NCBI GenBank assembly: GCA_009758405.1
Contig: WSBC01000004.1
Coordinates: 1-64,000, forward strand
Source: Methanobacteriota archaeon
GTDB lineage: Archaea; Thermoplasmatota; Thermoplasmata; Thermoplasmatales; ARK-15
Reading direction: 5' to 3'
DNA length: 64,000 nt
The notes beneath the pieces were generated by a model. The model ran no database searches, was not told the origin of the DNA, and saw nothing but the letters and a program-made list of their open reading frames with translations. Positions 1 to 64,000 of this stretch are shown piece after piece (positions within the stretch are counted from its first letter, which is position 1; every line of letters begins with the position of its first letter). The position numbers and the translations under genes are program-made.

Positions 1-1
1 A

Positions 2-103
2 TCAATATACCTTTTCATAAGATCCTTGATAAGAGGGGAAGGTGAATATGGCTGTGTAACAGATTTAAATGCAAGCATTACAAAAATATTATTTAAAACA
101 TAA
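2..103 (+). CDS. C-terminal end of an unidentified gene (partial)
   Basis: An open frame enters from the left edge and ends at a TAA at 101-103, giving 33 residues that end in the segment DLNASITKILFKT. It is too short to assign to a family. It could be the tail of a real upstream gene or a chance open frame. It is followed by about 250 nt of very AT-rich non-coding sequence that leads to the sufC promoter. Confidence 0.3.
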   Translation, partial: SIYLFIRSLIRGEGEYGCVTDLNASITKILFKT

Positions 104-324
104 ATATAAGGATTTCTATCAAAATTGAGGGATTATAGATGGAATTAATAGAAAATGTACATTAATTAAAATAAATCTTGGTATTTGATTAGCTCGATTA
201 ATAGAATCAATTTCAGAAAAAATTTAATTATGAAATTTTTGTTATGCAACACTTACAAAATAAATAAAAAATTTAATAAATCATTTTTTAAAAAGGATTT
301 CTACTAGGCTGAAGTTACAAAATC

Positions 325-333
325 TTTATATTT
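325..333 (+). promoter_or_regulatory. TATA box of the suf operon
   Basis: TTTATATTT lies 22-30 nt before the sufC ATG at 355. That spacing would start the transcript at or within a few bases of the start codon, so a leaderless or nearly leaderless message is likely. The rest of 104-354 is AT-rich with no other feature that I can see. Confidence 0.5.
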
Positions 334-354
334 GATGAATAATAGGATCTTCAC

Positions 355-1107
355 ATGGCTCTCACACTTGAGCTTAGGGATCTTCATGCCGAGATTGAGG
401 GAAAGGAGATCCTGAAGGGAATAACACTAAGGATTGAGCAGGGTCAATTTCATGCCCTTATGGGCCCAAACGGTTCTGGGAAAACTACACTATCAAGGGT
501 AATAATGGGTGACAGGAGGTACAAAATTACTGGTGGAGGAATTTTTTTAAACGGTGAAGAAATAACAAACCTACCCACATATGAAAGGGCAAGAAGGGGA
601 TTATTCCTCACATTTCAGAATCCAGTTGAGCTTCAGGGTGTAAAACTTTTTACATTTTTGAGATCCTCATACCTTGTTCATTACCCGAACGATGGAAGGA
701 GTTTTCAGGAGTTTATCACCTATGTTCAGTCAAAGGCTAGGCTTCTAAACATGGATACAACCCTTCTTAGCAGGGGTGTAAACGAGGGATTTTCTGGTGG
801 TGAGAGAAAGAAGGCTGAGATACTTCAGATGTCCCTTATAAAACCAAGGATTGCAATTGTAGATGAGATAGATTCGGGTCTTGATGTTGATGCTCTGGAG
901 GCAGTGGCAAAATCGCTAAAGGATACAATATACAGTGAGCCAAGAATGGGGGTTCTTTTAATAACACACTATCAGAGAATACTAAAGTATCTTTCCCCGG
1001 ACATTGTTCATGTGATGATTGATGGCAAAATAATAATGTCTGGTGATTATAGCCTTGCGCTAAAGATAGAAGAGAAGGGGTACGAATGGATAAGGGAGAT
1101 AAAATAA
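355..1107 (+). CDS. sufC: SufC, Fe-S cluster assembly ATPase
   Basis: This is the ABC-type ATPase of the SUF system. It powers the SufBCD scaffold that builds Fe-S clusters in the cytoplasm. The 250 residues include Walker A GPNGSGKTT near residue 37, the family-typical Q-loop region FQNPVE, the signature FSGGERKKAEI near 146 and Walker B IVDEIDSGLD near 168, followed by a switch His in LLITHYQR. Length and motifs match SufC closely. It is the first gene of sufCBDSU and overlaps sufB by 22 nt, which suggests translational coupling. The ATG at 355 sits just downstream of a TATA box. Confidence 0.97.
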   Translation: MALTLELRDLHAEIEGKEILKGITLRIEQGQFHALMGPNGSGKTTLSRVIMGDRRYKITGGGIFLNGEEITNLPTYERARRGLFLTFQNPVELQGVKLFTFLRSSYLVHYPNDGRSFQEFITYVQSKARLLNMDTTLLSRGVNEGFSGGERKKAEILQMSLIKPRIAIVDEIDSGLDVDALEAVAKSLKDTIYSEPRMGVLLITHYQRILKYLSPDIVHVMIDGKIIMSGDYSLALKIEEKGYEWIREIK

Positions 1108-2501
1108 AAGGATTAATCGCTGAAAATGTGAACGGTGACAATATTATTACTAGGGCAAGATATCCACATATTTTTGAGGAGGGACTAAATAAAAGTGTTG
1201 TTGAGGAGATATCCGAGATTAAGGGCGAGCCGGAATGGATGAGGAGGTTCAGGCTGAGAGCCCTTGAAATATTCAATTCAAAGCCAATGCCAAACTGGGG
1301 TCCTCCACTTGATATTGATTTTAACAAGATCAGGTATTATATACTTCCTGATGAAGTAAAGGCAAGAAAATGGGAGGATCTACCTGAAGAGATAAGGGAG
1401 ACCTATGAAAAGCTTGGCGTACCCGAGATGGAAAGAAAATACCTAAGCGGTTCAGTAGCTCAGCTGGATTCTGAGGGTGTTTATGCAAACATTAAGAAAA
1501 AGTTTGAGGAAAAGGGTGTGATCTTTCTAGATTCCGATTCGGCCCTTAAAAGATATCCAGATTTATTCAAGGAATATTTTTTCAAGATTGTCCCTGTAAT
1601 GGACAGTAAATTTTCAGCATTGAACGGTGCTGTATGGAGCGGTGGATCCTTCATATATGTTCCTGAGAACGTTCAGATAGATCTACCCCTAATGACATAT
1701 TTCAGAATGAACATGCAGCAGGAAGGTCAGTTTGAGCACACAATAATAATTGCGGAAAAGGGTAGCTATGTAAGCTACATTGAGGGTTGTACCGCTCCAA
1801 TTTACAATGTTACCTCACTACACAGTGCAGTTGTTGAGGTATATGTAAAGGAGAATGCACATGTTAAATTTACCACAGTTCAGAACTGGAGCAGGGATAT
1901 ATTGAATCTAAGCACGGAAAGGGCAAGGGTGGAGAGGGGAGGGAGAATGGAATGGGTAAGTGGCTCACTTGGATCCAAGATTACTATGCTTTATCCATCA
2001 TCCTATCTTGTTGGTGAGGGGGCATCGGCATCACATCTTTCAATCTCACTTGCATCGGATTTCACCTGGAAGGATAATGGATCAAAGGTGATACATTTTG
2101 CACCACGCACATCATCAAAAATAATATCAAAAAGCATAAGCTTGAGAGGGGGTACAACTGTCTTCAGGGGCCTTGTAAGGATACCCAAGGGCTCGGTGGA
2201 TTGTGTCTCTCATGTTCAATGTGATGCACTTATACTTGATGAAAATTCTAGGAATTTCACATTCCCACACAATGAGGTATATGAGGAGACAGCCACTGTT
2301 ACACATGAGGCAACAGCAGGAAAAATTGGGGATGAACAGCTATTCTATATAATGAGTAGGGGTTTAACTGAGGATGATGCTAGGTCTATGATAGTCCTTG
2401 GTTTCCTTGATGATGTTATGAAGGAGATACCCCTCGAATTTTCAATAGAATTGAACCGCCTTATAAAGTTAAAGATTGCTGAGATGGGTGGTACTGGATG
2501 A
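1086..2501 (+). CDS. sufB: SufB, Fe-S assembly scaffold protein
   Basis: This is the scaffold subunit of the SufBCD complex on which nascent Fe-S clusters form. The 471-residue length is standard for SufB. Family landmarks are the N-terminal EISEIKGEPEWM segment, a right-handed beta-helix core, YIEGCTAP with a conserved Cys, and the C-terminal SRGL-TEDDARSMIVLGF motif. The ATG at 1086 lies inside the end of sufC, and the gene ends in an ATGA overlap with sufD. Nothing is missing relative to typical homologues. Confidence 0.97.
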   Translation: MDKGDKIKGLIAENVNGDNIITRARYPHIFEEGLNKSVVEEISEIKGEPEWMRRFRLRALEIFNSKPMPNWGPPLDIDFNKIRYYILPDEVKARKWEDLPEEIRETYEKLGVPEMERKYLSGSVAQLDSEGVYANIKKKFEEKGVIFLDSDSALKRYPDLFKEYFFKIVPVMDSKFSALNGAVWSGGSFIYVPENVQIDLPLMTYFRMNMQQEGQFEHTIIIAEKGSYVSYIEGCTAPIYNVTSLHSAVVEVYVKENAHVKFTTVQNWSRDILNLSTERARVERGGRMEWVSGSLGSKITMLYPSSYLVGEGASASHLSISLASDFTWKDNGSKVIHFAPRTSSKIISKSISLRGGTTVFRGLVRIPKGSVDCVSHVQCDALILDENSRNFTFPHNEVYEETATVTHEATAGKIGDEQLFYIMSRGLTEDDARSMIVLGFLDDVMKEIPLEFSIELNRLIKLKIAEMGGTG

Positions 2502-3703
2502 TAAGTGAGGAGGATATTGAAAAATTTTCGAGGTCCAGGTACGAACCAGAATACTTAACAAACCTAAGAAAAATGAACTTCAGAAAATTTTTACAGTTCA
2601 GAGAGAAGAGGATATCAGATTCTCCAATAGAAAGGAGATACACACATATTGATGAATCCTTTATAGAAGAGGCAATGCAGAACAATATTGAGGGTTCATT
2701 TATTGAGGAGGGAGGTTATTTTATAATAGACTATTCAAGGGAGGGTGAAATGAGAATAAGGAGCGATTCACTGAAATACACACATCTTATGGGATTGAAT
2801 GATGCAATAAATGCATTCACCGAGGATGTAATAAGATCAATGGAAGATCCCCAGGATGAGTGGAGTGCTCTTTCAAATGCCCTCTGGTCAACTGGTATAT
2901 TTGTAAAGATCCCTTCTGATAGAAGATGTGAGAGGGTAATGAAATTCAGAGTAATTTATCCTAGTAGGCCGATCATAAAGAAGGATGTTTTTGTCATTGG
3001 ATCAAACTCACACATGCAGTTTGTTGAATACTCAGATTTTAAGAATGCTTTCAACGGAATGGAGGAAACTTATATCAGGATAGGAGCAAATTCAACCTTA
3101 AAGCACCTTACAATGATAAATGGAAATAGATCACAGATAATATCAATTAAGAATTCCATTCTTGATCATAATTCATTTGATGAATGGTATTATGCATTGA
3201 AAAATATAAAGAATGGAATAATGGTAACAAACTCAAAAATTGAGGGGGAAAATTCTAGAGTTCTTTACAGAGGTGCACTTATTGGGAAGGGAAATGAGCA
3301 TTATGACATAGGTACAAACATTTACCATCTAGGGAGAGCAACAAAAAGCGATGCGAACGTGAGGGCGGCTTTGAAGGATTTTTCGAGGACAGTGCTAAGG
3401 GGTAGTATATATGTATCACGGAATTCAAGAGATTCAAATGCATACTTCTCAGGAAATTCTTTACTTTTAAGCAAAGATGCAAAGAGCAATGCACTTCCAT
3501 TTCTAGAGATAGAGGGGGATGGTGCTCAGGCAAGGCATTCTGCCACCATTACAAATCTTGATTATGATCAGCTTTTCTATGCAGAGACTAGGGGCCTGGA
3601 TGAAAATGAGGCAAAGGATCTGATAGTTGAGGGATTTTTGGATCAGGTGGTTAGAGAGATATTAATATATGAGGGAATAAGGTATCTTGTATTTAGTGAT
3701 TGA
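2498..3703 (+). CDS. sufD: SufD, Fe-S assembly scaffold protein
   Basis: SufD is the SufB paralogue that completes the SufBC2D complex. The 401 residues are divergent in the N-terminal half. The C-terminal part carries the SufB/D core, with ARHSATITNLDYDQLFYAETRGL and NEAKDLIVEGFLDQVV, where the His is characteristic of SufD. The start codon overlaps the sufB stop (ATGA), and sufS begins one base after its stop. I infer heterodimer formation with SufB from the family and the operon context. Confidence 0.93.
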   Translation: MISEEDIEKFSRSRYEPEYLTNLRKMNFRKFLQFREKRISDSPIERRYTHIDESFIEEAMQNNIEGSFIEEGGYFIIDYSREGEMRIRSDSLKYTHLMGLNDAINAFTEDVIRSMEDPQDEWSALSNALWSTGIFVKIPSDRRCERVMKFRVIYPSRPIIKKDVFVIGSNSHMQFVEYSDFKNAFNGMEETYIRIGANSTLKHLTMINGNRSQIISIKNSILDHNSFDEWYYALKNIKNGIMVTNSKIEGENSRVLYRGALIGKGNEHYDIGTNIYHLGRATKSDANVRAALKDFSRTVLRGSIYVSRNSRDSNAYFSGNSLLLSKDAKSNALPFLEIEGDGAQARHSATITNLDYDQLFYAETRGLDENEAKDLIVEGFLDQVVREILIYEGIRYLVFSD

Positions 3704-3704
3704 T

Positions 3705-4967
3705 ATGGATGTTAATAAGATAAGGGAGGATTTTCCAATACTCAAAAGAAAAATAAATGGAAAAAGGGCTGTTTACCTTGACAGCACTGCCACATCCCAA
3801 AAACCAAGGGCTGTTATTGATGCCATTGTAAATTATTATGAGAATTTCAATGCGAACGTTCATCGTGGAATATATAGATTGAGTGAAGAGGCAACCGATC
3901 TTTACGAAAAATCTAGGGAAAACATAGGAAGATTTATAGGTGCAAGGAGCGATTCAATAGTCTTTGTGAGGAATACCACAGAGGCATTAAATTTAATTTC
4001 TTATAGTTATGGAAGATTCTTGAACGAAGGCGATGAGATACTTACCACAATCATGGAACATCATTCAAACATAGTTCCTTGGCAGTTCCTAGGAAGGAAG
4101 GGTGTGAAGCTCGTCTTTACTGATATAAATGAGGATGGCACACTCAATATAGATGATTTCATTAATAAAATAGGAAAAAGAACAAAGATAGTCACTGTTA
4201 CACATGTATCAAATGTTCTTGGTACAATAAACGATGTTAGGGAGCTAAGCAAGATTGCCCATGACCATGGTGCAATCTTTATCGTTGATGGGGCACAGTC
4301 AGTTCCGCATATGCCTGTTGATGTTGAGAAGATTGGTGCAGATTTTTTAGCCTTTTCTGGCCATAAGATGCTAGGCCCAATGGGCATAGGTGTTCTTTAT
4401 GGAAAAAGGGATCTTCTTGAATCCATGGACCCCTTCATGGGTGGTGGGGAGATGATAAGTGAGGTACATACCTATGGCTCTACCTGGGCAGATGTACCAT
4501 TGAAGTTTGAGGCAGGTACCCCCAATGTTGAGGGCGCTGTGGGTCTCTCCGCTGCAGTAGATTATCTTAGGTCAATAGGCATGGAGGAGGTAAGGAACCA
4601 TGAGAAGGGTCTTGTTTCCTATTCACTTGAAAGGCTCGGGGAAATAAATGAAATCAACATCTATGGCCCAAGAGATCCAGAAAAAAGAGGCGGGGTTATT
4701 TCATTCAATTTCAGGAATATAAGGTCGGAACGCATATCAGAACATTTAAGAAAGGAGGGCATAATGATACATCCGCATGATGTTGCAACAATACTCGACA
4801 TGGATTCTGTCATGGTAAGATCTGGTCATCACTGTGCCCAGCCACTTATGGAAAGATTGAACATCCCTGCTTCTTCAAGGGCAAGTTTTTACATATACAA
4901 TGATAGGGATGATGTTGATTCACTTTTTGATGCGCTTAAAAAGGTGAGGGGTGTGCTTAAAATATGA
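3705..4967 (+). CDS. sufS: SufS, group II cysteine desulfurase
   Basis: This PLP enzyme takes sulphur from cysteine and passes it to the SUF scaffold. Visible motifs are the PLP lysine in SGHKMLGP and the active-site persulfide cysteine in RSGHHCAQPL, typical of group II SufS/CsdB enzymes. An upstream in-frame TTG at 3687 exists. I chose the ATG at 3705 because it follows the sufD TGA (3701-3703) by one base and gives the usual N-terminus (DVNKIREDFPIL). About 420 residues, full length. It overlaps sufU by ATGA. Confidence 0.95.
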   Translation: MDVNKIREDFPILKRKINGKRAVYLDSTATSQKPRAVIDAIVNYYENFNANVHRGIYRLSEEATDLYEKSRENIGRFIGARSDSIVFVRNTTEALNLISYSYGRFLNEGDEILTTIMEHHSNIVPWQFLGRKGVKLVFTDINEDGTLNIDDFINKIGKRTKIVTVTHVSNVLGTINDVRELSKIAHDHGAIFIVDGAQSVPHMPVDVEKIGADFLAFSGHKMLGPMGIGVLYGKRDLLESMDPFMGGGEMISEVHTYGSTWADVPLKFEAGTPNVEGAVGLSAAVDYLRSIGMEEVRNHEKGLVSYSLERLGEINEINIYGPRDPEKRGGVISFNFRNIRSERISEHLRKEGIMIHPHDVATILDMDSVMVRSGHHCAQPLMERLNIPASSRASFYIYNDRDDVDSLFDALKKVRGVLKI

Positions 4968-5332
4968 GCAATGATATATATATGGAATTTATACTTGAAA
5001 ATTACAGAAATCCAAAGAATTATGGTGTGATGGATAATCCTACAGTAAAGAAAAGTGGTGCTAATCCACTTTGCGGAGATGATATTACAATATACCTGAA
5101 GATAGAAAATGGAAAGATCCAGGATATTAGGTTCACTGGTAAGGGTTGTGCCATTAGCCAGGCCTCGGCATCAATACTTACAGAGATGGTGAAGGGAAAG
5201 GACCTTGAATATGTGAAATCCCTGGGAGAGAATGATCTTCTTTCTGCCCTTGGAATAGAGCTTTCCCCCGCAAGATTAAAATGTGCCCTTCTAAGCTATA
5301 AAGTACTCAAGGATGCCCTTTCAGGATTTTAA
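4964..5332 (+). CDS. sufU: SufU/IscU-like sulphur acceptor protein
   Basis: This 122-residue protein is of the IscU/SufU family, which accepts sulphur from SufS or acts as a scaffold. The three conserved cysteines are visible: C37 in NPLCGDD, C62 in GKGCAISQ and C107 in RLKCALL, and there is an Asp two residues after C37 (D39). It is the last gene of the operon. Its 3' end overlaps the end of the convergent pfpI-like gene by 26 nt. Whether it works as a transferase (SufU) or a scaffold (IscU) cannot be told from sequence. Linkage to sufS favours SufU. Confidence 0.93.
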   Translation: MSNDIYMEFILENYRNPKNYGVMDNPTVKKSGANPLCGDDITIYLKIENGKIQDIRFTGKGCAISQASASILTEMVKGKDLEYVKSLGENDLLSALGIELSPARLKCALLSYKVLKDALSGF

Positions 5333-5816
5333 TTAATTCCCTCATCATCTCTGGAAGCGCTGATGGATCTGTGGCGGTAATTATTTTTCCATCTATTTCA
5401 ACATTTTTTCCAGTATATATTGCGCCTGCATGTATAAGGTCATCCTTTATTGAAAAGAATGAAGTTACCCTCTTATTCCTTATTATATCAGCGGATGCAA
5501 GAAGCCATGGACCATGGCATATTGCTGCTATGACTTTGCCCTTATTGTACATCTCCCTTATGAAATTCACTATCTCCTGATGCCTCCTTAAATGATCCGG
5601 GGCATAACCTCCAGGTATAAAAACTGCATTGAAATACTCATGGTCATCTCCCCTTAGGGCTCTTTCAGCCTTGATCAGCATTCCATTCTTTCCCCTGTAT
5701 TCGCCCTCCTTTGCAGCTATTGAAACCACCTCATAGCCCTCTTCCTTTAGCCTATAAAATGGATAAAGGAATTCTATCTCCTCCACATAATTGTCTAAAA
5801 GTATTGCTATTTTCAT
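5307..5816 (-). CDS. DJ-1/PfpI family protein (glutamine amidotransferase-like)
   Basis: The 169-residue single-domain DJ-1/PfpI protein has the nucleophile elbow AAICHGPWL (C100, H101) and an upstream acidic pair in the NYVEEIEF segment (E12/E13). Members act as intracellular peptidases, protein or nucleotide deglycases, or stress chaperones, and the exact activity cannot be assigned here. It is the last gene of a minus-strand operon (KaiC-like, KaiC-like, amidohydrolase, pfpI), two bases after the amidohydrolase. Its tail overlaps sufU tail-to-tail. Confidence 0.9.
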   Translation of the reverse strand: MKIAILLDNYVEEIEFLYPFYRLKEEGYEVVSIAAKEGEYRGKNGMLIKAERALRGDDHEYFNAVFIPGGYAPDHLRRHQEIVNFIREMYNKGKVIAAICHGPWLLASADIIRNKRVTSFFSIKDDLIHAGAIYTGKNVEIDGKIITATDPSALPEMMRELIKILKGHP

Positions 5817-5818
5817 GT

Positions 5819-6808
5819 TTAAAGGATACCATTTTCAATATTTAATTTTTTCACAGGTGCAAGGTATGGATTTTTTACAATCTCACCCGGTTTTGATTTA
5901 AAAAAATAAAGTTCATTCCTATCATTAATGAATCTATCCATTGCAATTGTGCTTGCCTTTATTACATCAATTGGATCCATGCCTAAATAATAGGCAAATG
6001 ACATCTCAACTCTTATTGATGGTGTTGCAATCATAGCATTATCTGTCCCAAGGGCTATTACAATACCCCTCTCCAGGAACCTCTTAAAGTTTATATTTAT
6101 GCCGAAAAATAGTGATGACCTCGGTGTAATCACAACAGGTATTTTATTATTAGCTACCACATCAAGATCCTCGTCCGTGGCCCTATGAAGATGTATGAGA
6201 AAATCAGGTCTTAGCTCCATTATTTTATCGATATCCTCCCTCACCCTTTCGCTTCCGTGTATTGAGAATATCTTCCCCTTATCCTTTGTCCTTCTTGATA
6301 TTTTCAATAAAAAATTGAAATCATAATCGGAGATTGAGCTCATTCCAATACCCTCAGAATTCTCCAGAAGATAGTCTAATTCATTTTCATCATAATAAAT
6401 ACCTGAAGGCCTTGAGAGCACCATCGCCCTTATTTTTCCAGTTTTTATTGATTTAATGAGTTTAAGTCCCCTTATACCAGATTCTCTGAAATCAAAGAAG
6501 GCCCTCACGTTTTCTTTCTTCATTATATTTATGCTTTTCTTCATACCATCTATTATCCTTTTATCATTTGCCGATTCTAACATCCTTTGCTTAAAACCAC
6601 CGGGGCCCACAAGTTCCATAATACCCTGTCTAGGCACCTCATCTATGAAGCTATCACCTATGTGCGTATGTGCATTAATAAAACCCTCGGCAATTGTTAT
6701 CTCAGGTGTTACATCATTCTCTATAAAATCAATTATTCTATTTTTTTCTATGTATACTGTTCCCTTCTTATATTTTCCATTATAAAATATATGTGCACCT
6801 ATTCTCAT
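5819..6808 (-). CDS. Amidohydrolase-superfamily metal-dependent hydrolase
   Basis: The 329-residue protein has the amidohydrolase layout: a small N-terminal beta domain, then metal ligands NAHTHIGDS near residue 46, a His in IHGSE, a second His segment IHLHRAT, and the catalytic Asp in ALGTDNAM. It is COG0402-like (cytosine/aminodeoxyfutalosine/imidazolonepropionase group) and rather short for that group. The substrate is unknown. The ATG overlaps the stop of the upstream KaiC-like gene by 4 nt, and the pfpI-like gene follows after 2 nt, so the genes are surely co-transcribed. Confidence 0.85.
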   Translation of the reverse strand: MRIGAHIFYNGKYKKGTVYIEKNRIIDFIENDVTPEITIAEGFINAHTHIGDSFIDEVPRQGIMELVGPGGFKQRMLESANDKRIIDGMKKSINIMKKENVRAFFDFRESGIRGLKLIKSIKTGKIRAMVLSRPSGIYYDENELDYLLENSEGIGMSSISDYDFNFLLKISRRTKDKGKIFSIHGSERVREDIDKIMELRPDFLIHLHRATDEDLDVVANNKIPVVITPRSSLFFGININFKRFLERGIVIALGTDNAMIATPSIRVEMSFAYYLGMDPIDVIKASTIAMDRFINDRNELYFFKSKPGEIVKNPYLAPVKKLNIENGIL

Positions 6809-7551
6809 TTTGATTTTACCTTCCTAATACTTATACCATTTTTATCAATTATAAATTCCCTTTCAATGGGGTCAAAGAATGAGCCCCTCATTTTAAGCAC
6901 TGCTATTTTCCTTTTTTCCTCCATGTCCTGCACCTCTCTCTTAAGATGTATTGCCCCTGAGGATAATATTAACTCGGGCCTTATCTTTTGTATATTCCCT
7001 TCAACAGTAAGCACAACAGTACTTCCCTTTTCAACAAAGAACCTGAAAAATTTTGCCATCACAGGATTTCTTCTTTCCTCCTCTACACCAAACCTCTTTA
7101 GTGTTGTGAATGAATCCACCACCACTCTGTGGTAGAATTTTTCCTTGTATTCTAGCTCGAGTTTTAAAATTATACTTTCCATGGTCAATTCTCCCTTTTC
7201 AACATTCTTTGACATCTCTGAGATCTCCCTTATTTCACCCTTTGCTGTGACGTCCCTTACAGGATAGACCGTTGAATAGAGTGATGGAGTTGGTACAGCG
7301 TCCATAACGTTAAGGGAGAGTAGATCCCAGCCAAAGCTATCTGATATCGATGTTATTGTTGAATGTGGTGGCTTGTCCGTGGCTATATAGAGGCATTTTT
7401 CTCCCATTTTAAGCCCTTCATAAAGGAATCTTAATGCAAGTACTGTTTTTCCAGTGCCCGAGTTCCCAGAAATTATATATGGCCTTCCTGATCTAAGGCC
7501 ACCACCAAGCATGTTATCTAGAGCTTCAATGCCAAATTTTTGTACCTGCAT
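6805..7551 (-). CDS. KaiC-like RecA-superfamily ATPase (copy 1)
   Basis: This is a single-domain KaiC/RAD55-like ATPase of 248 residues, with Walker A SGNSGTGKTVLA near 28 and Walker B HRVVVDSFTTLK near 141. At the end of strand 3, where KaiC-like proteins carry the catalytic Glu, the sequence is IATDKPPHS, with no Glu. It shares several blocks with the neighbouring copy (for example DAVPTPS against DATPTSK, and the DS-T-LK Walker B), so the two look like a tandem duplication. Single-domain archaeal KaiC-like proteins are signalling or regulatory ATPases of mostly unknown partners. Confidence 0.85.
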   Translation of the reverse strand: MQVQKFGIEALDNMLGGGLRSGRPYIISGNSGTGKTVLALRFLYEGLKMGEKCLYIATDKPPHSTITSISDSFGWDLLSLNVMDAVPTPSLYSTVYPVRDVTAKGEIREISEMSKNVEKGELTMESIILKLELEYKEKFYHRVVVDSFTTLKRFGVEEERRNPVMAKFFRFFVEKGSTVVLTVEGNIQKIRPELILSSGAIHLKREVQDMEEKRKIAVLKMRGSFFDPIEREFIIDKNGISIRKVKSK

Positions 7552-7553
7552 AT

Positions 7554-8273
7554 CTACCTCCCCTTCTTCTCATTTATTACAAAACCATTCTTTGTAAGCG
7601 TTAATGGCACAACTGACCTGGAATAGAATGTAGAGGTCTTTAGGATTTCTAAAATTATCTCAGTTCCCTCCCTTCTAAGGTAAATCACAGAATCCATCAT
7701 CCTCATTATATTTTCAATATCTTCGAAATATTCCGCAATTATCAGGGATGTGGTGTTTTCCAATAACCTGAAAAAGTCAAGGAATGACATGGTAGCCTCC
7801 TCAGGATCCACGTCAAGCGTATAAAAATATTTTAAGGAGGTAATTGAATCCAACAACACCCTGGAAAATTTTCTATTCTCAAGTATCACCTTGAGTGTTG
7901 ATTTAAGATTAAATACGTCAATTTCCCTGGACTGATACTTATCCTTTACATCCTTCATCTTTATCACATCCGCCACCTGTGTTACCTCCCTGTAGGGCCT
8001 AATCTCCCTCTTTTTTGATGTAGGGGTAGCATCAATCACGTTCAGTATATTAAGGTTCCAAGTAAAATCCTCAAAATCCCTTTTAATATCGTAAGCGCTT
8101 TCATTAAGGGATATGAATAAAACATCCTCGTTCTTTTCTGCACCATCAATTAAATACTGTATCCCAAGTATTGTTTTACCGACACCAGGAGCACCCACTA
8201 TGAGGTTTATTGTACCTTCCCTTAAGCCAGGAAAATATTTTTCCATTCCTGGTATTCCAATATTTACAGACAT
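7554..8273 (-). CDS. KaiC-like RecA-superfamily ATPase (copy 2)
   Basis: This is a second single-domain KaiC/RAD55-like ATPase, 239 residues, two bases upstream of copy 1. It has Walker A VGAPGVGKTILG near 27, FISLNESAYDI (a Glu at the catalytic position) and Walker B SRVLLDSITSLKYF. It is the first gene of the four-gene minus operon. AT-rich sequence with TATA-like stretches lies just upstream (about 8282-8310). If the pair forms a hetero-oligomer, this copy would keep the complete catalytic site. That is inference. Confidence 0.85.
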   Translation of the reverse strand: MSVNIGIPGMEKYFPGLREGTINLIVGAPGVGKTILGIQYLIDGAEKNEDVLFISLNESAYDIKRDFEDFTWNLNILNVIDATPTSKKREIRPYREVTQVADVIKMKDVKDKYQSREIDVFNLKSTLKVILENRKFSRVLLDSITSLKYFYTLDVDPEEATMSFLDFFRLLENTTSLIIAEYFEDIENIMRMMDSVIYLRREGTEIILEILKTSTFYSRSVVPLTLTKNGFVINEKKGR

Positions 8274-8903
8274 TACTATTGTTATATTTTACTTGGTTAA
8301 AATTTTTTTTATGCAAAGCGCAGTAGAGATCTTTTTTAAAAAAAATCATTTATTTTATTTTTATTCTCTTTAATTATTCTTTGAATATTGTATATCAAAA
8401 ATTTAATTATTATATACTTTCTGTAACTGATTCAATTTATCGACCTAATAAAATACCAAACTTTTTTTAATTAATGAACTTTTTCTATTAATTCCTCAAT
8501 TAATTTAGACTTCTGAAGCAAATGTAAGGGATGTTGGGAAGGTTTACCAATGATAGAGATATCGAAGAATACAAGAAAAAAGTTTGAGTATATGGGTCAC
8601 TGACCCGAATGGAACAACGGATAATTTTTCACTGTGATAAATGTGGTATAATTATAGAAGGGGATATAAATGGATCATATAGAAAAGAGGTTGGACATGG
8701 CTGAAAAGATCCAAGCTCAATGAAGGGCTAAAAGAACATCAAGTGAAGCAATGATACACTCAAAAAATAGGATACAAATGATGGTAATTAGGATCCATAG
8801 ATAGGATTTCCACGAAGCCTATGCAAAATTATTTGTTGGGCAAGATATAAGGTAAAATTTAAATAGGGTGATAATATTACGCTATAACACTTTTGGTGAT
8901 TTT
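8274..8903. other. Gene-less 630-nt stretch with decayed coding traces
   Basis: No intact gene is visible. The first 230 nt are AT-rich. Between about 8525 and 8770 short open fragments follow one another in different frames. One reads WVTDPNGTTDNFS, another (8609-8704) reads HCDKCG with a zinc-knuckle-like CxxC, and a third reads WLKRSKLNEGLKEHQVK. This looks like an old frameshifted gene, but the family is not recognisable. A perfect short inverted repeat, GGGTCA-C-TGACCC, lies at 8594-8606. The rpoK promoter follows. Confidence 0.3.
8855..8900 (+). promoter_or_regulatory. rpoK promoter and Shine-Dalgarno
   Basis: A TATA-like AAATTTAAATAG lies at 8855-8866 and a GGTGAT ribosome-binding sequence at 8895-8900, four bases before the ATG at 8904. 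The arrangement implies a short 5' leader and supports the downstream ATG over the longer in-frame start at 8868. Confidence 0.45.
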
Positions 8904-9098
8904 ATGAAGTATACTAGATTTGAAAAAGCAAGGATAATTGGCGCGAGGGCATTGCAAATCTCCCTTGGTGCGCCTGTCCTGATAAATGTTCCTGAAAATA
9001 TTATTGATCCTGTGGATATTGCACTCCTGGAATTTCAGAAGAATGCAATTCCAATAACTGTATTAAGGTCAAGCAAGAATTTTAATCAGAGTTCGTAA
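8904..9098 (+). CDS. rpoK: RNA polymerase subunit K (Rpb6/omega homologue)
   Basis: RpoK is a small subunit that clamps the large subunits of RNA polymerase. It is recognisable from [22 protein letters not shown] and the end NAIPITVLR, the near-invariant core of archaeal RpoK and Rpb6. The ATG at 8904 gives 64 residues, typical for archaeal RpoK, and has GGTGAT just upstream. The gene is a single-gene unit. Its 3' end overlaps the convergent aCPSF2 gene by 13 nt. Confidence 0.95.
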
Positions 9099-10309
9099 TA
9101 CTCTCCTGGTTTTGGAAGTATTACCTCCTTATTCTCTATCTGTGAAAGTAATATCTCTCTGTTTTCACCATGGAATAGTATTACCTTTTCAGCCCTGGAT
9201 TTTTCAATAAAGTTTAAAAGATCCCTGTTTCCAGCATGGGCTGAAAAATCATAGGTGATTATCTCCGCATTTATTTTTTCCTTAACACCGTTTATGTCAA
9301 TAAAGCCAGTATCAAGGAGCATTCTTCCATTTGTCCCTTCCACCTGGTATCCAGTAATTATTACACCGCTCTTTGGATCATTCTTTATATGTTCAAGATA
9401 GTATAATACTGGACCTCCCTCCAGCATACCACCTGTAGTAATCACTATACCAGATTCAAGTGCCCTTTTTCTGTCACTACTATTCCTCACCTTTCTTGCC
9501 CATTTTCTAGCACGCTTAAACTCCTGGGCATCCTTTAGGTATGATCCATATTTTGCAAATATCTGGTTAACAGCATTTGACATACCATCTACCCAGTATT
9601 CCATCTCAAGCCTTTGCATCACCATCATCAGTTCCTGGGTCCTTGATACCGCAAAGGCGGGTATTATTACCTTTCCCTTCCTTTCTAGTATTTCCTCGAT
9701 CTTTTTCAGAAATCTTGCCTCTGTTAATTCCCTGGGTGGATGTTCCTTTCCTGCATATGTAGATTCGATAAAGAGAATATCTGTCTCTGGATATGTGCAT
9801 CCATTTATTAGATGTGTATCTATTGTCTGAAGGTCACCAGTGAAAACAAGGCTCCTTTCATTCTTGAGCATAAACATTGTTGATCCTGGTATATGACCGC
9901 TTGAAAGCGGTAGTATTTCAAAATCATCAATTAAAAGCTTTTTATTGAGTGATATGTTCACATAAAGCCTTTTTAATGAATCTACATTTTCAATATCGAA
10001 TGGAGAATTGTATCCCTCAAGGTTCATTACCTTCACAGAATCTCTTAGGAGTAGATCTGTTAACTCCAGGGTAAGTGGTGTACCGTAAACTGGCATGGAA
10101 TATTTCAATGTAAGGTAAGGAAGCATTCCAGAATGGTCAAGGTGTGCATGTGTAAGGAATACTGCATCGGGCTTGGGAGAATCAAGTGGAAACTTTGGTG
10201 GCTTACCTGGGGTAATTCCATATTCAAAAAGGAATCTTTTACCCTTTTCCTCAAGTACCATCCCGAGGCTTCCCACCTCATCCGCACCGCCAAGAAACTT
10301 GAATTTCAT
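9086..10309 (-). CDS. aCPSF2-type beta-CASP ribonuclease
   Basis: This metallo-beta-lactamase/beta-CASP nuclease of about 407 residues has the zinc motif THAHLDHSG near residue 53, VFTGDLQT, the beta-CASP helical domain with [11 protein letters not shown] and [15 protein letters not shown], and the C-terminal SAHAG and FHGE motifs. It lacks N-terminal KH domains, so it is aCPSF2-like rather than aCPSF1. The expected role is RNA processing or decay. I prefer the ATG at 10309, which shares one base with the stop of the GMP synthase gene (TAATG), over the GTG at 10318. It is the last gene of the purine operon. Confidence 0.9.
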
Positions 10310-11253
10310 TATTCCCACTCTATTGTAGCTGGAGGTTTATTTGTTATATCATAAACCACCCTGTTAATTTTTGGAATCTCGTTCGTTATCCTTATGGAAA
10401 TCTTTTCCAATAGGGAATGGGGCAACTGTGAATAATTACCGGACATACCATCTAATGAATCTATCACCCTTATTGCCACAGTCTCACCGTAAACCCTTTT
10501 ATCCCCGTGCACACCTGTTGTCCTTATGGGCAGGAGTACTGCAAAGTACTGCCATGGCATCTGTATCTCACCCTTTGCCGCCGCAGCTTCTATCTCACTT
10601 TCAACAATCTCCGTCACATCCCTAAGGGTGTTGAGTCTTTCCTCAGTTACCTCACCAATCACTCTAACAGAAAGGCCAGGTCCTGGAAATGGCTGTCTTT
10701 CCGATATTGGAAGGCCAATATATCTTGCAACAGCCCTCACTTCGTCCTTGTATAGATCCCTCAGTGGTTCAACTATCTTAAGTTTAATATTTTCAGGTAT
10801 TCCACCCACATTATGGTGTGTCTTTATTCTCTCCCTTATCCCCCCTCCACTCTCTATCCAATCAGGGGCTATTGTTCCCTGTACAAGGTATTCTGCTCCA
10901 AAATTTTTTGCCTCTTCCTCAAAGGCCCTTATAAACCTTTCACCCACAACGCTCCTCTTTTTTTCAGGATCGATAACACCTTTAAGTGAAATTAGGAAAT
11001 CATCCTTTTTATTTAACACCTTTACATCCATACCTATTCTGGAAAAAATGCTTTTTACATAAACATCCTCATTTTTCCTCATCAGGCCTGTGTCTATAAA
11101 AACTGGAAGTAGCCTATTTCCTATGGCCTTCCAGGTTAGGTATGCTGCTACTGTACTATCTACTCCACCGGAGACCGCAATAATTGCCCTCCCCTTTATT
11201 TCCTCTTTTAATTTTAATATTGCCTCATCAACAAAATTTTTTGCATCAAACAT
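10309..11253 (-). CDS. guaAB: GMP synthase, PP-ATPase subunit B
   Basis: This is the ATP-pyrophosphatase subunit of archaeal GMP synthase, which adenylylates XMP for amination with ammonia from the separate glutaminase subunit (not in this window). The 314 residues include the PP-loop [12 protein letters not shown] near 27, the [11 protein letters not shown] motif, and the dimerisation domain with [18 protein letters not shown] and the C-terminal KPPATIEWE. The gene directly abuts purE, so two purine-biosynthesis steps are co-transcribed. Confidence 0.95.
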
Positions 11254-11727
11254 TTAAATCAATTCCTCTTCCACCTTTTTACCCTCTTCAATGGATTTCC
11301 TTTTCTCATTTTCAATGTATCTTTCAAGATTTTTATCTATGTTGTTATCGCTTATTGCAAGTATGCGTGCCGCCAAAAGTGCAGCATTTTTTGCATTATC
11401 AACGCCCACAACTGCCACGGGAACACCCTTTGGAAGCTGGACCATGCTGAGGATTGAGTCAAAGGGCACCTTTCCTGAAACTGGTACACCAATTACGGGC
11501 CTCCTTGTTATTGATGCTATGAAACCAGGCAATGCAGCACTCAATCCTGCTATTGCAATAAATACCTTTGCATCAGATTTTCTTACATATTCCATGAGTA
11601 GCTCAGGATGCCTGTGGGCCGAGATTATTTTTACTGAATAATTGATTCCAAGGTCCTTCAATACTGCTACTGCATCCTTAACAATTTCCCTATCGCTCGA
11701 ACTCCCTGCAAATATTTGTACATCCAT
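11254..11727 (-). CDS. purE: PurE, N5-carboxyaminoimidazole ribonucleotide mutase
   Basis: This 157-residue PurE converts N5-CAIR to CAIR in purine synthesis. The signature parts are FAGSSSDREIV at the N-terminus, IISAHRHPE near residue 35 and the AGLSAALPGFIAS loop near 60-72. That loop differs from the usual bacterial AAHLPG (Ala in place of His). PVIGVPVSG follows. The family identity is clear. A charged C-terminal helix of about 25 residues follows the core. The gene directly abuts the GMP synthase gene. Confidence 0.93.
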   Translation of the reverse strand: MDVQIFAGSSSDREIVKDAVAVLKDLGINYSVKIISAHRHPELLMEYVRKSDAKVFIAIAGLSAALPGFIASITRRPVIGVPVSGKVPFDSILSMVQLPKGVPVAVVGVDNAKNAALLAARILAISDNNIDKNLERYIENEKRKSIEEGKKVEEELI

Positions 11728-11733
11728 AGATCT

Positions 11734-12036
11734 TCATGTCTTCATTATTACAAGAAGAAATAAAAGGAATGCCACTATTGCCCCTATTATTGCTCCCCCT
11801 ATATATGCAAGCCCCGGTATAAGTATTATGTTTGTGAAGTAGCCTGGATCAATCATATGTCTGTAGAGAACATATAATATACCAACAATAAGCCCCACTA
11901 AAAGTAATAATATTCCTGCCAGCCTACTTTTACCACTACCAAAATATGCTGTAAAAACACCCAGCACAAAAAGCACCAGGGCAAAAACTACAAGTATTAC
12001 CTCTCCAAAAAGCTCCAGTGTAATTGATATTTCCAT
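11734..12036 (-). CDS. Small membrane protein of unknown function
   Basis: The 100-residue hydrophobic protein has three predicted membrane helices (about residues 8-32, 38-60 and 72-98), separated by a GSGKSR loop and a YRHMIDPGYF loop. I do not recognise a family. It sits between the Lrp-type domain protein and purE with gaps of 9 and 6 nt, so it is co-transcribed with them. No function can be assigned. Confidence 0.7.
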   Translation of the reverse strand: MEISITLELFGEVILVVFALVLFVLGVFTAYFGSGKSRLAGILLLLVGLIVGILYVLYRHMIDPGYFTNIILIPGLAYIGGAIIGAIVAFLLFLLVIMKT

Positions 12037-12045
12037 AAAATCACC

Positions 12046-12279
12046 TCAGAATTTAATACCTGTTAATGTTTTTGTATCAATGACCCCAGGAATGCTCCTG
12101 ATCTGGTCGACCACGATCTTTCCAAGTTCATTGAAGTCCTTAGCCTCCACCTTTGCTATTAAATCATACTCCCCGAATAGGGGATGGAGCTCTATAATCT
12201 CCTTTATCTTTCTAAGTTCATCGTATACCTCATGCTCCTTTCCCGGAGCTGTACTTATTAGAACAAATCCAATAGCCAT
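12046..12279 (-). CDS. Stand-alone Lrp/AsnC ligand-binding (RAM) domain protein
   Basis: The 77 residues correspond to the C-terminal effector-binding domain of Lrp/AsnC regulators without the DNA-binding helix-turn-helix: GFVLISTAPGKE, then FGEYDLIAKVEAKDF and IPGVIDTKTLTG. Such stand-alone RAM proteins bind amino acids and can form hetero-oligomers with full-length Lrp proteins. T-rich/A-rich sequence in the 69-nt gap to the DUF424 gene could hold a promoter for this and the downstream purine genes. Confidence 0.88.
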   Translation of the reverse strand: MAIGFVLISTAPGKEHEVYDELRKIKEIIELHPLFGEYDLIAKVEAKDFNELGKIVVDQIRSIPGVIDTKTLTGIKF

Positions 12280-12348
12280 TCAAATCACCCTTAATAATCT
12301 ATGATGAATATGAATATCTAATATAAAAAATTTGTTAATATTTTTTTA

Positions 12349-12651
12349 TCAGTATCTCATCCTTACAGCCTGTGCATGTGGTATACCTTGTATTAAGATT
12401 ACATTTTCCTTTTCCACTATACCTTCACTTATTGCTATCCTTACAACATTCTCTCCAACAAGATTAATTATTGTTGCTATTTTCAAGGCATTCCTAAATG
12501 CATTTTCATTTACATACTTATCAAGATAAAATTCTTTTTTTATTTCTATATGTAAATCGCCTTCTTCATACCTTTTTCCAAGGAGATTTGGATCACAGGC
12601 TGCAAGCACCACCTCATCCCTGATTTTCCAGAGCCTCATTGCAATCCTCAT
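12349..12651 (-). CDS. DUF424 family protein
   Basis: This archaeal DUF424 (COG2412) protein of 100 residues is recognisable from the central AACDPNLLGKRYEEGDLHIEI and the C-terminal ILIQGIPHAQAVRMRY. The family is widespread in archaea, often near translation genes, and has no firmly established function. It stands upstream of the Lrp-domain/purine gene set, and may be its own unit because a 69-nt gap follows. A second ATG four codons in is an alternative start. Confidence 0.85.
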   Translation of the reverse strand: MRIAMRLWKIRDEVVLAACDPNLLGKRYEEGDLHIEIKKEFYLDKYVNENAFRNALKIATIINLVGENVVRIAISEGIVEKENVILIQGIPHAQAVRMRY

Positions 12652-12713
12652 TTAAGAAGTAATTTTATTTAATATTAAAAAAGTTTTTAACATTTCTTTC
12701 CTTTATCCATATT

Positions 12714-14675
12714 GTGGAAAAATCAAATATAATAGAAGAGATGGATAAGGTAAATGTTTCAAAATTCCATTATAAAATGCTACTTTTATCAGCAGCAGGG
12801 GTATTTTTGGATGGTTATGACCTCTTTATAATAAGTGTTGTTTTACTTTTTATTAAGCCAATTTGGATCAATACACTTCCTCCGGCGGAAAGGGCTATAG
12901 TAACGGGTGCAATAGCTGCATCCGCCCTAATAGGAATGTTTGTGGGTGCCTTTACACTTGGTCATTATACAGACAAGATAGGAAGAAAAACAATGTATGT
13001 TATAGATCTAATCTTCTTCGTTGTATTTGCCGGTCTTTCTGCAGTGTCACAGAATGTCTATCAGCTAATTATTTTCAGGTTCCTCCTGGGTATAGGAATT
13101 GGTGCAGACTATCCAATAAGCTCCACATACATATCTGAGTTTGCACCAGCAGAAAAGAGGGGAAGGATGATCTCCTCAACATTTACCTTTTGGGGTATTG
13201 GGGCACTTACCGCTGCAATAGTTGGCTATTTCATTGCCCTCTGGAATCCACTAGGAAATGATTCATGGAGGATAATGCTTCTTTCCGGTGTTATTCCTGC
13301 GGTTATTGTGATTTTATTAAGAACTACAATGCCTGAATCTCCTAGATGGTTACTCTCTCAGGCAAAAACTGATAGGGCATTAAAGATAATTAAAATGCTA
13401 AATCCAAAAATAAACTTAGAAAACATTGACTTAAATGTAAAGAGGGAAAAGTCATCAATAAGGGATCTTATATCACCTGTTTATATAAGAAGAACATTGT
13501 TTGCCTGGATACCTTGGTTTTTTATGGACATTGCAGTTTATGGCATAGGTATGTACACACCAACCATATTGCAGGCATTGGGATTCAAGGACCCGATACA
13601 ATCTATAATAGGCACTGCAATCCTTGATACATTTGGTATAATTGGATTTATCCTTGCAATAATTTTTATTGATAGGGTGGGGAGGCTCAGACTCCAGATT
13701 TTAGGCTTTTTGGGAATGGGTTTATCTCTTCTTCTCCTTGGACTGACGAACGGGAGTAGTATACTTTTACTCCTTGTTCTCTTTGCCATATTCCAGATCT
13801 CAGAGAATGCAGGACCAAATACCACAACCTGGGTAGTAGCCACTGAACTTTTTCCCACTAGACTCAGGGGTACAGCACAGGGTTCGTCTGCTGCAATAAG
13901 CAGGGTAGGGGCTATTACTGGTGTATTCATTTTACCTTTAATTACACAGATCTATGGTGAATATGCAGCAATAACTGTAGTATCCCTAGCAGCCTTTGCA
14001 GGCCTTATAGCTACGCTTATACTCGGGGAGGAGACTAAATCACTTTCCCTAGAAGATGCCTCTAATGTTTTCAGGGAATTTTCTTCATACATAAGGAGGA
14101 TAAGCAGCAATGTAAAAGAGGCTGCAAAGGTGCTTTACGAGATTTCCATAGACTTTAAAGGACTTGAGGAAAAGCAAAAGAGAATCAAGGAACTTGAACA
14201 TAATAATGATGAAATGCTTGCTGAAATATTTAATAGACTTAATAGGAAATTCCCTGCACCCATAGACAGTTTTGATATAGCCTCGTTGATAAGGGGACTT
14301 GATGATATTATAGATTCAATAGAGGCAACAAGCAAAAAAATTCTTATTTATGGAGTGGATCAGACAACAAATGAGATAATTGCACTTTCAGAGATCAATC
14401 TAAAGGCAGTTTCGGAACTGGAAGAGGCACTAAATCAGATAATGGGAATAAGGCTGGGGGAATACTCCCATATTGTTGAGATATGCAGGGATATTCACAA
14501 GCTTGAAAACTATGCGGACGATATTGTTGATAATGTGATAACACATCTTGTTAAGAATAACGATGCCTTGCACATAATAAAATATAAGGAAATCTATGAG
14601 AGTCTCGAAAAAATAACAGATAGATGCGATGATGTTGCGGATATAATTATGAGCCTCATAGTAAAATATACATGA
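12714..14675 (+). CDS. MFS transporter (phosphate/sugar-porter type) fused to a PhoU/DUF47-like domain
   Basis: The N-terminal ~450 residues form a 12-helix major facilitator with GHYTDKIGRKTMYV and the GIGIGADYPISSTYISE segment, typical of proton-phosphate symporters. The last ~200 residues are soluble and helical, and end in a DUF47/PhoU-like pattern (HKLENYADDIVDNVITHL, YESLEKITDRCDDVADIIM). DUF47 proteins usually accompany Pit phosphate transporters, so I infer phosphate uptake with built-in regulation. The listed start is GTG at 12714, and ATG at 12741 is an alternative. The transported ion is not proven. Confidence 0.85.
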   Translation: MEKSNIIEEMDKVNVSKFHYKMLLLSAAGVFLDGYDLFIISVVLLFIKPIWINTLPPAERAIVTGAIAASALIGMFVGAFTLGHYTDKIGRKTMYVIDLIFFVVFAGLSAVSQNVYQLIIFRFLLGIGIGADYPISSTYISEFAPAEKRGRMISSTFTFWGIGALTAAIVGYFIALWNPLGNDSWRIMLLSGVIPAVIVILLRTTMPESPRWLLSQAKTDRALKIIKMLNPKINLENIDLNVKREKSSIRDLISPVYIRRTLFAWIPWFFMDIAVYGIGMYTPTILQALGFKDPIQSIIGTAILDTFGIIGFILAIIFIDRVGRLRLQILGFLGMGLSLLLLGLTNGSSILLLLVLFAIFQISENAGPNTTTWVVATELFPTRLRGTAQGSSAAISRVGAITGVFILPLITQIYGEYAAITVVSLAAFAGLIATLILGEETKSLSLEDASNVFREFSSYIRRISSNVKEAAKVLYEISIDFKGLEEKQKRIKELEHNNDEMLAEIFNRLNRKFPAPIDSFDIASLIRGLDDIIDSIEATSKKILIYGVDQTTNEIIALSEINLKAVSELEEALNQIMGIRLGEYSHIVEICRDIHKLENYADDIVDNVITHLVKNNDALHIIKYKEIYESLEKITDRCDDVADIIMSLIVKYT

Positions 14676-14709
14676 AAAGTTTTTTTATTTACAATAGATT
14701 AATCAAGCA

Positions 14710-15495
14710 ATGATTGATCATCTTAAGAAAATATCCTTAGATGTAAAGAGGGCAGTTGATGAATTTATGGAGAATAGCCCTGAAATCTCCGGTGAGATTA
14801 TAAAGATTGGTGCAGATGGAACGCCAACATCTAGATTAGACATTGTTGCAGAGGATGTTGTTTTTAAATATGTTGAAGAAAATGATCTACCCTTAAACAT
14901 ACTCAGTGAAGAGTATGGATTCCTTGCAAGGGGATATGATAAGACCCTCGTTCTCGATCCACTTGATGGATCTTACAATGCTGAAAACAATATACCTTTT
15001 TACTCAATCTCCATGGCAATTGGTAGAAAAAGTTTAAGTGATGTTGAGGAGGGTTTTGTAATGAATCTTGCCAGTGGCAGGTATTACTGGGCCATAAAGG
15101 GGAGTGGTGCATTCTTTATGGAAAAAAGGATAAGGAGAATGGAAAGAAAGGAAGCTCTTGGTGTAATAAGTCTTGGTAAGAATGTTAGGGATTATGTATT
15201 TAATGCAATAAAAGAGACAAGGAGAATAAGGTCAATGGGCTGTGCTTCCCTCGAGATGATTATGGTGGCAGAGGGTAATGCAGATTATTTCATTTATGAT
15301 TACAAGAATAGGAATGTGCTGAGGATAATTGATATTGCAGCGAGCACACTTATAGTAAGAGAAAGCGGTGGATACGTCTTTGATCTTGATACATTTTCAG
15401 ATTTGGATATGCCATTTGACCTAAAGGAAAGGAGGAATATTGTTGCATTTTCCAAAATAGAGACCCTAGATAAAATAAGGGGGTGGAAAAAATGA
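14710..15495 (+). CDS. Inositol monophosphatase/FBPase-type phosphatase
   Basis: This 261-residue Mg-dependent phosphatase of the IMPase family has ILSEEYG (metal Glu) near 63, LDPLDGSYNAENNIPFYSIS near 79-98 (metal Asp and loop), and the C-terminal ASLEMIMVAEGNADY and IIDIAAST motifs. Archaeal members hydrolyse inositol phosphate and fructose-1,6-bisphosphate. In some archaea an IMPase-like domain is linked to NAD kinase, and here the NAD kinase gene follows with an ATGA overlap, fitting joint control or NADP(H) phosphatase activity (inference). Confidence 0.9.
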   Translation: MIDHLKKISLDVKRAVDEFMENSPEISGEIIKIGADGTPTSRLDIVAEDVVFKYVEENDLPLNILSEEYGFLARGYDKTLVLDPLDGSYNAENNIPFYSISMAIGRKSLSDVEEGFVMNLASGRYYWAIKGSGAFFMEKRIRRMERKEALGVISLGKNVRDYVFNAIKETRRIRSMGCASLEMIMVAEGNADYFIYDYKNRNVLRIIDIAASTLIVRESGGYVFDLDTFSDLDMPFDLKERRNIVAFSKIETLDKIRGWKK

Positions 15496-16295
15496 AGTTT
15501 GGAATAGTGGCCAACCCAGAAATTAAGAGAAGTATAATTGTAACGGAGAAGATTTACAATTATTTGAAAACGGATCATGAGGTAATGATTGATGAAAAAA
15601 CGGCAAAAAGATTAAAAATGAAGGGCGTAAAAATAGAGGATATGGATGTTGATATAATAATCACAGTTGGAGGTGATGGCACTGTTCTTAGAACTCTTCA
15701 AAAGAATAATAAGCCAGTGTTTGCAATAAATACTGGGAAGCTTGGTTTTCTAACTGAGGTGCTCCCTGTTGATATAGAGTCATCCCTCGAGAGGCTGATT
15801 TCGGGGAATTATTATCTTGATAAGAGGAAGAAGCTAAAGGTAATTATCAATGGAAAAAGGTATTTTGACTGTACAAATGAACTTGTAATTCATACTGCCG
15901 AGATTGCAAAATTAAGAACATATGCCATTTATATCGATGGTGAGCTTCTTGAGGATCTTCGTGCCGATGGATTCATAGTCTCTACTCCCACGGGCTCTAC
16001 ATCATATGCACTGAGCACTGGAGGTCCCATAGTAGATCCGAGAATTAACGCCTTTGTAATTACATACATTGCCCCCTTCAGGCTTGGCTCTAGTTCCCAT
16101 GTTGTCCCGAGCAATTCAATCCTTGAACTCCATCTCTTAGATCAGAGGAAGAAAAGTGTTGTTGTTTTTGATGGTCAGGTTCAGAAAAAAGTTTCAAAAA
16201 AGGATGTTATAACTTTAACAGAAAGTGAAAATGAGGCTGTTTTCATTAGGTTTAATTTAAACTTTTATGAAAAGATGAGGGAAAAGAGAATATGA
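15492..16295 (+). CDS. nadK: NAD kinase
   Basis: The gene phosphorylates NAD to NADP. It carries VGGDGTVLRTL near residue 57, NTGKLGFLTEV, and RADGFIVSTPTGSTSYALSTGGP near 155, the diagnostic NAD kinase motifs. I place the start at the ATG at 15492, which overlaps the phosphatase stop as ATGA, rather than the GTG nine bases earlier. The length of 267 residues is normal. It ends in another ATGA overlap with the JAMM gene. Confidence 0.95.
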   Translation: MKFGIVANPEIKRSIIVTEKIYNYLKTDHEVMIDEKTAKRLKMKGVKIEDMDVDIIITVGGDGTVLRTLQKNNKPVFAINTGKLGFLTEVLPVDIESSLERLISGNYYLDKRKKLKVIINGKRYFDCTNELVIHTAEIAKLRTYAIYIDGELLEDLRADGFIVSTPTGSTSYALSTGGPIVDPRINAFVITYIAPFRLGSSSHVVPSNSILELHLLDQRKKSVVVFDGQVQKKVSKKDVITLTESENEAVFIRFNLNFYEKMREKRI

Positions 16296-16651
16296 GGATG
16301 AGAAAGGAACTTCTTGAGATGATAATGGAATCATCCAAGGATACATATCCAAACGAGTTTGCGGCGTTTCTTAGGGCGGAAAACGGTGTTATATATGAAT
16401 TGGTGATCCTTCCAGGCACGATCTCTGGAAGGAGGAGTGCCATATACCAGCTTTATACAAAACCCATCGATTTTACACTAATTGGAACTGTACATTCACA
16501 TCCCTCGGGTGTAACAATACCGAGTGATGAGGATCTCATTCTCTTTTCCAGGACAGGGGATGTTCACATAATAGTAGGTTACCCATTCAGGCTGAATGAT
16601 TATGCTGTTTACGACAGGAATGGAAAGAGAATTGATATAGATATAGTGTGA
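16292..16651 (+). CDS. JAMM/MPN+ metalloprotease
   Basis: The 119-residue protein is a minimal JAB1/MPN+ domain with all catalytic elements: E22 in NEFAAFL, H68 and H70 in VHSHPSG, and S78 and D81 in IPSDEDL, with the exact HxH-x10-D spacing. Archaeal members can cleave ubiquitin-like SAMP conjugates, and others act with small sulphur-carrier proteins. No SAMP-like gene is in this window. It lies between nadK and comB with 4-nt overlaps at both ends, so its level is tied to those genes. Confidence 0.9.
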   Translation: MRMRKELLEMIMESSKDTYPNEFAAFLRAENGVIYELVILPGTISGRRSAIYQLYTKPIDFTLIGTVHSHPSGVTIPSDEDLILFSRTGDVHIIVGYPFRLNDYAVYDRNGKRIDIDIV

Positions 16652-17298
16652 TTCCTATGAACATAGTTGATGGTAGTAAGATAGAAAAAATAAGGGCAAA
16701 AAATGCTGTTCTTATTGATGTATTTAGGGCAACCACAAGCATTGTGGTTATGATGAAAAGGGGTGTGGAGGAGATAATTCCATTTGAGAGTGAGGAAAAG
16801 GCAAGGTTATTCATTAAAAAACATAATGATTATGTCTCTGTGGGTGAAAGGGAAGGTATAAAAATAGAAGATTTTGACCATGGAAACTCTCCTGTTGAGC
16901 TAATGAAGGCACCGCTTGAGGGTAAAAAGGTGGTCTTTGTAAGTACAAATGGAACAAGGGTGCTAAGCAAGATAATCGCTGAAAAAGTTTACATCGGATC
17001 ATTCCTTAATGCCGACAATATTGCAAAAATTATAGATGAAGAAACTGTCCTTGTTTGTGCCAACAGATTGAATTTGTATTCCATTGAGGATTTCCTTTGT
17101 GCATCATACATAAAGGGTAAACATATGGGAATACATATGGATTTTGAAAGAATAAAAAATATTATATTAAAATCTAAGAGTGCAGATAGGTTGAGGAAAT
17201 TAAATGCGGAGGATGATATGTTATTCTCACTTTCCCTTAACCTTATTCCTATTGTTCCAGTTTACAGGAATGGAATTATTAGAGAAGTATTATTATAA
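16648..17298 (+). CDS. comB: ComB-like 2-phosphosulfolactate phosphatase
   Basis: The ComB family is recognised from LIDVFRATTSIV at the N-terminus, VGEREGIKIEDFDHGNSPVE and VVFVSTNGTRVL. In methanogens ComB removes phosphate from 2-phosphosulfolactate on the way to coenzyme M. The other Com genes are not here, and a non-methanogen would use sulfolactate or another phospho-acid differently (inference). The 216-residue length fits. The GTG at 16648 overlaps the JAMM stop as GTGA, and the ATG at 16657 is an alternative start. Its 3' end overlaps the convergent gene by 20 nt. Confidence 0.88.
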   Translation: MIPMNIVDGSKIEKIRAKNAVLIDVFRATTSIVVMMKRGVEEIIPFESEEKARLFIKKHNDYVSVGEREGIKIEDFDHGNSPVELMKAPLEGKKVVFVSTNGTRVLSKIIAEKVYIGSFLNADNIAKIIDEETVLVCANRLNLYSIEDFLCASYIKGKHMGIHMDFERIKNIILKSKSADRLRKLNAEDDMLFSLSLNLIPIVPVYRNGIIREVLL

Positions 17299-17626
17299 GA
17301 AATATTATAAAAAGGGTAAGGAGTACAAGAGTAATTAATATTGTTCTTCCGGAGCTACCAAAGACTATTGGAATAGGTCCAATGAGGACAGCACCCCCAT
17401 AGTCCACCCTTGCCTCGTTTAGATCATCCTGTATGAATGATAAGAATACCAGGATCATTGATGCTATTATCAAAAGTGCAACAATTGCAGAAAATACACC
17501 TGAGCCATAGATTACAGGAAATATGAACCAACCAAATCCCATCAGACCTTTAGAAATGCCGTATACTGCCATTGCTATTGCAAAGAAGAATAATAATATT
17601 CCTGAAAATAGATATAATCTGTTCAT
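17279..17626 (-). CDS. TIGR00304/DUF131-type membrane protein
   Basis: This 115-residue membrane protein has N-terminal helices at about 4-24 and 32-65, the conserved patch YGGAVLIGPIPIVFGS near 76-91, and a C-terminal helix. The patch is the hallmark of the archaeal TIGR00304 (DUF131) family, whose function is unknown. Its ATG overlaps the stop of the upstream zinc-ribbon protein by 4 nt, so the two are co-translated and may work together in the membrane. Confidence 0.8.
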   Translation of the reverse strand: MNRLYLFSGILLFFFAIAMAVYGISKGLMGFGWFIFPVIYGSGVFSAIVALLIIASMILVFLSFIQDDLNEARVDYGGAVLIGPIPIVFGSSGRTILITLVLLTLFIIFLIIILL

Positions 17627-18381
17627 TTTAACTTGTAACCACAGTTTCTACAGAATTTATCATTTGGCTGTACCTCTGCCCCGCATTTGGGGCATTTTTC
17701 AATTTTCAACCTAGCACCGCAGTTCCAACAATATGCATCCCCGGGATTTACGATTGCGCCACAGCTGGGGCATTTTATTTCCTCAATTTCCTTTTTGAGA
17801 AATTTCTGTGTTTTTATTGAATATCTCAAAGATTCTGAAAAATCGTTCCTATCAAATGCCCTTTTCGCCTCCTCCAGATAAACCAGGGCTCCCCTTCTTT
17901 CCTCCTCATTGGATGAATCGTACATGCTCTGTGCCATTTCTAATGAAAACTTGGCTGCAAGGTAGTTTTCAGGGTATTTTTTCTGGAGGACAAATGTGGG
18001 TGATAATTCCTCATAATTCTCTTCCTTTTTCTCCACCATAATCGGCCTTACCTCCTTTTCCTCATTACCAAAAATTTTTTCCCTTCTAGATTTATCGAGT
18101 ATCCTCTTTGCCTCCTCAGACAGGGATTTGGCACCGCTGTAATCCCCCTGTCTGTAAAGATTTTCAGCCTTTATTATTACAGCATTGGCATCATCAACCT
18201 TAACACCCTTAGTGGAAAGTATTCTTGATATTGTTCTTGCACTTTCTACACTATTGTATGCCTCATCCCTAAGGCTGTTTTTCTTTCTCCTATTTCTAAT
18301 CGTTTTATTTAGAGTTAGAAGTATGACTACAACTATGAAAAATAAACCAAGTATAATTGTTGCTGTTCCTATATCAAGCAC
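17623..18381 (-). CDS. Membrane-anchored protein with coiled region and double zinc ribbon
   Basis: The 252 residues start with one membrane helix (about 6-24) and a basic patch. A long charged helical region follows, with two related segments (SVESARTISRIL, AENLYRQGDYSGAK, then LEMAQSMYDSS and AKRAFDRNDFSESL) that look like short TPR-like repeats. Two tandem zinc ribbons close the protein (CPSCG-CWNCG and CPKCG-CRNCG, about 205-250). The membrane end suggests a cytoplasmic adaptor. The specific function is unknown. It is the first gene of a two-gene unit with the DUF131 protein. Confidence 0.75.
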   Translation of the reverse strand: MLDIGTATIILGLFFIVVVILLTLNKTIRNRRKKNSLRDEAYNSVESARTISRILSTKGVKVDDANAVIIKAENLYRQGDYSGAKSLSEEAKRILDKSRREKIFGNEEKEVRPIMVEKKEENYEELSPTFVLQKKYPENYLAAKFSLEMAQSMYDSSNEEERRGALVYLEEAKRAFDRNDFSESLRYSIKTQKFLKKEIEEIKCPSCGAIVNPGDAYCWNCGARLKIEKCPKCGAEVQPNDKFCRNCGYKLK

Positions 18382-18443
18382 AATAGTAGATTTTATTATT
18401 TATTAATAAATCTTTTTATCCGGGTTTAATATTTACATGTGCA

Positions 18444-19286
18444 ATGGAAGATTTACTCTTTCCCCTGCTTGCCATGGTTTCGTTTGGTATTTCCCCAATT
18501 TTCTATAAAACAATAATGAACAGGGGTATAAATCCACTTAAGGCAAATTTCATCAGGGCACTGATGGTCCTCCCAATGATGCTAATATTATTTCTATTCT
18601 CGCTCAAATCTCTTTTAGATGTTAATTCTAACAATATCCTTATGTTTGCACTCATTGCATTATTTGGTCCTGTGCTGGGCGATTCACTTTATTTCTTTTC
18701 CCTCAGATACATAGATGTTTCACTAACAGCACCATTAAGCTCCGTGTATTCATTATTGATACCCATATGGATGTTAATCTTCTTTAACATATATTCATCA
18801 ATGTTTATCTTTATTAGTGCAATATTTGTTATATTCGGAATATTTTTGATTCAGGAGAGAAAAATGAGCATTTCACAGAAGAGGGGTGTTATATTTGCAC
18901 TCCTATCTGCAGTATTCTATTCAATAGCGATACTTTTCATGGGTATTGTAATGACAAAATCAAATGCAGAATCCATAACAATTTATAGGATTATATTTCA
19001 GATAATATTTCTTGCACCCATATCACTACGTGGATCTAGGCTTCCCACGGACCCACGTGTTTGGTTGATTATGGGGATAGGTGGATTTTTTGGTATAGGT
19101 ATAGGAATAGTTTTTATGCTTTATGGTATACAGACTGCAGGTGTAGCAATCACTGGAATTTTCTCCTCCGCCTCACCACTTATAACATCACTACTTGGCA
19201 TTCTTATTTACAGGGAGGCGAGGGACATAAAAAAGATTTTAGGTATAATACTCATAGGCATAGGATTGATAATTTCCTCATTTTGA
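18444..19286 (+). CDS. EamA/DMT-family permease
   Basis: This 280-residue drug/metabolite transporter has ten predicted helices in two EamA halves. The typical elements are FYKTIMNRGINP near the start, FGPVLGDSLYFFSLRYIDVSLTAPL at the end of half 1 and GVAITGIFSSASPLITSLLGILIYRE in half 2. Substrates of this family vary (amino acids, nucleotide sugars, metabolites) and none can be assigned. TATA-like ATCTTTTTATC lies at about 8408+10000. The 3' end overlaps the convergent permease gene by 9 nt. Confidence 0.85.
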   Translation: MEDLLFPLLAMVSFGISPIFYKTIMNRGINPLKANFIRALMVLPMMLILFLFSLKSLLDVNSNNILMFALIALFGPVLGDSLYFFSLRYIDVSLTAPLSSVYSLLIPIWMLIFFNIYSSMFIFISAIFVIFGIFLIQERKMSISQKRGVIFALLSAVFYSIAILFMGIVMTKSNAESITIYRIIFQIIFLAPISLRGSRLPTDPRVWLIMGIGGFFGIGIGIVFMLYGIQTAGVAITGIFSSASPLITSLLGILIYREARDIKKILGIILIGIGLIISSF

Positions 19287-20213
19287 TAGCTCTTTTGACA
19301 ATTTATTCATACCAATTTTCCTGATGTTTTTTATCTCTCTATAACTACTAATAATACTCCAGGTACCTATTATACCAACAACAAATATTACTAAAATGAA
19401 ACCCAAGTTTATTGCATCTAAATTTGGTATGTTTATTCCTGTACTTATGCCATAGTTATCTATTGTGGGAAGCAGGGATACAATGAGACCAATAATTGCG
19501 AATGCAATACCACCATAGTATAGGGTTTTACCTGCCGTGCTTTTACCCACATACTTAATATCATCCTCCGTAAGTGCCATTTTCCTCAGCATTGACCCGA
19601 ATGCTGCACCAATCACTATCTGCATCACCATTGTACCTATCCCAAAAAGAAGACCGGGGAGGGGTGAATATATAACACCTGGCACCTGGGGTGCAAGTAT
19701 AAAGGTGAGTACAGTGGCATAAGCACCAAAACCGAAGCCAGCAATAAGCCCATGAACAATTGTCATTTTCAAAGGTACCTCCCTGGGATGAGCGCTGGCG
19801 GGTGAAACCCTTGTAGCCTCTTCAGTATGATGCCTTCTTGCACCTAGGAACTTGTCAAAGGGAAGGTGGAAATATTTCCCCCTCAAGACATAGGATCCTG
19901 CCACTGCCATTACTATTCCTACCGCAAGATAAACAGGGCCATCTAAATTATATTCTATGTAAATTGCCGCAAGACCTATATATCCAAGGAATGTAAGAAA
20001 TGCCCTTTGTAGTGTAAAGCCAAGGGAAAAAAGGAAACCTGCCTTCATACCACCCTTGGTACTGTATGAACCTACTGCATAACTGAATGTTATTGGCCAT
20101 GTGTGTTCGTCAGGCGTAACACCATGAAGTAGGCCTAAAAAGAATGATATTAGCAAAATCTCCCAGAGCAAAAGGCCATGTGGTGGATTGAATATAAATG
20201 AGAATAGGTCCAT
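19278..20213 (-). CDS. NicO/UreH-like polytopic membrane protein, probable metal permease
   Basis: The 311-residue protein has about seven or eight membrane helices. The motif LLHGVTPDEHTWPITFSYAVG near residues 28-48 recalls the HxxxxDH nickel/cobalt signature of NicO/RcnA permeases, with an acidic-His pair (DEH) in place of DxDH. A His-rich loop RRHHTEEATR sits between helices. A DtxR-type metal regulator lies 4 nt upstream in the same operon, which supports metal transport. The substrate metal and direction (uptake or efflux) are unknown. Confidence 0.75.
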   Translation of the reverse strand: MDLFSFIFNPPHGLLLWEILLISFFLGLLHGVTPDEHTWPITFSYAVGSYSTKGGMKAGFLFSLGFTLQRAFLTFLGYIGLAAIYIEYNLDGPVYLAVGIVMAVAGSYVLRGKYFHLPFDKFLGARRHHTEEATRVSPASAHPREVPLKMTIVHGLIAGFGFGAYATVLTFILAPQVPGVIYSPLPGLLFGIGTMVMQIVIGAAFGSMLRKMALTEDDIKYVGKSTAGKTLYYGGIAFAIIGLIVSLLPTIDNYGISTGINIPNLDAINLGFILVIFVVGIIGTWSIISSYREIKNIRKIGMNKLSKELSK

Positions 20214-20217
20214 TTTT

Positions 20218-20688
20218 TCATCTCTTTAAAACAATCTCAAGTGTCTGTGGCCTAGAGCAGCATTCACTATCATGAGGTATTTCCTTGCCATGGGGGCAGT
20301 AGCTGGGATGCCCAAGCAGATTGCATAGATTGTTTATAAATTCCTCTGTTGAATGATATTGCATTATTTTTGCATTTTTACAGGCCAAATCCTTGTCCAT
20401 TCCCATCCTATAAAGGAATGTTTCAATTACCCTATGGTTCCTTTCAATTGTTCTTACTACCTCCAGTCCCATATCTGTCAGCCTTACCACTCCTGCATTC
20501 TTTTCAATATAACCCTTTGAGATCAATGAATCTATATATTCCTCTACTGTTGGAGGTCTTACATTGAGCTCCTTGGAGATAGTAGATACCCTTGCAGGCC
20601 AACCTTCACCGTATAACTTTTTAGTGGCCAATAGTGTATCCATTTCTCTTTCGGTAAGTCCTAAATTGATTAGATCCATGCTTAACAT
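20218..20688 (-). CDS. DtxR/MntR-family metal-dependent regulator
   Basis: An N-terminal winged helix (LTEREMDTLLATKKLY, RVSTISKELNVRPPTVEEYIDSLISKGYIEKN) is followed by the dimerisation/metal-binding domain with NHRVIETFLYRMGM and the family-typical LGHPSYCPHGKEIP. The Cys-rich tail (DSECCSRP) replaces the usual FeoA-like domain. In-frame starts exist at TTG 20691, ATG 20688 and ATG 20679, and I use 20688. It should control the adjacent NicO-like permease in response to a divalent metal. Confidence 0.88.
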   Translation of the reverse strand: MLSMDLINLGLTEREMDTLLATKKLYGEGWPARVSTISKELNVRPPTVEEYIDSLISKGYIEKNAGVVRLTDMGLEVVRTIERNHRVIETFLYRMGMDKDLACKNAKIMQYHSTEEFINNLCNLLGHPSYCPHGKEIPHDSECCSRPQTLEIVLKR

Positions 20689-20726
20689 CAAAAATGAGCT
20701 ATTATAAAAAATTTTTCCACAAAAGA

Positions 20727-20752
20727 TTAATGTTTTAATTTTTATACATTAA
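20727..20752. promoter_or_regulatory. Inverted repeat in the dtxR/coaBC divergent promoter
   Basis: TTAATGT (20727-20733) and ACATTAA (20746-20752) form a perfect 7-nt inverted repeat with a 12-nt AT-rich spacer, ending two bases before the coaBC ATG. It could be the operator of the DtxR-type regulator or a coaBC control site. In AT-rich DNA a chance occurrence is possible. Confidence 0.3.
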
Positions 20753-20754
20753 AT

Positions 20755-21930
20755 ATGGATCCAGCAAAAAAAATTAGAGGCACAAAAAGTTCATTACTAA
20801 AAGGTAAAAAGATCGTACTAGGCATTACAGGTTCAATATCAGCCGAAGAGACAGTAAAGCTATCAAGGGAGCTGATAAGGCACGGGGCCGAGGTCTTCCC
20901 AGTAATGAGCCAGGAATCTCTTAAAATCATTACTGAGACATCATTACAATTTGCAACTGGCAATAAGCCTATATTGGATATATCTGGCCTTACAGAGCAT
21001 GTTATTCTTGAGGAGGAATGTGATCTATTGCTGATAGCTCCTTGTTCAGCAAACACAATTGCAAAGATAGCGCATGGAATAGGGGATACTACAGTAACAC
21101 TTTTCGCTCTTACATTTCTAGGATCAAAACCAATCCTGATTGCACCTGCAATGAGCGAAAGCATGTGGAAAAACCCTGTTGTTATTGAAAATTTAAATAA
21201 ATTGAGGGACCTTGGTATTAATATCCTTGACCCTAAGATGGAGGAGGGAAAGGCGAAGCTCCCGGACAATGATACTATTGTTGCTAAAAGTATAGCAATA
21301 CTAAACAATATTTTGAAGGGGAAAAATATACTTGTTATTGGTGGTGGAACTGAGGAACCAATAGATGATGTAAGGGTAATTGGTAATAGATCCAGTGGCA
21401 AAACATCTATAGAGATTGCAAGGGCATCCTTTTATCTTGGAGGGGACGTTACACTTCTTCTTGGGAGGTCAGAAGTGATCCCACCACCGTACATAAAAGT
21501 GGAGAGATTCAGGACCGTAAACGATCTTATATCAAGAAGGGAATGGATGAAAAATTTCAATCTTATAATAGTTCCTGGAGCTCTCTCTGACTTTACAGTA
21601 AAAAAGGTGGAGGGGAAAATAAAAAGTAATAAGGGGATTAAATTGGATCTCCTTCCTGCACCAAAATTTCTTGAGAAATTGAGGGAGTTGTATGATGGTG
21701 AGCTCATTGCATTCAAGGCCGAGTTTGATGATGAAAGGATAATTAGGGAGGCAAGGGAAATGATATCTAGGTACTCTCTTAGATTTGTTGTAGGTAACAA
21801 TCTATCTGAGGTAAAAGAGAATGAAACAAAAATAATGATAATAGGTAAAGAAAAGGTAAAAATATTTTCAGGGAGCAAGTTTGATGCAGCTATGCAAATC
21901 CTTGATACTTACATCAAAGGTGATGTATGA
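20755..21930 (+). CDS. coaBC: CoaBC, phosphopantothenoylcysteine synthetase/decarboxylase
   Basis: This bifunctional coenzyme A biosynthesis enzyme has 391 residues. The N-terminal flavin-dependent decarboxylase domain shows GITGSISAEETVKL near 24, the catalytic His in LTEHVIL, APCSANTIAKIA and APAMSESMWKNP (Ser where bacteria have Asn). The C-terminal CTP-dependent synthetase domain starts near 185 with VIGGGTEEPIDDVRVIGNRSSGK and includes VPGALSDFTV. The ATG at 20755 lies just after an inverted repeat. The 3' end overlaps a small membrane ORF on the opposite strand. Confidence 0.94.
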   Translation: MDPAKKIRGTKSSLLKGKKIVLGITGSISAEETVKLSRELIRHGAEVFPVMSQESLKIITETSLQFATGNKPILDISGLTEHVILEEECDLLLIAPCSANTIAKIAHGIGDTTVTLFALTFLGSKPILIAPAMSESMWKNPVVIENLNKLRDLGINILDPKMEEGKAKLPDNDTIVAKSIAILNNILKGKNILVIGGGTEEPIDDVRVIGNRSSGKTSIEIARASFYLGGDVTLLLGRSEVIPPPYIKVERFRTVNDLISRREWMKNFNLIIVPGALSDFTVKKVEGKIKSNKGIKLDLLPAPKFLEKLRELYDGELIAFKAEFDDERIIREAREMISRYSLRFVVGNNLSEVKENETKIMIIGKEKVKIFSGSKFDAAMQILDTYIKGDV

Positions 21931-22063
21931 AAAATGCAATACCCAGCCAGGTAAGTGCCATCATAAGAAGAAGTATGTTTTTCACCAGTGTGAAGGATAG
22001 TACTATCATTACCGCTGGAACTGCGTACATCAAAAGTAACGCAAGGAATTCAATTAGATCCAT
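21914..22063 (-). CDS. Small two-helix membrane protein (hypothetical)
   Basis: The ATG at 22063 opens a 49-residue hydrophobic ORF with two predicted membrane helices (about 3-24 and 28-47, MYAVPAVMIVLSF and ILLLMMALTWLGIAF). It lies 22 nt after the L12 gene on the same strand, so it could be the last gene of the ribosomal operon. It overlaps coaBC by 17 nt. No strong ribosome-binding site is seen. I do not recognise a family, so this is a plausible but unproven gene. Confidence 0.4.
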   Translation of the reverse strand: MDLIEFLALLLMYAVPAVMIVLSFTLVKNILLLMMALTWLGIAFFIHHL

Positions 22064-22085
22064 AAAAATCAAAAGGGGAGAGGAT

Positions 22086-22388
22086 TTATCCGAAGAGTGC
22101 ACCTAGACCAGCCATTGCCTCTTCTTCTTCCTTCTTCTCCTCTTTCTTCTCTTCCTTCTTCTCTTCCTTCTTTTCAGCTGGCTGTGCAGGCTGTGCTGCT
22201 GCAGTAGGCGCAAAAGCTGTTGCCTTTATTGCCTCGTCAATGTTCACCCCTTCAAGAGATGAAATCAATGCCTTAATCTTTGCCTTGTCAGGCTCTCCGC
22301 CAGCAGCCTTTATTATATTCTCCACTCCCTCTTCTGTTATCTTCTGACCCAGTGAATGCAGGATCAGAACACTATATACATATTCCAT
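22086..22388 (-). CDS. rpl12: Ribosomal protein L12 (P1-type)
   Basis: This is archaeal stalk protein aP1. It has an N-terminal helical dimerisation domain ([33 protein letters not shown]), an Ala/Pro hinge, a long KKEE repeat near residues 72-89 and the conserved end MAGLGALFG that binds elongation factors. 100 residues, standard length. A strong GGAGGT precedes the ATG. It is the last ribosomal gene of the L11-L1-L10-L12 series. Confidence 0.96.
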
Positions 22389-22409
22389 TTTTTATACCTC
22401 CTTTTACTT

Positions 22410-23255
22410 TTATATATCTCCCAATTTTTCTTTTATTGTCATCGCCTGCAAATTGGCCTTTGCAAGCAGATGCTTTATCGTCTCAGGTGTGAAATAGTTT
22501 ATATTTATTCCCAATGAAAGGGCCTTCATATAAGCATCTGATAGCATTATGGGAATTGTTAGCTTAGTGTAATAACCTACGTTAAGTGAAAGATTAAATG
22601 CATTCATTATTGAATTCTTTAGGTCCTGGAGAACCTTTTCAGTATCTATCTTCAGTGCATCGCTTCCAAATATGTAACCATTCTCATAGAATGCCCTTAT
22701 CTCAAGACCTACAGGTATTGGCCTTATATCAAGTTTCGCTAACATTTGTGCAAGATCCTTGCTTATCTTTTCACCCTTTTTTACCACCACAGTATCCTTC
22801 TTTATCACTACCTTCCCCTTTTCAATTGATGCAGGTATACCAACCTTCTGAAGATCAGAAACTATCGGACCTGGCTTGAACTCGGTCTCTCCAGCAGGTA
22901 CGACAACATCCTCAGGGGCTATTTCACCACCCTTTGGTGATGCCCTTGTCCTGGATGCCTCAACTATCTTCGCAAGCTTGAATGGATCCTTATCGCTCAC
23001 TATCAATGCGCTCTGGTCTTTAATATATTTTGCAAGCTCCTTTACATTCTTTTTCTTTCCCTCAAGATCCTGTAGGGCAATCGATATGAGTGTATTCTTA
23101 CTTACTATCAATTTTGCATTTCCCCTAAGGCTTCTCCTTATGTTGTTCATCTGTGTGCCTGGAATTCCATGTATGCCAACAATACCAATTACATTGCCCT
23201 CTTCCATTTCCTTCAGGAGCTGCTTTACTTCCTCCTCGTTAGCCTTAGATACCAT
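22410..23255 (-). CDS. rplJ: Ribosomal protein L10 (P0)
   Basis: P0 is the base of the ribosomal stalk. It has an N-terminal rRNA-binding domain with KLIVSKNTLISIAL, an inserted domain II with the family block TEFKPGPIVSDLQKVGIPASIEKGKV, and a C-terminal helical spine for L12 dimers (LKNSIMNAFNLSLNV, ETIKHLLAKANLQAM). The 281-residue protein ends right after the spine in KEKLGDI. The charged tail and GLGALFG-like end common in archaeal P0 are absent. GAGGTGA precedes the ATG, and the L1 gene is one base upstream. Confidence 0.95.
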   Translation of the reverse strand: MVSKANEEEVKQLLKEMEEGNVIGIVGIHGIPGTQMNNIRRSLRGNAKLIVSKNTLISIALQDLEGKKKNVKELAKYIKDQSALIVSDKDPFKLAKIVEASRTRASPKGGEIAPEDVVVPAGETEFKPGPIVSDLQKVGIPASIEKGKVVIKKDTVVVKKGEKISKDLAQMLAKLDIRPIPVGLEIRAFYENGYIFGSDALKIDTEKVLQDLKNSIMNAFNLSLNVGYYTKLTIPIMLSDAYMKALSLGININYFTPETIKHLLAKANLQAMTIKEKLGDI

Positions 23256-23256
23256 A

Positions 23257-23898
23257 TCATTTCACCTCCAGCCTGTAGGCTGAGCCCATGGTGGTTTTTA
23301 CATAAATGCTCTCTATGTTACCTGTACCCTTCTCTAGTTTTGAGGTTATCTTTTTTAATACCTCCTCTATATTCTCTGTAATCTCCTCAGGCTTCATTGC
23401 CCTTGTGCCAACTGGTACATGGAAGGTCCTCTTTTCCCTGCTCCTTGCCCTCACTGTCCTTTTTAAGTTTGAAATAATCTGTGTTGGATCGCTTCCGGGA
23501 GGTATTGGCTTGGGCATTTTACCCCTTGGACCTAGAACAACACCTAACACCTTTCCTATCTTTGTCATCAATGCGGACTCGGCAAGAAAATAATCGTATG
23601 TGTTTGCAAGTTTCTTTGCCCTTCTTTTATCCTCTGCAAGCTTGTCTATCTCTTCCGGGGGAATAACAAGATCCGCAGAATTCTTCGCCCTGTATGCAGT
23701 ATCCCCTGAGGCAAAAACTGCCACCTTTATTTCCTTTCCCCTACCATGGGGAAGGGCAATCTCTTCATTAATCCTTTTTTTAGGATCTGCAAGGTCAACA
23801 TACTTTAGATTTATTGCAATCTCTACACTTTCAAGAAAATTCCTTTTCCTTGATTCCTCAAGCGCCTTTTTAACCACTTCGTATATTGCCTTATCCAT
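23257..23898 (-). CDS. rplA: Ribosomal protein L1
   Basis: This 213-residue L1 protein of the 50S L1 stalk includes RNFLESVEIAINLKYVDL at the start, a central VLGPRGKMPKPIP near 120-132 and RTVRARSREKRTFHVPVG in the second half, all typical of archaeal L1. L1 is a known translational autoregulator in bacteria and methanogens. A structured element directly upstream (23910-23944) fits that role here. The start ATG is preceded by AGGAGG. Confidence 0.96.
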   Translation of the reverse strand: MDKAIYEVVKKALEESRKRNFLESVEIAINLKYVDLADPKKRINEEIALPHGRGKEIKVAVFASGDTAYRAKNSADLVIPPEEIDKLAEDKRRAKKLANTYDYFLAESALMTKIGKVLGVVLGPRGKMPKPIPPGSDPTQIISNLKRTVRARSREKRTFHVPVGTRAMKPEEITENIEEVLKKITSKLEKGTGNIESIYVKTTMGSAYRLEVK

Positions 23899-23909
23899 TT
23901 ATATTCCTC

Positions 23910-23944
23910 CTGTAGTAAAACGAGCAAATATTGCTCTCCTACAG
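23910..23944 (-). promoter_or_regulatory. Probable L1-binding autoregulatory mRNA structure
   Basis: In mRNA sense the sequence folds as stem CTGTAG/CTACAG, an asymmetric internal loop of GA on the 5' side and GTTTTA on the 3' side, then stem GAGCAA/TTGCTC closed by TAT. The 2-nt GA opposite a 6-nt G...A loop between two helices is the architecture described for L1 sites that mimic 23S rRNA. The last stem base adjoins GAGGAAT, so the Shine-Dalgarno sequence of the L1 gene would be masked when L1 is bound. Confidence 0.6.
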
Positions 23945-23981
23945 TTTATTTTACCTCAATTTAATATACTATTTAAATTTT

Positions 23982-24455
23982 TCAATCCTCTATTTTTATT
24001 TCATTCTTTCTTATCTTTTCCTGTACCTCTCTTGGGTCCATGCCCTCCACTGTAACACCCATTGATACACAGGATCCAAGTACCTCCATCACCATTGCCC
24101 TCAGATCAGGGGATAATGAGTCCTGTATCTTCATCCTTGCAATCTTTTTAACTTTTTCAATTGTGAGGTCACCCACCTTGTTTGCCTTTGGATTCCCTGA
24201 GCCCTTTTCTATCCCAAGTTCCTTCTTTATTAGTGCACTTACAGGTGGTGTACCAACAGTAACTGTAAATGTCCTAGTCTTAGGATCCACCGATACCTTT
24301 ACAGGCACCTGCATTCCCTCGTAATTCTTTGTTTTTTCATTTATCTCCTTTACCACCTGCCCTATATTCACTCCCAGTGGTCCAAGTGCTGGACCTAGGG
24401 GTGGGCCAGGTGTGGCCTTTCCACCTTCCACAAGTATTTCAATAGTCTGTACCAT
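23982..24455 (-). CDS. rplK: Ribosomal protein L11
   Basis: This 157-residue L11 binds the GTPase-associated centre of 23S rRNA. It has the conserved N-terminal [19 protein letters not shown] and VKEINEKT segments, [18 protein letters not shown], and a C-terminal RNA-binding domain with [19 protein letters not shown] precedes the ATG. It lies 6 nt after the Spt5 gene and 83 nt before the L1 gene. Confidence 0.96.
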
Positions 24456-24461
24456 TGTTCA

Positions 24462-25376
24462 TCACTCCTTATCAATCACCCTTACTGAACCTGCCCTTAC
24501 AGTAACAGGTATGGGTACTAGGGATTCGGTAAGTTCTACTACTATTTTATCATTTGCCACATCAATTTCAACAATCCTTCCCTTCTCACCCTTGAATGGG
24601 CCATCAATTAGTTCCACAAAATTCCCTACCTGAAGCGTCTCTACAGCAGCCCTGGGTGTCATATAATGCATTATTTCTGATATATCCATCTCACCCTTTA
24701 CTACCCCCTTTATACCCTTTATATTTTTTATGAAGGAGAGCATCCTGTCAGGCTGTGTTGTCTCAACGAACACATATCCCTTTAGCTTTGAGGTCTCACC
24801 TGGAACAAAAATAGAAAATATGTAGTCTATCTTATTCTGTTTTACCTTATTTCCAAGATCCCTTGCCACCTCCACCTCTTTACCTATCTGTACCTTCAGT
24901 GCAACTATTGTTGCCACTATGGTTATCTCTGTACTGCAAGAATTCAATAAAGTGGGGTCTCTAAGTGATTCCAACTTTATTGAAATCTTTGCATGGTCCT
25001 GATATTCAGAGCTCTTTGGTGTAAGTATCTTTATGGTAAATGTAAATTGTCCTCCAGGTATATGTACCATTCTCTCTATTGGATTATTCTTTGATGGAAT
25101 AACAAGCTCAGAGATCTCATCAATCTTCATCTTTTTATTTGCTATACCCTCTGATGAAATTATCCATTCAAGTTCCCTGTCCTTCACCTCAAATTCGAAG
25201 ACCAATGTAAGTTTATAATTTTCAGCATTACCGCCTGTCACTGTTACTACTAGCTCTGCATACCTTCCTGCAGAAATTTCAAATTTTTCTTTATTACATA
25301 TAACGCTAAATTTCTCCTCCCTTTTTTCTCCCAACTTCATTGAATCTGTTAAATTATTACTATCAATCAATTCCAT
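24462..25376 (-). CDS. spt5: Spt5/NusG transcription elongation factor with extra N-terminal domain
   Basis: Residues about 152-235 form the NGN domain (VFVPGETSKLKGYVFVETTQ-like core, bridging RNA polymerase clamp and protrusion) and 248-304 the KOW domain (VGNFVELIDGPFKGEKGRIVEID). Archaeal Spt5 is usually only about 150 residues. Here about 150 residues precede the NGN domain, rich in beta-strand patterns (AELVVTVTGG, YKLTLVFEFEVKD, GQFTFTIKIL) as in an immunoglobulin-like sandwich. The frame is continuous, so it is a real fusion. It is cotranscribed with secE and L11, the classic order. Confidence 0.92.
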   Translation of the reverse strand: MELIDSNNLTDSMKLGEKREEKFSVICNKEKFEISAGRYAELVVTVTGGNAENYKLTLVFEFEVKDRELEWIISSEGIANKKMKIDEISELVIPSKNNPIERMVHIPGGQFTFTIKILTPKSSEYQDHAKISIKLESLRDPTLLNSCSTEITIVATIVALKVQIGKEVEVARDLGNKVKQNKIDYIFSIFVPGETSKLKGYVFVETTQPDRMLSFIKNIKGIKGVVKGEMDISEIMHYMTPRAAVETLQVGNFVELIDGPFKGEKGRIVEIDVANDKIVVELTESLVPIPVTVRAGSVRVIDKE

Positions 25377-25382
25377 TACCCC

Positions 25383-25604
25383 CTAGGGAACCTTTGTAAG
25401 AATTACCATAATATAATAAATTATAAAACCTATTGTACCTATTATTACTATTCCGAGAGCTGTAATACCTACTACCTTCACATACTCATCCCTTGTTGGC
25501 TTCCTTGCCATTTTAAGTACCCTCGAGTACCTTCCCTTCCCTATCCTAGAAAACCAATCCTCGATCTTTTCTTGGATTTCTTCAAATGTATCAACAACTG
25601 TCAT
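25383..25604 (-). CDS. secE: Preprotein translocase subunit SecE (Sss1/Sec61-gamma)
   Basis: This 73-residue protein has an amphipathic N-terminal helix (EEIQEKIEDWFSRIGKGRYSRVLKMARKPTRDEYVKVV) and a single C-terminal membrane helix (GIVIIGTIGFIIYYIMVIL), the form of archaeal SecE/Sss1. It clamps the SecY channel. The position directly upstream of the Spt5 gene matches the conserved secE-nusG-rplK order of bacteria and archaea. Confidence 0.93.
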   Translation of the reverse strand: MTVVDTFEEIQEKIEDWFSRIGKGRYSRVLKMARKPTRDEYVKVVGITALGIVIIGTIGFIIYYIMVILTKVP

Positions 25605-25620
25605 AATAATTACCCCAATC

Positions 25621-26643
25621 CTATTTGACTATATCAAGTTTGATTCCCGAATCTGTAAATGTATAGTTTGGCTTTCCCTTTATGCCTGTTACCACTACCA
25701 TCACCCCCATCCTTCTCTTGTAATCAGGCCTGATGGATGCCCCCCATATTATCCTTGCATTCTTGTTCATCCTTGATTCTATTATTGATACTACCTTGTG
25801 TGCCTCCTCAACTGTCATATCCTCGCCACCTACAACATCAACAATGGCACCTGTAGCATCACTTATGTCAATATCTATCAATGGTGAGTTTATTGCATTG
25901 TTTGTAGCTATCTCTGCCCTTTTTTCACTATCACTCTCCCCCAGCCCTATTACAGCAAGACCACTTCCCTTCATAATTGTCTTAAGATCATTATAATCAA
26001 GATTTATTAAACCAGGTTTTGTAATCATCTCTGATATACCCTTTATAGCCTTAACAAGTATTTCATCCGCTACCTTGAATGCCCTATTTAGTGGAAGTCT
26101 AGGAACAAGCTTGAGAAGCTTGTCGTTCATTACAACAATTACGGAATCTGCCTGTTCAAGGAGCTTATTAAGGCCCCAGACTGCATTTTCAAACCTGTAC
26201 CTTCCCTCAGAACTGAATGGAAATGTTACAACGGCAACAGTAAGTGCACCCAGCTCCTTTGCAATCCTCGCTACAACTGGTGCAGATCCTGTACCTGTGC
26301 CACCTCCCATGCCAGCCGTAATAAATACAATGTCAGAACCCTCCAAAACCCTTTTAATATCCTCCTCCGCCTCCAGGGCCGATTTCATACCTATTTCCGG
26401 TATTGCACCTGCACCAAGGCCTCCAGTTAGCCTCCTCCCAAGTAGTACCTTCCTCTGGGATCTTATCATATACAAATGTGCGGCATCAGTATTCATTGCT
26501 ATCAATTCCACATCCTGTATACCATCCTCTATTATCCTTGATATTGTGTTTGATCCAGCACCCCCGCAACCAACAATCTTTATTTTTGTTCTAAGGGACT
26601 TGAGTATTTCAAGGAGTTCCTGATCTTCAGGATTTTGCTCCAT
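25621..26643 (-). CDS. ftsZ: FtsZ cell-division GTPase
   Basis: The tubulin-like division protein has the N-terminal GCGGAGSNTI, the tubulin signature GMGGGTGTGSAPV near 105, and the T7-loop region NLDYNDLKTIMKGSGLAVIGLG. About 340 residues, with almost no C-terminal tail. I place the start at the ATG at 26643, which has GGTGG just before it, rather than the ATG at 26655 that abuts the dnaG stop. It lies between secE and the primase-like gene in one minus-strand series. Confidence 0.96.
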   Translation of the reverse strand: MEQNPEDQELLEILKSLRTKIKIVGCGGAGSNTISRIIEDGIQDVELIAMNTDAAHLYMIRSQRKVLLGRRLTGGLGAGAIPEIGMKSALEAEEDIKRVLEGSDIVFITAGMGGGTGTGSAPVVARIAKELGALTVAVVTFPFSSEGRYRFENAVWGLNKLLEQADSVIVVMNDKLLKLVPRLPLNRAFKVADEILVKAIKGISEMITKPGLINLDYNDLKTIMKGSGLAVIGLGESDSEKRAEIATNNAINSPLIDIDISDATGAIVDVVGGEDMTVEEAHKVVSIIESRMNKNARIIWGASIRPDYKRRMGVMVVVTGIKGKPNYTFTDSGIKLDIVK

Positions 26644-26655
26644 ATTTACCACCAT

Positions 26656-27861
26656 TTAGATGTTCCTCACTATCAGTTTCATATTGGCGGGTTTTTTCGT
26701 TACATTCAATATCTTCATTCCGTAAATCTCTTCTATGCCCCGCTCATATGCAATATCCACTAGTCTCTGGGATATTATACCGCCCGTGATTAATGTGTTT
26801 CCCTTTATCTCTGTGGTGGAGAGTTTATCAAATAACTCATTCAGCTGTATTGTGCTTATTATATTACCCTCCTTATCAGTTATAAAGGCCACCTTTTTTT
26901 CAAATGCATCCAGTAATAGATCGTCCTTCTTTCTATCCTCACTGATTTCCTCCTTCTCCTCTACCCTATCTTCTTCCTTTTCAGCCTCCTTTACCATTTC
27001 AGATTTTCCCATCTTTTCAAGCTCTTCATTCATCCCATGTGTGGCAAGGTATTGTTCAACAGTCATCTTATTCCTCAGTGCCTTTACTATTTGCTTATAC
27101 GTAAGTTCCTCCACCTCCCTACCAGGTGGTGCCCTTGCTACAAAATCAATCTCAGCTACCTGTAAAAGCTCCTTGAATATCAGGTCACCTCCCCTGTCAC
27201 CATCTAAAAATGCAGTGGCCACCCTTTCTTTAGTGAGATCTATTATTGTCTTGGGTATGTTTGTTCCTTCAACGGCTATTGCATTCTTTATACCATACTT
27301 GAGTAGGTTAAGCACATCTGACCTGCCTTCAACAATTATTATTGCATCGGATGTGGGAACTGCTGGACCTGCTGGGAGCCTGTCCTCACCGTATGTTATT
27401 ATCTCCTCCTTTTCTATTGTCTCCCTTACCACTTGAATAAGGTCTTCACTGAGGTTTTTACCCTGTGAAAGGAGGCTTTCAAGAAGTTCCTTTGCCCTTT
27501 CAACCACCTTCTGCCTTTTTGTTAGCCTTATATCCTCTATAGAAAGTACCTCAAAACTAGCCTTACATGGCCCTACTCTTTCTATAGTCTCCAGAGATGC
27601 TGCAAGGATTGCAGTCTCAACCTGATCGAGGCTTGATGGTATGTAAACAATCCCCTCGGATTTACCCTTCTTTGAGTCTATTTCCACCTCTATCCTCCCT
27701 ATTCTACCACTTTTCTGAAGATCCCTCAAATCAAGTTCCTCACCTAGTAAGCCCTCAGTCTGTCCGAATATTGCCCCCACTACATCGGGCTTTTCTACTA
27801 CACCATCAGCCATGATTTTTGCCTTTATAAGGTATTTAGCTGCATTTGGATCTATATTCAT
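26656..27861 (-). CDS. dnaG: Archaeal DnaG-like primase
   Basis: The N-terminal DPNAAKYLIKAKIMADGVVEKPDVVGAIFGQTEGLLG block is specific to archaeal DnaG. A central Toprim domain follows with IIIVEGRSDVLNLLKYG near 175 and FLDGDRGGDLI, then a charged linker and a conserved C-terminal domain. The archaeal protein has primase activity in vitro and associates with the exosome. I use the ATG at 27861, which has AAGGTG upstream, rather than the GTG at 27870. It is the first gene of the FtsZ/SecE/Spt5/ribosomal series. Confidence 0.95.
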   Translation of the reverse strand: MNIDPNAAKYLIKAKIMADGVVEKPDVVGAIFGQTEGLLGEELDLRDLQKSGRIGRIEVEIDSKKGKSEGIVYIPSSLDQVETAILAASLETIERVGPCKASFEVLSIEDIRLTKRQKVVERAKELLESLLSQGKNLSEDLIQVVRETIEKEEIITYGEDRLPAGPAVPTSDAIIIVEGRSDVLNLLKYGIKNAIAVEGTNIPKTIIDLTKERVATAFLDGDRGGDLIFKELLQVAEIDFVARAPPGREVEELTYKQIVKALRNKMTVEQYLATHGMNEELEKMGKSEMVKEAEKEEDRVEEKEEISEDRKKDDLLLDAFEKKVAFITDKEGNIISTIQLNELFDKLSTTEIKGNTLITGGIISQRLVDIAYERGIEEIYGMKILNVTKKPANMKLIVRNI

Positions 27862-27876
27862 TTTTATCACCTTCTT

Positions 27877-27974
27877 TTAAAAATAGTCATCTCTTCACTT
27901 CATACCCGGACACGTTTAAATTATGATTAATATTTAACGTGAAAGTCATGATGATCAGGGATGACTATTTTTAA
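27877..27974. repeat. 98-nt concentric imperfect palindrome in the dnaG/addB promoter region
   Basis: A perfect 15-nt inverted repeat, TTAAAAATAGTCATC at 27877-27891 and GATGACTATTTTTAA at 27960-27974, encloses a second inverted repeat, CACGTT at 27911-27916 and AACGTG at 27936-27941. Both are centred at 27925.5-27926, and a TCAT/ATGA pair at 27900-27903 and 27948-27951 fits the same axis. The AT-rich centre could hold the dnaG TATA box. It may be a regulatory site, a replication element or a hairpin-forming relic. Confidence 0.7.
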
Positions 27975-28086
27975 TTTCATTAAATTGATTTCATTAATAA
28001 ATTTTTCTCAAATTTTTTTTAAAAAATTGTTCCCTTAACAACCTCTACTAAAAAAGAATAAATATGAATACTCTATTTATTAAATA

Positions 28087-30558
28087 ATGCTTAGGATTTT
28101 ATATGGTAATCCCCTTGAATACATTGAAAAAAATTTAGGGGATGATATTTTTATACTTCCAGATTCTATATCAATAAGGAATGTGGAGATATACCTTCTC
28201 AGGAAAAGGGGTCTTGAATATTTTCCCGCTGAAAAGTTTTTCACAGTTGATTCCTTAGCTGAAAAATTTTTTGATAAAAGATACAAAATAATGCCAAGGT
28301 TCATGGAGAGATATATATGCAAAGAATCACTAAAAGGTATTGCATTTTACAGGGATCTCCATGAAAGTGAGAATTTTATTACACTTCTCCTTGAGGAATA
28401 CCTTGAAATAAAAGAAAATATGGTTATGGGGAAAATGCCAAATAGGATTGGAGAATTTTTCAGGGTATTCAATGAAGAGTATTCAAAATTCCTTGATAGA
28501 CTCAGGGATGGTGTTAAGGTAAAGGGGGAGATATGGCATTTCCTCACAAGGGCAGAGATGACTTATTTACTCGCCTCTGAACTTTCAAAAATGAATGGAA
28601 GGAAAATTAACTTTACAGGATTTTACTATATAAGTCCTACATTGAAGCATCTGATAGATGAGTTAAGAAGGAATAATTATGTCACCTTTATTTCCGAACC
28701 AATTGATGCTGAAAGTTCAATTATACTTGAGAAGAGGCTCATGGCAGACAGGATAGATGGAGAAGGTTTGAAAAAATTCAAATCAGAACTTTATGAATTA
28801 CCCGACAGGAGAAGGGAGGTAAAGTTTATTGCAAATTTTATACTTGAAAAGATTAGTCAACTTGGTCTTTCTTTTTCTGATTTTGTTGTTGCATTTCCTG
28901 ATGCAAAGGTATACCAGTGGTACGTTGAAGAGATATTCAGGGAATATAAAATACCATATTTCATTGAGACAAGGATAAAATTTCCTGAAATGCCCTATTT
29001 TAATTACTTTGTTGAAAAAATTGGAAAAATTAGCCCCAATGATTTGAACGATCTCAAAAATTCACTCTCCAATATTTTGCAGGAGATAATGATTAAATTC
29101 ATGGATGATTCTGAAACCATCCTCAAGATGTGGCAGGCCATTCAGGAATATTTTATAGAGATTGAGGCACTTTCAATTAAGGATGCAAATAGGGCCAAAG
29201 AACTTTTACTTCCCTTCCTTTACACCGTTTCCTTCGGTAGATTCTATGGAAATTTCAACACTGTACCCATTGTAGACCTTGGAAATGTTCATTTCAGAAA
29301 GGGAATTTATCTAATAATAGGTGGAATGAGCGATGAGGACTTTCCCAGGCCCCTCAGGGGTGATATAATATTTCAAAATGAGGCATCAAACATTTATAAA
29401 AGGGATTTCAGGACTCATGAGGGAAATGAAAAGTACAGGCTTTACTCTGCGATTCAAAACTTCCAAAATATAATATTCACTTACCCTTATTTCAACAATG
29501 ATGGTAAGAGGGTACTCCAATCCTACATACTTGATTCAATCAGGGTAAATGGATTTTCAGATTTTTCAATAATAAGAATGGGTTCTACTGAATTAATATT
29601 CAATAAGGGAAGAATATATAGTGAAAGGGATGCAAAAATTCTTAATGTTAATAAAAATGGGAACTCAGAACAAAATGAATTTTGTTCCATTGAAGAGTTG
29701 AGGATAAAAATCTCAAACATTGATTTAACACCATCACACATTACTGTATATAACAAATGTCCAAGGAAGTTCTTTCTTATGTATGTAATGGAAATAAAAT
29801 ACCCTGAGGAGGAACTTTCACCTGCAAAAAGGGGTAGTTTTGCGCATGATATTCTTAGAGATTTCTATAAAAAATATAATGATTTACATATAATATCAAA
29901 GATGCCAGAAAATACACTAAAAAAGGAAATAAAAGATATGGTAAACGGAATTAAAATTGAGCATGATGAGGGCATGGCTTTCAAATCTAGGCTTTCAAGG
30001 CAAATATATGATGCAATAAAGACCGATATCAATATTAGTAGTGAAAGAAAGGTCATTGGAACGGAATTGCCCTTTATGATTGAAATTGGAAATAGGAAGA
30101 TAAGGGGCAGAATAGACAGGCTAGATTCCATGCAAGATTATCAGATATTGATTGATTATAAATATTCCAAATACAGGGATACACTAAATATGTTCATAAA
30201 AAAGGCGGATGAGCTTTACAATCCTGAAAAGGACTTTAACCTTCCAATTTACATCCTCTGGCTTTTAAAGGTGAAAAAATCAAAAAAATTCGTTGCATTT
30301 TATTATCCAATAGTGTCAATGGGAAGGACAAGCCCAGGGAAATGGATGAGGGTATATACAAATAGCGCCACTCCAAAAGAATTTCTAAGCAATAATGCAT
30401 CCTTTTTTTATAATAACATATTTATAGAAAATCTAGAGAATAGAATAAAGGAGATAATAGATGGAATAAACAGATGCCAGTTTCCTATGACTGAAAATAA
30501 AAATATTTGCAGAAACTGTGAATACAGGAGGATCTGTGGTGGTATGAATGAACTGTGA
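28087..30558 (+). CDS. AddB-like nuclease of a helicase-nuclease complex
   Basis: This 823-residue protein resembles AddB. The N-terminal helicase-like part (FILPDSISIRNVEIYLL) shows no intact Walker A, as often seen in AddB-type subunits. The C-terminal RecB-type PD-(D/E)XK nuclease starts near 555 with TVYNKCPRKF, then RGSFAHDILRDFY, RGRIDRLD and ILIDYKYSK, and ends with CRNCEYRRIC. The first Cys plus the last three form the four-cysteine iron-sulphur staple known from AddB and Cas4. It overlaps the AddA-like gene by 11 nt. The expected role is resection of double-strand breaks. Confidence 0.88.
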   Translation: MLRILYGNPLEYIEKNLGDDIFILPDSISIRNVEIYLLRKRGLEYFPAEKFFTVDSLAEKFFDKRYKIMPRFMERYICKESLKGIAFYRDLHESENFITLLLEEYLEIKENMVMGKMPNRIGEFFRVFNEEYSKFLDRLRDGVKVKGEIWHFLTRAEMTYLLASELSKMNGRKINFTGFYYISPTLKHLIDELRRNNYVTFISEPIDAESSIILEKRLMADRIDGEGLKKFKSELYELPDRRREVKFIANFILEKISQLGLSFSDFVVAFPDAKVYQWYVEEIFREYKIPYFIETRIKFPEMPYFNYFVEKIGKISPNDLNDLKNSLSNILQEIMIKFMDDSETILKMWQAIQEYFIEIEALSIKDANRAKELLLPFLYTVSFGRFYGNFNTVPIVDLGNVHFRKGIYLIIGGMSDEDFPRPLRGDIIFQNEASNIYKRDFRTHEGNEKYRLYSAIQNFQNIIFTYPYFNNDGKRVLQSYILDSIRVNGFSDFSIIRMGSTELIFNKGRIYSERDAKILNVNKNGNSEQNEFCSIEELRIKISNIDLTPSHITVYNKCPRKFFLMYVMEIKYPEEELSPAKRGSFAHDILRDFYKKYNDLHIISKMPENTLKKEIKDMVNGIKIEHDEGMAFKSRLSRQIYDAIKTDINISSERKVIGTELPFMIEIGNRKIRGRIDRLDSMQDYQILIDYKYSKYRDTLNMFIKKADELYNPEKDFNLPIYILWLLKVKKSKKFVAFYYPIVSMGRTSPGKWMRVYTNSATPKEFLSNNASFFYNNIFIENLENRIKEIIDGINRCQFPMTENKNICRNCEYRRICGGMNEL

Positions 30559-33364
30559 TAAACTGACAGATAAGCAGAGGAAAATAGTTGATTATGCTGG
30601 AAGGGATGATGTTTCCACCTTTGCAGTTGCAGGTTCAGGGAAAACATCAGTACTTGTTTGCTCCTATCTAAAACTCCTTGAATTGATGTCTTCGGACATT
30701 GAAGAATCCGTCTCAAGGATTCTTGTTATTACATTCACTGATGATGCTGCCACAGAGATAAGAAAGAGAATAAGGGAGGTATTGATTGAAAAATATAAAT
30801 ATATAGGACCTTTAAACTATATTTCAACAATTCATAGCTTTGCAAACGAGATATTAAAACGCTTCTCAATAGAGCTAGGTATAAATCCAGAATATACCGT
30901 TGGTGAGGATTACCTTATAGCAGAGATTATGGACAATGCATACAAGGAAGCAAGGGACAGGTTATCTCCTGAAGAGATTGAGCTCCTTGATGATTATCTA
31001 TCTGTAATAGACATAGGAAGGAGAAGCCTAAAATCTGTCGTATTTACAATATACTGGAAGATGAAATCCTCAGGATGGACCAGGGAGTTAACAATATCAC
31101 ATTTAAATGAATTAAAAAATAAGATCAAAGGAAATGGTAATGAAGAAAGTATTGTGGAATCCTTTATTAAGATATTTTCAAACTTCCATGACATCGTGGA
31201 AAAAAGAAAAAGGTTATCTGGTGTTCTTTCATATGATGACATACTTTATTATGCGAACCAGCTTTTAGAAAAAGAGGAAATCAGGGAATTCTTCAGGAAG
31301 AAGTTTGAATATGTTATTGTGGATGAATACCAGGACACTAGTACTTTACAACAGGAGATAATAGATAAGATTTCAAGAAGGGGTAGGAGGATCTTTGCGG
31401 GGGATTACTTTCAGAGCATATATGAATGGAGAGATGCTACACCTGTTAGCACCATGGAGTTCATAAGAAGGAATAATTTTAAGATCCTTATAATGGATGA
31501 GAACTTCAGATCTGTCCCTAGCATAATCGATTTTATAAATAAACTATTTTCAAACCTTTTCAAAATGAATATAAAGGAAATCGATTACATAGGAATTAGG
31601 CCAACTGAAAAAGAACTTGATGGTGCTGGTGTTTTCATAATAAATGTTATGGGGAGTTCCATTGAAGAAATGAGGAGGGATGAGGCTGAAAAAATTTCAA
31701 ACATTATTCTTAATATCGTTTCAAAACTGGAGATAAGGGATAGGGATGGAGAATTGAGGAAGATCAACTATGGGGATATAGCAATACTGTTCAGGAAAAG
31801 ATCTGGAATGGCAACATATGCTAAGGCACTTCAGAAAAAGGGTATCAGGTATTCTTTTATAGAGAGGGGATCCTTTTTTGAGAGTGAGGAGATTTCAACA
31901 ATAATTAATATGCTTATTTGCCTTAGGGATAATACCTGGAGGGATATACACAATGGAAATGCATTTGAGGTACTAAAATTTGCATATGACATTTCAATGG
32001 AAGAATTCATAAGGGGATCAGGTGAAATCATTAAAAAATTCCTCAGGGACATGGAGATTTTAAGCTCTAAAAAGGATGGTAGAAAGGACCTTCTTATTCT
32101 TGAATTCCTGAGATTAACTGAATATGACATTAAGGTACTAAAGAGGCCCGATGGGCTTCAAAGATACCTGAATATTTACAAGCTTATAGATATGGCAAGG
32201 GAGAAGGAAGAGGATGGTATTATTGGCCTGGGTAGGTTTTTGGATGTTCTAATGGATATGAAGGAGAATGAGGATATTTCATCAATTCCATTATTTGATC
32301 CTATGGATAATTCTGTAAGATTAATGACAATACATTCTTCAAAGGGTCTTGAGTTTCCAGTTGTATTCATTGCGGATCTATTCTCAAAATTGAACTATAG
32401 AACTGGAAATGTAATTTTTGACAGGGAAACAGGCATATTCATTGATATAGAGGATCTTGCTGACACAAACATTATTAAAAAAATAAAGGAGAGGATGAAG
32501 GAAAGGGATTTCAGGGAGAATATAAGGGTACTTTATGTAGCATTTACAAGGGCAAAACAGTATCTTTTTATAGGCCATCCCGAAACATTGAATGAAAAAG
32601 AAACTTTTTCAAGATTGATTGAGGATGCCCTGGGTAGGGAATTCCTTATGCCTTACATTGAGAGGTGTAACGGATTAATTTCAGGTAATGAGATTTTGCC
32701 AAAGGATGAAAAGATAATCGATTTCAATATATACAAAATAGATAAATTTCCACCAGATCCAATATTCCTGAGCGTTTCAGACATTAAGAATTATTATTTT
32801 TGTCCTGTGTACTTCGAGAAATATAAACTAAGGATATCGAATCAAGGGGAATTTGGTACATCTTTCCATGAGTTCATGGAGGGAGTGGACTTTTTAAATC
32901 CACCTGAAGGGGTCTTTGGGGATATATTAGAAAATATTCTTAATACAAACTTGGGAAGTATGATAATTAAAAATAAAGAGTCACTGAAAAGAGAATATCC
33001 ATTCCATATCAGGTACAGGGATGTAATAATAAGGGGGAGGATGGATCTATTAATACCTGAGGAGGGCATTATAATAGATTATAAGACAGGGGAGGAGAAT
33101 GAGGGTGATAAGATTCAAATGCTTCTATATTCATATGCTTATAAAAAGATTTTTGGAAGAATACCTGATAAATGCATAATTTATTATACAAAGAGAAATG
33201 AAATCAAGGAATTCAAGTTTATAGAAAATGACCTGAATTATCTTGAGGAGATCCTTAATAAAATGATTAATAGCATAAAATATGGAAATTTCCAAAAAAA
33301 TTATGAGAAATGTGAAAGATGCCAAATTAGGGATTTCTGTGGGGACCTTGAAAAACAAAATTAA
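30548..33364 (+). CDS. AddA-like UvrD-family helicase-nuclease
   Basis: The 938-residue protein has the full set of SF1A helicase motifs: LTDKQRKIVDYAG, Walker A AVAGSGKTSVLV near 27, ITFTDDAATEIRKRI, VIVDEYQDTS near 258, MTIHSSKGLEFPVVFIADLF and VLYVAFTRAKQYLF. The C-terminal nuclease (about 741-938) has GTSFHEFMEG, IRGRMDLLI and IIIDYKTGEE. Cysteines in YYFCPVYF and in CERCQIRDFC give the same four-Cys pattern as the AddB-like partner. It is the motor and probably a second nuclease of the complex. Confidence 0.9.
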   Translation: MNCDKLTDKQRKIVDYAGRDDVSTFAVAGSGKTSVLVCSYLKLLELMSSDIEESVSRILVITFTDDAATEIRKRIREVLIEKYKYIGPLNYISTIHSFANEILKRFSIELGINPEYTVGEDYLIAEIMDNAYKEARDRLSPEEIELLDDYLSVIDIGRRSLKSVVFTIYWKMKSSGWTRELTISHLNELKNKIKGNGNEESIVESFIKIFSNFHDIVEKRKRLSGVLSYDDILYYANQLLEKEEIREFFRKKFEYVIVDEYQDTSTLQQEIIDKISRRGRRIFAGDYFQSIYEWRDATPVSTMEFIRRNNFKILIMDENFRSVPSIIDFINKLFSNLFKMNIKEIDYIGIRPTEKELDGAGVFIINVMGSSIEEMRRDEAEKISNIILNIVSKLEIRDRDGELRKINYGDIAILFRKRSGMATYAKALQKKGIRYSFIERGSFFESEEISTIINMLICLRDNTWRDIHNGNAFEVLKFAYDISMEEFIRGSGEIIKKFLRDMEILSSKKDGRKDLLILEFLRLTEYDIKVLKRPDGLQRYLNIYKLIDMAREKEEDGIIGLGRFLDVLMDMKENEDISSIPLFDPMDNSVRLMTIHSSKGLEFPVVFIADLFSKLNYRTGNVIFDRETGIFIDIEDLADTNIIKKIKERMKERDFRENIRVLYVAFTRAKQYLFIGHPETLNEKETFSRLIEDALGREFLMPYIERCNGLISGNEILPKDEKIIDFNIYKIDKFPPDPIFLSVSDIKNYYFCPVYFEKYKLRISNQGEFGTSFHEFMEGVDFLNPPEGVFGDILENILNTNLGSMIIKNKESLKREYPFHIRYRDVIIRGRMDLLIPEEGIIIDYKTGEENEGDKIQMLLYSYAYKKIFGRIPDKCIIYYTKRNEIKEFKFIENDLNYLEEILNKMINSIKYGNFQKNYEKCERCQIRDFCGDLEKQN

Positions 33365-33370
33365 ATATAT
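33361..33370 (+). promoter_or_regulatory. TATA box of tRNA-Leu
   Basis: TTAAATATAT lies 26-35 nt upstream of the first tRNA base, the normal distance for archaeal tRNA promoters. It overlaps the stop codon of the AddA-like gene. Confidence 0.45.
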
Positions 33371-33395
33371 GGATTGTGAATTAACCTTTAATCGG

Positions 33396-33480
33396 GCGGA
33401 GGTTGTCGAGACTGGTCAAAGGCGCCAGATTGAGGGTCTGGTTCCGTAGGGATGCGAGGGTTCAAATCCCTCCCTCCGCA
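33396..33480 (+). tRNA. tRNA-Leu (GAG)
   Basis: The acceptor stem GCGGAGG pairs perfectly with CCTCCGC and is followed by discriminator A. The anticodon arm CCAGA-TTGAGGG-TCTGG gives anticodon GAG (codons CUC/CUU). A long variable arm (GTTCCGTAGGGAT region) marks a class II tRNA, and the T arm is GAGGG-TTCAAAT-CCCTC. G15 is present for archaeosine. No intron, and CCA is not encoded. Length 85 nt. A gamma-glutamyltransferase remnant starts 6 nt downstream on the other strand. Confidence 0.95.
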
Positions 33481-33486
33481 TTTATT

Positions 33487-33834
33487 TTAATATCCAAGTG
33501 CCACGCTACCCATCCTAGGATTCTCACCTACAATCATCGATTGATCCTTTAAAATAATATTTGCAAAGCCTAATGAATTTTCAAATTCATCAAAAATCTT
33601 TATTTCATAACCTCTGGACAATAGCCCATTCACATTTTTTTCACTGAACATTCTTTCAAGATTTATTTTATTATCATATATGTACCTTCCATAGATTAAC
33701 CTTGGAAAATCTACAGCATCCTGAGAATTCATATCTTTATCTATCATATTAATTAATAATTGAACATGTGTCTGAGGCTGTCCTTCGGCCCCGGCTGCAC
33801 CAAAGATAATCATTTTCTCCTCAGAGAATGCCAT
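33487..33834 (-). pseudogene. ggt: C-terminal remnant of gamma-glutamyltransferase
   Basis: The 115 residues match only the C-terminal end of the small subunit of gamma-glutamyltransferases: IIFGAAGAEGQPQTHVQLLINMIDKDMNSQDAVDFPRL (gene-family pattern G..G.D.QPQT..Q...N..D..M..Q.AV..PR) and a closing ENPRMGSVALGY. The large subunit, the autocatalytic Thr and most of the enzyme are missing. The frame stays open about 25 nt further upstream and then dissolves into AT-rich sequence before the subtilisin gene. It is a gene relic next to tRNA-Leu. Confidence 0.8.
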
Positions 33835-33940
33835 TCCTGCTTTACTGCAGGTGTTCTGATCATTTTTATTACCATTTTAACAATAAAAGATTAAGTTTCT
33901 TCTTAAATAATTAATATAAAAATAAAAAAATTAAAAAATT

Positions 33941-36900
33941 TTATTCTTTTTTCTCCTCTGTTGTCTGTTCTTTAGGTGGTTCCTGCCAGGGTTTAACCCC
34001 GCCCTTTTTTCCTCTCTTTATCATATAACCTATTGCAATGCCAACAAGGAGGCCCACAACTAGGCCTATGGGCAATCCAACGTAATATGCCTGGGAAACC
34101 ATATTACCTATCAGATTCTGTTCTTTAGCGCTTGCAAGTGCCTGATTGTTTGTTTTTATGGTTACTGTCCCTGTGGAGCTACCTGCAAAGTTGCTTGCAA
34201 CTACCTTTATTGTATGGTTTCCATCTGCAAGGCCGCTTGTATTGAAGGTATACGAGTTCAATCCGGTTACATTGAATCCCATGCTATCTATGTATAGCCA
34301 AACTGAATTTACATGGTCACCTGTAACGGTGAATGTTATAGTTATTGTACCATTCAGCTTTGAACCAGAAACTGGAGATGTGATTGAAACCGTAGGTGGT
34401 GTATTTAATATGTATATTGGCTCGCTTGTTGTGTAGCTTGTTCCTGCCTCATTCGTAACAATTAGTTTCAGAACATGTGACCCATCTGAATAACTTGCAG
34501 TATTGAATGTTGAATTTATTGTACTGTTGTCAAGCATCAATGTAACATTCTTTATATAATCACCGCTAACAAGGTACTGAACATTTACTGTTCCCTTAAC
34601 AAATGATCCAGAGGTTGGTGAAACAAACTGCGCATATGGAACATTGTTATTAACTATTATTGTTTCTGTTGTACTGCCATAATATCCTGCCATGTTTGTT
34701 GCCATAACTGTTATTGTATGTGGGCCATCTGTCAACTTAGTGGTATCAAGAACATAATAGTTTCCTGCAGGAACATATGTTATGCCATCTACAATGACAC
34801 TCTTGCTCTGTATGTAACTACCGCTGACAGAGAATGTTATATTGACACTTCCCTTCACATATGCATTCTGTGCAGGTGATGTGATTGAAACCGTAGGTGC
34901 AGGTCCAACATTAATAAATGATGCTGTTGCAGAATAATTCATATTCATGCTGTTCTCCATTGTTACTGTGATTGTATGAGGTCCTGGGGCCAATTTTGTT
35001 AGATTCAATGAAATTGTTCCGGAGGAGTATGTAAGAGAATTGACCTGTAATGTAACATTGGAGCCATTATCAATCCTGTAAAAGGCATTTATTATTGGTA
35101 CAGGTGAAACAATCTCATAGTTTGCATTTACATTACCATACATATAGTCAGAGATTCCTGTTATTGATAATCCCTCAGTTTGTACTATACCGCTTATCTT
35201 TATTGGCCAAACTCCGCCACCTGCATTTGTCTGGTGCACAACTATTGTGTATATGCCTGTAGTATCAACTGGAACAGTCAAGGAAGTACCGTTCATCATA
35301 TTGTTGGAAGGTATAAACATTCCACCGCCATAATAGTTCCATAGGAACGGTACTGTACTTCCAACTATCATTCCATATGGATCAAGGACAAATACGTCCA
35401 TGGATGTTCCTGGATCATTCCATACTACCTGGATGTTCAATCCTGTAATACCCAGATTTGTTACATCGAAGTAATAGAATCTAACATCGCCTGACTCGTA
35501 CCTCCAGTCAAGGGCTCCCATTCCATACATTAGACCATTATTGTAAAGCGGAGCTGATGAATACTTATCAGCACCTCCAAATGAATATACCTTGTTAACA
35601 TCGTTCAAATCAGTCATTACTGCTACTGAAGATGGTATTAGCTGTTTGAAACCATTTGAGCCTGTAAGAACAATAAAGCCTGAATATACTCCGTTGCTGG
35701 CATCGTTGGGCACATTAAGTGTTGCTGTGAATGTAGCAGTTGAGTTTGGTCCTACTGTAAGTGTATTCTGTGAAAATGTTATCCAAGGAATTGGCTCATT
35801 CTTAAGATAGTACACATTCAATGTAAAAGGAAGATTCCATATGTCTGGATATATTGAGGATAAATCCCCTATATTATACAAATATGTCCTAATAAGTGGG
35901 TACATTGTGAATGGGTTTGCATGCATGTTTATTGTTACAATCTGGGTATTATACCAATTGTACGCATCATTTACAAGGTTCATTGTTGATGCCCTTGGCA
36001 CGGGAACTGTCTGGCCAAAATAGTTTGTCTGATTTGATGTTGCTCCGCTCCAATCATAAACAAATAATGTAATATATCCTGGCCATGTGAATGTAGAAGT
36101 GCCCATTGTAACTGGAAGAACATAGGGTGAGTTAATCTCTATTGCTATCATATCAGTACCACTTGGAATAGGACCGAATACTTTTGTGAAATTTATATAT
36201 TCCCCCGCATAATATTGACCATTCCAACCTCTTACCCATGAATAGAGTCCATTATTTGGATTAGAGGTGTTCCAGTTTAGTGTTATGGATTTCTGATTAA
36301 ACACAACAAGATCCTGTGTTCCTATGTTTATATTAAGGGTCTTATTTGTTGGATTCTTCACCGTAAAAGTATTTTGTGTGCTCTGGCCAGGTGATAGATA
36401 TCCTGCAAACCAGTTTGCCATAGGGACGTTTGCTGGATATGCAGCTCCAGGAGAGAACATTGAGGACCAGTAGTCAAGCATTGCATAAATTTGACTCATC
36501 ACATTCTGATATGTTGCATAGCTAGTTGTGTAAAATGCACCTACTGTTGAATTACCTAGAACATCAGCAACTGCATAGTATGCATTTACCTGTCCTGCAC
36601 CCTGTGTATAGGGCGCATTATAAAGATCTACTGCTGTATTCATTATAACATTCTTAACATATATTGGATCGAAGGTCATTCCCTTTTCATTCATTGCCTG
36701 GATAACAAGGGCCGCTACACCTGCTGTCATTGGTGTTGCCTGGCTCGTTCCACCAAATATTCCAACGCCTGGAGGGAGCCAAGGTAAACCTTCATAATAG
36801 TTTATGCTTGCAGGTACCCAGCTGAATGCACCAACTGCAACAACATCCGGTTTTATATCACCCGTGTATGCAGGACCGCGATCGGACCATGCAATTACCT

Positions 36901-38788
36901 GTCCGCTTTTATTGGAAACTCCCCATCCATAGGCCCTTATCCAGTTAGACTCTGTGGATGCACCAACTGTTAATGGTATAAGTGCACCACCAGGTGATGT
37001 ATCTGTTCCATAGCCCGGACCGCCATTGCCCATTGCATGTACAAACAATGTCCCTGGATAATTGGGTGCCATAACACCCGGAAGCATTAATGTATCTTCC
37101 AAGGCACTCATTGCATCATAACCAATACCTGTTAAGAGTATAGGCCACTCAGATATACCCCAAGAGTTACTCTCTATCTGTGCCCTATGGTTACCTGTGT
37201 ATTGCCAGGAAAGAGTGGTATAATTAAAATCAAATCCTGCTGCCCACATCCAACCATAAAATACATCACCTATATACAATGCGGGCACGGAAATTATCTT
37301 TGCACCAGGTGCTATTCCAGGAAGTGAGTAGTAAGTACCATTATTATATAAATTATATTTAACTGTTCCTTGGCTAGCCACAACACTTGCGGTGAATGTC
37401 CCATGATATTCACCATAATCAAAGCTTATCAGGTTTGAATACAGATATCCATCCTTTGTAAGGCCACTGATCACTTTACCTGTATATGCACCGAACATAT
37501 AATTGAACAATGGAGAAGAAGCATTGAACCAGGGAATTAATGTATTACCGCCAATGGTACCGAAGTCCACATAAATGCCATAATTGGGATAATAATAGCT
37601 TAAGAATGTTGTATTATCATTTATATGATGGTATGGCTCTAATGAATTAAGGGGCCACTGTACAAAGCTGAATGGATTTGTTTGATAACCTAAATCATTA
37701 AGGTATGTATTCCATCCAGTTATGTAAACTGTATCAAATGTGAATGGGTTTATTGAGGGTATTACAACTGTAGGAACCACTGTCAGGGTATAATTCCAAA
37801 GATCACTCAAACCTAGATAATCTCCATATCCATCAGTAATCAAGGGCATGCTGAGAAAGCCAAATGCATATATACCAACCTTGAGATTGTAATTATTATA
37901 TGTATAATTGAATGTGGCAGGTTTGATATAATTAGTTGTACTTCCAAGGGTAACATTTTCAGGAATTAAATAGGAAATAAACGGTGATCCTGAGCCAGAT
38001 AAAATATTATTCACATCATATATATATGATGTCAGTCCCTTTGTGGGTAAATAAACAATAGAATTGTTAACAAATGCCTTGCCAAGATAGTGTGCATTAG
38101 GGAGATTTACGTAAGGTAATGGTATATTGCTTGACCAGTTTGTAGGATAACCTGCTGTTAAGTTAACAAAAAAGTACATGCCAGTTACTCCAAGGGACAT
38201 ACCATCAGCATCCATATATACAGGCCTGCCAGATGAATCCCTTGCAATTGAATTCTGAAGATTAGGGTTACCGAAGAATGTTCCTGTATCAACTATTGCC
38301 ACATTTACGCCAGTACCATTAACTCCAAATGCATTGTATGCCTGGTTTACACCCAATATATTCCTTGCCTGATATAGATCAGGCTGTATTGCCTGGCTTT
38401 CTATGTTCTTAGGCTGGCTATAATTCAATTTTACATCTGGCACTATTCTTAATATATTACTATTCTTTGCAAGTTCTTTTATCTGGGAAGCTGTTGAAAA
38501 GCCCGATGCAATGAAATACTTTCCTATGGGGTATACTCCCATTACTCCCATACCATTCTTAAGATCCAAGGAAGATCCAGTCCCTAGTACTAAGATTCTT
38601 TCAATCCCTGTGGAATTGAGCAATGAAGGATCAACCTTTGACAGTGGATTTACTGTTCCCTGTGAACTCAATTGATTGCTTATTGTTGTTGCATTGGCAC
38701 TGTGTAAAACTGCAGGCAATATTGAAAGTATCATTGCCAGTGCTATTGCAAATACTAATGCCTTTTTTATAATGCTATGCTCGTTCAT
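33941..38788 (-). CDS. Giant secreted subtilisin-like (S8) protease with C-terminal membrane anchor
   Basis: The 1615 residues begin with a signal peptide (basic MNEHSIIKK, hydrophobic core to about residue 33) and a propeptide. The S8 domain has the Asp in VAIVDTGTF (D167), the His in GEYHGTFTASV near 461 and the Ser in FGGTSQATPMTAG near 681. An insert of nearly 300 residues separates Asp from His. Beta-rich regions follow, with at least three Ig-like repeats containing SITSP.....G.V.ITF patterns (about 1280-1560), then a membrane helix and a basic tail. It probably digests peptides outside the cell. GGAGGT precedes the ATG. Confidence 0.92.
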   Translation of the reverse strand: MNEHSIIKKALVFAIALAMILSILPAVLHSANATTISNQLSSQGTVNPLSKVDPSLLNSTGIERILVLGTGSSLDLKNGMGVMGVYPIGKYFIASGFSTASQIKELAKNSNILRIVPDVKLNYSQPKNIESQAIQPDLYQARNILGVNQAYNAFGVNGTGVNVAIVDTGTFFGNPNLQNSIARDSSGRPVYMDADGMSLGVTGMYFFVNLTAGYPTNWSSNIPLPYVNLPNAHYLGKAFVNNSIVYLPTKGLTSYIYDVNNILSGSGSPFISYLIPENVTLGSTTNYIKPATFNYTYNNYNLKVGIYAFGFLSMPLITDGYGDYLGLSDLWNYTLTVVPTVVIPSINPFTFDTVYITGWNTYLNDLGYQTNPFSFVQWPLNSLEPYHHINDNTTFLSYYYPNYGIYVDFGTIGGNTLIPWFNASSPLFNYMFGAYTGKVISGLTKDGYLYSNLISFDYGEYHGTFTASVVASQGTVKYNLYNNGTYYSLPGIAPGAKIISVPALYIGDVFYGWMWAAGFDFNYTTLSWQYTGNHRAQIESNSWGISEWPILLTGIGYDAMSALEDTLMLPGVMAPNYPGTLFVHAMGNGGPGYGTDTSPGGALIPLTVGASTESNWIRAYGWGVSNKSGQVIAWSDRGPAYTGDIKPDVVAVGAFSWVPASINYYEGLPWLPPGVGIFGGTSQATPMTAGVAALVIQAMNEKGMTFDPIYVKNVIMNTAVDLYNAPYTQGAGQVNAYYAVADVLGNSTVGAFYTTSYATYQNVMSQIYAMLDYWSSMFSPGAAYPANVPMANWFAGYLSPGQSTQNTFTVKNPTNKTLNINIGTQDLVVFNQKSITLNWNTSNPNNGLYSWVRGWNGQYYAGEYINFTKVFGPIPSGTDMIAIEINSPYVLPVTMGTSTFTWPGYITLFVYDWSGATSNQTNYFGQTVPVPRASTMNLVNDAYNWYNTQIVTINMHANPFTMYPLIRTYLYNIGDLSSIYPDIWNLPFTLNVYYLKNEPIPWITFSQNTLTVGPNSTATFTATLNVPNDASNGVYSGFIVLTGSNGFKQLIPSSVAVMTDLNDVNKVYSFGGADKYSSAPLYNNGLMYGMGALDWRYESGDVRFYYFDVTNLGITGLNIQVVWNDPGTSMDVFVLDPYGMIVGSTVPFLWNYYGGGMFIPSNNMMNGTSLTVPVDTTGIYTIVVHQTNAGGGVWPIKISGIVQTEGLSITGISDYMYGNVNANYEIVSPVPIINAFYRIDNGSNVTLQVNSLTYSSGTISLNLTKLAPGPHTITVTMENSMNMNYSATASFINVGPAPTVSITSPAQNAYVKGSVNITFSVSGSYIQSKSVIVDGITYVPAGNYYVLDTTKLTDGPHTITVMATNMAGYYGSTTETIIVNNNVPYAQFVSPTSGSFVKGTVNVQYLVSGDYIKNVTLMLDNSTINSTFNTASYSDGSHVLKLIVTNEAGTSYTTSEPIYILNTPPTVSITSPVSGSKLNGTITITFTVTGDHVNSVWLYIDSMGFNVTGLNSYTFNTSGLADGNHTIKVVASNFAGSSTGTVTIKTNNQALASAKEQNLIGNMVSQAYYVGLPIGLVVGLLVGIAIGYMIKRGKKGGVKPWQEPPKEQTTEEKKE

Positions 38789-38855
38789 AATTTGCCTACC
38801 TCCAACATGTCATGGTCAAACTATATTAAAAATTTTTGTAAAATAAGCCTAGTTA

Positions 38856-38896
38856 TGATATCCTCACCATATATAGTAAATTACTTTGGGATATCA
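38856..38896. promoter_or_regulatory. Inverted repeat in the subtilisin/SUI1 divergent promoter
   Basis: TGATATCC (38856-38863) and GGATATCA (38889-38896) form a perfect 8-nt inverted repeat that flanks CCATATATAG, a possible TATA element for the subtilisin transcript on the minus strand. It could be an operator. The base composition makes chance possible. Confidence 0.3.
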
Positions 38897-38920
38897 CAAG
38901 AATAATTGGACTTAGAAAAA

Positions 38921-38930
38921 TATTTATACT
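38921..38930 (+). promoter_or_regulatory. TATA box of the SUI1 gene
   Basis: TATTTATACT lies 25-34 nt before the ATG at 38955, and no Shine-Dalgarno sequence is present. This predicts a leaderless transcript. Confidence 0.5.
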
Positions 38931-38954
38931 ATATTTCTTTAATCAATAATTGTA

Positions 38955-39239
38955 ATGAAGAAAAATAGTACTGGTCTTCCGAAAGAATTGGGAAATTTTG
39001 ATGAACTTGCAACACAGCAGGTACTAAAGGTTTATACAGACCGCAGAAGATATGGGAAAACAATGACAATCATAGAAGGCTTTGATTCATCTGTAGATTT
39101 AAAGGAACTTGCAAAGGAATTGAAGCATATTGTTGCTGCCGGTGGTACATTTAAGGATGATAGAATAGAACTTCAAGGCGACCATAGAGAGAAGGTAAAG
39201 AAGGTTTTGAGGGAGATGGGCTTTGAAGTAGAGGAGTGA
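38955..39239 (+). CDS. Translation initiation factor aIF1 (SUI1)
   Basis: This 94-residue SUI1-domain protein is aIF1, which guides start-codon selection on the 30S subunit. Recognisable parts are the RRYGKTMTIIEGFDSS basic loop and LKHIVAAGGTFKDDRIELQGDHREKVKKVLREMGF, which contains the conserved G-G-T motif and the Q-GDH helix start. An N-terminal tail of about 20 residues precedes the domain. It is a single-gene unit between the subtilisin promoter and the mevalonate cluster. Confidence 0.94.
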   Translation: MKKNSTGLPKELGNFDELATQQVLKVYTDRRRYGKTMTIIEGFDSSVDLKELAKELKHIVAAGGTFKDDRIELQGDHREKVKKVLREMGFEVEE

Positions 39240-39281
39240 AATTTTCGACAATTATCGATACTTATATTAGTCAATAGGTAA

Positions 39282-39292
39282 TATTATATAAT
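39282..39292 (+). promoter_or_regulatory. TATA box of the HMG-CoA synthase cluster
   Basis: TATTATATAAT lies 32-42 nt before the ATG at 39324, so a short leader is expected. It contains AAGGTG, which can serve as ribosome-binding site. Confidence 0.45.
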
Positions 39293-39323
39293 AGCACTAT
39301 TTTACACTTTTAAGGTGTTTAAG

Positions 39324-40364
39324 ATGGTAGGCATAGTAAGCTATGGGTCCTATATACCTAAATGGAGGATCAAAGTAGAGGAGATCGCAAGGGTATGGGG
39401 AGAGGATCCAGAGGACATAAAAAATGGCCTTTTTATTTACAGTAAGAGTGTTCCAGGACCTGATGAAGATACTGCAACAATTTCAGTGGAGGCTTTAAGA
39501 AATGCACTTTCAAGGAAAAGGATAAATGATGTAGGTGCAATTTATGTTGGATCGGAATCACATCCTTATGCAGTAAAACCAACGGCCACAATTGTAGCAG
39601 AGGCAACTGGATTTTCCCCTAACATAACCGCTGCCGATTTTGAATTTGCCTGCAAGGCAGGTACAGCGGCAATACAAACAGTAATGGGAATGGTTAAGGC
39701 AGGGATGATAAGGCATGGGATTGCAATAGGGGCTGATACTAGTCAGGGTGCACCGGGCGATGCTCTTGAATACTCCGCCTCGGCTGGAGGGACGGCCTTT
39801 ATAATAGGTGAGAAAGATACGATTGCAGAGATAAAGGCTACTTACTCAATCACCACGGACACACCTGATTTCTGGAGGAGAGAGGGACAGGATTATCCAA
39901 GGCACGGTGGTAGGTTTACAGGGGAGCCTGCATATTTTAGGCATATTCTCGAAACATCTAAGAAGATAATGGAGTTAATGAAAACAAAGCCAGAGGATTA
40001 TTCCTATGCAGTATTTCACCAGCCAAATGGTAAATTCCCTTCCAGGGCAGCAAAGACTCTTGGATTCAAGGAATCGCAGATAAAGCAAGGTCTTATAGTG
40101 CCTTATATAGGGAATACATACTCGGGCTCAATGATTACAGGTTTATCTGCAATACTTGATATTGCAAAGCCTGGTGATAGAATCCTTGCAGTTTCCTTCG
40201 GGTCTGGTGCAGGAAGCGATGCATTCCATATTGAGGTCACCGATGGAATAGAAAATTATCCAAGGGAGAATGCACCTGATGTGTGGAAACAGATTAACAG
40301 TGGCAAGTTCATAGATTATGCAATATATGCAAAATTCAAGGGTAAAATTAAGATGGGTGAGTAA
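39324..40364 (+). CDS. Hydroxymethylglutaryl-CoA synthase
   Basis: This enzyme condenses acetoacetyl-CoA and acetyl-CoA, the second step of the mevalonate route to archaeal lipids. About 346 residues with [24 protein letters not shown] at the start, the nucleophile Cys in [11 protein letters not shown] near 111, and the catalytic His in [15 protein letters not shown] choose the ATG at 39324, with AAGGTG upstream, over the GTG at 39315. The thiolase gene follows after one base and DUF35 after that, the conserved archaeal trio. Confidence 0.95.
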
Positions 40365-40365
40365 A

Positions 40366-41535
40366 ATGAGAGATGTGGTTATAATTGGTGCGGGACAGAC
40401 AAAATTTGGAGAGCACTGGGAAAAGTCTTTAAGGGAACTTGCAGTGGAGGCTGGATTAAGGGCAATTGAGGATGCTGGCATTTATTCAAAGGACATAGAT
40501 GCAGTTTACGGTGGAAATATGAGTGCGGGTTCATCCACCTTCCAGGATAATATAGGTACGCTTATAGCCGATTTTACTGGTCTTGCAATAAATAATATAC
40601 CTGCCATAAGGGTAGAAAATGGAAGTGCCAGCGGTGCTGCTGCCCTTCATGAGGGATTTATTGCTGTTGCTTCTGGCATTTATGATACTGTTCTTGTTGG
40701 AGGCGTTGAAAAGCTGACCGATGTACCAATGGAGAATATAACTGATGTAATATCGGGTGAGATTGACAGGGAATGGGAGGCTTTTAATGGCTCAACTCTT
40801 GCAGCATCTGCTGCAATGATTGCCAGAAGGTATATGTATGAATACAATGCAAAAAGGGAGCACATTGCATATATTCCTGTAATATCCCATAGGCATGGAT
40901 CACTGAATCCCTATGCCCATTATAAAAATACAATAAAGATAGAGGATGTTTTAAATTCTACCATTGTAGCGGATCCACTAACAATGCTTGATTGTGCCCC
41001 AATATCTGATGGTGCATCTGCAGTTATTCTGACTACAATGGAGAATGCAAAAAAATTAAAGAATGATGGAATTGTAAGGATTAAGGCATCCACACTGGCA
41101 TCAGACTTTATTTCGCTACATAGCAGGGACAATATAACATCCTTTAGATCTACTATTGAAGCATCAAGAAAGGCCTATAAAATGGCAAAATTAGAGCCCA
41201 AGGATATTTCTTTTGTAGAGCTCCACGATGCCTATTCAATATTCGGTATGATTGCACTTGAGGATCTTGGATTTTTCAGGAAGGGAGAGGCAGGGAAATA
41301 TCTTGAGGAAGGCTATGGAAATCTAGACAGTAAACTGCCGATAAACCCCTCCGGTGGTTTAAAGGCAAAGGGGCATCCACTTGGTGCAACAGGTGTAGGT
41401 CAGGTGGTAGAATCCGTATTTCAGCTTAGAAAACAGGCGGATAAAAGGCAGGTAAGCGATCCAAGGTATGCATTAACACATAGTATGAGTGGTGCAGGTG
41501 GTTCTTCAATAATACATATATTGGAGGTGGTATGA
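40366..41535 (+). CDS. Thiolase (acetoacetyl-CoA thiolase of the mevalonate complex)
   Basis: This archaeal SCP-x-type thiolase of about 389 residues starts at ATG 40366, one base after the HMG-CoA synthase stop. An ORF reading further upstream is spurious. Typical parts are DVVIIGAGQTKFGEHWEKS, CAPISDGASAVIL, VELHDAYSIF and the NPSGGLKAKGHPLGATG His motif. At the nucleophile site the family has CASG, but here the sequence is RVENGSASGAAALH, placing Ser87 (codon AGT) where Cys is expected. With HMG-CoA synthase and DUF35 it should form the channelled complex known from methanogens. Confidence 0.93.
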   Translation: MRDVVIIGAGQTKFGEHWEKSLRELAVEAGLRAIEDAGIYSKDIDAVYGGNMSAGSSTFQDNIGTLIADFTGLAINNIPAIRVENGSASGAAALHEGFIAVASGIYDTVLVGGVEKLTDVPMENITDVISGEIDREWEAFNGSTLAASAAMIARRYMYEYNAKREHIAYIPVISHRHGSLNPYAHYKNTIKIEDVLNSTIVADPLTMLDCAPISDGASAVILTTMENAKKLKNDGIVRIKASTLASDFISLHSRDNITSFRSTIEASRKAYKMAKLEPKDISFVELHDAYSIFGMIALEDLGFFRKGEAGKYLEEGYGNLDSKLPINPSGGLKAKGHPLGATGVGQVVESVFQLRKQADKRQVSDPRYALTHSMSGAGGSSIIHILEVV

Positions 41536-41933
41536 TGACAATACCAAGGTTCTGGAGAGAATTTGAACACAGGTACAGGCTGATAGGAACAAAATGTCCA
41601 TCCTGCGGAAGGGTATATTTCCCACCCAGGGATGTTTGTCCATACTGCCATAGGGAATCTGTTGGAAAAATGCAGAAATATGAACTAAAAAATACAGGAA
41701 AAATATACTCATTTACTGTTGTATATCAGGATATACCTGACTTCAAGGAACTTAAGCCATACATAATGGCGATTGTGGAAATGGATGATGGACCTAAGAT
41801 AACTGGACAGATTGTTGATGCATCCCCAGAGGAGATAAAAATTGGAATGCCAGTTAAGGCAGTTTTTAGAAGGATAAGAGAAGAAAGCCCTTCTGGAATA
41901 ATTGAATATGGGTATAAATTCGTTCCTATATAA
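41532..41933 (+). CDS. DUF35 zinc-ribbon OB-fold acyl-CoA-binding protein
   Basis: This 133-residue DUF35 protein has an N-terminal rubredoxin-like zinc ribbon (TKCPSCGRVYFPPRDVCPYC, residues 20-38) and an OB-fold domain with IYSFTVVY and PYIMAIVEMDDGPKITGQI. In the archaeal complex DUF35 bridges thiolase and HMG-CoA synthase and shares the CoA site. The ATG overlaps the thiolase stop, and there is a second ATG immediately after. It ends the operon, with an AT hairpin and T-run downstream. Confidence 0.93.
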   Translation: MMTIPRFWREFEHRYRLIGTKCPSCGRVYFPPRDVCPYCHRESVGKMQKYELKNTGKIYSFTVVYQDIPDFKELKPYIMAIVEMDDGPKITGQIVDASPEEIKIGMPVKAVFRRIREESPSGIIEYGYKFVPI

Positions 41934-41970
41934 ATTTTTTATTTATATTTATAAATATTTTAATTTTTTG
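41934..41970 (+). terminator. T-rich terminator after the mevalonate cluster
   Basis: Immediately after the stop there is ATTTTTT. ATTTATA-TT-TATAAAT (41941-41956) can pair into a weak hairpin, and TTTTAATTTTTTG follows. Runs of T are typical archaeal terminators. Confidence 0.45.
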
Positions 41971-41990
41971 TCGAATTTCTAACAGAAAAC

Positions 41991-42025
41991 TATTAAATAA
42001 TTTATTGCATTAACCAATTAGGTGA
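41991..42025 (+). promoter_or_regulatory. Promoter and ribosome-binding site of the acyl-CoA dehydrogenase/ETF operon
   Basis: TATTAAATAATTTAT (from 41991) is a TATA-like element and GGTGA at 42021-42025 lies four bases before the ATG at 42030. Confidence 0.4.
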
Positions 42026-42029
42026 TTAT

Positions 42030-43226
42030 ATGCTAGATTTCACATTTACAGAAGAGCAGGAGATGATAAGGGAAAGTGTTAGGGATTTTGCACAAAAAAA
42101 GATTGCACCCATAGCACTTGAGATGGAAAAGACAAAACAGATACCTGAAGAGATTATAAAGGGTATGGCGGAACTTGGGTTAATTGCACCCACTGTTTCC
42201 CCTGAATATGGAGGTCAGGGTTTTGATGCTGTTACGGCAGGGATTATTGCTGAAGAGTTAGCAAAGGCAGATGTTACTGGATCCATACCTGTCTTTTATC
42301 TTGTTCAGGCTTCTTGGGGCCATATATTTGATAAGTATGGTACTGAAGAGGCAAAAAAGGAGATATTGCCGAATGTTACAAAAGGAAAATGGTTCCTGGG
42401 GATAGCCACCACTGAAAGTGATGCAGGATCTGACGTTGTAGGTACAAGAACAACCATAAGAAAAGAGGGGGACCACTATGTGGTTAATGGTGAAAAGATG
42501 TACATAAGCGGGGTAAGGGAGGCATACACCAGGGGTGGTGGTCACATAACAATAGCAAAGCAAAATCCGGAACTAGGGGCAAAGGGGATGACATTATTCT
42601 ATTTACCACTACAATCAAAGGGAATTATACCAACATATGTTGATGATCTTGGAAGGGAGGGTATTTCAACTGGCGGTTTTACAATAGACAATGTGGTAAT
42701 ACCGAAACATTACATAATAGGCGAGGAAAATAGGGGATTTTACATTGTTCACGAGGGTTATGAATATGCAAGGGGCCTTATATCTGTGATTTGTGCTGGA
42801 GCAGGATTGCAATCACTCGAGAGGGGAAAGAAATACCTAAAGGAAAGGAAGGCCTTTGGACAACCCCTTGCAAAATTTGAGGCATTACAGTTCAGGCTGG
42901 CTGAACACTATACAAAACTAAGCTTCTTGAGGCTTGGTGCCTATTGGGCTCTATGGACATACGATCAGGAGGCTAAGGGGAAGGCAACAAGGTTTGAGGT
43001 AAGCAAGGCAATTGCAATGGCAAAGATGTTTGCAAGCGAATGGTCAAATGCAGCGATCGATGAAGTAATGCAGTGGCAGGGTGCATTTGGCTATACTAGG
43101 GAATGCCCTGATCAGGCTGCCTGGAGGGCAATAAGATCATTTGCATGGGCTGAGGGCAGCAAAGAGATAATGAGGGTAATAGTGAGCAGGGAACTACTTG
43201 GAAAGGAGTACATATCATATAAATAA
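42030..43226 (+). CDS. Acyl-CoA dehydrogenase
   Basis: This 398-residue FAD enzyme desaturates acyl-CoA at alpha-beta. It has FTEEQEMIRESVRDFAQKKIAP at the start, ATTESDAGSDVVGTRTT near 129, the RKAFGQPLAKFEALQFRLAE block, and the C-terminal WAEGSKEIMRVIVSREL, where the Glu of AEGS is the usual catalytic base. etfB starts 12 nt downstream, so electrons pass to ETF encoded in the same operon. The acyl chain preferred (fatty or branched-chain derived) is not known. Confidence 0.93.
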   Translation: MLDFTFTEEQEMIRESVRDFAQKKIAPIALEMEKTKQIPEEIIKGMAELGLIAPTVSPEYGGQGFDAVTAGIIAEELAKADVTGSIPVFYLVQASWGHIFDKYGTEEAKKEILPNVTKGKWFLGIATTESDAGSDVVGTRTTIRKEGDHYVVNGEKMYISGVREAYTRGGGHITIAKQNPELGAKGMTLFYLPLQSKGIIPTYVDDLGREGISTGGFTIDNVVIPKHYIIGEENRGFYIVHEGYEYARGLISVICAGAGLQSLERGKKYLKERKAFGQPLAKFEALQFRLAEHYTKLSFLRLGAYWALWTYDQEAKGKATRFEVSKAIAMAKMFASEWSNAAIDEVMQWQGAFGYTRECPDQAAWRAIRSFAWAEGSKEIMRVIVSRELLGKEYISYK

Positions 43227-43238
43227 AGAGGGATCTTA

Positions 43239-44027
43239 ATGAATATACTAGTTTTGGTAAAACAGGTACCTGATACCTCGGATGTTAAATTTGATGAAAG
43301 GGGTGTGATGATAAGAGAGGGGGTACAGAGTATACTTAACGTATTCGATCAGTTTGCAGTAGAAGAGGCCCTAAGACTTAAACAGAAGTATGGAGGTGAG
43401 GTTTCTGTAATGACACTTGCACCAGAGCAGGCAAAAACGGCTGTTCAAAAGTGCCTTGCTCTTGGCGCAGATAAGGCCTATCATATCTCAGACAGGGCAT
43501 TCGGTGGCTCAGATACTCTCGCCACATCATATGCGCTAAGCCTTGCAATTAAAAAGGCAGGGAATTTCGATCTAATAATGGCAGGTAATCAGGCTACCGA
43601 TGGTGATACTGGCCATATAGGTCCGCAGGTGGCAGAATGGCTGGGAATACCGCATGTTAGCTATGTTGAGCAGGTGGTATCAATTGATAATGGTAAGGCA
43701 CTTGTAAAGAGCATACTTGAAGATGGATACAGGATGGTGGAGGTGGAGTTGCCTGCATTACTAGCATGTCTACCACCAACAAACTTTGAATATACAAATC
43801 CAAGCATGTCAGGTATAATAAAGGCGAAGAGTAAGCCATACATATGGTGGAAGGCTGATGATATTGATGGGGATAAGAGTAAATTTGGATTAAACGGATC
43901 ACCTACTAGGGTACTTAAAATGTATCCACCACCAAAAAGATCCAGGGGTACAGTGTTTACTGAAAATTACCAGGATGCTGTAAAGAAAATTGTTGAAGCA
44001 TTAATGGAAAAGAAGGTGATAGAATGA
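43239..44027 (+). CDS. etfB: Electron transfer flavoprotein beta subunit
   Basis: EtfB of 262 residues has NILVLVKQVPDTSDVKFDERG at the N-terminus, FDQFAVEEALRLKQKYGGEVSVMTL and the AGNQATDGDTGHIGPQVAEWLGIPHVSYVEQV block typical of the AMP-binding subunit. It pairs with EtfA to accept electrons from the acyl-CoA dehydrogenase. It overlaps etfA by ATGA. Confidence 0.95.
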   Translation: MNILVLVKQVPDTSDVKFDERGVMIREGVQSILNVFDQFAVEEALRLKQKYGGEVSVMTLAPEQAKTAVQKCLALGADKAYHISDRAFGGSDTLATSYALSLAIKKAGNFDLIMAGNQATDGDTGHIGPQVAEWLGIPHVSYVEQVVSIDNGKALVKSILEDGYRMVEVELPALLACLPPTNFEYTNPSMSGIIKAKSKPYIWWKADDIDGDKSKFGLNGSPTRVLKMYPPPKRSRGTVFTENYQDAVKKIVEALMEKKVIE

Positions 44028-45025
44028 GCGATGAATACAAGGGTATTCTTGTAGTTGGTGAGATTTATGATGGAAAGATAAGGCCAGTGACCTTCCAACT
44101 TGTCACCAAGGCAAGGGAGCTTGCAGATACATTGAACACAAATCTTTCAGTTGTGCTTCTAGGTCATAACATAGGTGAAATGGCAAAGGAGCCAATTTAT
44201 TATGGTGCGGACAAAGTGTATATAATGGATGACAAGATATTTGAGCCCTATGTGGCGGAGGTTTATTCAAGGGCTCTTTCTAAGTTTATTAATAATCTTA
44301 AACCAGAGATTGTGCTTATACCTGCAACACATACAGGGAGGGAGTATGGCCCAAGGATTGCTGCAGCATTACAGACAGGAATGACCGCTGATTGCACAGA
44401 CCTTGTTATAAAAAATGGTAGATTTGTTCAGGTAAGGCCCGCCTATGGTGGAAATATAATGGGTGAGATAATAACACCAAACCACAGACCTCAGATCTCA
44501 ACTGTAAGGCCAAATGTTTTTAAGACGAAGGAACCTGATAAAAATAGAACTGGTGAAATAATACAGGTAAAGCCAGAGTTTGATAGCATTAAGATAAGGA
44601 CATTGATCAAGGAAATTGTAAAGACCACTGTAACCGGTGCAAAGAAGCTTGATGAGGCAAAGATAATAGTGTCAGGTGGCAGGGGAGTAGGATCAAAGGA
44701 AGGATTTGAAAAATTGAAGGAGCTTGCGGATTTGCTTGGAGGAGCTGTAGGTGCATCAAGGGTGGCCGTTGATCTTGGATGGATGCCAAAATCCGCCCAG
44801 GTGGGACAGAGCGGAATAACTGTACAGCCTGATCTATACATTGCCTGTGGAATTTCAGGAACAATACAGCACATAGTGGGTATGAAGGATTCAAAGGTTA
44901 TAGTTGCAATAAACAAGGACCCAAACGCGCCCATATTCAATATTGCTGACTATGGCATAGTGGGAGATCTCCATGAAATTATTCCGATGTTCATAGAAGA
45001 GATAAAAAGAATAAAAAAGAAATGA
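44024..45025 (+). CDS. etfA: Electron transfer flavoprotein alpha subunit
   Basis: EtfA of 333 residues has the C-terminal FAD-binding domain motifs VSGGRGVGSKEGFEKLKELADLLGGAVGASRVAVDLGW, VGQSGITVQPDLYIACGISGTIQH and INKDPNAPIFNIADYGIVGD. The first 190 residues hold the adenine-nucleotide hydrolase-like domain. No ferredoxin or FixX gene lies beside it. The last codons overlap tgtA by ATGA, so a tRNA-modification gene is in the same unit. Confidence 0.95.
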   Translation: MSDEYKGILVVGEIYDGKIRPVTFQLVTKARELADTLNTNLSVVLLGHNIGEMAKEPIYYGADKVYIMDDKIFEPYVAEVYSRALSKFINNLKPEIVLIPATHTGREYGPRIAAALQTGMTADCTDLVIKNGRFVQVRPAYGGNIMGEIITPNHRPQISTVRPNVFKTKEPDKNRTGEIIQVKPEFDSIKIRTLIKEIVKTTVTGAKKLDEAKIIVSGGRGVGSKEGFEKLKELADLLGGAVGASRVAVDLGWMPKSAQVGQSGITVQPDLYIACGISGTIQHIVGMKDSKVIVAINKDPNAPIFNIADYGIVGDLHEIIPMFIEEIKRIKKK

Positions 45026-46941
45026 TTGAAATCATACATAGGGACGGGCTTGCAAGGATAGGAAGGTTCGAGGTGAATGGGAGGGCAGTGGAAACACCTG
45101 CCCTTATGCCCGTAATTAACCCAAACATAATTGTTATCTCCCCAAGGGAGATGAAGGATAATTTTGGAATAGGAGCAATAATAACCAACTCCTACATAAT
45201 AAACAGGGACCAGAGACTAAGGGAATCTGCAATTAAAAATGGCCTCCATTCTATGCTTGACTTCGATGGAATAATAATGACAGATTCTGGTACATTCCAG
45301 AGCCATGTATATGGTGATATAAATCAAAATTATCTTGATATAGTGAATTTTCAAAAGAATATTGGAAGTGATATTGGTACCATTTTAGATATATTTTCAG
45401 AACCTGATTTTACATATGAGCAGGCAAAGGAAGCTGTTAATGAAACATATAAAAGGGCACTTGAATCTAAAAAGATTAAGGGTGATATGTATCTTGCAGG
45501 GCCTATACAAGGATCAATCTATCAAGATCTCAGGGAATTGTCCGCAAGGTTGATGGATTCCCTCGATCTTGAATACTATCCTATTGGGGGAGTAGTACCG
45601 CTTTTGGAGAACTATAGGTATTCTGATGTTGTAAAAATAGTAATGTCTGTAAAGATGAACCTTAGCTTTGGTAAACCTGTTCATCTTTTTGGAGCGGGCC
45701 ACCCTATGTTTTTTCCACTTGCAGTTTTAATGGGTATAGATTTCTTCGATTCATCTTCATACGTTAAATATGCAAGGGATGATAGAGTTCTTTTTCCGGA
45801 TAGCACGAGATATCTTTTTGATCTCAAATATGTTCCATATCAAACAGAATTTCTAAATAGCAGCAACCTAGAAGAGTTAAAATCAATGGAAAGGGAAGAA
45901 AGGTTCAGAAGACTCGCATTACATAATTTAAAAATTTCTTTGGAAGAAATAGAAAGAATTAAGGCCTCAATTTTTGAAGGTACATTATGGGAATATGTTG
46001 AGGAGAGGTGCAGGGTACATCCATCACTTTATGATGCCCTATATGAATTTTATAAATATTCTGATAAGCTGGAAAAATTTGAAAGTCTGAGCAGGAAACA
46101 TCCATTCTATTATACAGGCGCTGAATCAATATTAAGACCGTCCATAGGATATTTGGAAAAAAGAATAATTGACACATATAGATACAAAAGAAAAACATGC
46201 ATTGTTTTAAGAAGAGAGGATCTTGAAAAGGCCATGAAATACATTGAAAAATTTGATTCGCATTTCCTTTTAAAGACATGTATAGGGACAATACCATTTG
46301 AGCTTCTTTACATATATCCAATTTTTCAGGCAATCCTTCCAGAAAATTGTCATTATAGGGAGAATCTTTCTTTAATTCTAGATTCAATTGACTATGATGT
46401 TTTAATATCCTGGCTAAAGGGAGTTCCTGAAAAAATAGTTGAGGAGGAGAAATATATCACCAGGGCTGATAAAAGGGATCTTGATCTTTTGCGCGTTAGG
46501 GCCGTTGCAGATTATCAATTCGGCCTTGGTGCTGGTGAAGAACTTTTAAAGGGGGATGTAAAGATTGTAAAGAGTAAAAATACGGGTATGATAAGAAATA
46601 TTTATGTTAATGATAAACACATACTTTCTATGAGGAACGATGGCTTCTTTACCTTGAAAATTGATGGCGGAAAAATATTACACAAAAAATTCAAATACCC
46701 AAAGTTGAGGGTAGTTGTAAATAAGGATAGTGAAGAGTTCAATAAAAAAGGAAAGAATGTTTTTGCAAGATTTGTTAAGGAAATGGATGAATACTTAAGA
46801 CCATTTGACGAGGTTCTTGTTGTAAATGAGGAGGATGAATTAATAGGAGTTGGAAGAACATTTTTTAACTGGCTAGAAATAAAAACATTAAGGAAGGGTA
46901 TGGTGGTGGAAATAAGGGAAACCTTAAAATTAAATGAATAA
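45022..46941 (+). CDS. tgtA: Archaeosine tRNA-guanine transglycosylase (TgtA), zinc site lost
   Basis: TgtA exchanges G15 of tRNA for preQ0 on the way to archaeosine. The 639 residues have the catalytic Asp in MTDSGTFQSHVYGD, GPIQGSIYQDLRE, YPIGGVVPLLENYRY and the second Asp in MGIDFFDSSSYVKYARDDR, plus C-terminal domains ending in PUA. At residues 273-278, where homologues carry the CxCxxC zinc ligands, the sequence is YQTEFL, with no Cys. The His partner (LALHN, residue 301) remains. It overlaps etfA by ATGA, and tRNA-Pro follows 14 nt after the stop. Confidence 0.94.
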   Translation: MIEIIHRDGLARIGRFEVNGRAVETPALMPVINPNIIVISPREMKDNFGIGAIITNSYIINRDQRLRESAIKNGLHSMLDFDGIIMTDSGTFQSHVYGDINQNYLDIVNFQKNIGSDIGTILDIFSEPDFTYEQAKEAVNETYKRALESKKIKGDMYLAGPIQGSIYQDLRELSARLMDSLDLEYYPIGGVVPLLENYRYSDVVKIVMSVKMNLSFGKPVHLFGAGHPMFFPLAVLMGIDFFDSSSYVKYARDDRVLFPDSTRYLFDLKYVPYQTEFLNSSNLEELKSMEREERFRRLALHNLKISLEEIERIKASIFEGTLWEYVEERCRVHPSLYDALYEFYKYSDKLEKFESLSRKHPFYYTGAESILRPSIGYLEKRIIDTYRYKRKTCIVLRREDLEKAMKYIEKFDSHFLLKTCIGTIPFELLYIYPIFQAILPENCHYRENLSLILDSIDYDVLISWLKGVPEKIVEEEKYITRADKRDLDLLRVRAVADYQFGLGAGEELLKGDVKIVKSKNTGMIRNIYVNDKHILSMRNDGFFTLKIDGGKILHKKFKYPKLRVVVNKDSEEFNKKGKNVFARFVKEMDEYLRPFDEVLVVNEEDELIGVGRTFFNWLEIKTLRKGMVVEIRETLKLNE

Positions 46942-46955
46942 TAAAAGAGGGAAAA

Positions 46956-47030
46956 GGGCTTGTGGGGTAGATTGGTCTATCCTTTCGGCTTCGGGAGCCG
47001 AAGACCCCGGTTCAAATCCGGGCAAGCCCA
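46956..47030 (+). tRNA. tRNA-Pro (CGG)
   Basis: The acceptor GGGCTTG pairs with CAAGCCC, with discriminator A. The anticodon arm TCGGC-TTCGGGA-GCCGA gives anticodon CGG, and the T arm is CCCGG-TTCAAAT-CCGGG. 75 nt, no intron, CCA not encoded, G15 present. Only 14 nt separate it from the tgtA stop, so its own TATA element would lie inside tgtA (TAAAATTAAATG near 46924), or it is processed from the tgtA transcript. Confidence 0.95.
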
Positions 47031-47064
47031 TTAATTAATTTAATAAAATATTGAAAATAAAAAA

Positions 47065-47074
47065 CTTTAAATAT
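47065..47074 (+). promoter_or_regulatory. TATA box of the epimerase-like gene
   Basis: CTTTAAATAT lies 22-31 nt before the ATG at 47096. This supports that ATG rather than the in-frame codon at 47051 and predicts a leaderless transcript. Confidence 0.45.
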
Positions 47075-47095
47075 GGTAAATTTATTGAATATAAT

Positions 47096-48159
47096 ATGAA
47101 AATTAAGAAGATTAGATTACAGGAAATAAAAATTCCTCTAAAGAGGAAATTTGTAATTGCCTCAGGTTCTTCAGAATATTCTAATAACGTTCTAATAAAA
47201 ATTATTACTGACGAATTCATTGGATATGGCGAGGCGTCACCATCCTTGCATGTTCTTGGTGAGAACACAGGGGCTATACAATCTATTATGCCGGTATTAT
47301 TTGAAAAGATAAAGGATTTTGATTCAAATGATATAAGGGGGATATCAAGAATATTAAAAAAAATTCCAAACAACTATAGTGCTAAGGCTGGAATAGACCT
47401 TGCACTCTACGACCTATTGGGCAAGGAGTTGGGATCGCCTTTGAATAAAATACTCGGAACATCAAAAGTATTTATGGATACTGACATAACAATAGGCATT
47501 ATGGATGATGATGAGGCATTAATATTAGCAAATGAATATATAAGTCAGGGGTTTAGATCATTGAAGATAAAGGTGGGCACAGACCTAAAAAGGGACATAG
47601 AAAGGGTAAAAAAGATAAGAGAAGCTGTTGGTGAAAAAATAGAGCTTAGGATAGATGCAAACCAGGGATATAATTTCCATCAGGCAAGGGATTTCATTAA
47701 CTCGGTAAAGAATTTAGATATAGAGTTCATTGAACAGCCAATGCCATATTTTGCATTGGAAAATATCTCTGAACTTAGAAAGGATTCACCAATACCTATA
47801 ATGCTTGACGAAAGCTTAAAAAATATAAGGGACCTTTATGAAATAATAAACAAAAGGGCTGCTGATCTAATAAATATAAAGCTTATGAAAACCTCAGGTA
47901 TTACAGATGCAATCTCTATTGCAGAGCTTGCAAGGTCTTATGATATTGGTATCATGGTAGGATGTATGTCTGAAACATCACTTGGAATCTCAGCTGGGAT
48001 GCATTTTGCACTTGCAATAGATGCTGATTATATAGATCTTGACTCCCACTTCAATTTACAGTTCGATATAGCTAAAATCCGGTGAAAAATATCTTTGGAA
48101 AAAATTATATTGAAAATAAGAGCGGCCTTGGCATTGATCTAAAGGATGAATATAAATGA
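47096..48159 (+). CDS. Dipeptide epimerase-like enolase-superfamily enzyme, 3' frameshift
   Basis: This muconate-lactonizing/dipeptide epimerase-type enzyme has the SLKIKVG lysine pair near 160, RIDANQGYN, FIEQPMP, MLDESLK, KLMKTSGI and GCMSETSLG, the usual catalytic and metal ligands. The main frame stops at 48085, about 25 residues short of the family. From 48082 another frame runs to a TGA at 48157 and encodes the typical ending (KSGLGIDL). One base seems to be lost near 48080, either a real mutation or a sequencing error. The substrate (L-Ala-D/L-Glu or another dipeptide) is not known. Confidence 0.82.
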
Positions 48160-48295
48160 AGATTCCTGAAAAAAGATAATTCTAGATTTTTGGATTTTTA
48201 AAAACGATTTAAACTATAAAATTTAATTAACCTTTGGAATGAACTTTAATTATCGCCATATTATTGAAGTTTACAATAGATTTATTTTAATAAAA

Positions 48296-49447
48296 TTATA
48301 AATCGTTGAGCATCTCAAGCCTCTTTATACCCTCAATAATATTTTCCTGGGATGTGGAAAATGAGAACCTCAAGTGATTTTCTCCACTTGGTCCAAAGGA
48401 AATCCCAGGCACAGTGCTTATCTTCAATTTCTCTAGCAATAGATTTGCCATTTGCATTGAATTTAGACCCTTATAGGAAAATCTAGGGAAAATATAAAAT
48501 GTGGCCTGTGGTTTTTTAACATATATATATGGGATTTTACTTAAGCCTGAATAGATCAATTCTCTTCTTTTCCTGAACTCCTCCACCATGATCCTTGAAT
48601 CCTCCTCATCATCCAGGGCCTTTAGTGCAGCATACTGGGAGAATGATGCTGCACAGGTTAATGTATGCTGTTGCACGTTATCCATAAACTTTATGATTTG
48701 TTCACTGGCAATTACATAACCTATCCTTAAACCTGTCATTGCATGTGACTTAGAAAAACCGTTTACAGTAATTGTCCTTTCAAATAAATCATCAAAAGAA
48801 GCTATTGAAATATTTTTACCTTCATAAACAATTTTTTCATATATTTCATCACTAATTATATAGAGATTTTTATCTATTGCTAAATCCCTTATTATTTTTA
48901 AACTTTCATTGTTTAGGATAGATCCTGTAGGGTTCGATGGTGAATTTATCAAGATTGCCCTTGTTTTGCTATTTATTTTATTTTTAATATCCTCCTCATC
49001 TATCTGAAATCCATTATTTTCATTTAATTTGTAAAATACAGGCCTTGCACCAACAAGATGTGCAATTTCCACATATGAAACCCAACCAGGATCTGGAATT
49101 AAGATTTCTTCTGTGGGATTTAATATTGTAAGGTATGATAAATAAATACCGAACTTTGTTGGTGTAACAAGCACATTTTTTGCTTCTGCAATAACATTAT
49201 TTTCGTTTTTATATTTTTGAGCTATTTTTTGCCTTAAATCCATTATACCTGCACTAGGAGTATAATGTGTTTTTCCTTCATACATTTTCTGTATTGCAAA
49301 ATCCAATATTTTTTTTGGTGTACTAAAGTCCGGTTCTCCCAATGAAAAAGATATTATTTTTTCGCCCTTGTTTTTCAATTCCATTTCTTTGTTCAATAGA
49401 TTAATTGTTGCAGATGGTGAAACGGCTTTTACTACTTCAGATACCAT
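48296..49447 (-). CDS. Class I/II aminotransferase (aspartate aminotransferase-like)
   Basis: This 383-residue PLP aminotransferase of the I-gamma group has FSLGEPDFSTP near 34, HYTPSAGIMDLRQKIA, NSPSNPTGSILN, YIISDEIYEKIVYEG and the PLP lysine in NGFSKSHAMTGLRIGY, then LRFSFS at the end. Substrate specificity cannot be read from sequence, and aspartate or aromatic amino acids are likely. It is a single-gene unit between the epimerase and the S53 peptidase. Confidence 0.9.
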   Translation of the reverse strand: MVSEVVKAVSPSATINLLNKEMELKNKGEKIISFSLGEPDFSTPKKILDFAIQKMYEGKTHYTPSAGIMDLRQKIAQKYKNENNVIAEAKNVLVTPTKFGIYLSYLTILNPTEEILIPDPGWVSYVEIAHLVGARPVFYKLNENNGFQIDEEDIKNKINSKTRAILINSPSNPTGSILNNESLKIIRDLAIDKNLYIISDEIYEKIVYEGKNISIASFDDLFERTITVNGFSKSHAMTGLRIGYVIASEQIIKFMDNVQQHTLTCAASFSQYAALKALDDEEDSRIMVEEFRKRRELIYSGLSKIPYIYVKKPQATFYIFPRFSYKGLNSMQMANLLLEKLKISTVPGISFGPSGENHLRFSFSTSQENIIEGIKRLEMLNDL

Positions 49448-49520
49448 GGAATGTAAATTTCCATTAAATATTTAAGAATTTTTAATAAATATTAAAATTT
49501 AAAAATAAAATATAGAAATT

Positions 49521-52500
49521 TTAATAAACATCTTCAATATTTATATTTGATTCTTTGTCTTTCTTCCTTCTTCGAAATAGGATCAACGCAATTATTGTTA
49601 TTAATACTAAAAGCCCTCCCAATATTATCAACCATGTAAAAAGATTATTTGGTTTACTTTTCTCAAATGTTACTAATAATGTTACATTATTTCCTTCTAT
49701 GTATATTATTTTTTTATCTGCTCCATTTTTAATAACAAATCCTGTAGGATATGATAGAGAATAATTGTACGTTCCGTTAGGCTCATTGAAAATTATTGTA
49801 GTTGTATTTGATGTTTTGGTGATCCCACCCAATGTTACTGACCATGTTGTTCCTGAGGGCAATCCATTCTCAGTGAATGTTATTGAATATGTTACCAGAG
49901 TGAATGTTATTGCCACATTCACATTTGCTCCATTTACTATGAATGTTCCAGATGATGGGCTTGGTGAATAACTCTTGTTCACTGCTGCTATTGTATATGA
50001 ATATGTTCCATTCGGTTCTGGGAATGTTATCGTATTTGTTGTTGATGAGAATGATTGTCCATTGCTCAAGTTAACGTACCATAAAGTTCCTGAGGGCAGT
50101 CCATTCTCTGTGAATGTCACTGTATATGTTACCAGAGTGAATGTTATTGCCACATTTACATTTCCTCCATTTACTATGAATGTTCCAGATGATGGGCTTG
50201 GTGAATAACTCTTGTTCACTGTTGCTATTGTGTATGAGTATGTTCCATTCGGTTCTGGGAATGTTATCGTATTTGTTGTTGATGAGAATGATTGTCCATT
50301 GCTCAAGTTAACGTACCATAAAGTTCCGGATGGTAGTCCATTCTCTGTAAATGTTACTGTATATACCCGAGTGAATGTTATTGCTATATTTACATTTCCT
50401 CCACTTACTGTGAATGTTCCTGATGACGGATTTGGAGCATAATTCTTGTTCACCGTTGCTATTGTATATCCATATGTTCCATTTGATTCATTAAATGTTA
50501 TTGTTGTGCCCGTTCCTGAATATGATTTACCATTGCTCAAATTAACGTACCATAAAGTTCCTGAGGGCAGTCCATTCTCTGTAAATGTTACTGTATATAC
50601 CCGAGTGAATGTTATTGCTATATTTACATTTGCTCCATTTACACTAAATGTTCCAGATGATGGATTTGGTGAATAACTCTTATTCACTGTTGCTATTGTA
50701 TATGAGTATGTTCCATTTGGTTCATTGAATGTTATCGTATTTGTTGTTGATGGGAATGATTGTCCATTGCTCAAATTAACGTACCACATCGTTCCTGATG
50801 GAAGTCCACTTTCTGTGAATGTTACTGTATATAATGTTTTCTTTGCAAAATTAATATTAATATAAATATCAGACCATCCTACTGAAATGCTTCCAGATGA
50901 TGAGGTCGGTGTGTATAAATAACCACCATATGTTACATTATTCACATTATATGATATTGAGGAGTAGACTTTTTCATAATATAAAACAGTGTTAGTAGTA
51001 CTTGAGGATGTTTCTCCATCACTTAGATTTACGTACCACTTTGCACCCGTTGGAAGCCCTGTTTCTGTAAATACTATCGCACGATGTGTAAAGTTCCAGG
51101 CATTTATTGAACCCCAGCCAGTTGCGTAATCCCATCCTACCTTTGCCCAATATAATGTCTGACCACTATGATAATTGGGAGGAGTTTGAGTAACATCCCA
51201 GAATGGCTTTAATTTATAATTTGTCTCATTTGGTCCTACCTGATAAAATAATGGATCAATAAAACCAAACTTTTGCTTTAGATAGCCTACCATTGTTGCC
51301 ACAATACCCGCTGTTACAGGTGATGCCACTGAGGTCCCTCCCACACCGTAATAACCGGCGCTATAACCTATTGCTGTATCTGTTACATAAATAATTGTAT
51401 TGTTGGCTATTGCAGCTACATCTGCTACATTCCTTCCTGAGGTTGACCCTCCATTATTTGTCACTGCAGGTATTTTCTGCCATGAAGGTTCAGAATATGC
51501 CGTACTTGTTCCACTTGTGGTCCCCCAATGGTCTCCATTACTTGTTGTATTTCCATTATCATACCAAACTACCTGACTCTTTATTGTATTTATTATTGAA
51601 GTACCTGCACCATTAAGATAACCTGCATTCCCGTTTACATTTAATGTGGTACCGTCCACTGCAACAAAACCGAAGGTATTCTGAGCATCGTTTGCAGGAT
51701 AGCTCTGTGTACTTGTATCTCCATCATCCCCTGCTGATGCAAAAACTGCCGTACCATTTGCCTCAATTAACTTAACATAATTATCAGTGGTTGATGATCC
51801 TGGACTATCCCCATCTCCCCATGAATTTGAAACAGCTACAAGATTTTTTAATGTTGCAACTATTGCATATTCGTTATCAGGAAAATTGGTTTCGCTGGGT
51901 CCACCTTGTTTGCCAGGCCCATAAACACAGACCACATTTGCCCCTGGTGCCAATGTACTTACCATTTCCAGATCAAGTGCATTTTCAATTACAACACCAT
52001 AGTAATCATTGGATGCGCTTGATCCAGGTGCTACAGTTCCACTTGTGCCTATACCTGTTACATTTACAGTGTTCCCAGCAATCTGCCTTTCCCATGCTGG
52101 AGTAACGTTCTGATAGTATGTCTGTATATCTGTGGGGTTATATGGTGCTACTTGTTTACCTGTGCGAGTTGTTCCTTCCCAGAGTACGGTTGCAACCGTA
52201 TAACCCTTTGGGAAATAATGAACGCTTGATGCAGAACCATTCGAGGTCCCATTAAAGAGCTCATATACCTGATACGCCTTCTGCAGGTCAGCTCCTGTCA
52301 AATATTGTATTCCATTGGAAATTATATAATTTGGATCTACCTTTTCATTAAATTTTGATAAAATATGGTAATTATATGCATTTGTAAAGCCATTTATTCC
52401 CTCTATATACTGTGCTATCTCATAAGGGAGCTGTGGTGGTGATAGTGGTGCAAAATAATATTCCTTAAAATGGGAATTTAATGATTTAAACATGCCAAAC

Positions 52501-52943
52501 TTAACGTGGAATATCTCCTGGGCCTTCCATAATGGAATATTGTTTATAAATATTGCAAGATTATATGGACCCGGTGTAACGTCCTGCCATCTAGACTTAA
52601 AATAATTAAATACCATTTGAAAATCTTCATTTGTTGGTGAATAAATATTTTGGAAATTTTCTTTAGAAATGAAATGGTGAAACATTGGAGAATTTGGATC
52701 CTGTAATTCCTTTAGATAGTTATCCAGCTGTTGCTCGTTCCTTAATTTCAACGCAATTGAAATATCTATTTTCATATTCAGGTCAGGAACCCCTATATAT
52801 TTACCTGAAAGTAACCTGTTATCGAAGCCCTTACTTATTTGAACAAAATCGTTCCCACTTGCAAGAAGGGAAAAATATGATAATAGAAATAACGATATTA
52901 CCATTATAACCATAATTTTATTATTTAATCTTTCTTTATGCAT
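49521..52943 (-). CDS. Secreted S53 (sedolisin/kumamolisin) peptidase with tandem beta repeats and anchor
   Basis: The 1140 residues comprise an N-terminal signal segment (MVIMVISLFLLSYFSLLAS), a pro-kumamolisin activation domain (about 40-210), and the S53 catalytic domain with ENALDLEMV near 320 (Glu/Asp dyad), VAVSNSWGDGD near 370, the Ser in VGGTSVASPVTAG near 536 and the calcium-site segment WDYATGWGS. Six repeats of about 78 residues follow (625-1095, VTFTENGLPSGTLWYVNLSNG). A membrane helix and an Arg/Lys-rich tail close the protein. S53 enzymes work at acid pH, which fits an acidophile. Confidence 0.92.
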   Translation of the reverse strand: MHKERLNNKIMVIMVISLFLLSYFSLLASGNDFVQISKGFDNRLLSGKYIGVPDLNMKIDISIALKLRNEQQLDNYLKELQDPNSPMFHHFISKENFQNIYSPTNEDFQMVFNYFKSRWQDVTPGPYNLAIFINNIPLWKAQEIFHVKFGMFKSLNSHFKEYYFAPLSPPQLPYEIAQYIEGINGFTNAYNYHILSKFNEKVDPNYIISNGIQYLTGADLQKAYQVYELFNGTSNGSASSVHYFPKGYTVATVLWEGTTRTGKQVAPYNPTDIQTYYQNVTPAWERQIAGNTVNVTGIGTSGTVAPGSSASNDYYGVVIENALDLEMVSTLAPGANVVCVYGPGKQGGPSETNFPDNEYAIVATLKNLVAVSNSWGDGDSPGSSTTDNYVKLIEANGTAVFASAGDDGDTSTQSYPANDAQNTFGFVAVDGTTLNVNGNAGYLNGAGTSIINTIKSQVVWYDNGNTTSNGDHWGTTSGTSTAYSEPSWQKIPAVTNNGGSTSGRNVADVAAIANNTIIYVTDTAIGYSAGYYGVGGTSVASPVTAGIVATMVGYLKQKFGFIDPLFYQVGPNETNYKLKPFWDVTQTPPNYHSGQTLYWAKVGWDYATGWGSINAWNFTHRAIVFTETGLPTGAKWYVNLSDGETSSSTTNTVLYYEKVYSSISYNVNNVTYGGYLYTPTSSSGSISVGWSDIYININFAKKTLYTVTFTESGLPSGTMWYVNLSNGQSFPSTTNTITFNEPNGTYSYTIATVNKSYSPNPSSGTFSVNGANVNIAITFTRVYTVTFTENGLPSGTLWYVNLSNGKSYSGTGTTITFNESNGTYGYTIATVNKNYAPNPSSGTFTVSGGNVNIAITFTRVYTVTFTENGLPSGTLWYVNLSNGQSFSSTTNTITFPEPNGTYSYTIATVNKSYSPSPSSGTFIVNGGNVNVAITFTLVTYTVTFTENGLPSGTLWYVNLSNGQSFSSTTNTITFPEPNGTYSYTIAAVNKSYSPSPSSGTFIVNGANVNVAITFTLVTYSITFTENGLPSGTTWSVTLGGITKTSNTTTIIFNEPNGTYNYSLSYPTGFVIKNGADKKIIYIEGNNVTLLVTFEKSKPNNLFTWLIILGGLLVLITIIALILFRRRKKDKESNINIEDVY
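49849..51080. repeat. Tandem coding repeats in the S53 peptidase gene
   Basis: Six units begin at about 49849, 50086, 50323, 50557, 50791 and 51043 (spacings 237, 237, 234, 234 and about 252 nt). The units at 50086 and 50323 are almost identical over more than 150 nt, which indicates recent duplication or gene conversion. The outermost unit (51043) is most diverged. On the opposite strand the repeats create a ladder of open frames that are not genes. Confidence 0.85.
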
Positions 52944-53029
52944 GAAAATTTTAATTTAATATAAGTATTTAAAATTAATTGCTTGATATTAAGAAAAGTT
53001 TATTAATTAATTGTTTTATATACTAAACT

Positions 53030-54058
53030 ATGAAAATAATAGGAAAAATAACAATCGCCATATTGATTCTCTTTGCAATTATTTTTTCTAGTATTTATAT
53101 AATGCCCTTAGGCAATGCAGCCACAACTGTTACACTATCAAGTGTTGCCCATACAGAAACTACAATAACTCTCTCCTGGACTGAGAGCCAGGATAGGTAT
53201 TTTGTGAATTACACACTATATATGGGTCTTAATGTGAATGGTCCGTATCAAAAGATATGGAGTACTACTAACAAGGCACAGACGAGCTATGCAGTAACCA
53301 ACCTTAGTTATTCAACAAACTATTATTTTTATATTGTGGACTATGATTCATTTGGATCGGCAAGATCGAATACCTTACAGGCAAACACCACATCTCCACC
53401 CGTTCTAAATGTCAACAGTGTAACACAAACCACAGTCTCTCTCACTTGGCAGGATTACAACACATATTCAAGTTTGGTTCCTTTTGTAAGTTATACAGTT
53501 GAAATGAAATCCCTAACTGGAGGAAATTGGTCCACGGTTTCAATAATTAACAGTATAAATTCAAATTCCTTTACTGTCACTGGTCTGAGTCCAGGCAGTA
53601 CCTATTATTTCAGAATATACGATACTGTAGGCATACCTAATAATCTTACAATCACATATTCGAACACTGTTACAGCAACAACAATTCCACTTTTAAGTGT
53701 AACCATTTCATCATCCACCACAAACATTATGACAGGTCAATCTGCTGATATTAAAGCACTTGCGAATGGTGGTTATCCTCCTTATACGTATACATGGTAT
53801 GTAAATGGTAATCCTGTTAGTGGCTTTTCTGGGAGCGAATATGTATTTAATACCACTACTCCAGGTACCTATACAATTTATGTGGCTGTAAGGGATTCTT
53901 CTGGAACAACTGTAAATTCAAACTCAATTTCTATTACTGTGACAAGCAGTTCAATCTTTGGATCAACTACATTTCTCTGGATTATAATACTAGTAATAAT
54001 CATCCTTGTTATTCTCGTGGTACTATTTTTATTCAGGAAGGGCAAAAAAAGATGGTAA
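53030..54058 (+). CDS. Surface protein with FN3 and PKD-like domains
   Basis: The 342-residue exported protein has a signal peptide (MKIIGKITIAILILFAIIF to about 31). Two fibronectin type III domains follow (about 33-120 with ITLSWTES and TNYYFYIVDYD, about 122-220 with VSLTWQDY and STYYFRIYD). A PKD/Ig-like domain comes next (GYPPYTYTWYVNG near 247), then a membrane helix (FLWIIILVIIILVILVVLFLF) and a basic end. Many NxT/S sites suggest glycosylation. It starts 86 nt from the divergent S53 gene, and may be a cell-surface adhesin or an S-layer-associated protein. Confidence 0.85.
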   Translation: MKIIGKITIAILILFAIIFSSIYIMPLGNAATTVTLSSVAHTETTITLSWTESQDRYFVNYTLYMGLNVNGPYQKIWSTTNKAQTSYAVTNLSYSTNYYFYIVDYDSFGSARSNTLQANTTSPPVLNVNSVTQTTVSLTWQDYNTYSSLVPFVSYTVEMKSLTGGNWSTVSIINSINSNSFTVTGLSPGSTYYFRIYDTVGIPNNLTITYSNTVTATTIPLLSVTISSSTTNIMTGQSADIKALANGGYPPYTYTWYVNGNPVSGFSGSEYVFNTTTPGTYTIYVAVRDSSGTTVNSNSISITVTSSSIFGSTTFLWIIILVIIILVILVVLFLFRKGKKRW

Positions 54059-54089
54059 ATTTTTTTAATCCAATTTTCTTATATTTTTT

Positions 54090-54995
54090 ATGAAGGGTGA
54101 TCTTAAGGTATGGTGGGATGGTAAATTTATTGAATACAAGGATGCAAAGGTACCTATTCTAACACATTCATTGCAATATGGTTCAGGTATTTTCGAGGGA
54201 ATCAGGGCATATAAAAATGAAAAAGGTTCGGCAGTATTCAGGCTAAGGGATCATATTAAAAGATTTTTCAATACAGCAAAGATATACAGAATTGATTTAA
54301 AATATTCAATGGATGAAATATCTCAGGCCATATTAGAACTTTTAAGGATCAATAAGCTTGATGAATGTTATATTAGGCCATTTGCATTTTACAGGGATGA
54401 TAGCATTGGTCTTTCTCCCTTTGGAAAAGAAACAAGCATCTACATAGCTGCTGTTCCATTCGATAAATATCTTTCCAAATCAAGTGGTATAAGATGTAAA
54501 ACATCCACTTGGAGGAGGATTAATTCTAAGATTCTCCCAGTGCAGGCAAAGGCAAGTGGCAATTACCTTAATTCTTTAATAGCAAATCTTGAGGCCAGGT
54601 CATTGGGCTTTGATGAGGCGATAATGCTGGGTGAAAATGGATATGTGGCCGAGGGACCTGGTGAAAACATATTTATTGTTAAAGATGGTGCTTTGATAAC
54701 ACCTCCCGATGAATCAGACATACTTTTAGGTATAACGAGGGATAGTATAATAAAGATAGCAGGGCATTTGGGCATAAAAACATTGGAGAGGAATATACAC
54801 AGAGAGGAGATATATGTTGCTGATGAGGCATTTTTTGCAGGCACTGCAGCAGAAATTACACCTATTTCAAGCGTTGATGGCATTACGATAGGAGATGGTA
54901 ATATAGGAAAAATTACATCAACCCTTATAAATGAGTACATGAACGTTGTGCACGGAAGGAATGAGTATTTCAGAGATTGGCTTACACAGGTTTAA
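54090..54995 (+). CDS. ilvE: Branched-chain amino acid aminotransferase
   Basis: This 301-residue class IV PLP enzyme has VPILTHSLQYGSGIFEGIRAY near 25, YIRPFAF, the PLP lysine in QAKASGNYLNSLIANLEA near 152, EGPGENIFIVKDGAL and FFAGTAAEITPI. It catalyses the last step of Val/Leu/Ile synthesis or the first of their breakdown. A TTTTTTAAT element near 54060 would fit a leaderless start. The 3' end overlaps the MBL hydrolase gene by 14 nt. Confidence 0.94.
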   Translation: MKGDLKVWWDGKFIEYKDAKVPILTHSLQYGSGIFEGIRAYKNEKGSAVFRLRDHIKRFFNTAKIYRIDLKYSMDEISQAILELLRINKLDECYIRPFAFYRDDSIGLSPFGKETSIYIAAVPFDKYLSKSSGIRCKTSTWRRINSKILPVQAKASGNYLNSLIANLEARSLGFDEAIMLGENGYVAEGPGENIFIVKDGALITPPDESDILLGITRDSIIKIAGHLGIKTLERNIHREEIYVADEAFFAGTAAEITPISSVDGITIGDGNIGKITSTLINEYMNVVHGRNEYFRDWLTQV

Positions 54996-55854
54996 GTCCA
55001 TTTTTAAACCCTTGTAATACTATATCAAATATTTTTTCTCTAATATCCCCGGAGAATAGTGAAAAATCATTTATATATTTGTCTTTTATTTTATTGCACA
55101 TATTCATTTCAACCATTTCTTTCCATTCATCTAGTGTTTTCAAACCCTTTTCAAGTATGATTGATGAATCTTTATCAGAGACTGCACCAAAATGTGAGAA
55201 ACCTATTATCCTAGGGGAAATCTCCATTAATTTTAAAAATGATTTTCTGTATTCATTATATTTAAAACTGGGAGGGAATGAATTGGGTATTAGTTGTCCG
55301 GAGGAGGGTGAAAAAAGTCCTGCACCGTCCCCCGTAAAAATAAATCCACTATGCTTCTCAAGAAACATGAAATGGTCTGATGTATGCCCTGGCATATGTA
55401 TTGCAACAACCTCCGCATTTTTTCCAACCCTGAATGTTTCACCGTCATTTATTGTCACCAATTTTTCCCTATCTACCTTTTCTATTTCCTCCGAAAAATC
55501 ACCATACATATCCCTTGTTGCCCTATTGATCTTCTCAGGGTTTATAAGATTTTCAATTGTAATTCCATGTGCATATATTTTTGCACCAGGTATTTTTTTA
55601 ACAAGGTATGATGCACCTCCTGAATGATCATTATGCCTGTGGCTGACGAATATATATTTAACATTATCAATCTTAATTCTATTTTCATCTAGAAAATTTA
55701 TCAAATTTTGGCCAGAGGAATATCCTCCAGGATCAAATATTCCAATATTATCACCAATTAAAATATACGAGGATGTTGTTTTATTATTCCTCCAGCCATT
55801 AACATCAACAAGAATGATATTTTCTAATATATTTCCTGTTTCTTGAAATATCAT
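54982..55854 (-). CDS. Metallo-beta-lactamase-fold hydrolase
   Basis: This 290-residue MBL-fold protein has the metal motif FVSHRHNDHSGGA near residue 70, IHMPGHTSDHFMF near 153, FTGDGAG near 172 and a terminal His in GFSHFGAV. A C-terminal helical extension of about 70 residues follows. The glyoxalase-II/RNase Z-type fold does not fix the substrate. Its ATG overlaps the stop of the FAD oxidoreductase, so the two proteins are coupled. Confidence 0.88.
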   Translation of the reverse strand: MIFQETGNILENIILVDVNGWRNNKTTSSYILIGDNIGIFDPGGYSSGQNLINFLDENRIKIDNVKYIFVSHRHNDHSGGASYLVKKIPGAKIYAHGITIENLINPEKINRATRDMYGDFSEEIEKVDREKLVTINDGETFRVGKNAEVVAIHMPGHTSDHFMFLEKHSGFIFTGDGAGLFSPSSGQLIPNSFPPSFKYNEYRKSFLKLMEISPRIIGFSHFGAVSDKDSSIILEKGLKTLDEWKEMVEMNMCNKIKDKYINDFSLFSGDIREKIFDIVLQGFKNGLKPV

Positions 55855-57116
55855 ATAACAAGCTCCTCCCTCTCCACCCTCCTGTTTTTAATTCCCAGTG
55901 CCTCAACAGGAACCTCAGTACCATTGTAAAGCCTAGCTTTTTCCTTCCCAGACGCAAGTGCTGCAACAATTCTTCCTGCAGAATCGCCCTTCATTATACC
56001 GCTGCCACTGCTTCCTGTTGCAATTATTAAATTCATCTCCCTGAATATATAGTATGTGCCATCAATTGTATTCTCAGAATAATATCCAGCCCATGCACCT
56101 GTTACCCTTGATTCATTGAAAACAGGTATATACTCCCTTAAAACCATTAAATTATTTTTATAATAAAATTCCATCTCTGGCTGTGGATCATCCTCAAGAG
56201 TAAAATCCCTACCTATCTCGTCATTGTATGAGATCCAGAATGATCCTGAGCCTGGCTCTGGCCTCATTACAATCCTTGGCCCTGGAAGTATCGTAAAAGG
56301 AAATATACCATCTCTTCCTCTGTAATCCATATTCACCATTCTCTTTATACCATCACCGCTTACCTGGAATACCTGTCTCTTCTTTGGCCTAATATGGCTG
56401 TCTATTCCTATTGGGTCAAGAAGGCTATTTACCCAGACATCTGTTGCAAGTATATATTGATCGGCATACATTTTTCCATTCTTTGTCTCTATAGATCCTA
56501 TTTTCTTCTCCTGCCATATGAATGGCTCACCAGGATAATCCAGCCTTTTAACAGGCTCAAGATTTAATTTTTCTACATTGGTACTATAGAAGAATTCAAC
56601 ACCCATTTTCTCTAGTTCACCTGCATAGAATGAAGCTATGTTCTGGGGCTCTAGAATACCGCAATTCTTACCGAAAAGGGCACCGCCTATCTCCTTCAGG
56701 TTCATTATCTCCATTGCCTCCCTTGACGGCCTAACAACTATACCTAAATTACTTATTTCATCCCTGGAAAGTATTTCTGTCTTACTTCTTTTCCTCACTT
56801 TATCTATCTTCTCTGAATTTAACTCCTCCTCATCCATAAGGAACATGTAACCATTGAAACGCATACCTAGATCGAAACCAAGATCCTCTTGAACATGCCT
56901 ATAAAAGGCTATGGATGAGGAACTCAATTTATAATTCATCTCTGATGTAAATATATCCCTAAATGCTGCATCACTCTTTCCTGTGTTTCCCTGGGCAAAT
57001 GTGGGCATCCTTTCTACTATCGCAATCTTGAGATCTTTATTTTCCTCCTTTAAATGGTAGGCTGATGATAAACCTGTGATCCCAGCACCGATGACAATAA
57101 TATCGTAACTTTCCAT
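55851..57116 (-). CDS. FAD-dependent oxidoreductase (DAO/glycine oxidase-like)
   Basis: This 421-residue D-amino-acid-oxidase-fold protein has the dinucleotide-binding motif IVIGAGITGLSSAYHLKEEN at the N-terminus, TGKSDAAFRDIF, a central catalytic domain, and the C-terminal IIATGSSGSGIMKGDSAGRIVA FAD segment. It resembles the sarcosine oxidase beta and dimethylglycine-oxidase class. The amine substrate is unknown. It lies 37 nt after the STAND ATPase gene and overlaps the MBL gene by ATGA. Confidence 0.88.
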   Translation of the reverse strand: MESYDIIVIGAGITGLSSAYHLKEENKDLKIAIVERMPTFAQGNTGKSDAAFRDIFTSEMNYKLSSSSIAFYRHVQEDLGFDLGMRFNGYMFLMDEEELNSEKIDKVRKRSKTEILSRDEISNLGIVVRPSREAMEIMNLKEIGGALFGKNCGILEPQNIASFYAGELEKMGVEFFYSTNVEKLNLEPVKRLDYPGEPFIWQEKKIGSIETKNGKMYADQYILATDVWVNSLLDPIGIDSHIRPKKRQVFQVSGDGIKRMVNMDYRGRDGIFPFTILPGPRIVMRPEPGSGSFWISYNDEIGRDFTLEDDPQPEMEFYYKNNLMVLREYIPVFNESRVTGAWAGYYSENTIDGTYYIFREMNLIIATGSSGSGIMKGDSAGRIVAALASGKEKARLYNGTEVPVEALGIKNRRVEREELVI

Positions 57117-57153
57117 GCAAAGGGTAATCTCAAGAAATTATTTAAGTTTAGGG

Positions 57154-59712
57154 CTATGGTGACTTTATAAATTTGATGTAATCAAATCCTATATTTTTTG
57201 AAATTTCCTTAATTTTTTCAAGTATGTTAGCATCATAGGAAACATTGTAATATATTAGATAGGTTTTCAATAACAAAAACATTAATTTATTATCAACCAT
57301 AAATTTCTCTTCATTTTCAAGCTCAGGATTAAAATTTTTAAGATATTTGTATGTGGGTGCAAGTGAATGAAGATAAAGTATGTCCATATTAATAGAATCA
57401 CACTTCTTCTTTAATTTTTCATAGGATTCAATAAATTTCAATTTATTACCATTCAATAGATGAACGAAGGGAAGGTTTCCTTCAAAGATTATAGTATCAA
57501 TGAATGTAAATTTCCCTTCTCCTCTCCTCAATGCATTTTCCAAAAGTTCTGATGAATCCTTAAATTTACCACTGTAAAGTAATATCAATGAATTATAGAG
57601 ATCTACAGTAATACCCATCACGCTTTCTGGATCATATGGATTTGCAGCCTGCTCCTGTTCTATTCCCTTTATTGCAAGTATTTCCCTCTTTTTCAATTCA
57701 TAGATTGACTCAAAATATTTTGCTCCCGTAACATTTGATATTTTTATTGCCTCTTCCACTTTTTTAATTGCCTCATTAAAGTTACCCTTAAGTAGATATA
57801 TATCTGAAAGATAAGAATATATAGAATGCCTGATCTCCTGCTCACCGGAGATTTCAGATAGCTCAAAACCTATTTTAATCTCTTTTTCCGCCTCTTTTAC
57901 TTTTCCGCTCCAGAAATAAAGTTGGCTCAAATTGAGCCTAATTGCTATGGAGAGATAGGCATTACCGCTCATATCCGCATAAAAAAGTGATTTTTGATAA
58001 TCATCAAGGGCCCTTTTTACATCCCTGTTGATATCAATGAGTGAAATATTATTATATATTCTTGCCAGGCCCTCGTAATCATTAATTTTTTCATAAAACT
58101 GATAACTCTGAAGGTAATTTTCATAGGCCTCATCAAGCCTCCCGATATAATAATTTAAATTTCCAAGCTCCTTATGTACTATTGCAAGAAATGAATTATC
58201 CCTAATTTTCCAGGCGATTTCAAGGGCTTTTTTCAGATTATCTTCTGCATTAGATATATTTGCCCTTCTTAATTCTATTCCACCCCTTATAAGATTATAA
58301 TAAAAGGATTTCTCTAAATCAACATTTTCATTAATGGATGCTAATATATTTTCTGCTCCTTCATAATCACCCATATTGTATCTTATATATGCCTCCTTGA
58401 TCAATATATCAATGTTTTCAAGTTTTTTATTTTTTGCAATTTCAACATACCTTAATGCCTCTTTGTACAAACCAAGTTTAATGAGTATGTCTATCATTAA
58501 GGAAAGAGGTACTATGTCTGGATTACTTTCTATTTCCATATATTTTTTAATTATTTCATACGAATACCTGTAATTACCCTCTTTAAATTTCCTTTCTGCC
58601 GCTTCAAGTAGGTATTTCTTTGCCCTTTCATATTCACCAGAAAAATAGAAATGGTTTCCTATAATCTCAGGGCAATCGCAGGACTTTTCAAGGAACTCAC
58701 CTATCTTTTTGTGTAAATACCTTCTCTTTATGTTTGACATGCTTTGATAGAGAATTTCCCTGTATTCCTGCCTTGCAAAGGAATAAACATTTTCGCTCCT
58801 TTCCTCTATTATTTTTTTATCAACAAGTGAATTTACAAGCTCAATAAGTTCATCGTTTTTCATATTTCTCAATTTTGCAATATGGAAAATGTCAAAATCT
58901 TTACCATAAACTGATGCGTATAATAAGAAATCCTTTTCATTCTCATTTAGGCTATTCATTATATCCAATGCGGCATATTTATGTGACTTTACTTCAGGAA
59001 TATCCTCAAAGGTACCTACCCAATAATTGTCTCCATCGATCAGTCTTTTTGACTTCAACTCGAAAATTATTTCCTTCATCTTTCCTGGGTTTCCCTGTGT
59101 AGCATTGTAGATCTTATCGGTTAAATATTTAGGTAGAGTATAACCCATTTCCTTAATTATATCATTTATATTCTCTCTAGAAAGACCCTCGATTTTTATC
59201 TTGATGATACTTTCCTGAGGTAATTCGTTAGTCTTAATTAAAAATTCATTAAAGTTTCTATTTACAAAATTCTCATCGTAAGATATTATTATCATTACCT
59301 TAGAATCAATGATTGCTCTAATGAGAAAGAGTATTCTATAAAGTATTTCTCTATTATATTTTTCAACATCATCAAATATCATTAGAATGTTCTTAAAGGA
59401 TGACATTACCGTTACTATTGATATTAATATGTTTAAGGGGTCTGAACTCTTCTTTGATATTGCCTCAACAATTCCTAGCCTCAGAGAAGGGACCTCCTTT
59501 TTTATTCTTTCCAGTATAGAATAAAAAAATTCATCAACGGATGCTTCAAAATATTTTATATAGAAACAAAAAAATTCCTTAGAGATTTCATTACAAATAT
59601 CGTTCAATAATGTAGTTTTTCCGATTCCTTCTTCACCAGAAAGTAAAATAAGTTTTCCATTTTTCATTCCCCTGAACTCTTCAATAATCCTATTCTTTTC
59701 AACTCTTTCCAT
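57154..59712 (-). CDS. STAND-type AAA ATPase with TPR repeats
   Basis: The 852-residue protein has an N-terminal P-loop NTPase (Walker A SGEEGIGKTTLL near 26, Walker B ILMIFDDVEKYN near 112, a sensor-like MIIISYDEN), then a winged-helix-like region to about 340. From about 350 to 780 there are many TPR-like helical pairs (RAKKYLLEAAERKFKEGNYRYS, YKEALRYVEIAKNK, GRLDEAYENYLQSYQFYEKINDYEG). No C-terminal DNA-binding domain is seen, unlike MalT. STAND proteins are ligand-sensing switches. A TATA-like ATAAAAAA block upstream gives it its own promoter. Confidence 0.82.
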   Translation of the reverse strand: MERVEKNRIIEEFRGMKNGKLILLSGEEGIGKTTLLNDICNEISKEFFCFYIKYFEASVDEFFYSILERIKKEVPSLRLGIVEAISKKSSDPLNILISIVTVMSSFKNILMIFDDVEKYNREILYRILFLIRAIIDSKVMIIISYDENFVNRNFNEFLIKTNELPQESIIKIKIEGLSRENINDIIKEMGYTLPKYLTDKIYNATQGNPGKMKEIIFELKSKRLIDGDNYWVGTFEDIPEVKSHKYAALDIMNSLNENEKDFLLYASVYGKDFDIFHIAKLRNMKNDELIELVNSLVDKKIIEERSENVYSFARQEYREILYQSMSNIKRRYLHKKIGEFLEKSCDCPEIIGNHFYFSGEYERAKKYLLEAAERKFKEGNYRYSYEIIKKYMEIESNPDIVPLSLMIDILIKLGLYKEALRYVEIAKNKKLENIDILIKEAYIRYNMGDYEGAENILASINENVDLEKSFYYNLIRGGIELRRANISNAEDNLKKALEIAWKIRDNSFLAIVHKELGNLNYYIGRLDEAYENYLQSYQFYEKINDYEGLARIYNNISLIDINRDVKRALDDYQKSLFYADMSGNAYLSIAIRLNLSQLYFWSGKVKEAEKEIKIGFELSEISGEQEIRHSIYSYLSDIYLLKGNFNEAIKKVEEAIKISNVTGAKYFESIYELKKREILAIKGIEQEQAANPYDPESVMGITVDLYNSLILLYSGKFKDSSELLENALRRGEGKFTFIDTIIFEGNLPFVHLLNGNKLKFIESYEKLKKKCDSINMDILYLHSLAPTYKYLKNFNPELENEEKFMVDNKLMFLLLKTYLIYYNVSYDANILEKIKEISKNIGFDYIKFIKSP

Positions 59713-59730
59713 CTAAATTATAGAATGATA

Positions 59731-59745
59731 ATTGTTATAAAAAAT
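59731..59745 (-). promoter_or_regulatory. TATA box of the STAND ATPase gene
   Basis: On the minus strand TTTTTTATAACA lies about 20-32 nt before the ATG at 59712, in the 44-nt gap after aconitase. A separate, probably leaderless transcript is likely. Confidence 0.4.
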
Positions 59746-59756
59746 TGTCGAATAAA

Positions 59757-62411
59757 TTATTTTCTATCCTCAAGTATTTTTTTGATTGTATATATGAGGA
59801 TTCCTCCATTTTTTACATATTCTATCTCGGCCTGTGTATCTAATCTCAGAATACCTTCAACCTCTATACCTGAACTAAAAACCACCCTTACCTTTTTACC
59901 TGGGTATGGTTCTTTAAGGCCCAAAATGTTTACAAGTTCATCCCCCTTAAGTTCAGGTAATTTTTCCACCTGAATAGGTATTACCCCCATGTCAACTAGG
60001 TTACTCCTGTGTATCCTTTCAAATCCCTCTGCAATAACTGCCTTTATGCCCAAAAGGGCTGTTGCCTTTGCCGCCCAGTCCCTACTACTACCCTGGCCAT
60101 ACCTTTTCCCTGCAAATATCACCAGAGGTATTCCCCTTGACCTGTATTCATTTGATGCATCGTATATACTCATCATTTTTCCATCAGGATAAACTACTGT
60201 ATATCCTCCCTGAATTTCTACCATTTTATTCCTTATCTTCGGGTTTGCAAAACCACCTCTTACCATTACCTCGTGGTTTCCCCTCCTAGAGCCATAGGTA
60301 TTGAAATCATCCGGACTTACCCCGTTCTGCAATAAATAAAGAGCTGCTGGTGGTATATTCTTCCAAGTTTCTTTTTTGTTTATGTCAAAATCTTTTAATA
60401 TGGACTTATCCGGGAGTATAACACCCGCAGGTGAAATATGGTCAGTGGTAATGTTGTCTCCAAATATTGCAAGTATTCTGGCATTAAATATATCATTTAT
60501 ACCAGGTGGTGTAAGATCCTTGAACCAAGGCGGCTCTTTAATGTAAGTTGAAGAGGGATCAAAGGTATAAGTTTCGCCCAAAGGTACCTGGAGGTTTTTC
60601 CACATCTCATTTCCTTCAAACACCCTTGAATACCTTTCCTTGTACATCTCCGGACCTATATTATCCCTTATAATTCCAAAGATTTCATCACTTGTAGGCC
60701 AGATATCCTTAAGGAATATTTCTTTTCCATTAGGATCTAGCCCTATTGGTTCTTTATAGAAATCAATGTCGATCCTACCTGCCAGTGCATATGCAAGAAC
60801 AAGCATAGGAGATCCTATGAAAGCACCCTTAACATATGGGTTTATTCTACCCTCAAAATTCCTGTTTCCACTCAAAACAGCAGCAGTAAAATAGTCATTT
60901 TCCTTTATTGCATTCTCCACCTCTGGAATTAGGGGTCCGCTGTTACCAATACAGGTGGTGCATCCAAACCCAACGATATGGAAACCCAGCGCCTCTAAGT
61001 ATGGGAGTAACCCTGCCCTCTCAAGGTAATCTCTCACAACAACAGAACCGGGGGCAAGGCTAGTCTTTACAAATGGCTTTACCCTTAGACCCAGTTCCAC
61101 AGCCTTTTTTGCAATCAAACCTGCACCAACTAGCAAATATGGATTTGATGTATTGGTACAGCTCGTAATTGCCGCTATTACCACACTGTAATTGCCAAAT
61201 AGTGCCTTTTCTCCCTTTATGTCTATCACCCTAGACTCCCTATTTTCCATATTTAGTTCCTTCACAATGTCCCTTATTTTTTGACTTGCCTCCTTTAAAC
61301 CAATCCTCTCATCAGGATTTTTTGGCCCTGCTATAGATGGTTCAGCACTTGAAAGATCATATTCAACAATATCATCATACCTAATACCATCTTCATTGGA
61401 ATAGAATAGCCCCTGTTCCTTCAGGTATTTTTCCACCCTCCTTATTGTATCCTTGCTCCTTCCAGTTAATTCAAGAAACTCAATTGTTTTTTCATCAACA
61501 GGGAAAAATCCTATGGTAGCCCCGTACTCTGGTGCCATGTTTGCAATTGTAGTTCTATCCTGTGCAGTCAAATATTTCAGTCCCGGTCCAAAAAATTCAA
61601 CAAACTTACCCACAACATTCTTCTTTCTTAATAACTGGGTGATTGAAAGCACTATATCGGTAGCAGTCACGCCCTCTTGGGGTCTTCCGATTAGCTTTAC
61701 ACCTACTACCTCAGGAACCTCAATGTACATTGGTTCCCCTACCATTGCTGCCTCTGCCTCTAAACCACCAACCCCCCATCCCACCACACCAATACCATTG
61801 ACCATTGTGGTATGTGAATCTGTGCCAACGATCGTTTCTGGGAATAATAAATTATTCCTTTCGAAAACTACACTTGTGAGATATTCTGTATTTACCTGAT
61901 GTATAATTCCATTCCCAGGTGGTACTACCCTAAAGTTTGTAAAATTATTTTGAGCCCATTTAAGGAGCCTGTACCTCTCCTCATTTCTTTTAAATTCAAG
62001 CTCCATATTTTCCCTTAGGGAATAAACAGTTCCAAACCTGTCCACCTGGACTGAATGATCAATAACAAGATCCACAGGAACTACAGGATTTATTCTTTTT
62101 CCATCATAACCCATCCTTATTACAGCATTTCTCATTGCCACAAGATCAAGAACAACAGGGATTCCTGTATAATCCTGGAGTACTATTCTTTCTGGGAAAA
62201 ATGGAATTTCAACCTTTTTCCTTTCAACTATTGCCCTAATATGTTCCTCCTTTACAACTTTATTATCGAGCCTTCTTAGTAGATTCTCCAATAAGATTCT
62301 CAGTGAAATTGGTAATGTTTTTATTTCATATCCATTCTCCTCTAAAGATTTTAAGCTAATTATTTCAAAATTTTTCTTACCAATTTTCATTGTTCTTCTA
62401 AATTCAGGCAT
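59757..62411 (-). CDS. acnA: Aconitate hydratase (AcnA type)
   Basis: This 884-residue aconitase of the citric acid cycle interconverts citrate and isocitrate. The 4Fe-4S ligands are visible as the Cys in [11 protein letters not shown] near 417 and the pair in [14 protein letters not shown] near 483. Other parts are [24 protein letters not shown], the swivel domain with [27 protein letters not shown] and [13 protein letters not shown]. Length and motifs are typical of AcnA/IRP-type enzymes. It is divergent from gar1-tfb. Confidence 0.96.
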   Translation of the reverse strand: [884 protein letters not shown]

Positions 62412-62488
62412 AAAAACACCCAGAAAGTGAAATATAGAAAAAGATAAAAACCTTTTGAAAAAAGGAAAAAAATAATACTTTTTCGAAA

Positions 62489-62499
62489 TATTTAAATAT
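62489..62499 (+). promoter_or_regulatory. BRE/TATA promoter of gar1-tfb
   Basis: A purine-rich CGAAA directly precedes TATTTAAATAT (62489-62499), which ends 20 nt before the GTG start of gar1. The geometry predicts a leaderless transcript that begins at or next to the GTG. Confidence 0.5.
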
Positions 62500-62519
62500 A
62501 AGTTAATATTACTTTAGAT

Positions 62520-62786
62520 GTGTCAGATAACTTAAAAAAATTAGGGAACATCATAAACATAAGAAAAGACATCTTAATTGCAAGGTCAATCAAACCTCCA
62601 AGGATAGGTGAAGAGGTTTTTGATTTCAGGGGTATGCCCGTTGGACAGGTAATTAGCATTTTTGGACCTGTGAAATCACCCTATTTCAGGGTGAAGCTTA
62701 AAAAAGATGCAAAACCAAAAGGATATATATTTGGAGGTGAAAAAAATGGCGGAGGAAAAGAAAAAGGAAAGAAAAGCGTGGATTGA
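62520..62786 (+). CDS. gar1: Gar1, H/ACA RNP protein
   Basis: This 88-residue Gar1-like protein of the H/ACA pseudouridylation complex (with Cbf5, Nop10 and L7Ae) has the beta-barrel core [32 protein letters not shown] and a Lys/Gly tail. The start is GTG at 62520, since the ATG two bases earlier is out of frame and stops at once. The gene overlaps tfb by 41 nt, and a gar1-tfb pairing is common in archaea. Confidence 0.92.
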
Positions 62787-63693
62787 TGAAATAGAGAAAT
62801 GCCCTGAATGCGGTTCAACTCATCTAGTTAGGGATTATGATAGGGGCGAGCTGATTTGTCAGGATTGTGGTCTTGTAATTGATGAAAGTTATATTGATCA
62901 GGGACCTGACTGGAGGGCCTTTGATGCTGAACAGAAGGAGGAAAGGGCAAGAACAGGGGCCCCAATGACATACACAATTCACGATAAGGGCCTTAGCACT
63001 GAAATCTCATGGAAAAATAAGGACTCCTACGGTAAAAATATACCAACTAGAAACAGGGCACAATTATATAGATTGAGAAAGTGGCAAAGGAGGATCAAGG
63101 TTTCAAATGCTGCAGAAAGAAACCTTTCCCAGGCCCTTCAGGAAATGGAAAGGATGGCCTCAAATCTAAACATACCGAAGGATGTAAGAGAGACAGCCGC
63201 AGTAATTTACAGGAAAGCGGTTAAAGAAAATATGATAAGGGGAAGAAGCATAGAGGGTGTAGTGGCAGCAAGCATATATGCGGCCTGCAGGATGTTGAAC
63301 ATACCTAGAACCTTAGAAGAGATAGCATCCGTAACAAGGATTAAAAAGAAGGACATAGGGAGAACATACAGGATTATGAGCAGAACCTTAAAGCTTAACC
63401 TATTCCCTTCAAGGCCTGAGGATTATCTGGACAGATTTTGTGCAAAGCTCAACCTTTCTGGTGAAGTAAAGAAAAAGGCACTGGAGATACTTAAAGAGGC
63501 AGAGGAAAGGGATCTCACATCTGGGAGAGGACCTACGGGTGTAGCTGCAGCAGCAATTTACATAGCTGCAGTAATGAATGGTGAAAGAAGGACGCAGAGA
63601 GAGGTGGCAGATGTTTCAGGGGTAACAGAAGTTACAATAAGAAACAGATATAAGGAGATAACTGAGAAGTTAGGCCTCAAGATAGAATTATAA
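62746..63693 (+). CDS. tfb: Transcription initiation factor TFB
   Basis: TFB binds TBP, the BRE and RNA polymerase. The 315 residues from the ATG at 62746 (with GGAGGTG six bases upstream, inside gar1) include the zinc ribbon ECPECG-CQDCG near 20-45 (first Cys C19 region), the B-reader [19 protein letters not shown], the linker, and two cyclin repeats (about 120-210 and 215-315, [25 protein letters not shown] and [25 protein letters not shown]). The longer ORF from 62707 is less likely. Confidence 0.96.
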
Positions 63694-63725
63694 AAATATT
63701 CTTATTTTTTATTAAATAACTTTTT
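63694..63725 (+). terminator. T-rich sequence after tfb
   Basis: TATTCTTATTTTTTATT directly after the tfb stop, followed by a second TTTTT, is compatible with an archaeal U-tract terminator. No hairpin is visible. Confidence 0.3.
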
Positions 63726-63752
63726 ATAAACATTTGGATTTAAGATGACAAA

Positions 63753-64000
63753 ATGAAGATTGCCTATGCCATATGCTCAATAGGTCTCGGCCATGCATCA
63801 AGATCATTGCCTTTAATAAATAAGCTTGTATCTGAAGGTCATGAGGTGGTTATATTAGCCCATGGTAGGTCTCTAGATTTTTTTAAAAGAGCAACTGATG
63901 GTATAAGGCTTATTGATCTTCCAGATTATCCGCTGGAATATTCAAACTCGAGATCATCCTTTCTGCCCAGGATAATATTGAAATCACCAGCAATAATGAG
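63753..64000 (+). CDS. Glycosyltransferase, N-terminal part (cut by window end)
   Basis: The ATG at 63753 opens an 82-codon frame to the window edge. The start MKIAYAICSIGLGHASRSLPLINKL, with the GxGHxxR loop and then EGHEVVILAHGRS, is typical of GT-B glycosyltransferases of the MurG/UGT-like group found in archaeal surface-polysaccharide or N-glycan synthesis. The nucleotide-sugar binding half lies outside the window, so the donor is unknown. Confidence 0.75.
   Translation, partial: MKIAYAICSIGLGHASRSLPLINKLVSEGHEVVILAHGRSLDFFKRATDGIRLIDLPDYPLEYSNSRSSFLPRIILKSPAIM

Follow-up and report, generated by a model that had tools for sequence, protein, structure and literature searches.

What is a perfect palindrome doing just upstream of an archaeal dnaG gene? 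In the window, that is, the whole 64,000-nucleotide stretch of Thermoplasmatota DNA analysed here, two 15-nt arms, TTAAAAATAGTCATC and GATGACTATTTTTAA, are reverse complements without a mismatch, just as the first-pass annotation had read them. No other perfect inverted repeat of this length with a spacer of 100 nt or less lies in the 64 kb, and of 2000 dinucleotide shuffles made from the intergenic region (225 bases, 27862-28086), 1 contained a perfect inverted repeat of 15. An inner 6-nt repeat (CACGTT / AACGTG), which had been described as sharing the centre of the arms, does exist but its centre lies 0.5 base away, and it is absent from the leaders of the family's three other genomes (L003-L005). 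Thus, the concentric symmetry is incidental. The palindrome DNA occupies one place in its own genome (DNA search; genome 89% complete). With up to two mismatches allowed, the 15-nt arm occurs in that genome at 14 places, 2 of them exact (these arms) and 12 with two mismatches, against 13 matches for a backwards control pattern. A hairpin element with terminal repeats, one of the functions proposed at first, does not fit one genome place and significant model matches (see below) only at dnaG, and we likewise rejected a mobile REP/MITE-type hairpin because the searches showed no dispersed copies.

The position of the palindrome gives a first hint. It had been placed in the divergent promoter of dnaG and AddAB-like genes. 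It does lie between these genes, but downstream of the TATA-like box and predicted start of dnaG, and the TATA-like box of the AddB-like gene is outside it (Table 1). Judged by the spacing from the dnaG box, the palindrome would lie in the 5' leader of dnaG, after the predicted start of transcription and ahead of the Shine-Dalgarno sequence. In fact, this layout recurs in relatives: all 19 leaders inspected have a TATA-like box 26-36 nt ahead of the stem (by patterns picked after viewing the leaders), and 39 of the 50 leaders with a strong stem have one 22-40 nt upstream of the 5' arm. Of the 59 TATA-like matches that lie no more than 60 nt from the arm, 46 fall into the 24-35 nt bins. From the 3' arm to the start codon the median distance is 22.5 nt. 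The stretch has fold z-scores of -4.07 in the dnaG sense and -4.87 on the opposite strand; because both strands fold well, folding alone cannot assign the strand.

Table 1. Features of the dnaG leader and its surroundings in the window.
Feature	Position	Strand	Basis or remark
Left outer arm, TTAAAAATAGTCATC	27877-27891		sequence
Right outer arm, GATGACTATTTTTAA	27960-27974		sequence
Inner 6-nt inverted repeat, left arm CACGTT	27911-27916	no strand	not conserved
Inner 6-nt inverted repeat, right arm AACGTG	27936-27941	no strand	not conserved
TATA-like box of the dnaG promoter, AATTTATTAA	27994-28003	-	sequence and spacing in relatives
Predicted dnaG transcription start, outer end of 5' arm	27972-27977	-	inferred from TATA spacing
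5' arm of leader stem, UUAAAAAUAGUCAUC in RNA	27960-27974	-	sequence; conserved in alignments A2, A4
5' half of loop: GAUCAUCAUGACUUUCA, window version of conserved AUCACAUAUCACGCUCA / UCAY-rich segment	27940-27956	-	
Large loop separating the arms	27892-27959	-	
3' arm of leader stem, GAUGACUAUUUUUAA in RNA, includes U-tract	27877-27891	-	
Shine-Dalgarno-like sequence of dnaG, AAGGTGAT	27866-27873	-	unpaired in predicted fold of window leader
dnaG, archaeal DnaG	26656-27861	-	ATG at 27861; NCBIfam NF003108, 517 bits
TATA-like box of the AddB-like gene, AATAAATAT	~28058-28066		~25 nt before its ATG; gene from 28087

Is the element kept in relatives? To answer this we compared the window's family (f1) with two sister families of the same order (f4 and f5). 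A dnaG match was found in 57 of the 61 genomes searched; 24 of the 61 belong to f1, f4 or f5, of which 20 have a dnaG match and 4 have none. The element stands before dnaG in all 20 (19 leaders were read directly and that of G056 was found by model; the leader set omits L030 and L031, where the contig ends at the gene). It is visible by eye in the three families as GGGAAAATRGTCATC ... GATGRCTATTTTCCC flanking CTCACCTCATCACATATCACGCTCA, the f1 versions being the most divergent, and the loop core UNACNYUCA is nearly invariant in alignment A2. The first-pass annotation had suspected a functional-looking element tied to dnaG and had named unconserved arms in relatives among the findings that would speak against it. 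What we find is the opposite, arms that are conserved and an element that is kept before dnaG.

We then scanned genomes with two covariance models, R1, built from 19 of the f1/f4/f5 leaders, and R2, built from 16 f4/f5 leaders with the window's family left out (alignment A3, which held two antisense rows, was excluded). Over 117 genomes of the order, R1 matched exactly the 20 f1/f4/f5 genomes, largely by construction since 19 of the 20 built the model; the new information is that G056 matches and that no other genome of the order does. In a scan of 400 genomes of the class, R1 matched 23, of which 18 were known and 5 were others (E 8.2e-5 to 0.012), and all five additional matches have a DnaG-like gene (52-54% identical) immediately downstream. 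With R2, the window copy was the best place in its genome at 37.6 bits (E 1.1e-6), the next place elsewhere scoring 13.6 bits, and there were matches at dnaG in G001, G003 and the five class genomes just named (E 1.2e-5 to 0.0052). In G004, a genome of the window's family, the dnaG place ranked first but was weak (E 0.029), and R2 missed the dnaG leaders of four f33/f34 genomes. A second R2 match in G001 (26 bits) is antisense within a 463-codon open frame and was taken as chance. Even at a lax cut-off in 16 genomes, the best R1 place off dnaG reached 20.9 bits, as against 48-92 at dnaG, and no significant model match was found away from dnaG in the genomes searched. R1 scored the window copy at 48.1 bits in sense and 38.0 in antisense, a difference that is partly by construction because the models were built from dnaG-sense sequences.

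The evolution of the stem bears on which molecule is under selection. The stem structure is conserved with compensatory change, more weakly so in f4/f5 alone. In A2 (19 sequences, 18 distinct) 8 of 20 pairs have changed on both sides, where shuffles averaged 3.6 and 1 of 500 was as high, and the covariation score was 0.265 against a shuffle mean of 0.166, with 0 of 500 as high and slid versions at or below 0.142 (kinship being ignored in both comparisons). For f4/f5 alone, again ignoring kinship, the 4 pairs with change on both sides were matched by 30 of 500 shuffles and the number of pair types by 161 of 500, and a covariation score of 0.201 was reached by 1 of 500. When the 18 distinct rows are read in the dnaG sense, their pairs 3-16 comprise 33 G-U cells and 3 A-C cells, counts that the antisense would swap; all 16 pairs in 19 rows give 36 and 8. 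G-U cells far outnumber A-C cells, and a DNA palindrome would not tolerate G-U; the pattern fits a dnaG-sense RNA and not a DNA site. In a single stem search near the start codon, with cut-offs at scores of 28 and 24, all 24 leaders of f1, f4, f5, f9 and f10 scored at least 28. Of 153 control genes, drawn exclusively from 9 f1, f4 and f5 loci and from the window itself, with ATG starts assigned mechanically, 3 scored at least 28 and 13 at least 24. In each of the 24 leaders the observed stem was unmatched by any of 20 shuffles.

How far does the leader extend in the phylum? We gathered 93 dnaG leaders in total, including 52 from other families, whose representatives were hand-picked among the matches listed and are not random. 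Within these 52, the stem score is at least 28 in 14 and at least 24 in 26. The arms of distant families share a common look, for example GGAAAAACGGG/CCTGTTTTTCC in f33, GAAGAACAGCG/CGCTGTTTTTC in f8 and GAAAGATAGCAC/GTGCTATTTTTC in f48. About half of the other-family leaders fall under the cut-off, including all from f14, f19, f28, f37, f38, f42, f49-f51, f57 and f58, and some sub-cut-off leaders in f8, f22, f32 and f52 carry a U-tract near the start and TCAY runs. With its filters off, R1 gave four matches at E of at most 0.05 over 40 further leaders, all in f33/f34. Since R1 finds few distant leaders and R2 misses those of f33/f34, it is the stem and TCAY tests, not the models, that support the wide distribution. 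The distant families likely belong to the same leader type, less certainly than the core, and least surely where loops exceed 130 nt. Two other families of the window's order, f3 and f6 (the latter taken to include Thermoplasma), lack the element: none of the 17 leaders examined attains even the lower of the two stem cut-offs, and R2 gave no match better than E 0.15 in 7 genomes of the two families. A different conserved short element stands just before the Shine-Dalgarno sequence in f3 leaders L020, L021 and L023-L028, e.g. ATTACTTTCACAGTAA, a small hairpin with UUCAC in its loop.

What does the stem hold? When the first 50 loop nucleotides are weighted over 22 families, TCAC is the top-enriched 4-mer (34.4 against 14.4 in shuffles, z 7.8), and TCAY reaches 66.4 where 39.3 are expected (sd 3.3; maximum of 200 shuffles 48.8). 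Its reverse complement RTGA shows no enrichment in the same 50 nucleotides (8.5 against 8.4), and the remaining loop carries little signal (TCAY 10.8 against 8.1, sd 2.2). Successive UCAC/UCAU motifs are mostly 5-9 nt apart, with a second group of spacings at 13-15; the window's own loop, with 4 TCAY and 3 RTGA, is a weak example. Short single-stranded motifs lined up in this way on a stem point to a protein that may carry several RNA-binding sites. KH-domain proteins are linked to UCAY: Nova-type KH proteins bind UCAY repeats, and TRAP binds GAG repeats. These targets, like the dnaG loop, present a short repeated single-stranded motif, here UCAC/UCAU, but Nova and TRAP are eukaryotic or bacterial proteins, whereas the regulator of the dnaG leader is only postulated. 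The KH-domain repertoire itself gave no clear clue to the ligand: over the 17 genomes counted, KH_1 matches number 3-5 per genome in 9 that bear the leader and 3-6 in 8 that do not.

To explain these results we propose that dnaG is preceded by a conserved leader RNA, which on the comparative evidence is almost certain, and that the palindrome is probably the closing stem of this structured leader, with which the dnaG mRNA begins. By computation, some 15 nt directly behind the predicted start site pair with a segment ~20 nt ahead of the dnaG start codon and enclose the large UCAC/UCAU-rich loop, which the stem would present as a multivalent single-stranded binding site. It seems probable, too, that dnaG expression is controlled through a protein bound to the leader, which may act via translation, decay or read-through of the leader. 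Sequestration of the Shine-Dalgarno sequence is not clearly seen: its pairing probability ranges from 0.00 to 0.61 in 18 scored leaders (6 further leaders were unscored) and is at least 0.5 in only 4 of the 18. The step under control may therefore be decay, read-through of the U-tract, or the access of ribosomes next to the stem.

Which protein could bind? The simplest and most natural regulator would be DnaG itself or the DnaG-exosome complex, because archaeal DnaG has been described as an exosome subunit that binds RNA (PMC4227792). The protein encoded downstream is thus an RNA-binding protein, and self-binding is possible. Such feedback would resemble that of L7Ae, which controls its own gene through the leader of its mRNA; this archaeal 5' leader, like that of dnaG, has a TATA box, a Shine-Dalgarno sequence and RNA structure (PMC5539422). 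However, the L7Ae leader has a kink-turn bound by L7Ae, whereas the dnaG leader has a long terminal stem and a UCAY-rich loop and its ligand is only inferred. Two facts count against DnaG feedback. The f3/f6 leaders have no strong stem although exosome structures are reported for Thermoplasma acidophilum (PMC11201974), and DnaG and Rrp4 prefer poly(A), not UCAY, in PMC4227792, whose sections consulted describe no leader or autoregulation. We regard DnaG or the exosome as a possible but rather unlikely identity for the bound protein. More speculative still is an ancient RNA feedback device of the Thermoplasmatota, in which the UCAY-repeat loop would let either an RNA-binding protein dedicated to this task or the machinery of DnaG and exosome sense and set the level of DnaG.

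Other functions must be weighed against a cis-acting, protein-bound leader. The U-tract of the 3' arm could stop RNA polymerase, the outcome (a short terminated RNA or read-through into dnaG) being set by stem folding or by a bound factor. Such an attenuator would suit the TTTT that 40 of the 50 strong-stem leaders carry within the 3' arm, with one or more such leaders in 15 of 22 families, and it has a parallel in the archaeal S15 leaders (those of Methanomicrobia), where poly-U stretches that follow are noted as possible termination signals (PMC7247131). Yet the arm has no TTTT in 7 of 22 families, the tract pairs with the 5' end instead of trailing a compact hairpin, and A-U pairs drift to G-U from the A side only, which by itself would retain the U's; we consider attenuation improbable. 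The leader might also be processed or terminated off as a 100-200 nt RNA that acts alone, e.g. as a partner of DnaG or the exosome. Its self-contained stem with both ends paired, a TATA-like box at the right distance and the one significant place per genome would all be in keeping with a free small RNA, but model matches are significant only at dnaG in the genomes searched and the short distance from the 3' arm to the start codon suits a cis element, which makes this reading quite improbable. Decidedly improbable is an element for mRNA stability only, in which pairing of the 5' end would protect the transcript against 5'-3' exonuclease without any specific ligand: the stem does begin at the predicted 5' end, but shielding leaves the UCAY-rich loop and the nearly invariant core unexplained.

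Could the conservation instead be partly coding, with a short upstream frame whose translation regulates dnaG? In 17 of 25 leaders, including 13 of 15 in f4, an open frame that starts from an ATG inside the leader runs across the conserved motif, and 9 of those 13 share a frame reading ITL. However, the 17 use different frames (11 have frame 1, 4 have frame 2 and 2 have frame 0), ATG is replaced by ATA in about half of the aligned leaders, and 8 of 25 have no usable start. No frame crosses the motif in f5, in the four f9 leaders or in L004, L014 and L018; frame lengths and ends vary, and frames and starts are not kept beyond f4. Stem pairing, and the families that share the loop motif yet lack an ATG, require an RNA reading in any case, and a leader peptide is very improbable. 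Last in probability comes the earlier idea of a DNA-level operator, cruciform or replication-linked site common to the dnaG and AddAB-like promoters. It has in its favour the perfect symmetry in the window species and the divergent AddAB-like genes of the window's genus. In fact, AddAB-like genes adjoin dnaG in only 1 of 20 loci searched (L127, of the window's genus), while dnaG is the only gene shared next to the element across these loci (5-16 kb, with unequal flanks). The proposal of a two-way operator fails on this ground and on the G-U pairs by which the stem evolves, which would break a DNA palindrome. We also rejected an operator or cruciform because relatives do not keep the double-stranded symmetry, with G-U replacing Watson-Crick pairs in one sense; in addition, the repeat lies inside the predicted transcript, and a replication origin would leave the spacing to TATA box and start codon unexplained. 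A DNA-level site is thus extremely improbable.

With a leader RNA as the preferred reading, is it a known one? Rfam 15 gave no family at the gathering cut-off for window positions 27600-28260 or for 18 loci, only sub-cut-off matches, and in a further 17 loci the only matches at cut-off were two tRNAs, both outside the leaders. Within the open-access journal literature, no earlier description of a dnaG leader stood among the entries listed. In its main text, one survey that includes archaea (PMC7247131) mentions neither dnaG, primase nor Thermoplasma, and the main text of another (PMC2864571) does not mention dnaG. The L4, eL15 and S15 archaeal leaders are, like that of dnaG, lineage-restricted, structured and found comparatively, but differ in genes and structures (Eckert and Weinberg, PMC7247131). 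We rate the element as a new leader RNA, leader-type regulation as such being already known. The element recurs in many families of one phylum, and DnaG has two assigned roles, that of a primase by name and, on experimental grounds, that of an exosome subunit. Should DnaG or the exosome prove to bind the leader, a single short RNA would give direct access to the in vivo role of archaeal DnaG and the control of its level; should the partner be another protein, the leader would serve as bait for finding it. A true feedback device would link RNA turnover to a gene annotated as a primase.

The window offers some further observations on the genes around the leader. On one side, dnaG, ftsZ, spt5, L11, L1, L10 and L12 form a single minus-strand run (22086-27861), which is complete in G001 and present without ftsZ in G003. 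No ribosomal-protein run was found beside dnaG in the other 18 of the 20 loci when searched with the window proteins, and L123 gave one weak FtsZ match (25%). We accordingly rejected a leader of the L11-L1-L10-L12 operon, as those genes stand beside dnaG only in G001 and G003. Within the run, the Spt5/NusG protein (24462-25376) carries an N-terminal stretch of ~150 residues, with the NGN domain from residue 159. On the other side, AddB-like and AddA-like nuclease-helicase genes (PDDEXK_1, UvrD) lie at 28087-33364, in an archaeon, and beyond them a 1615-codon open frame (33941-38788) resembles, by eye from its translation, a secreted subtilisin-type protease.
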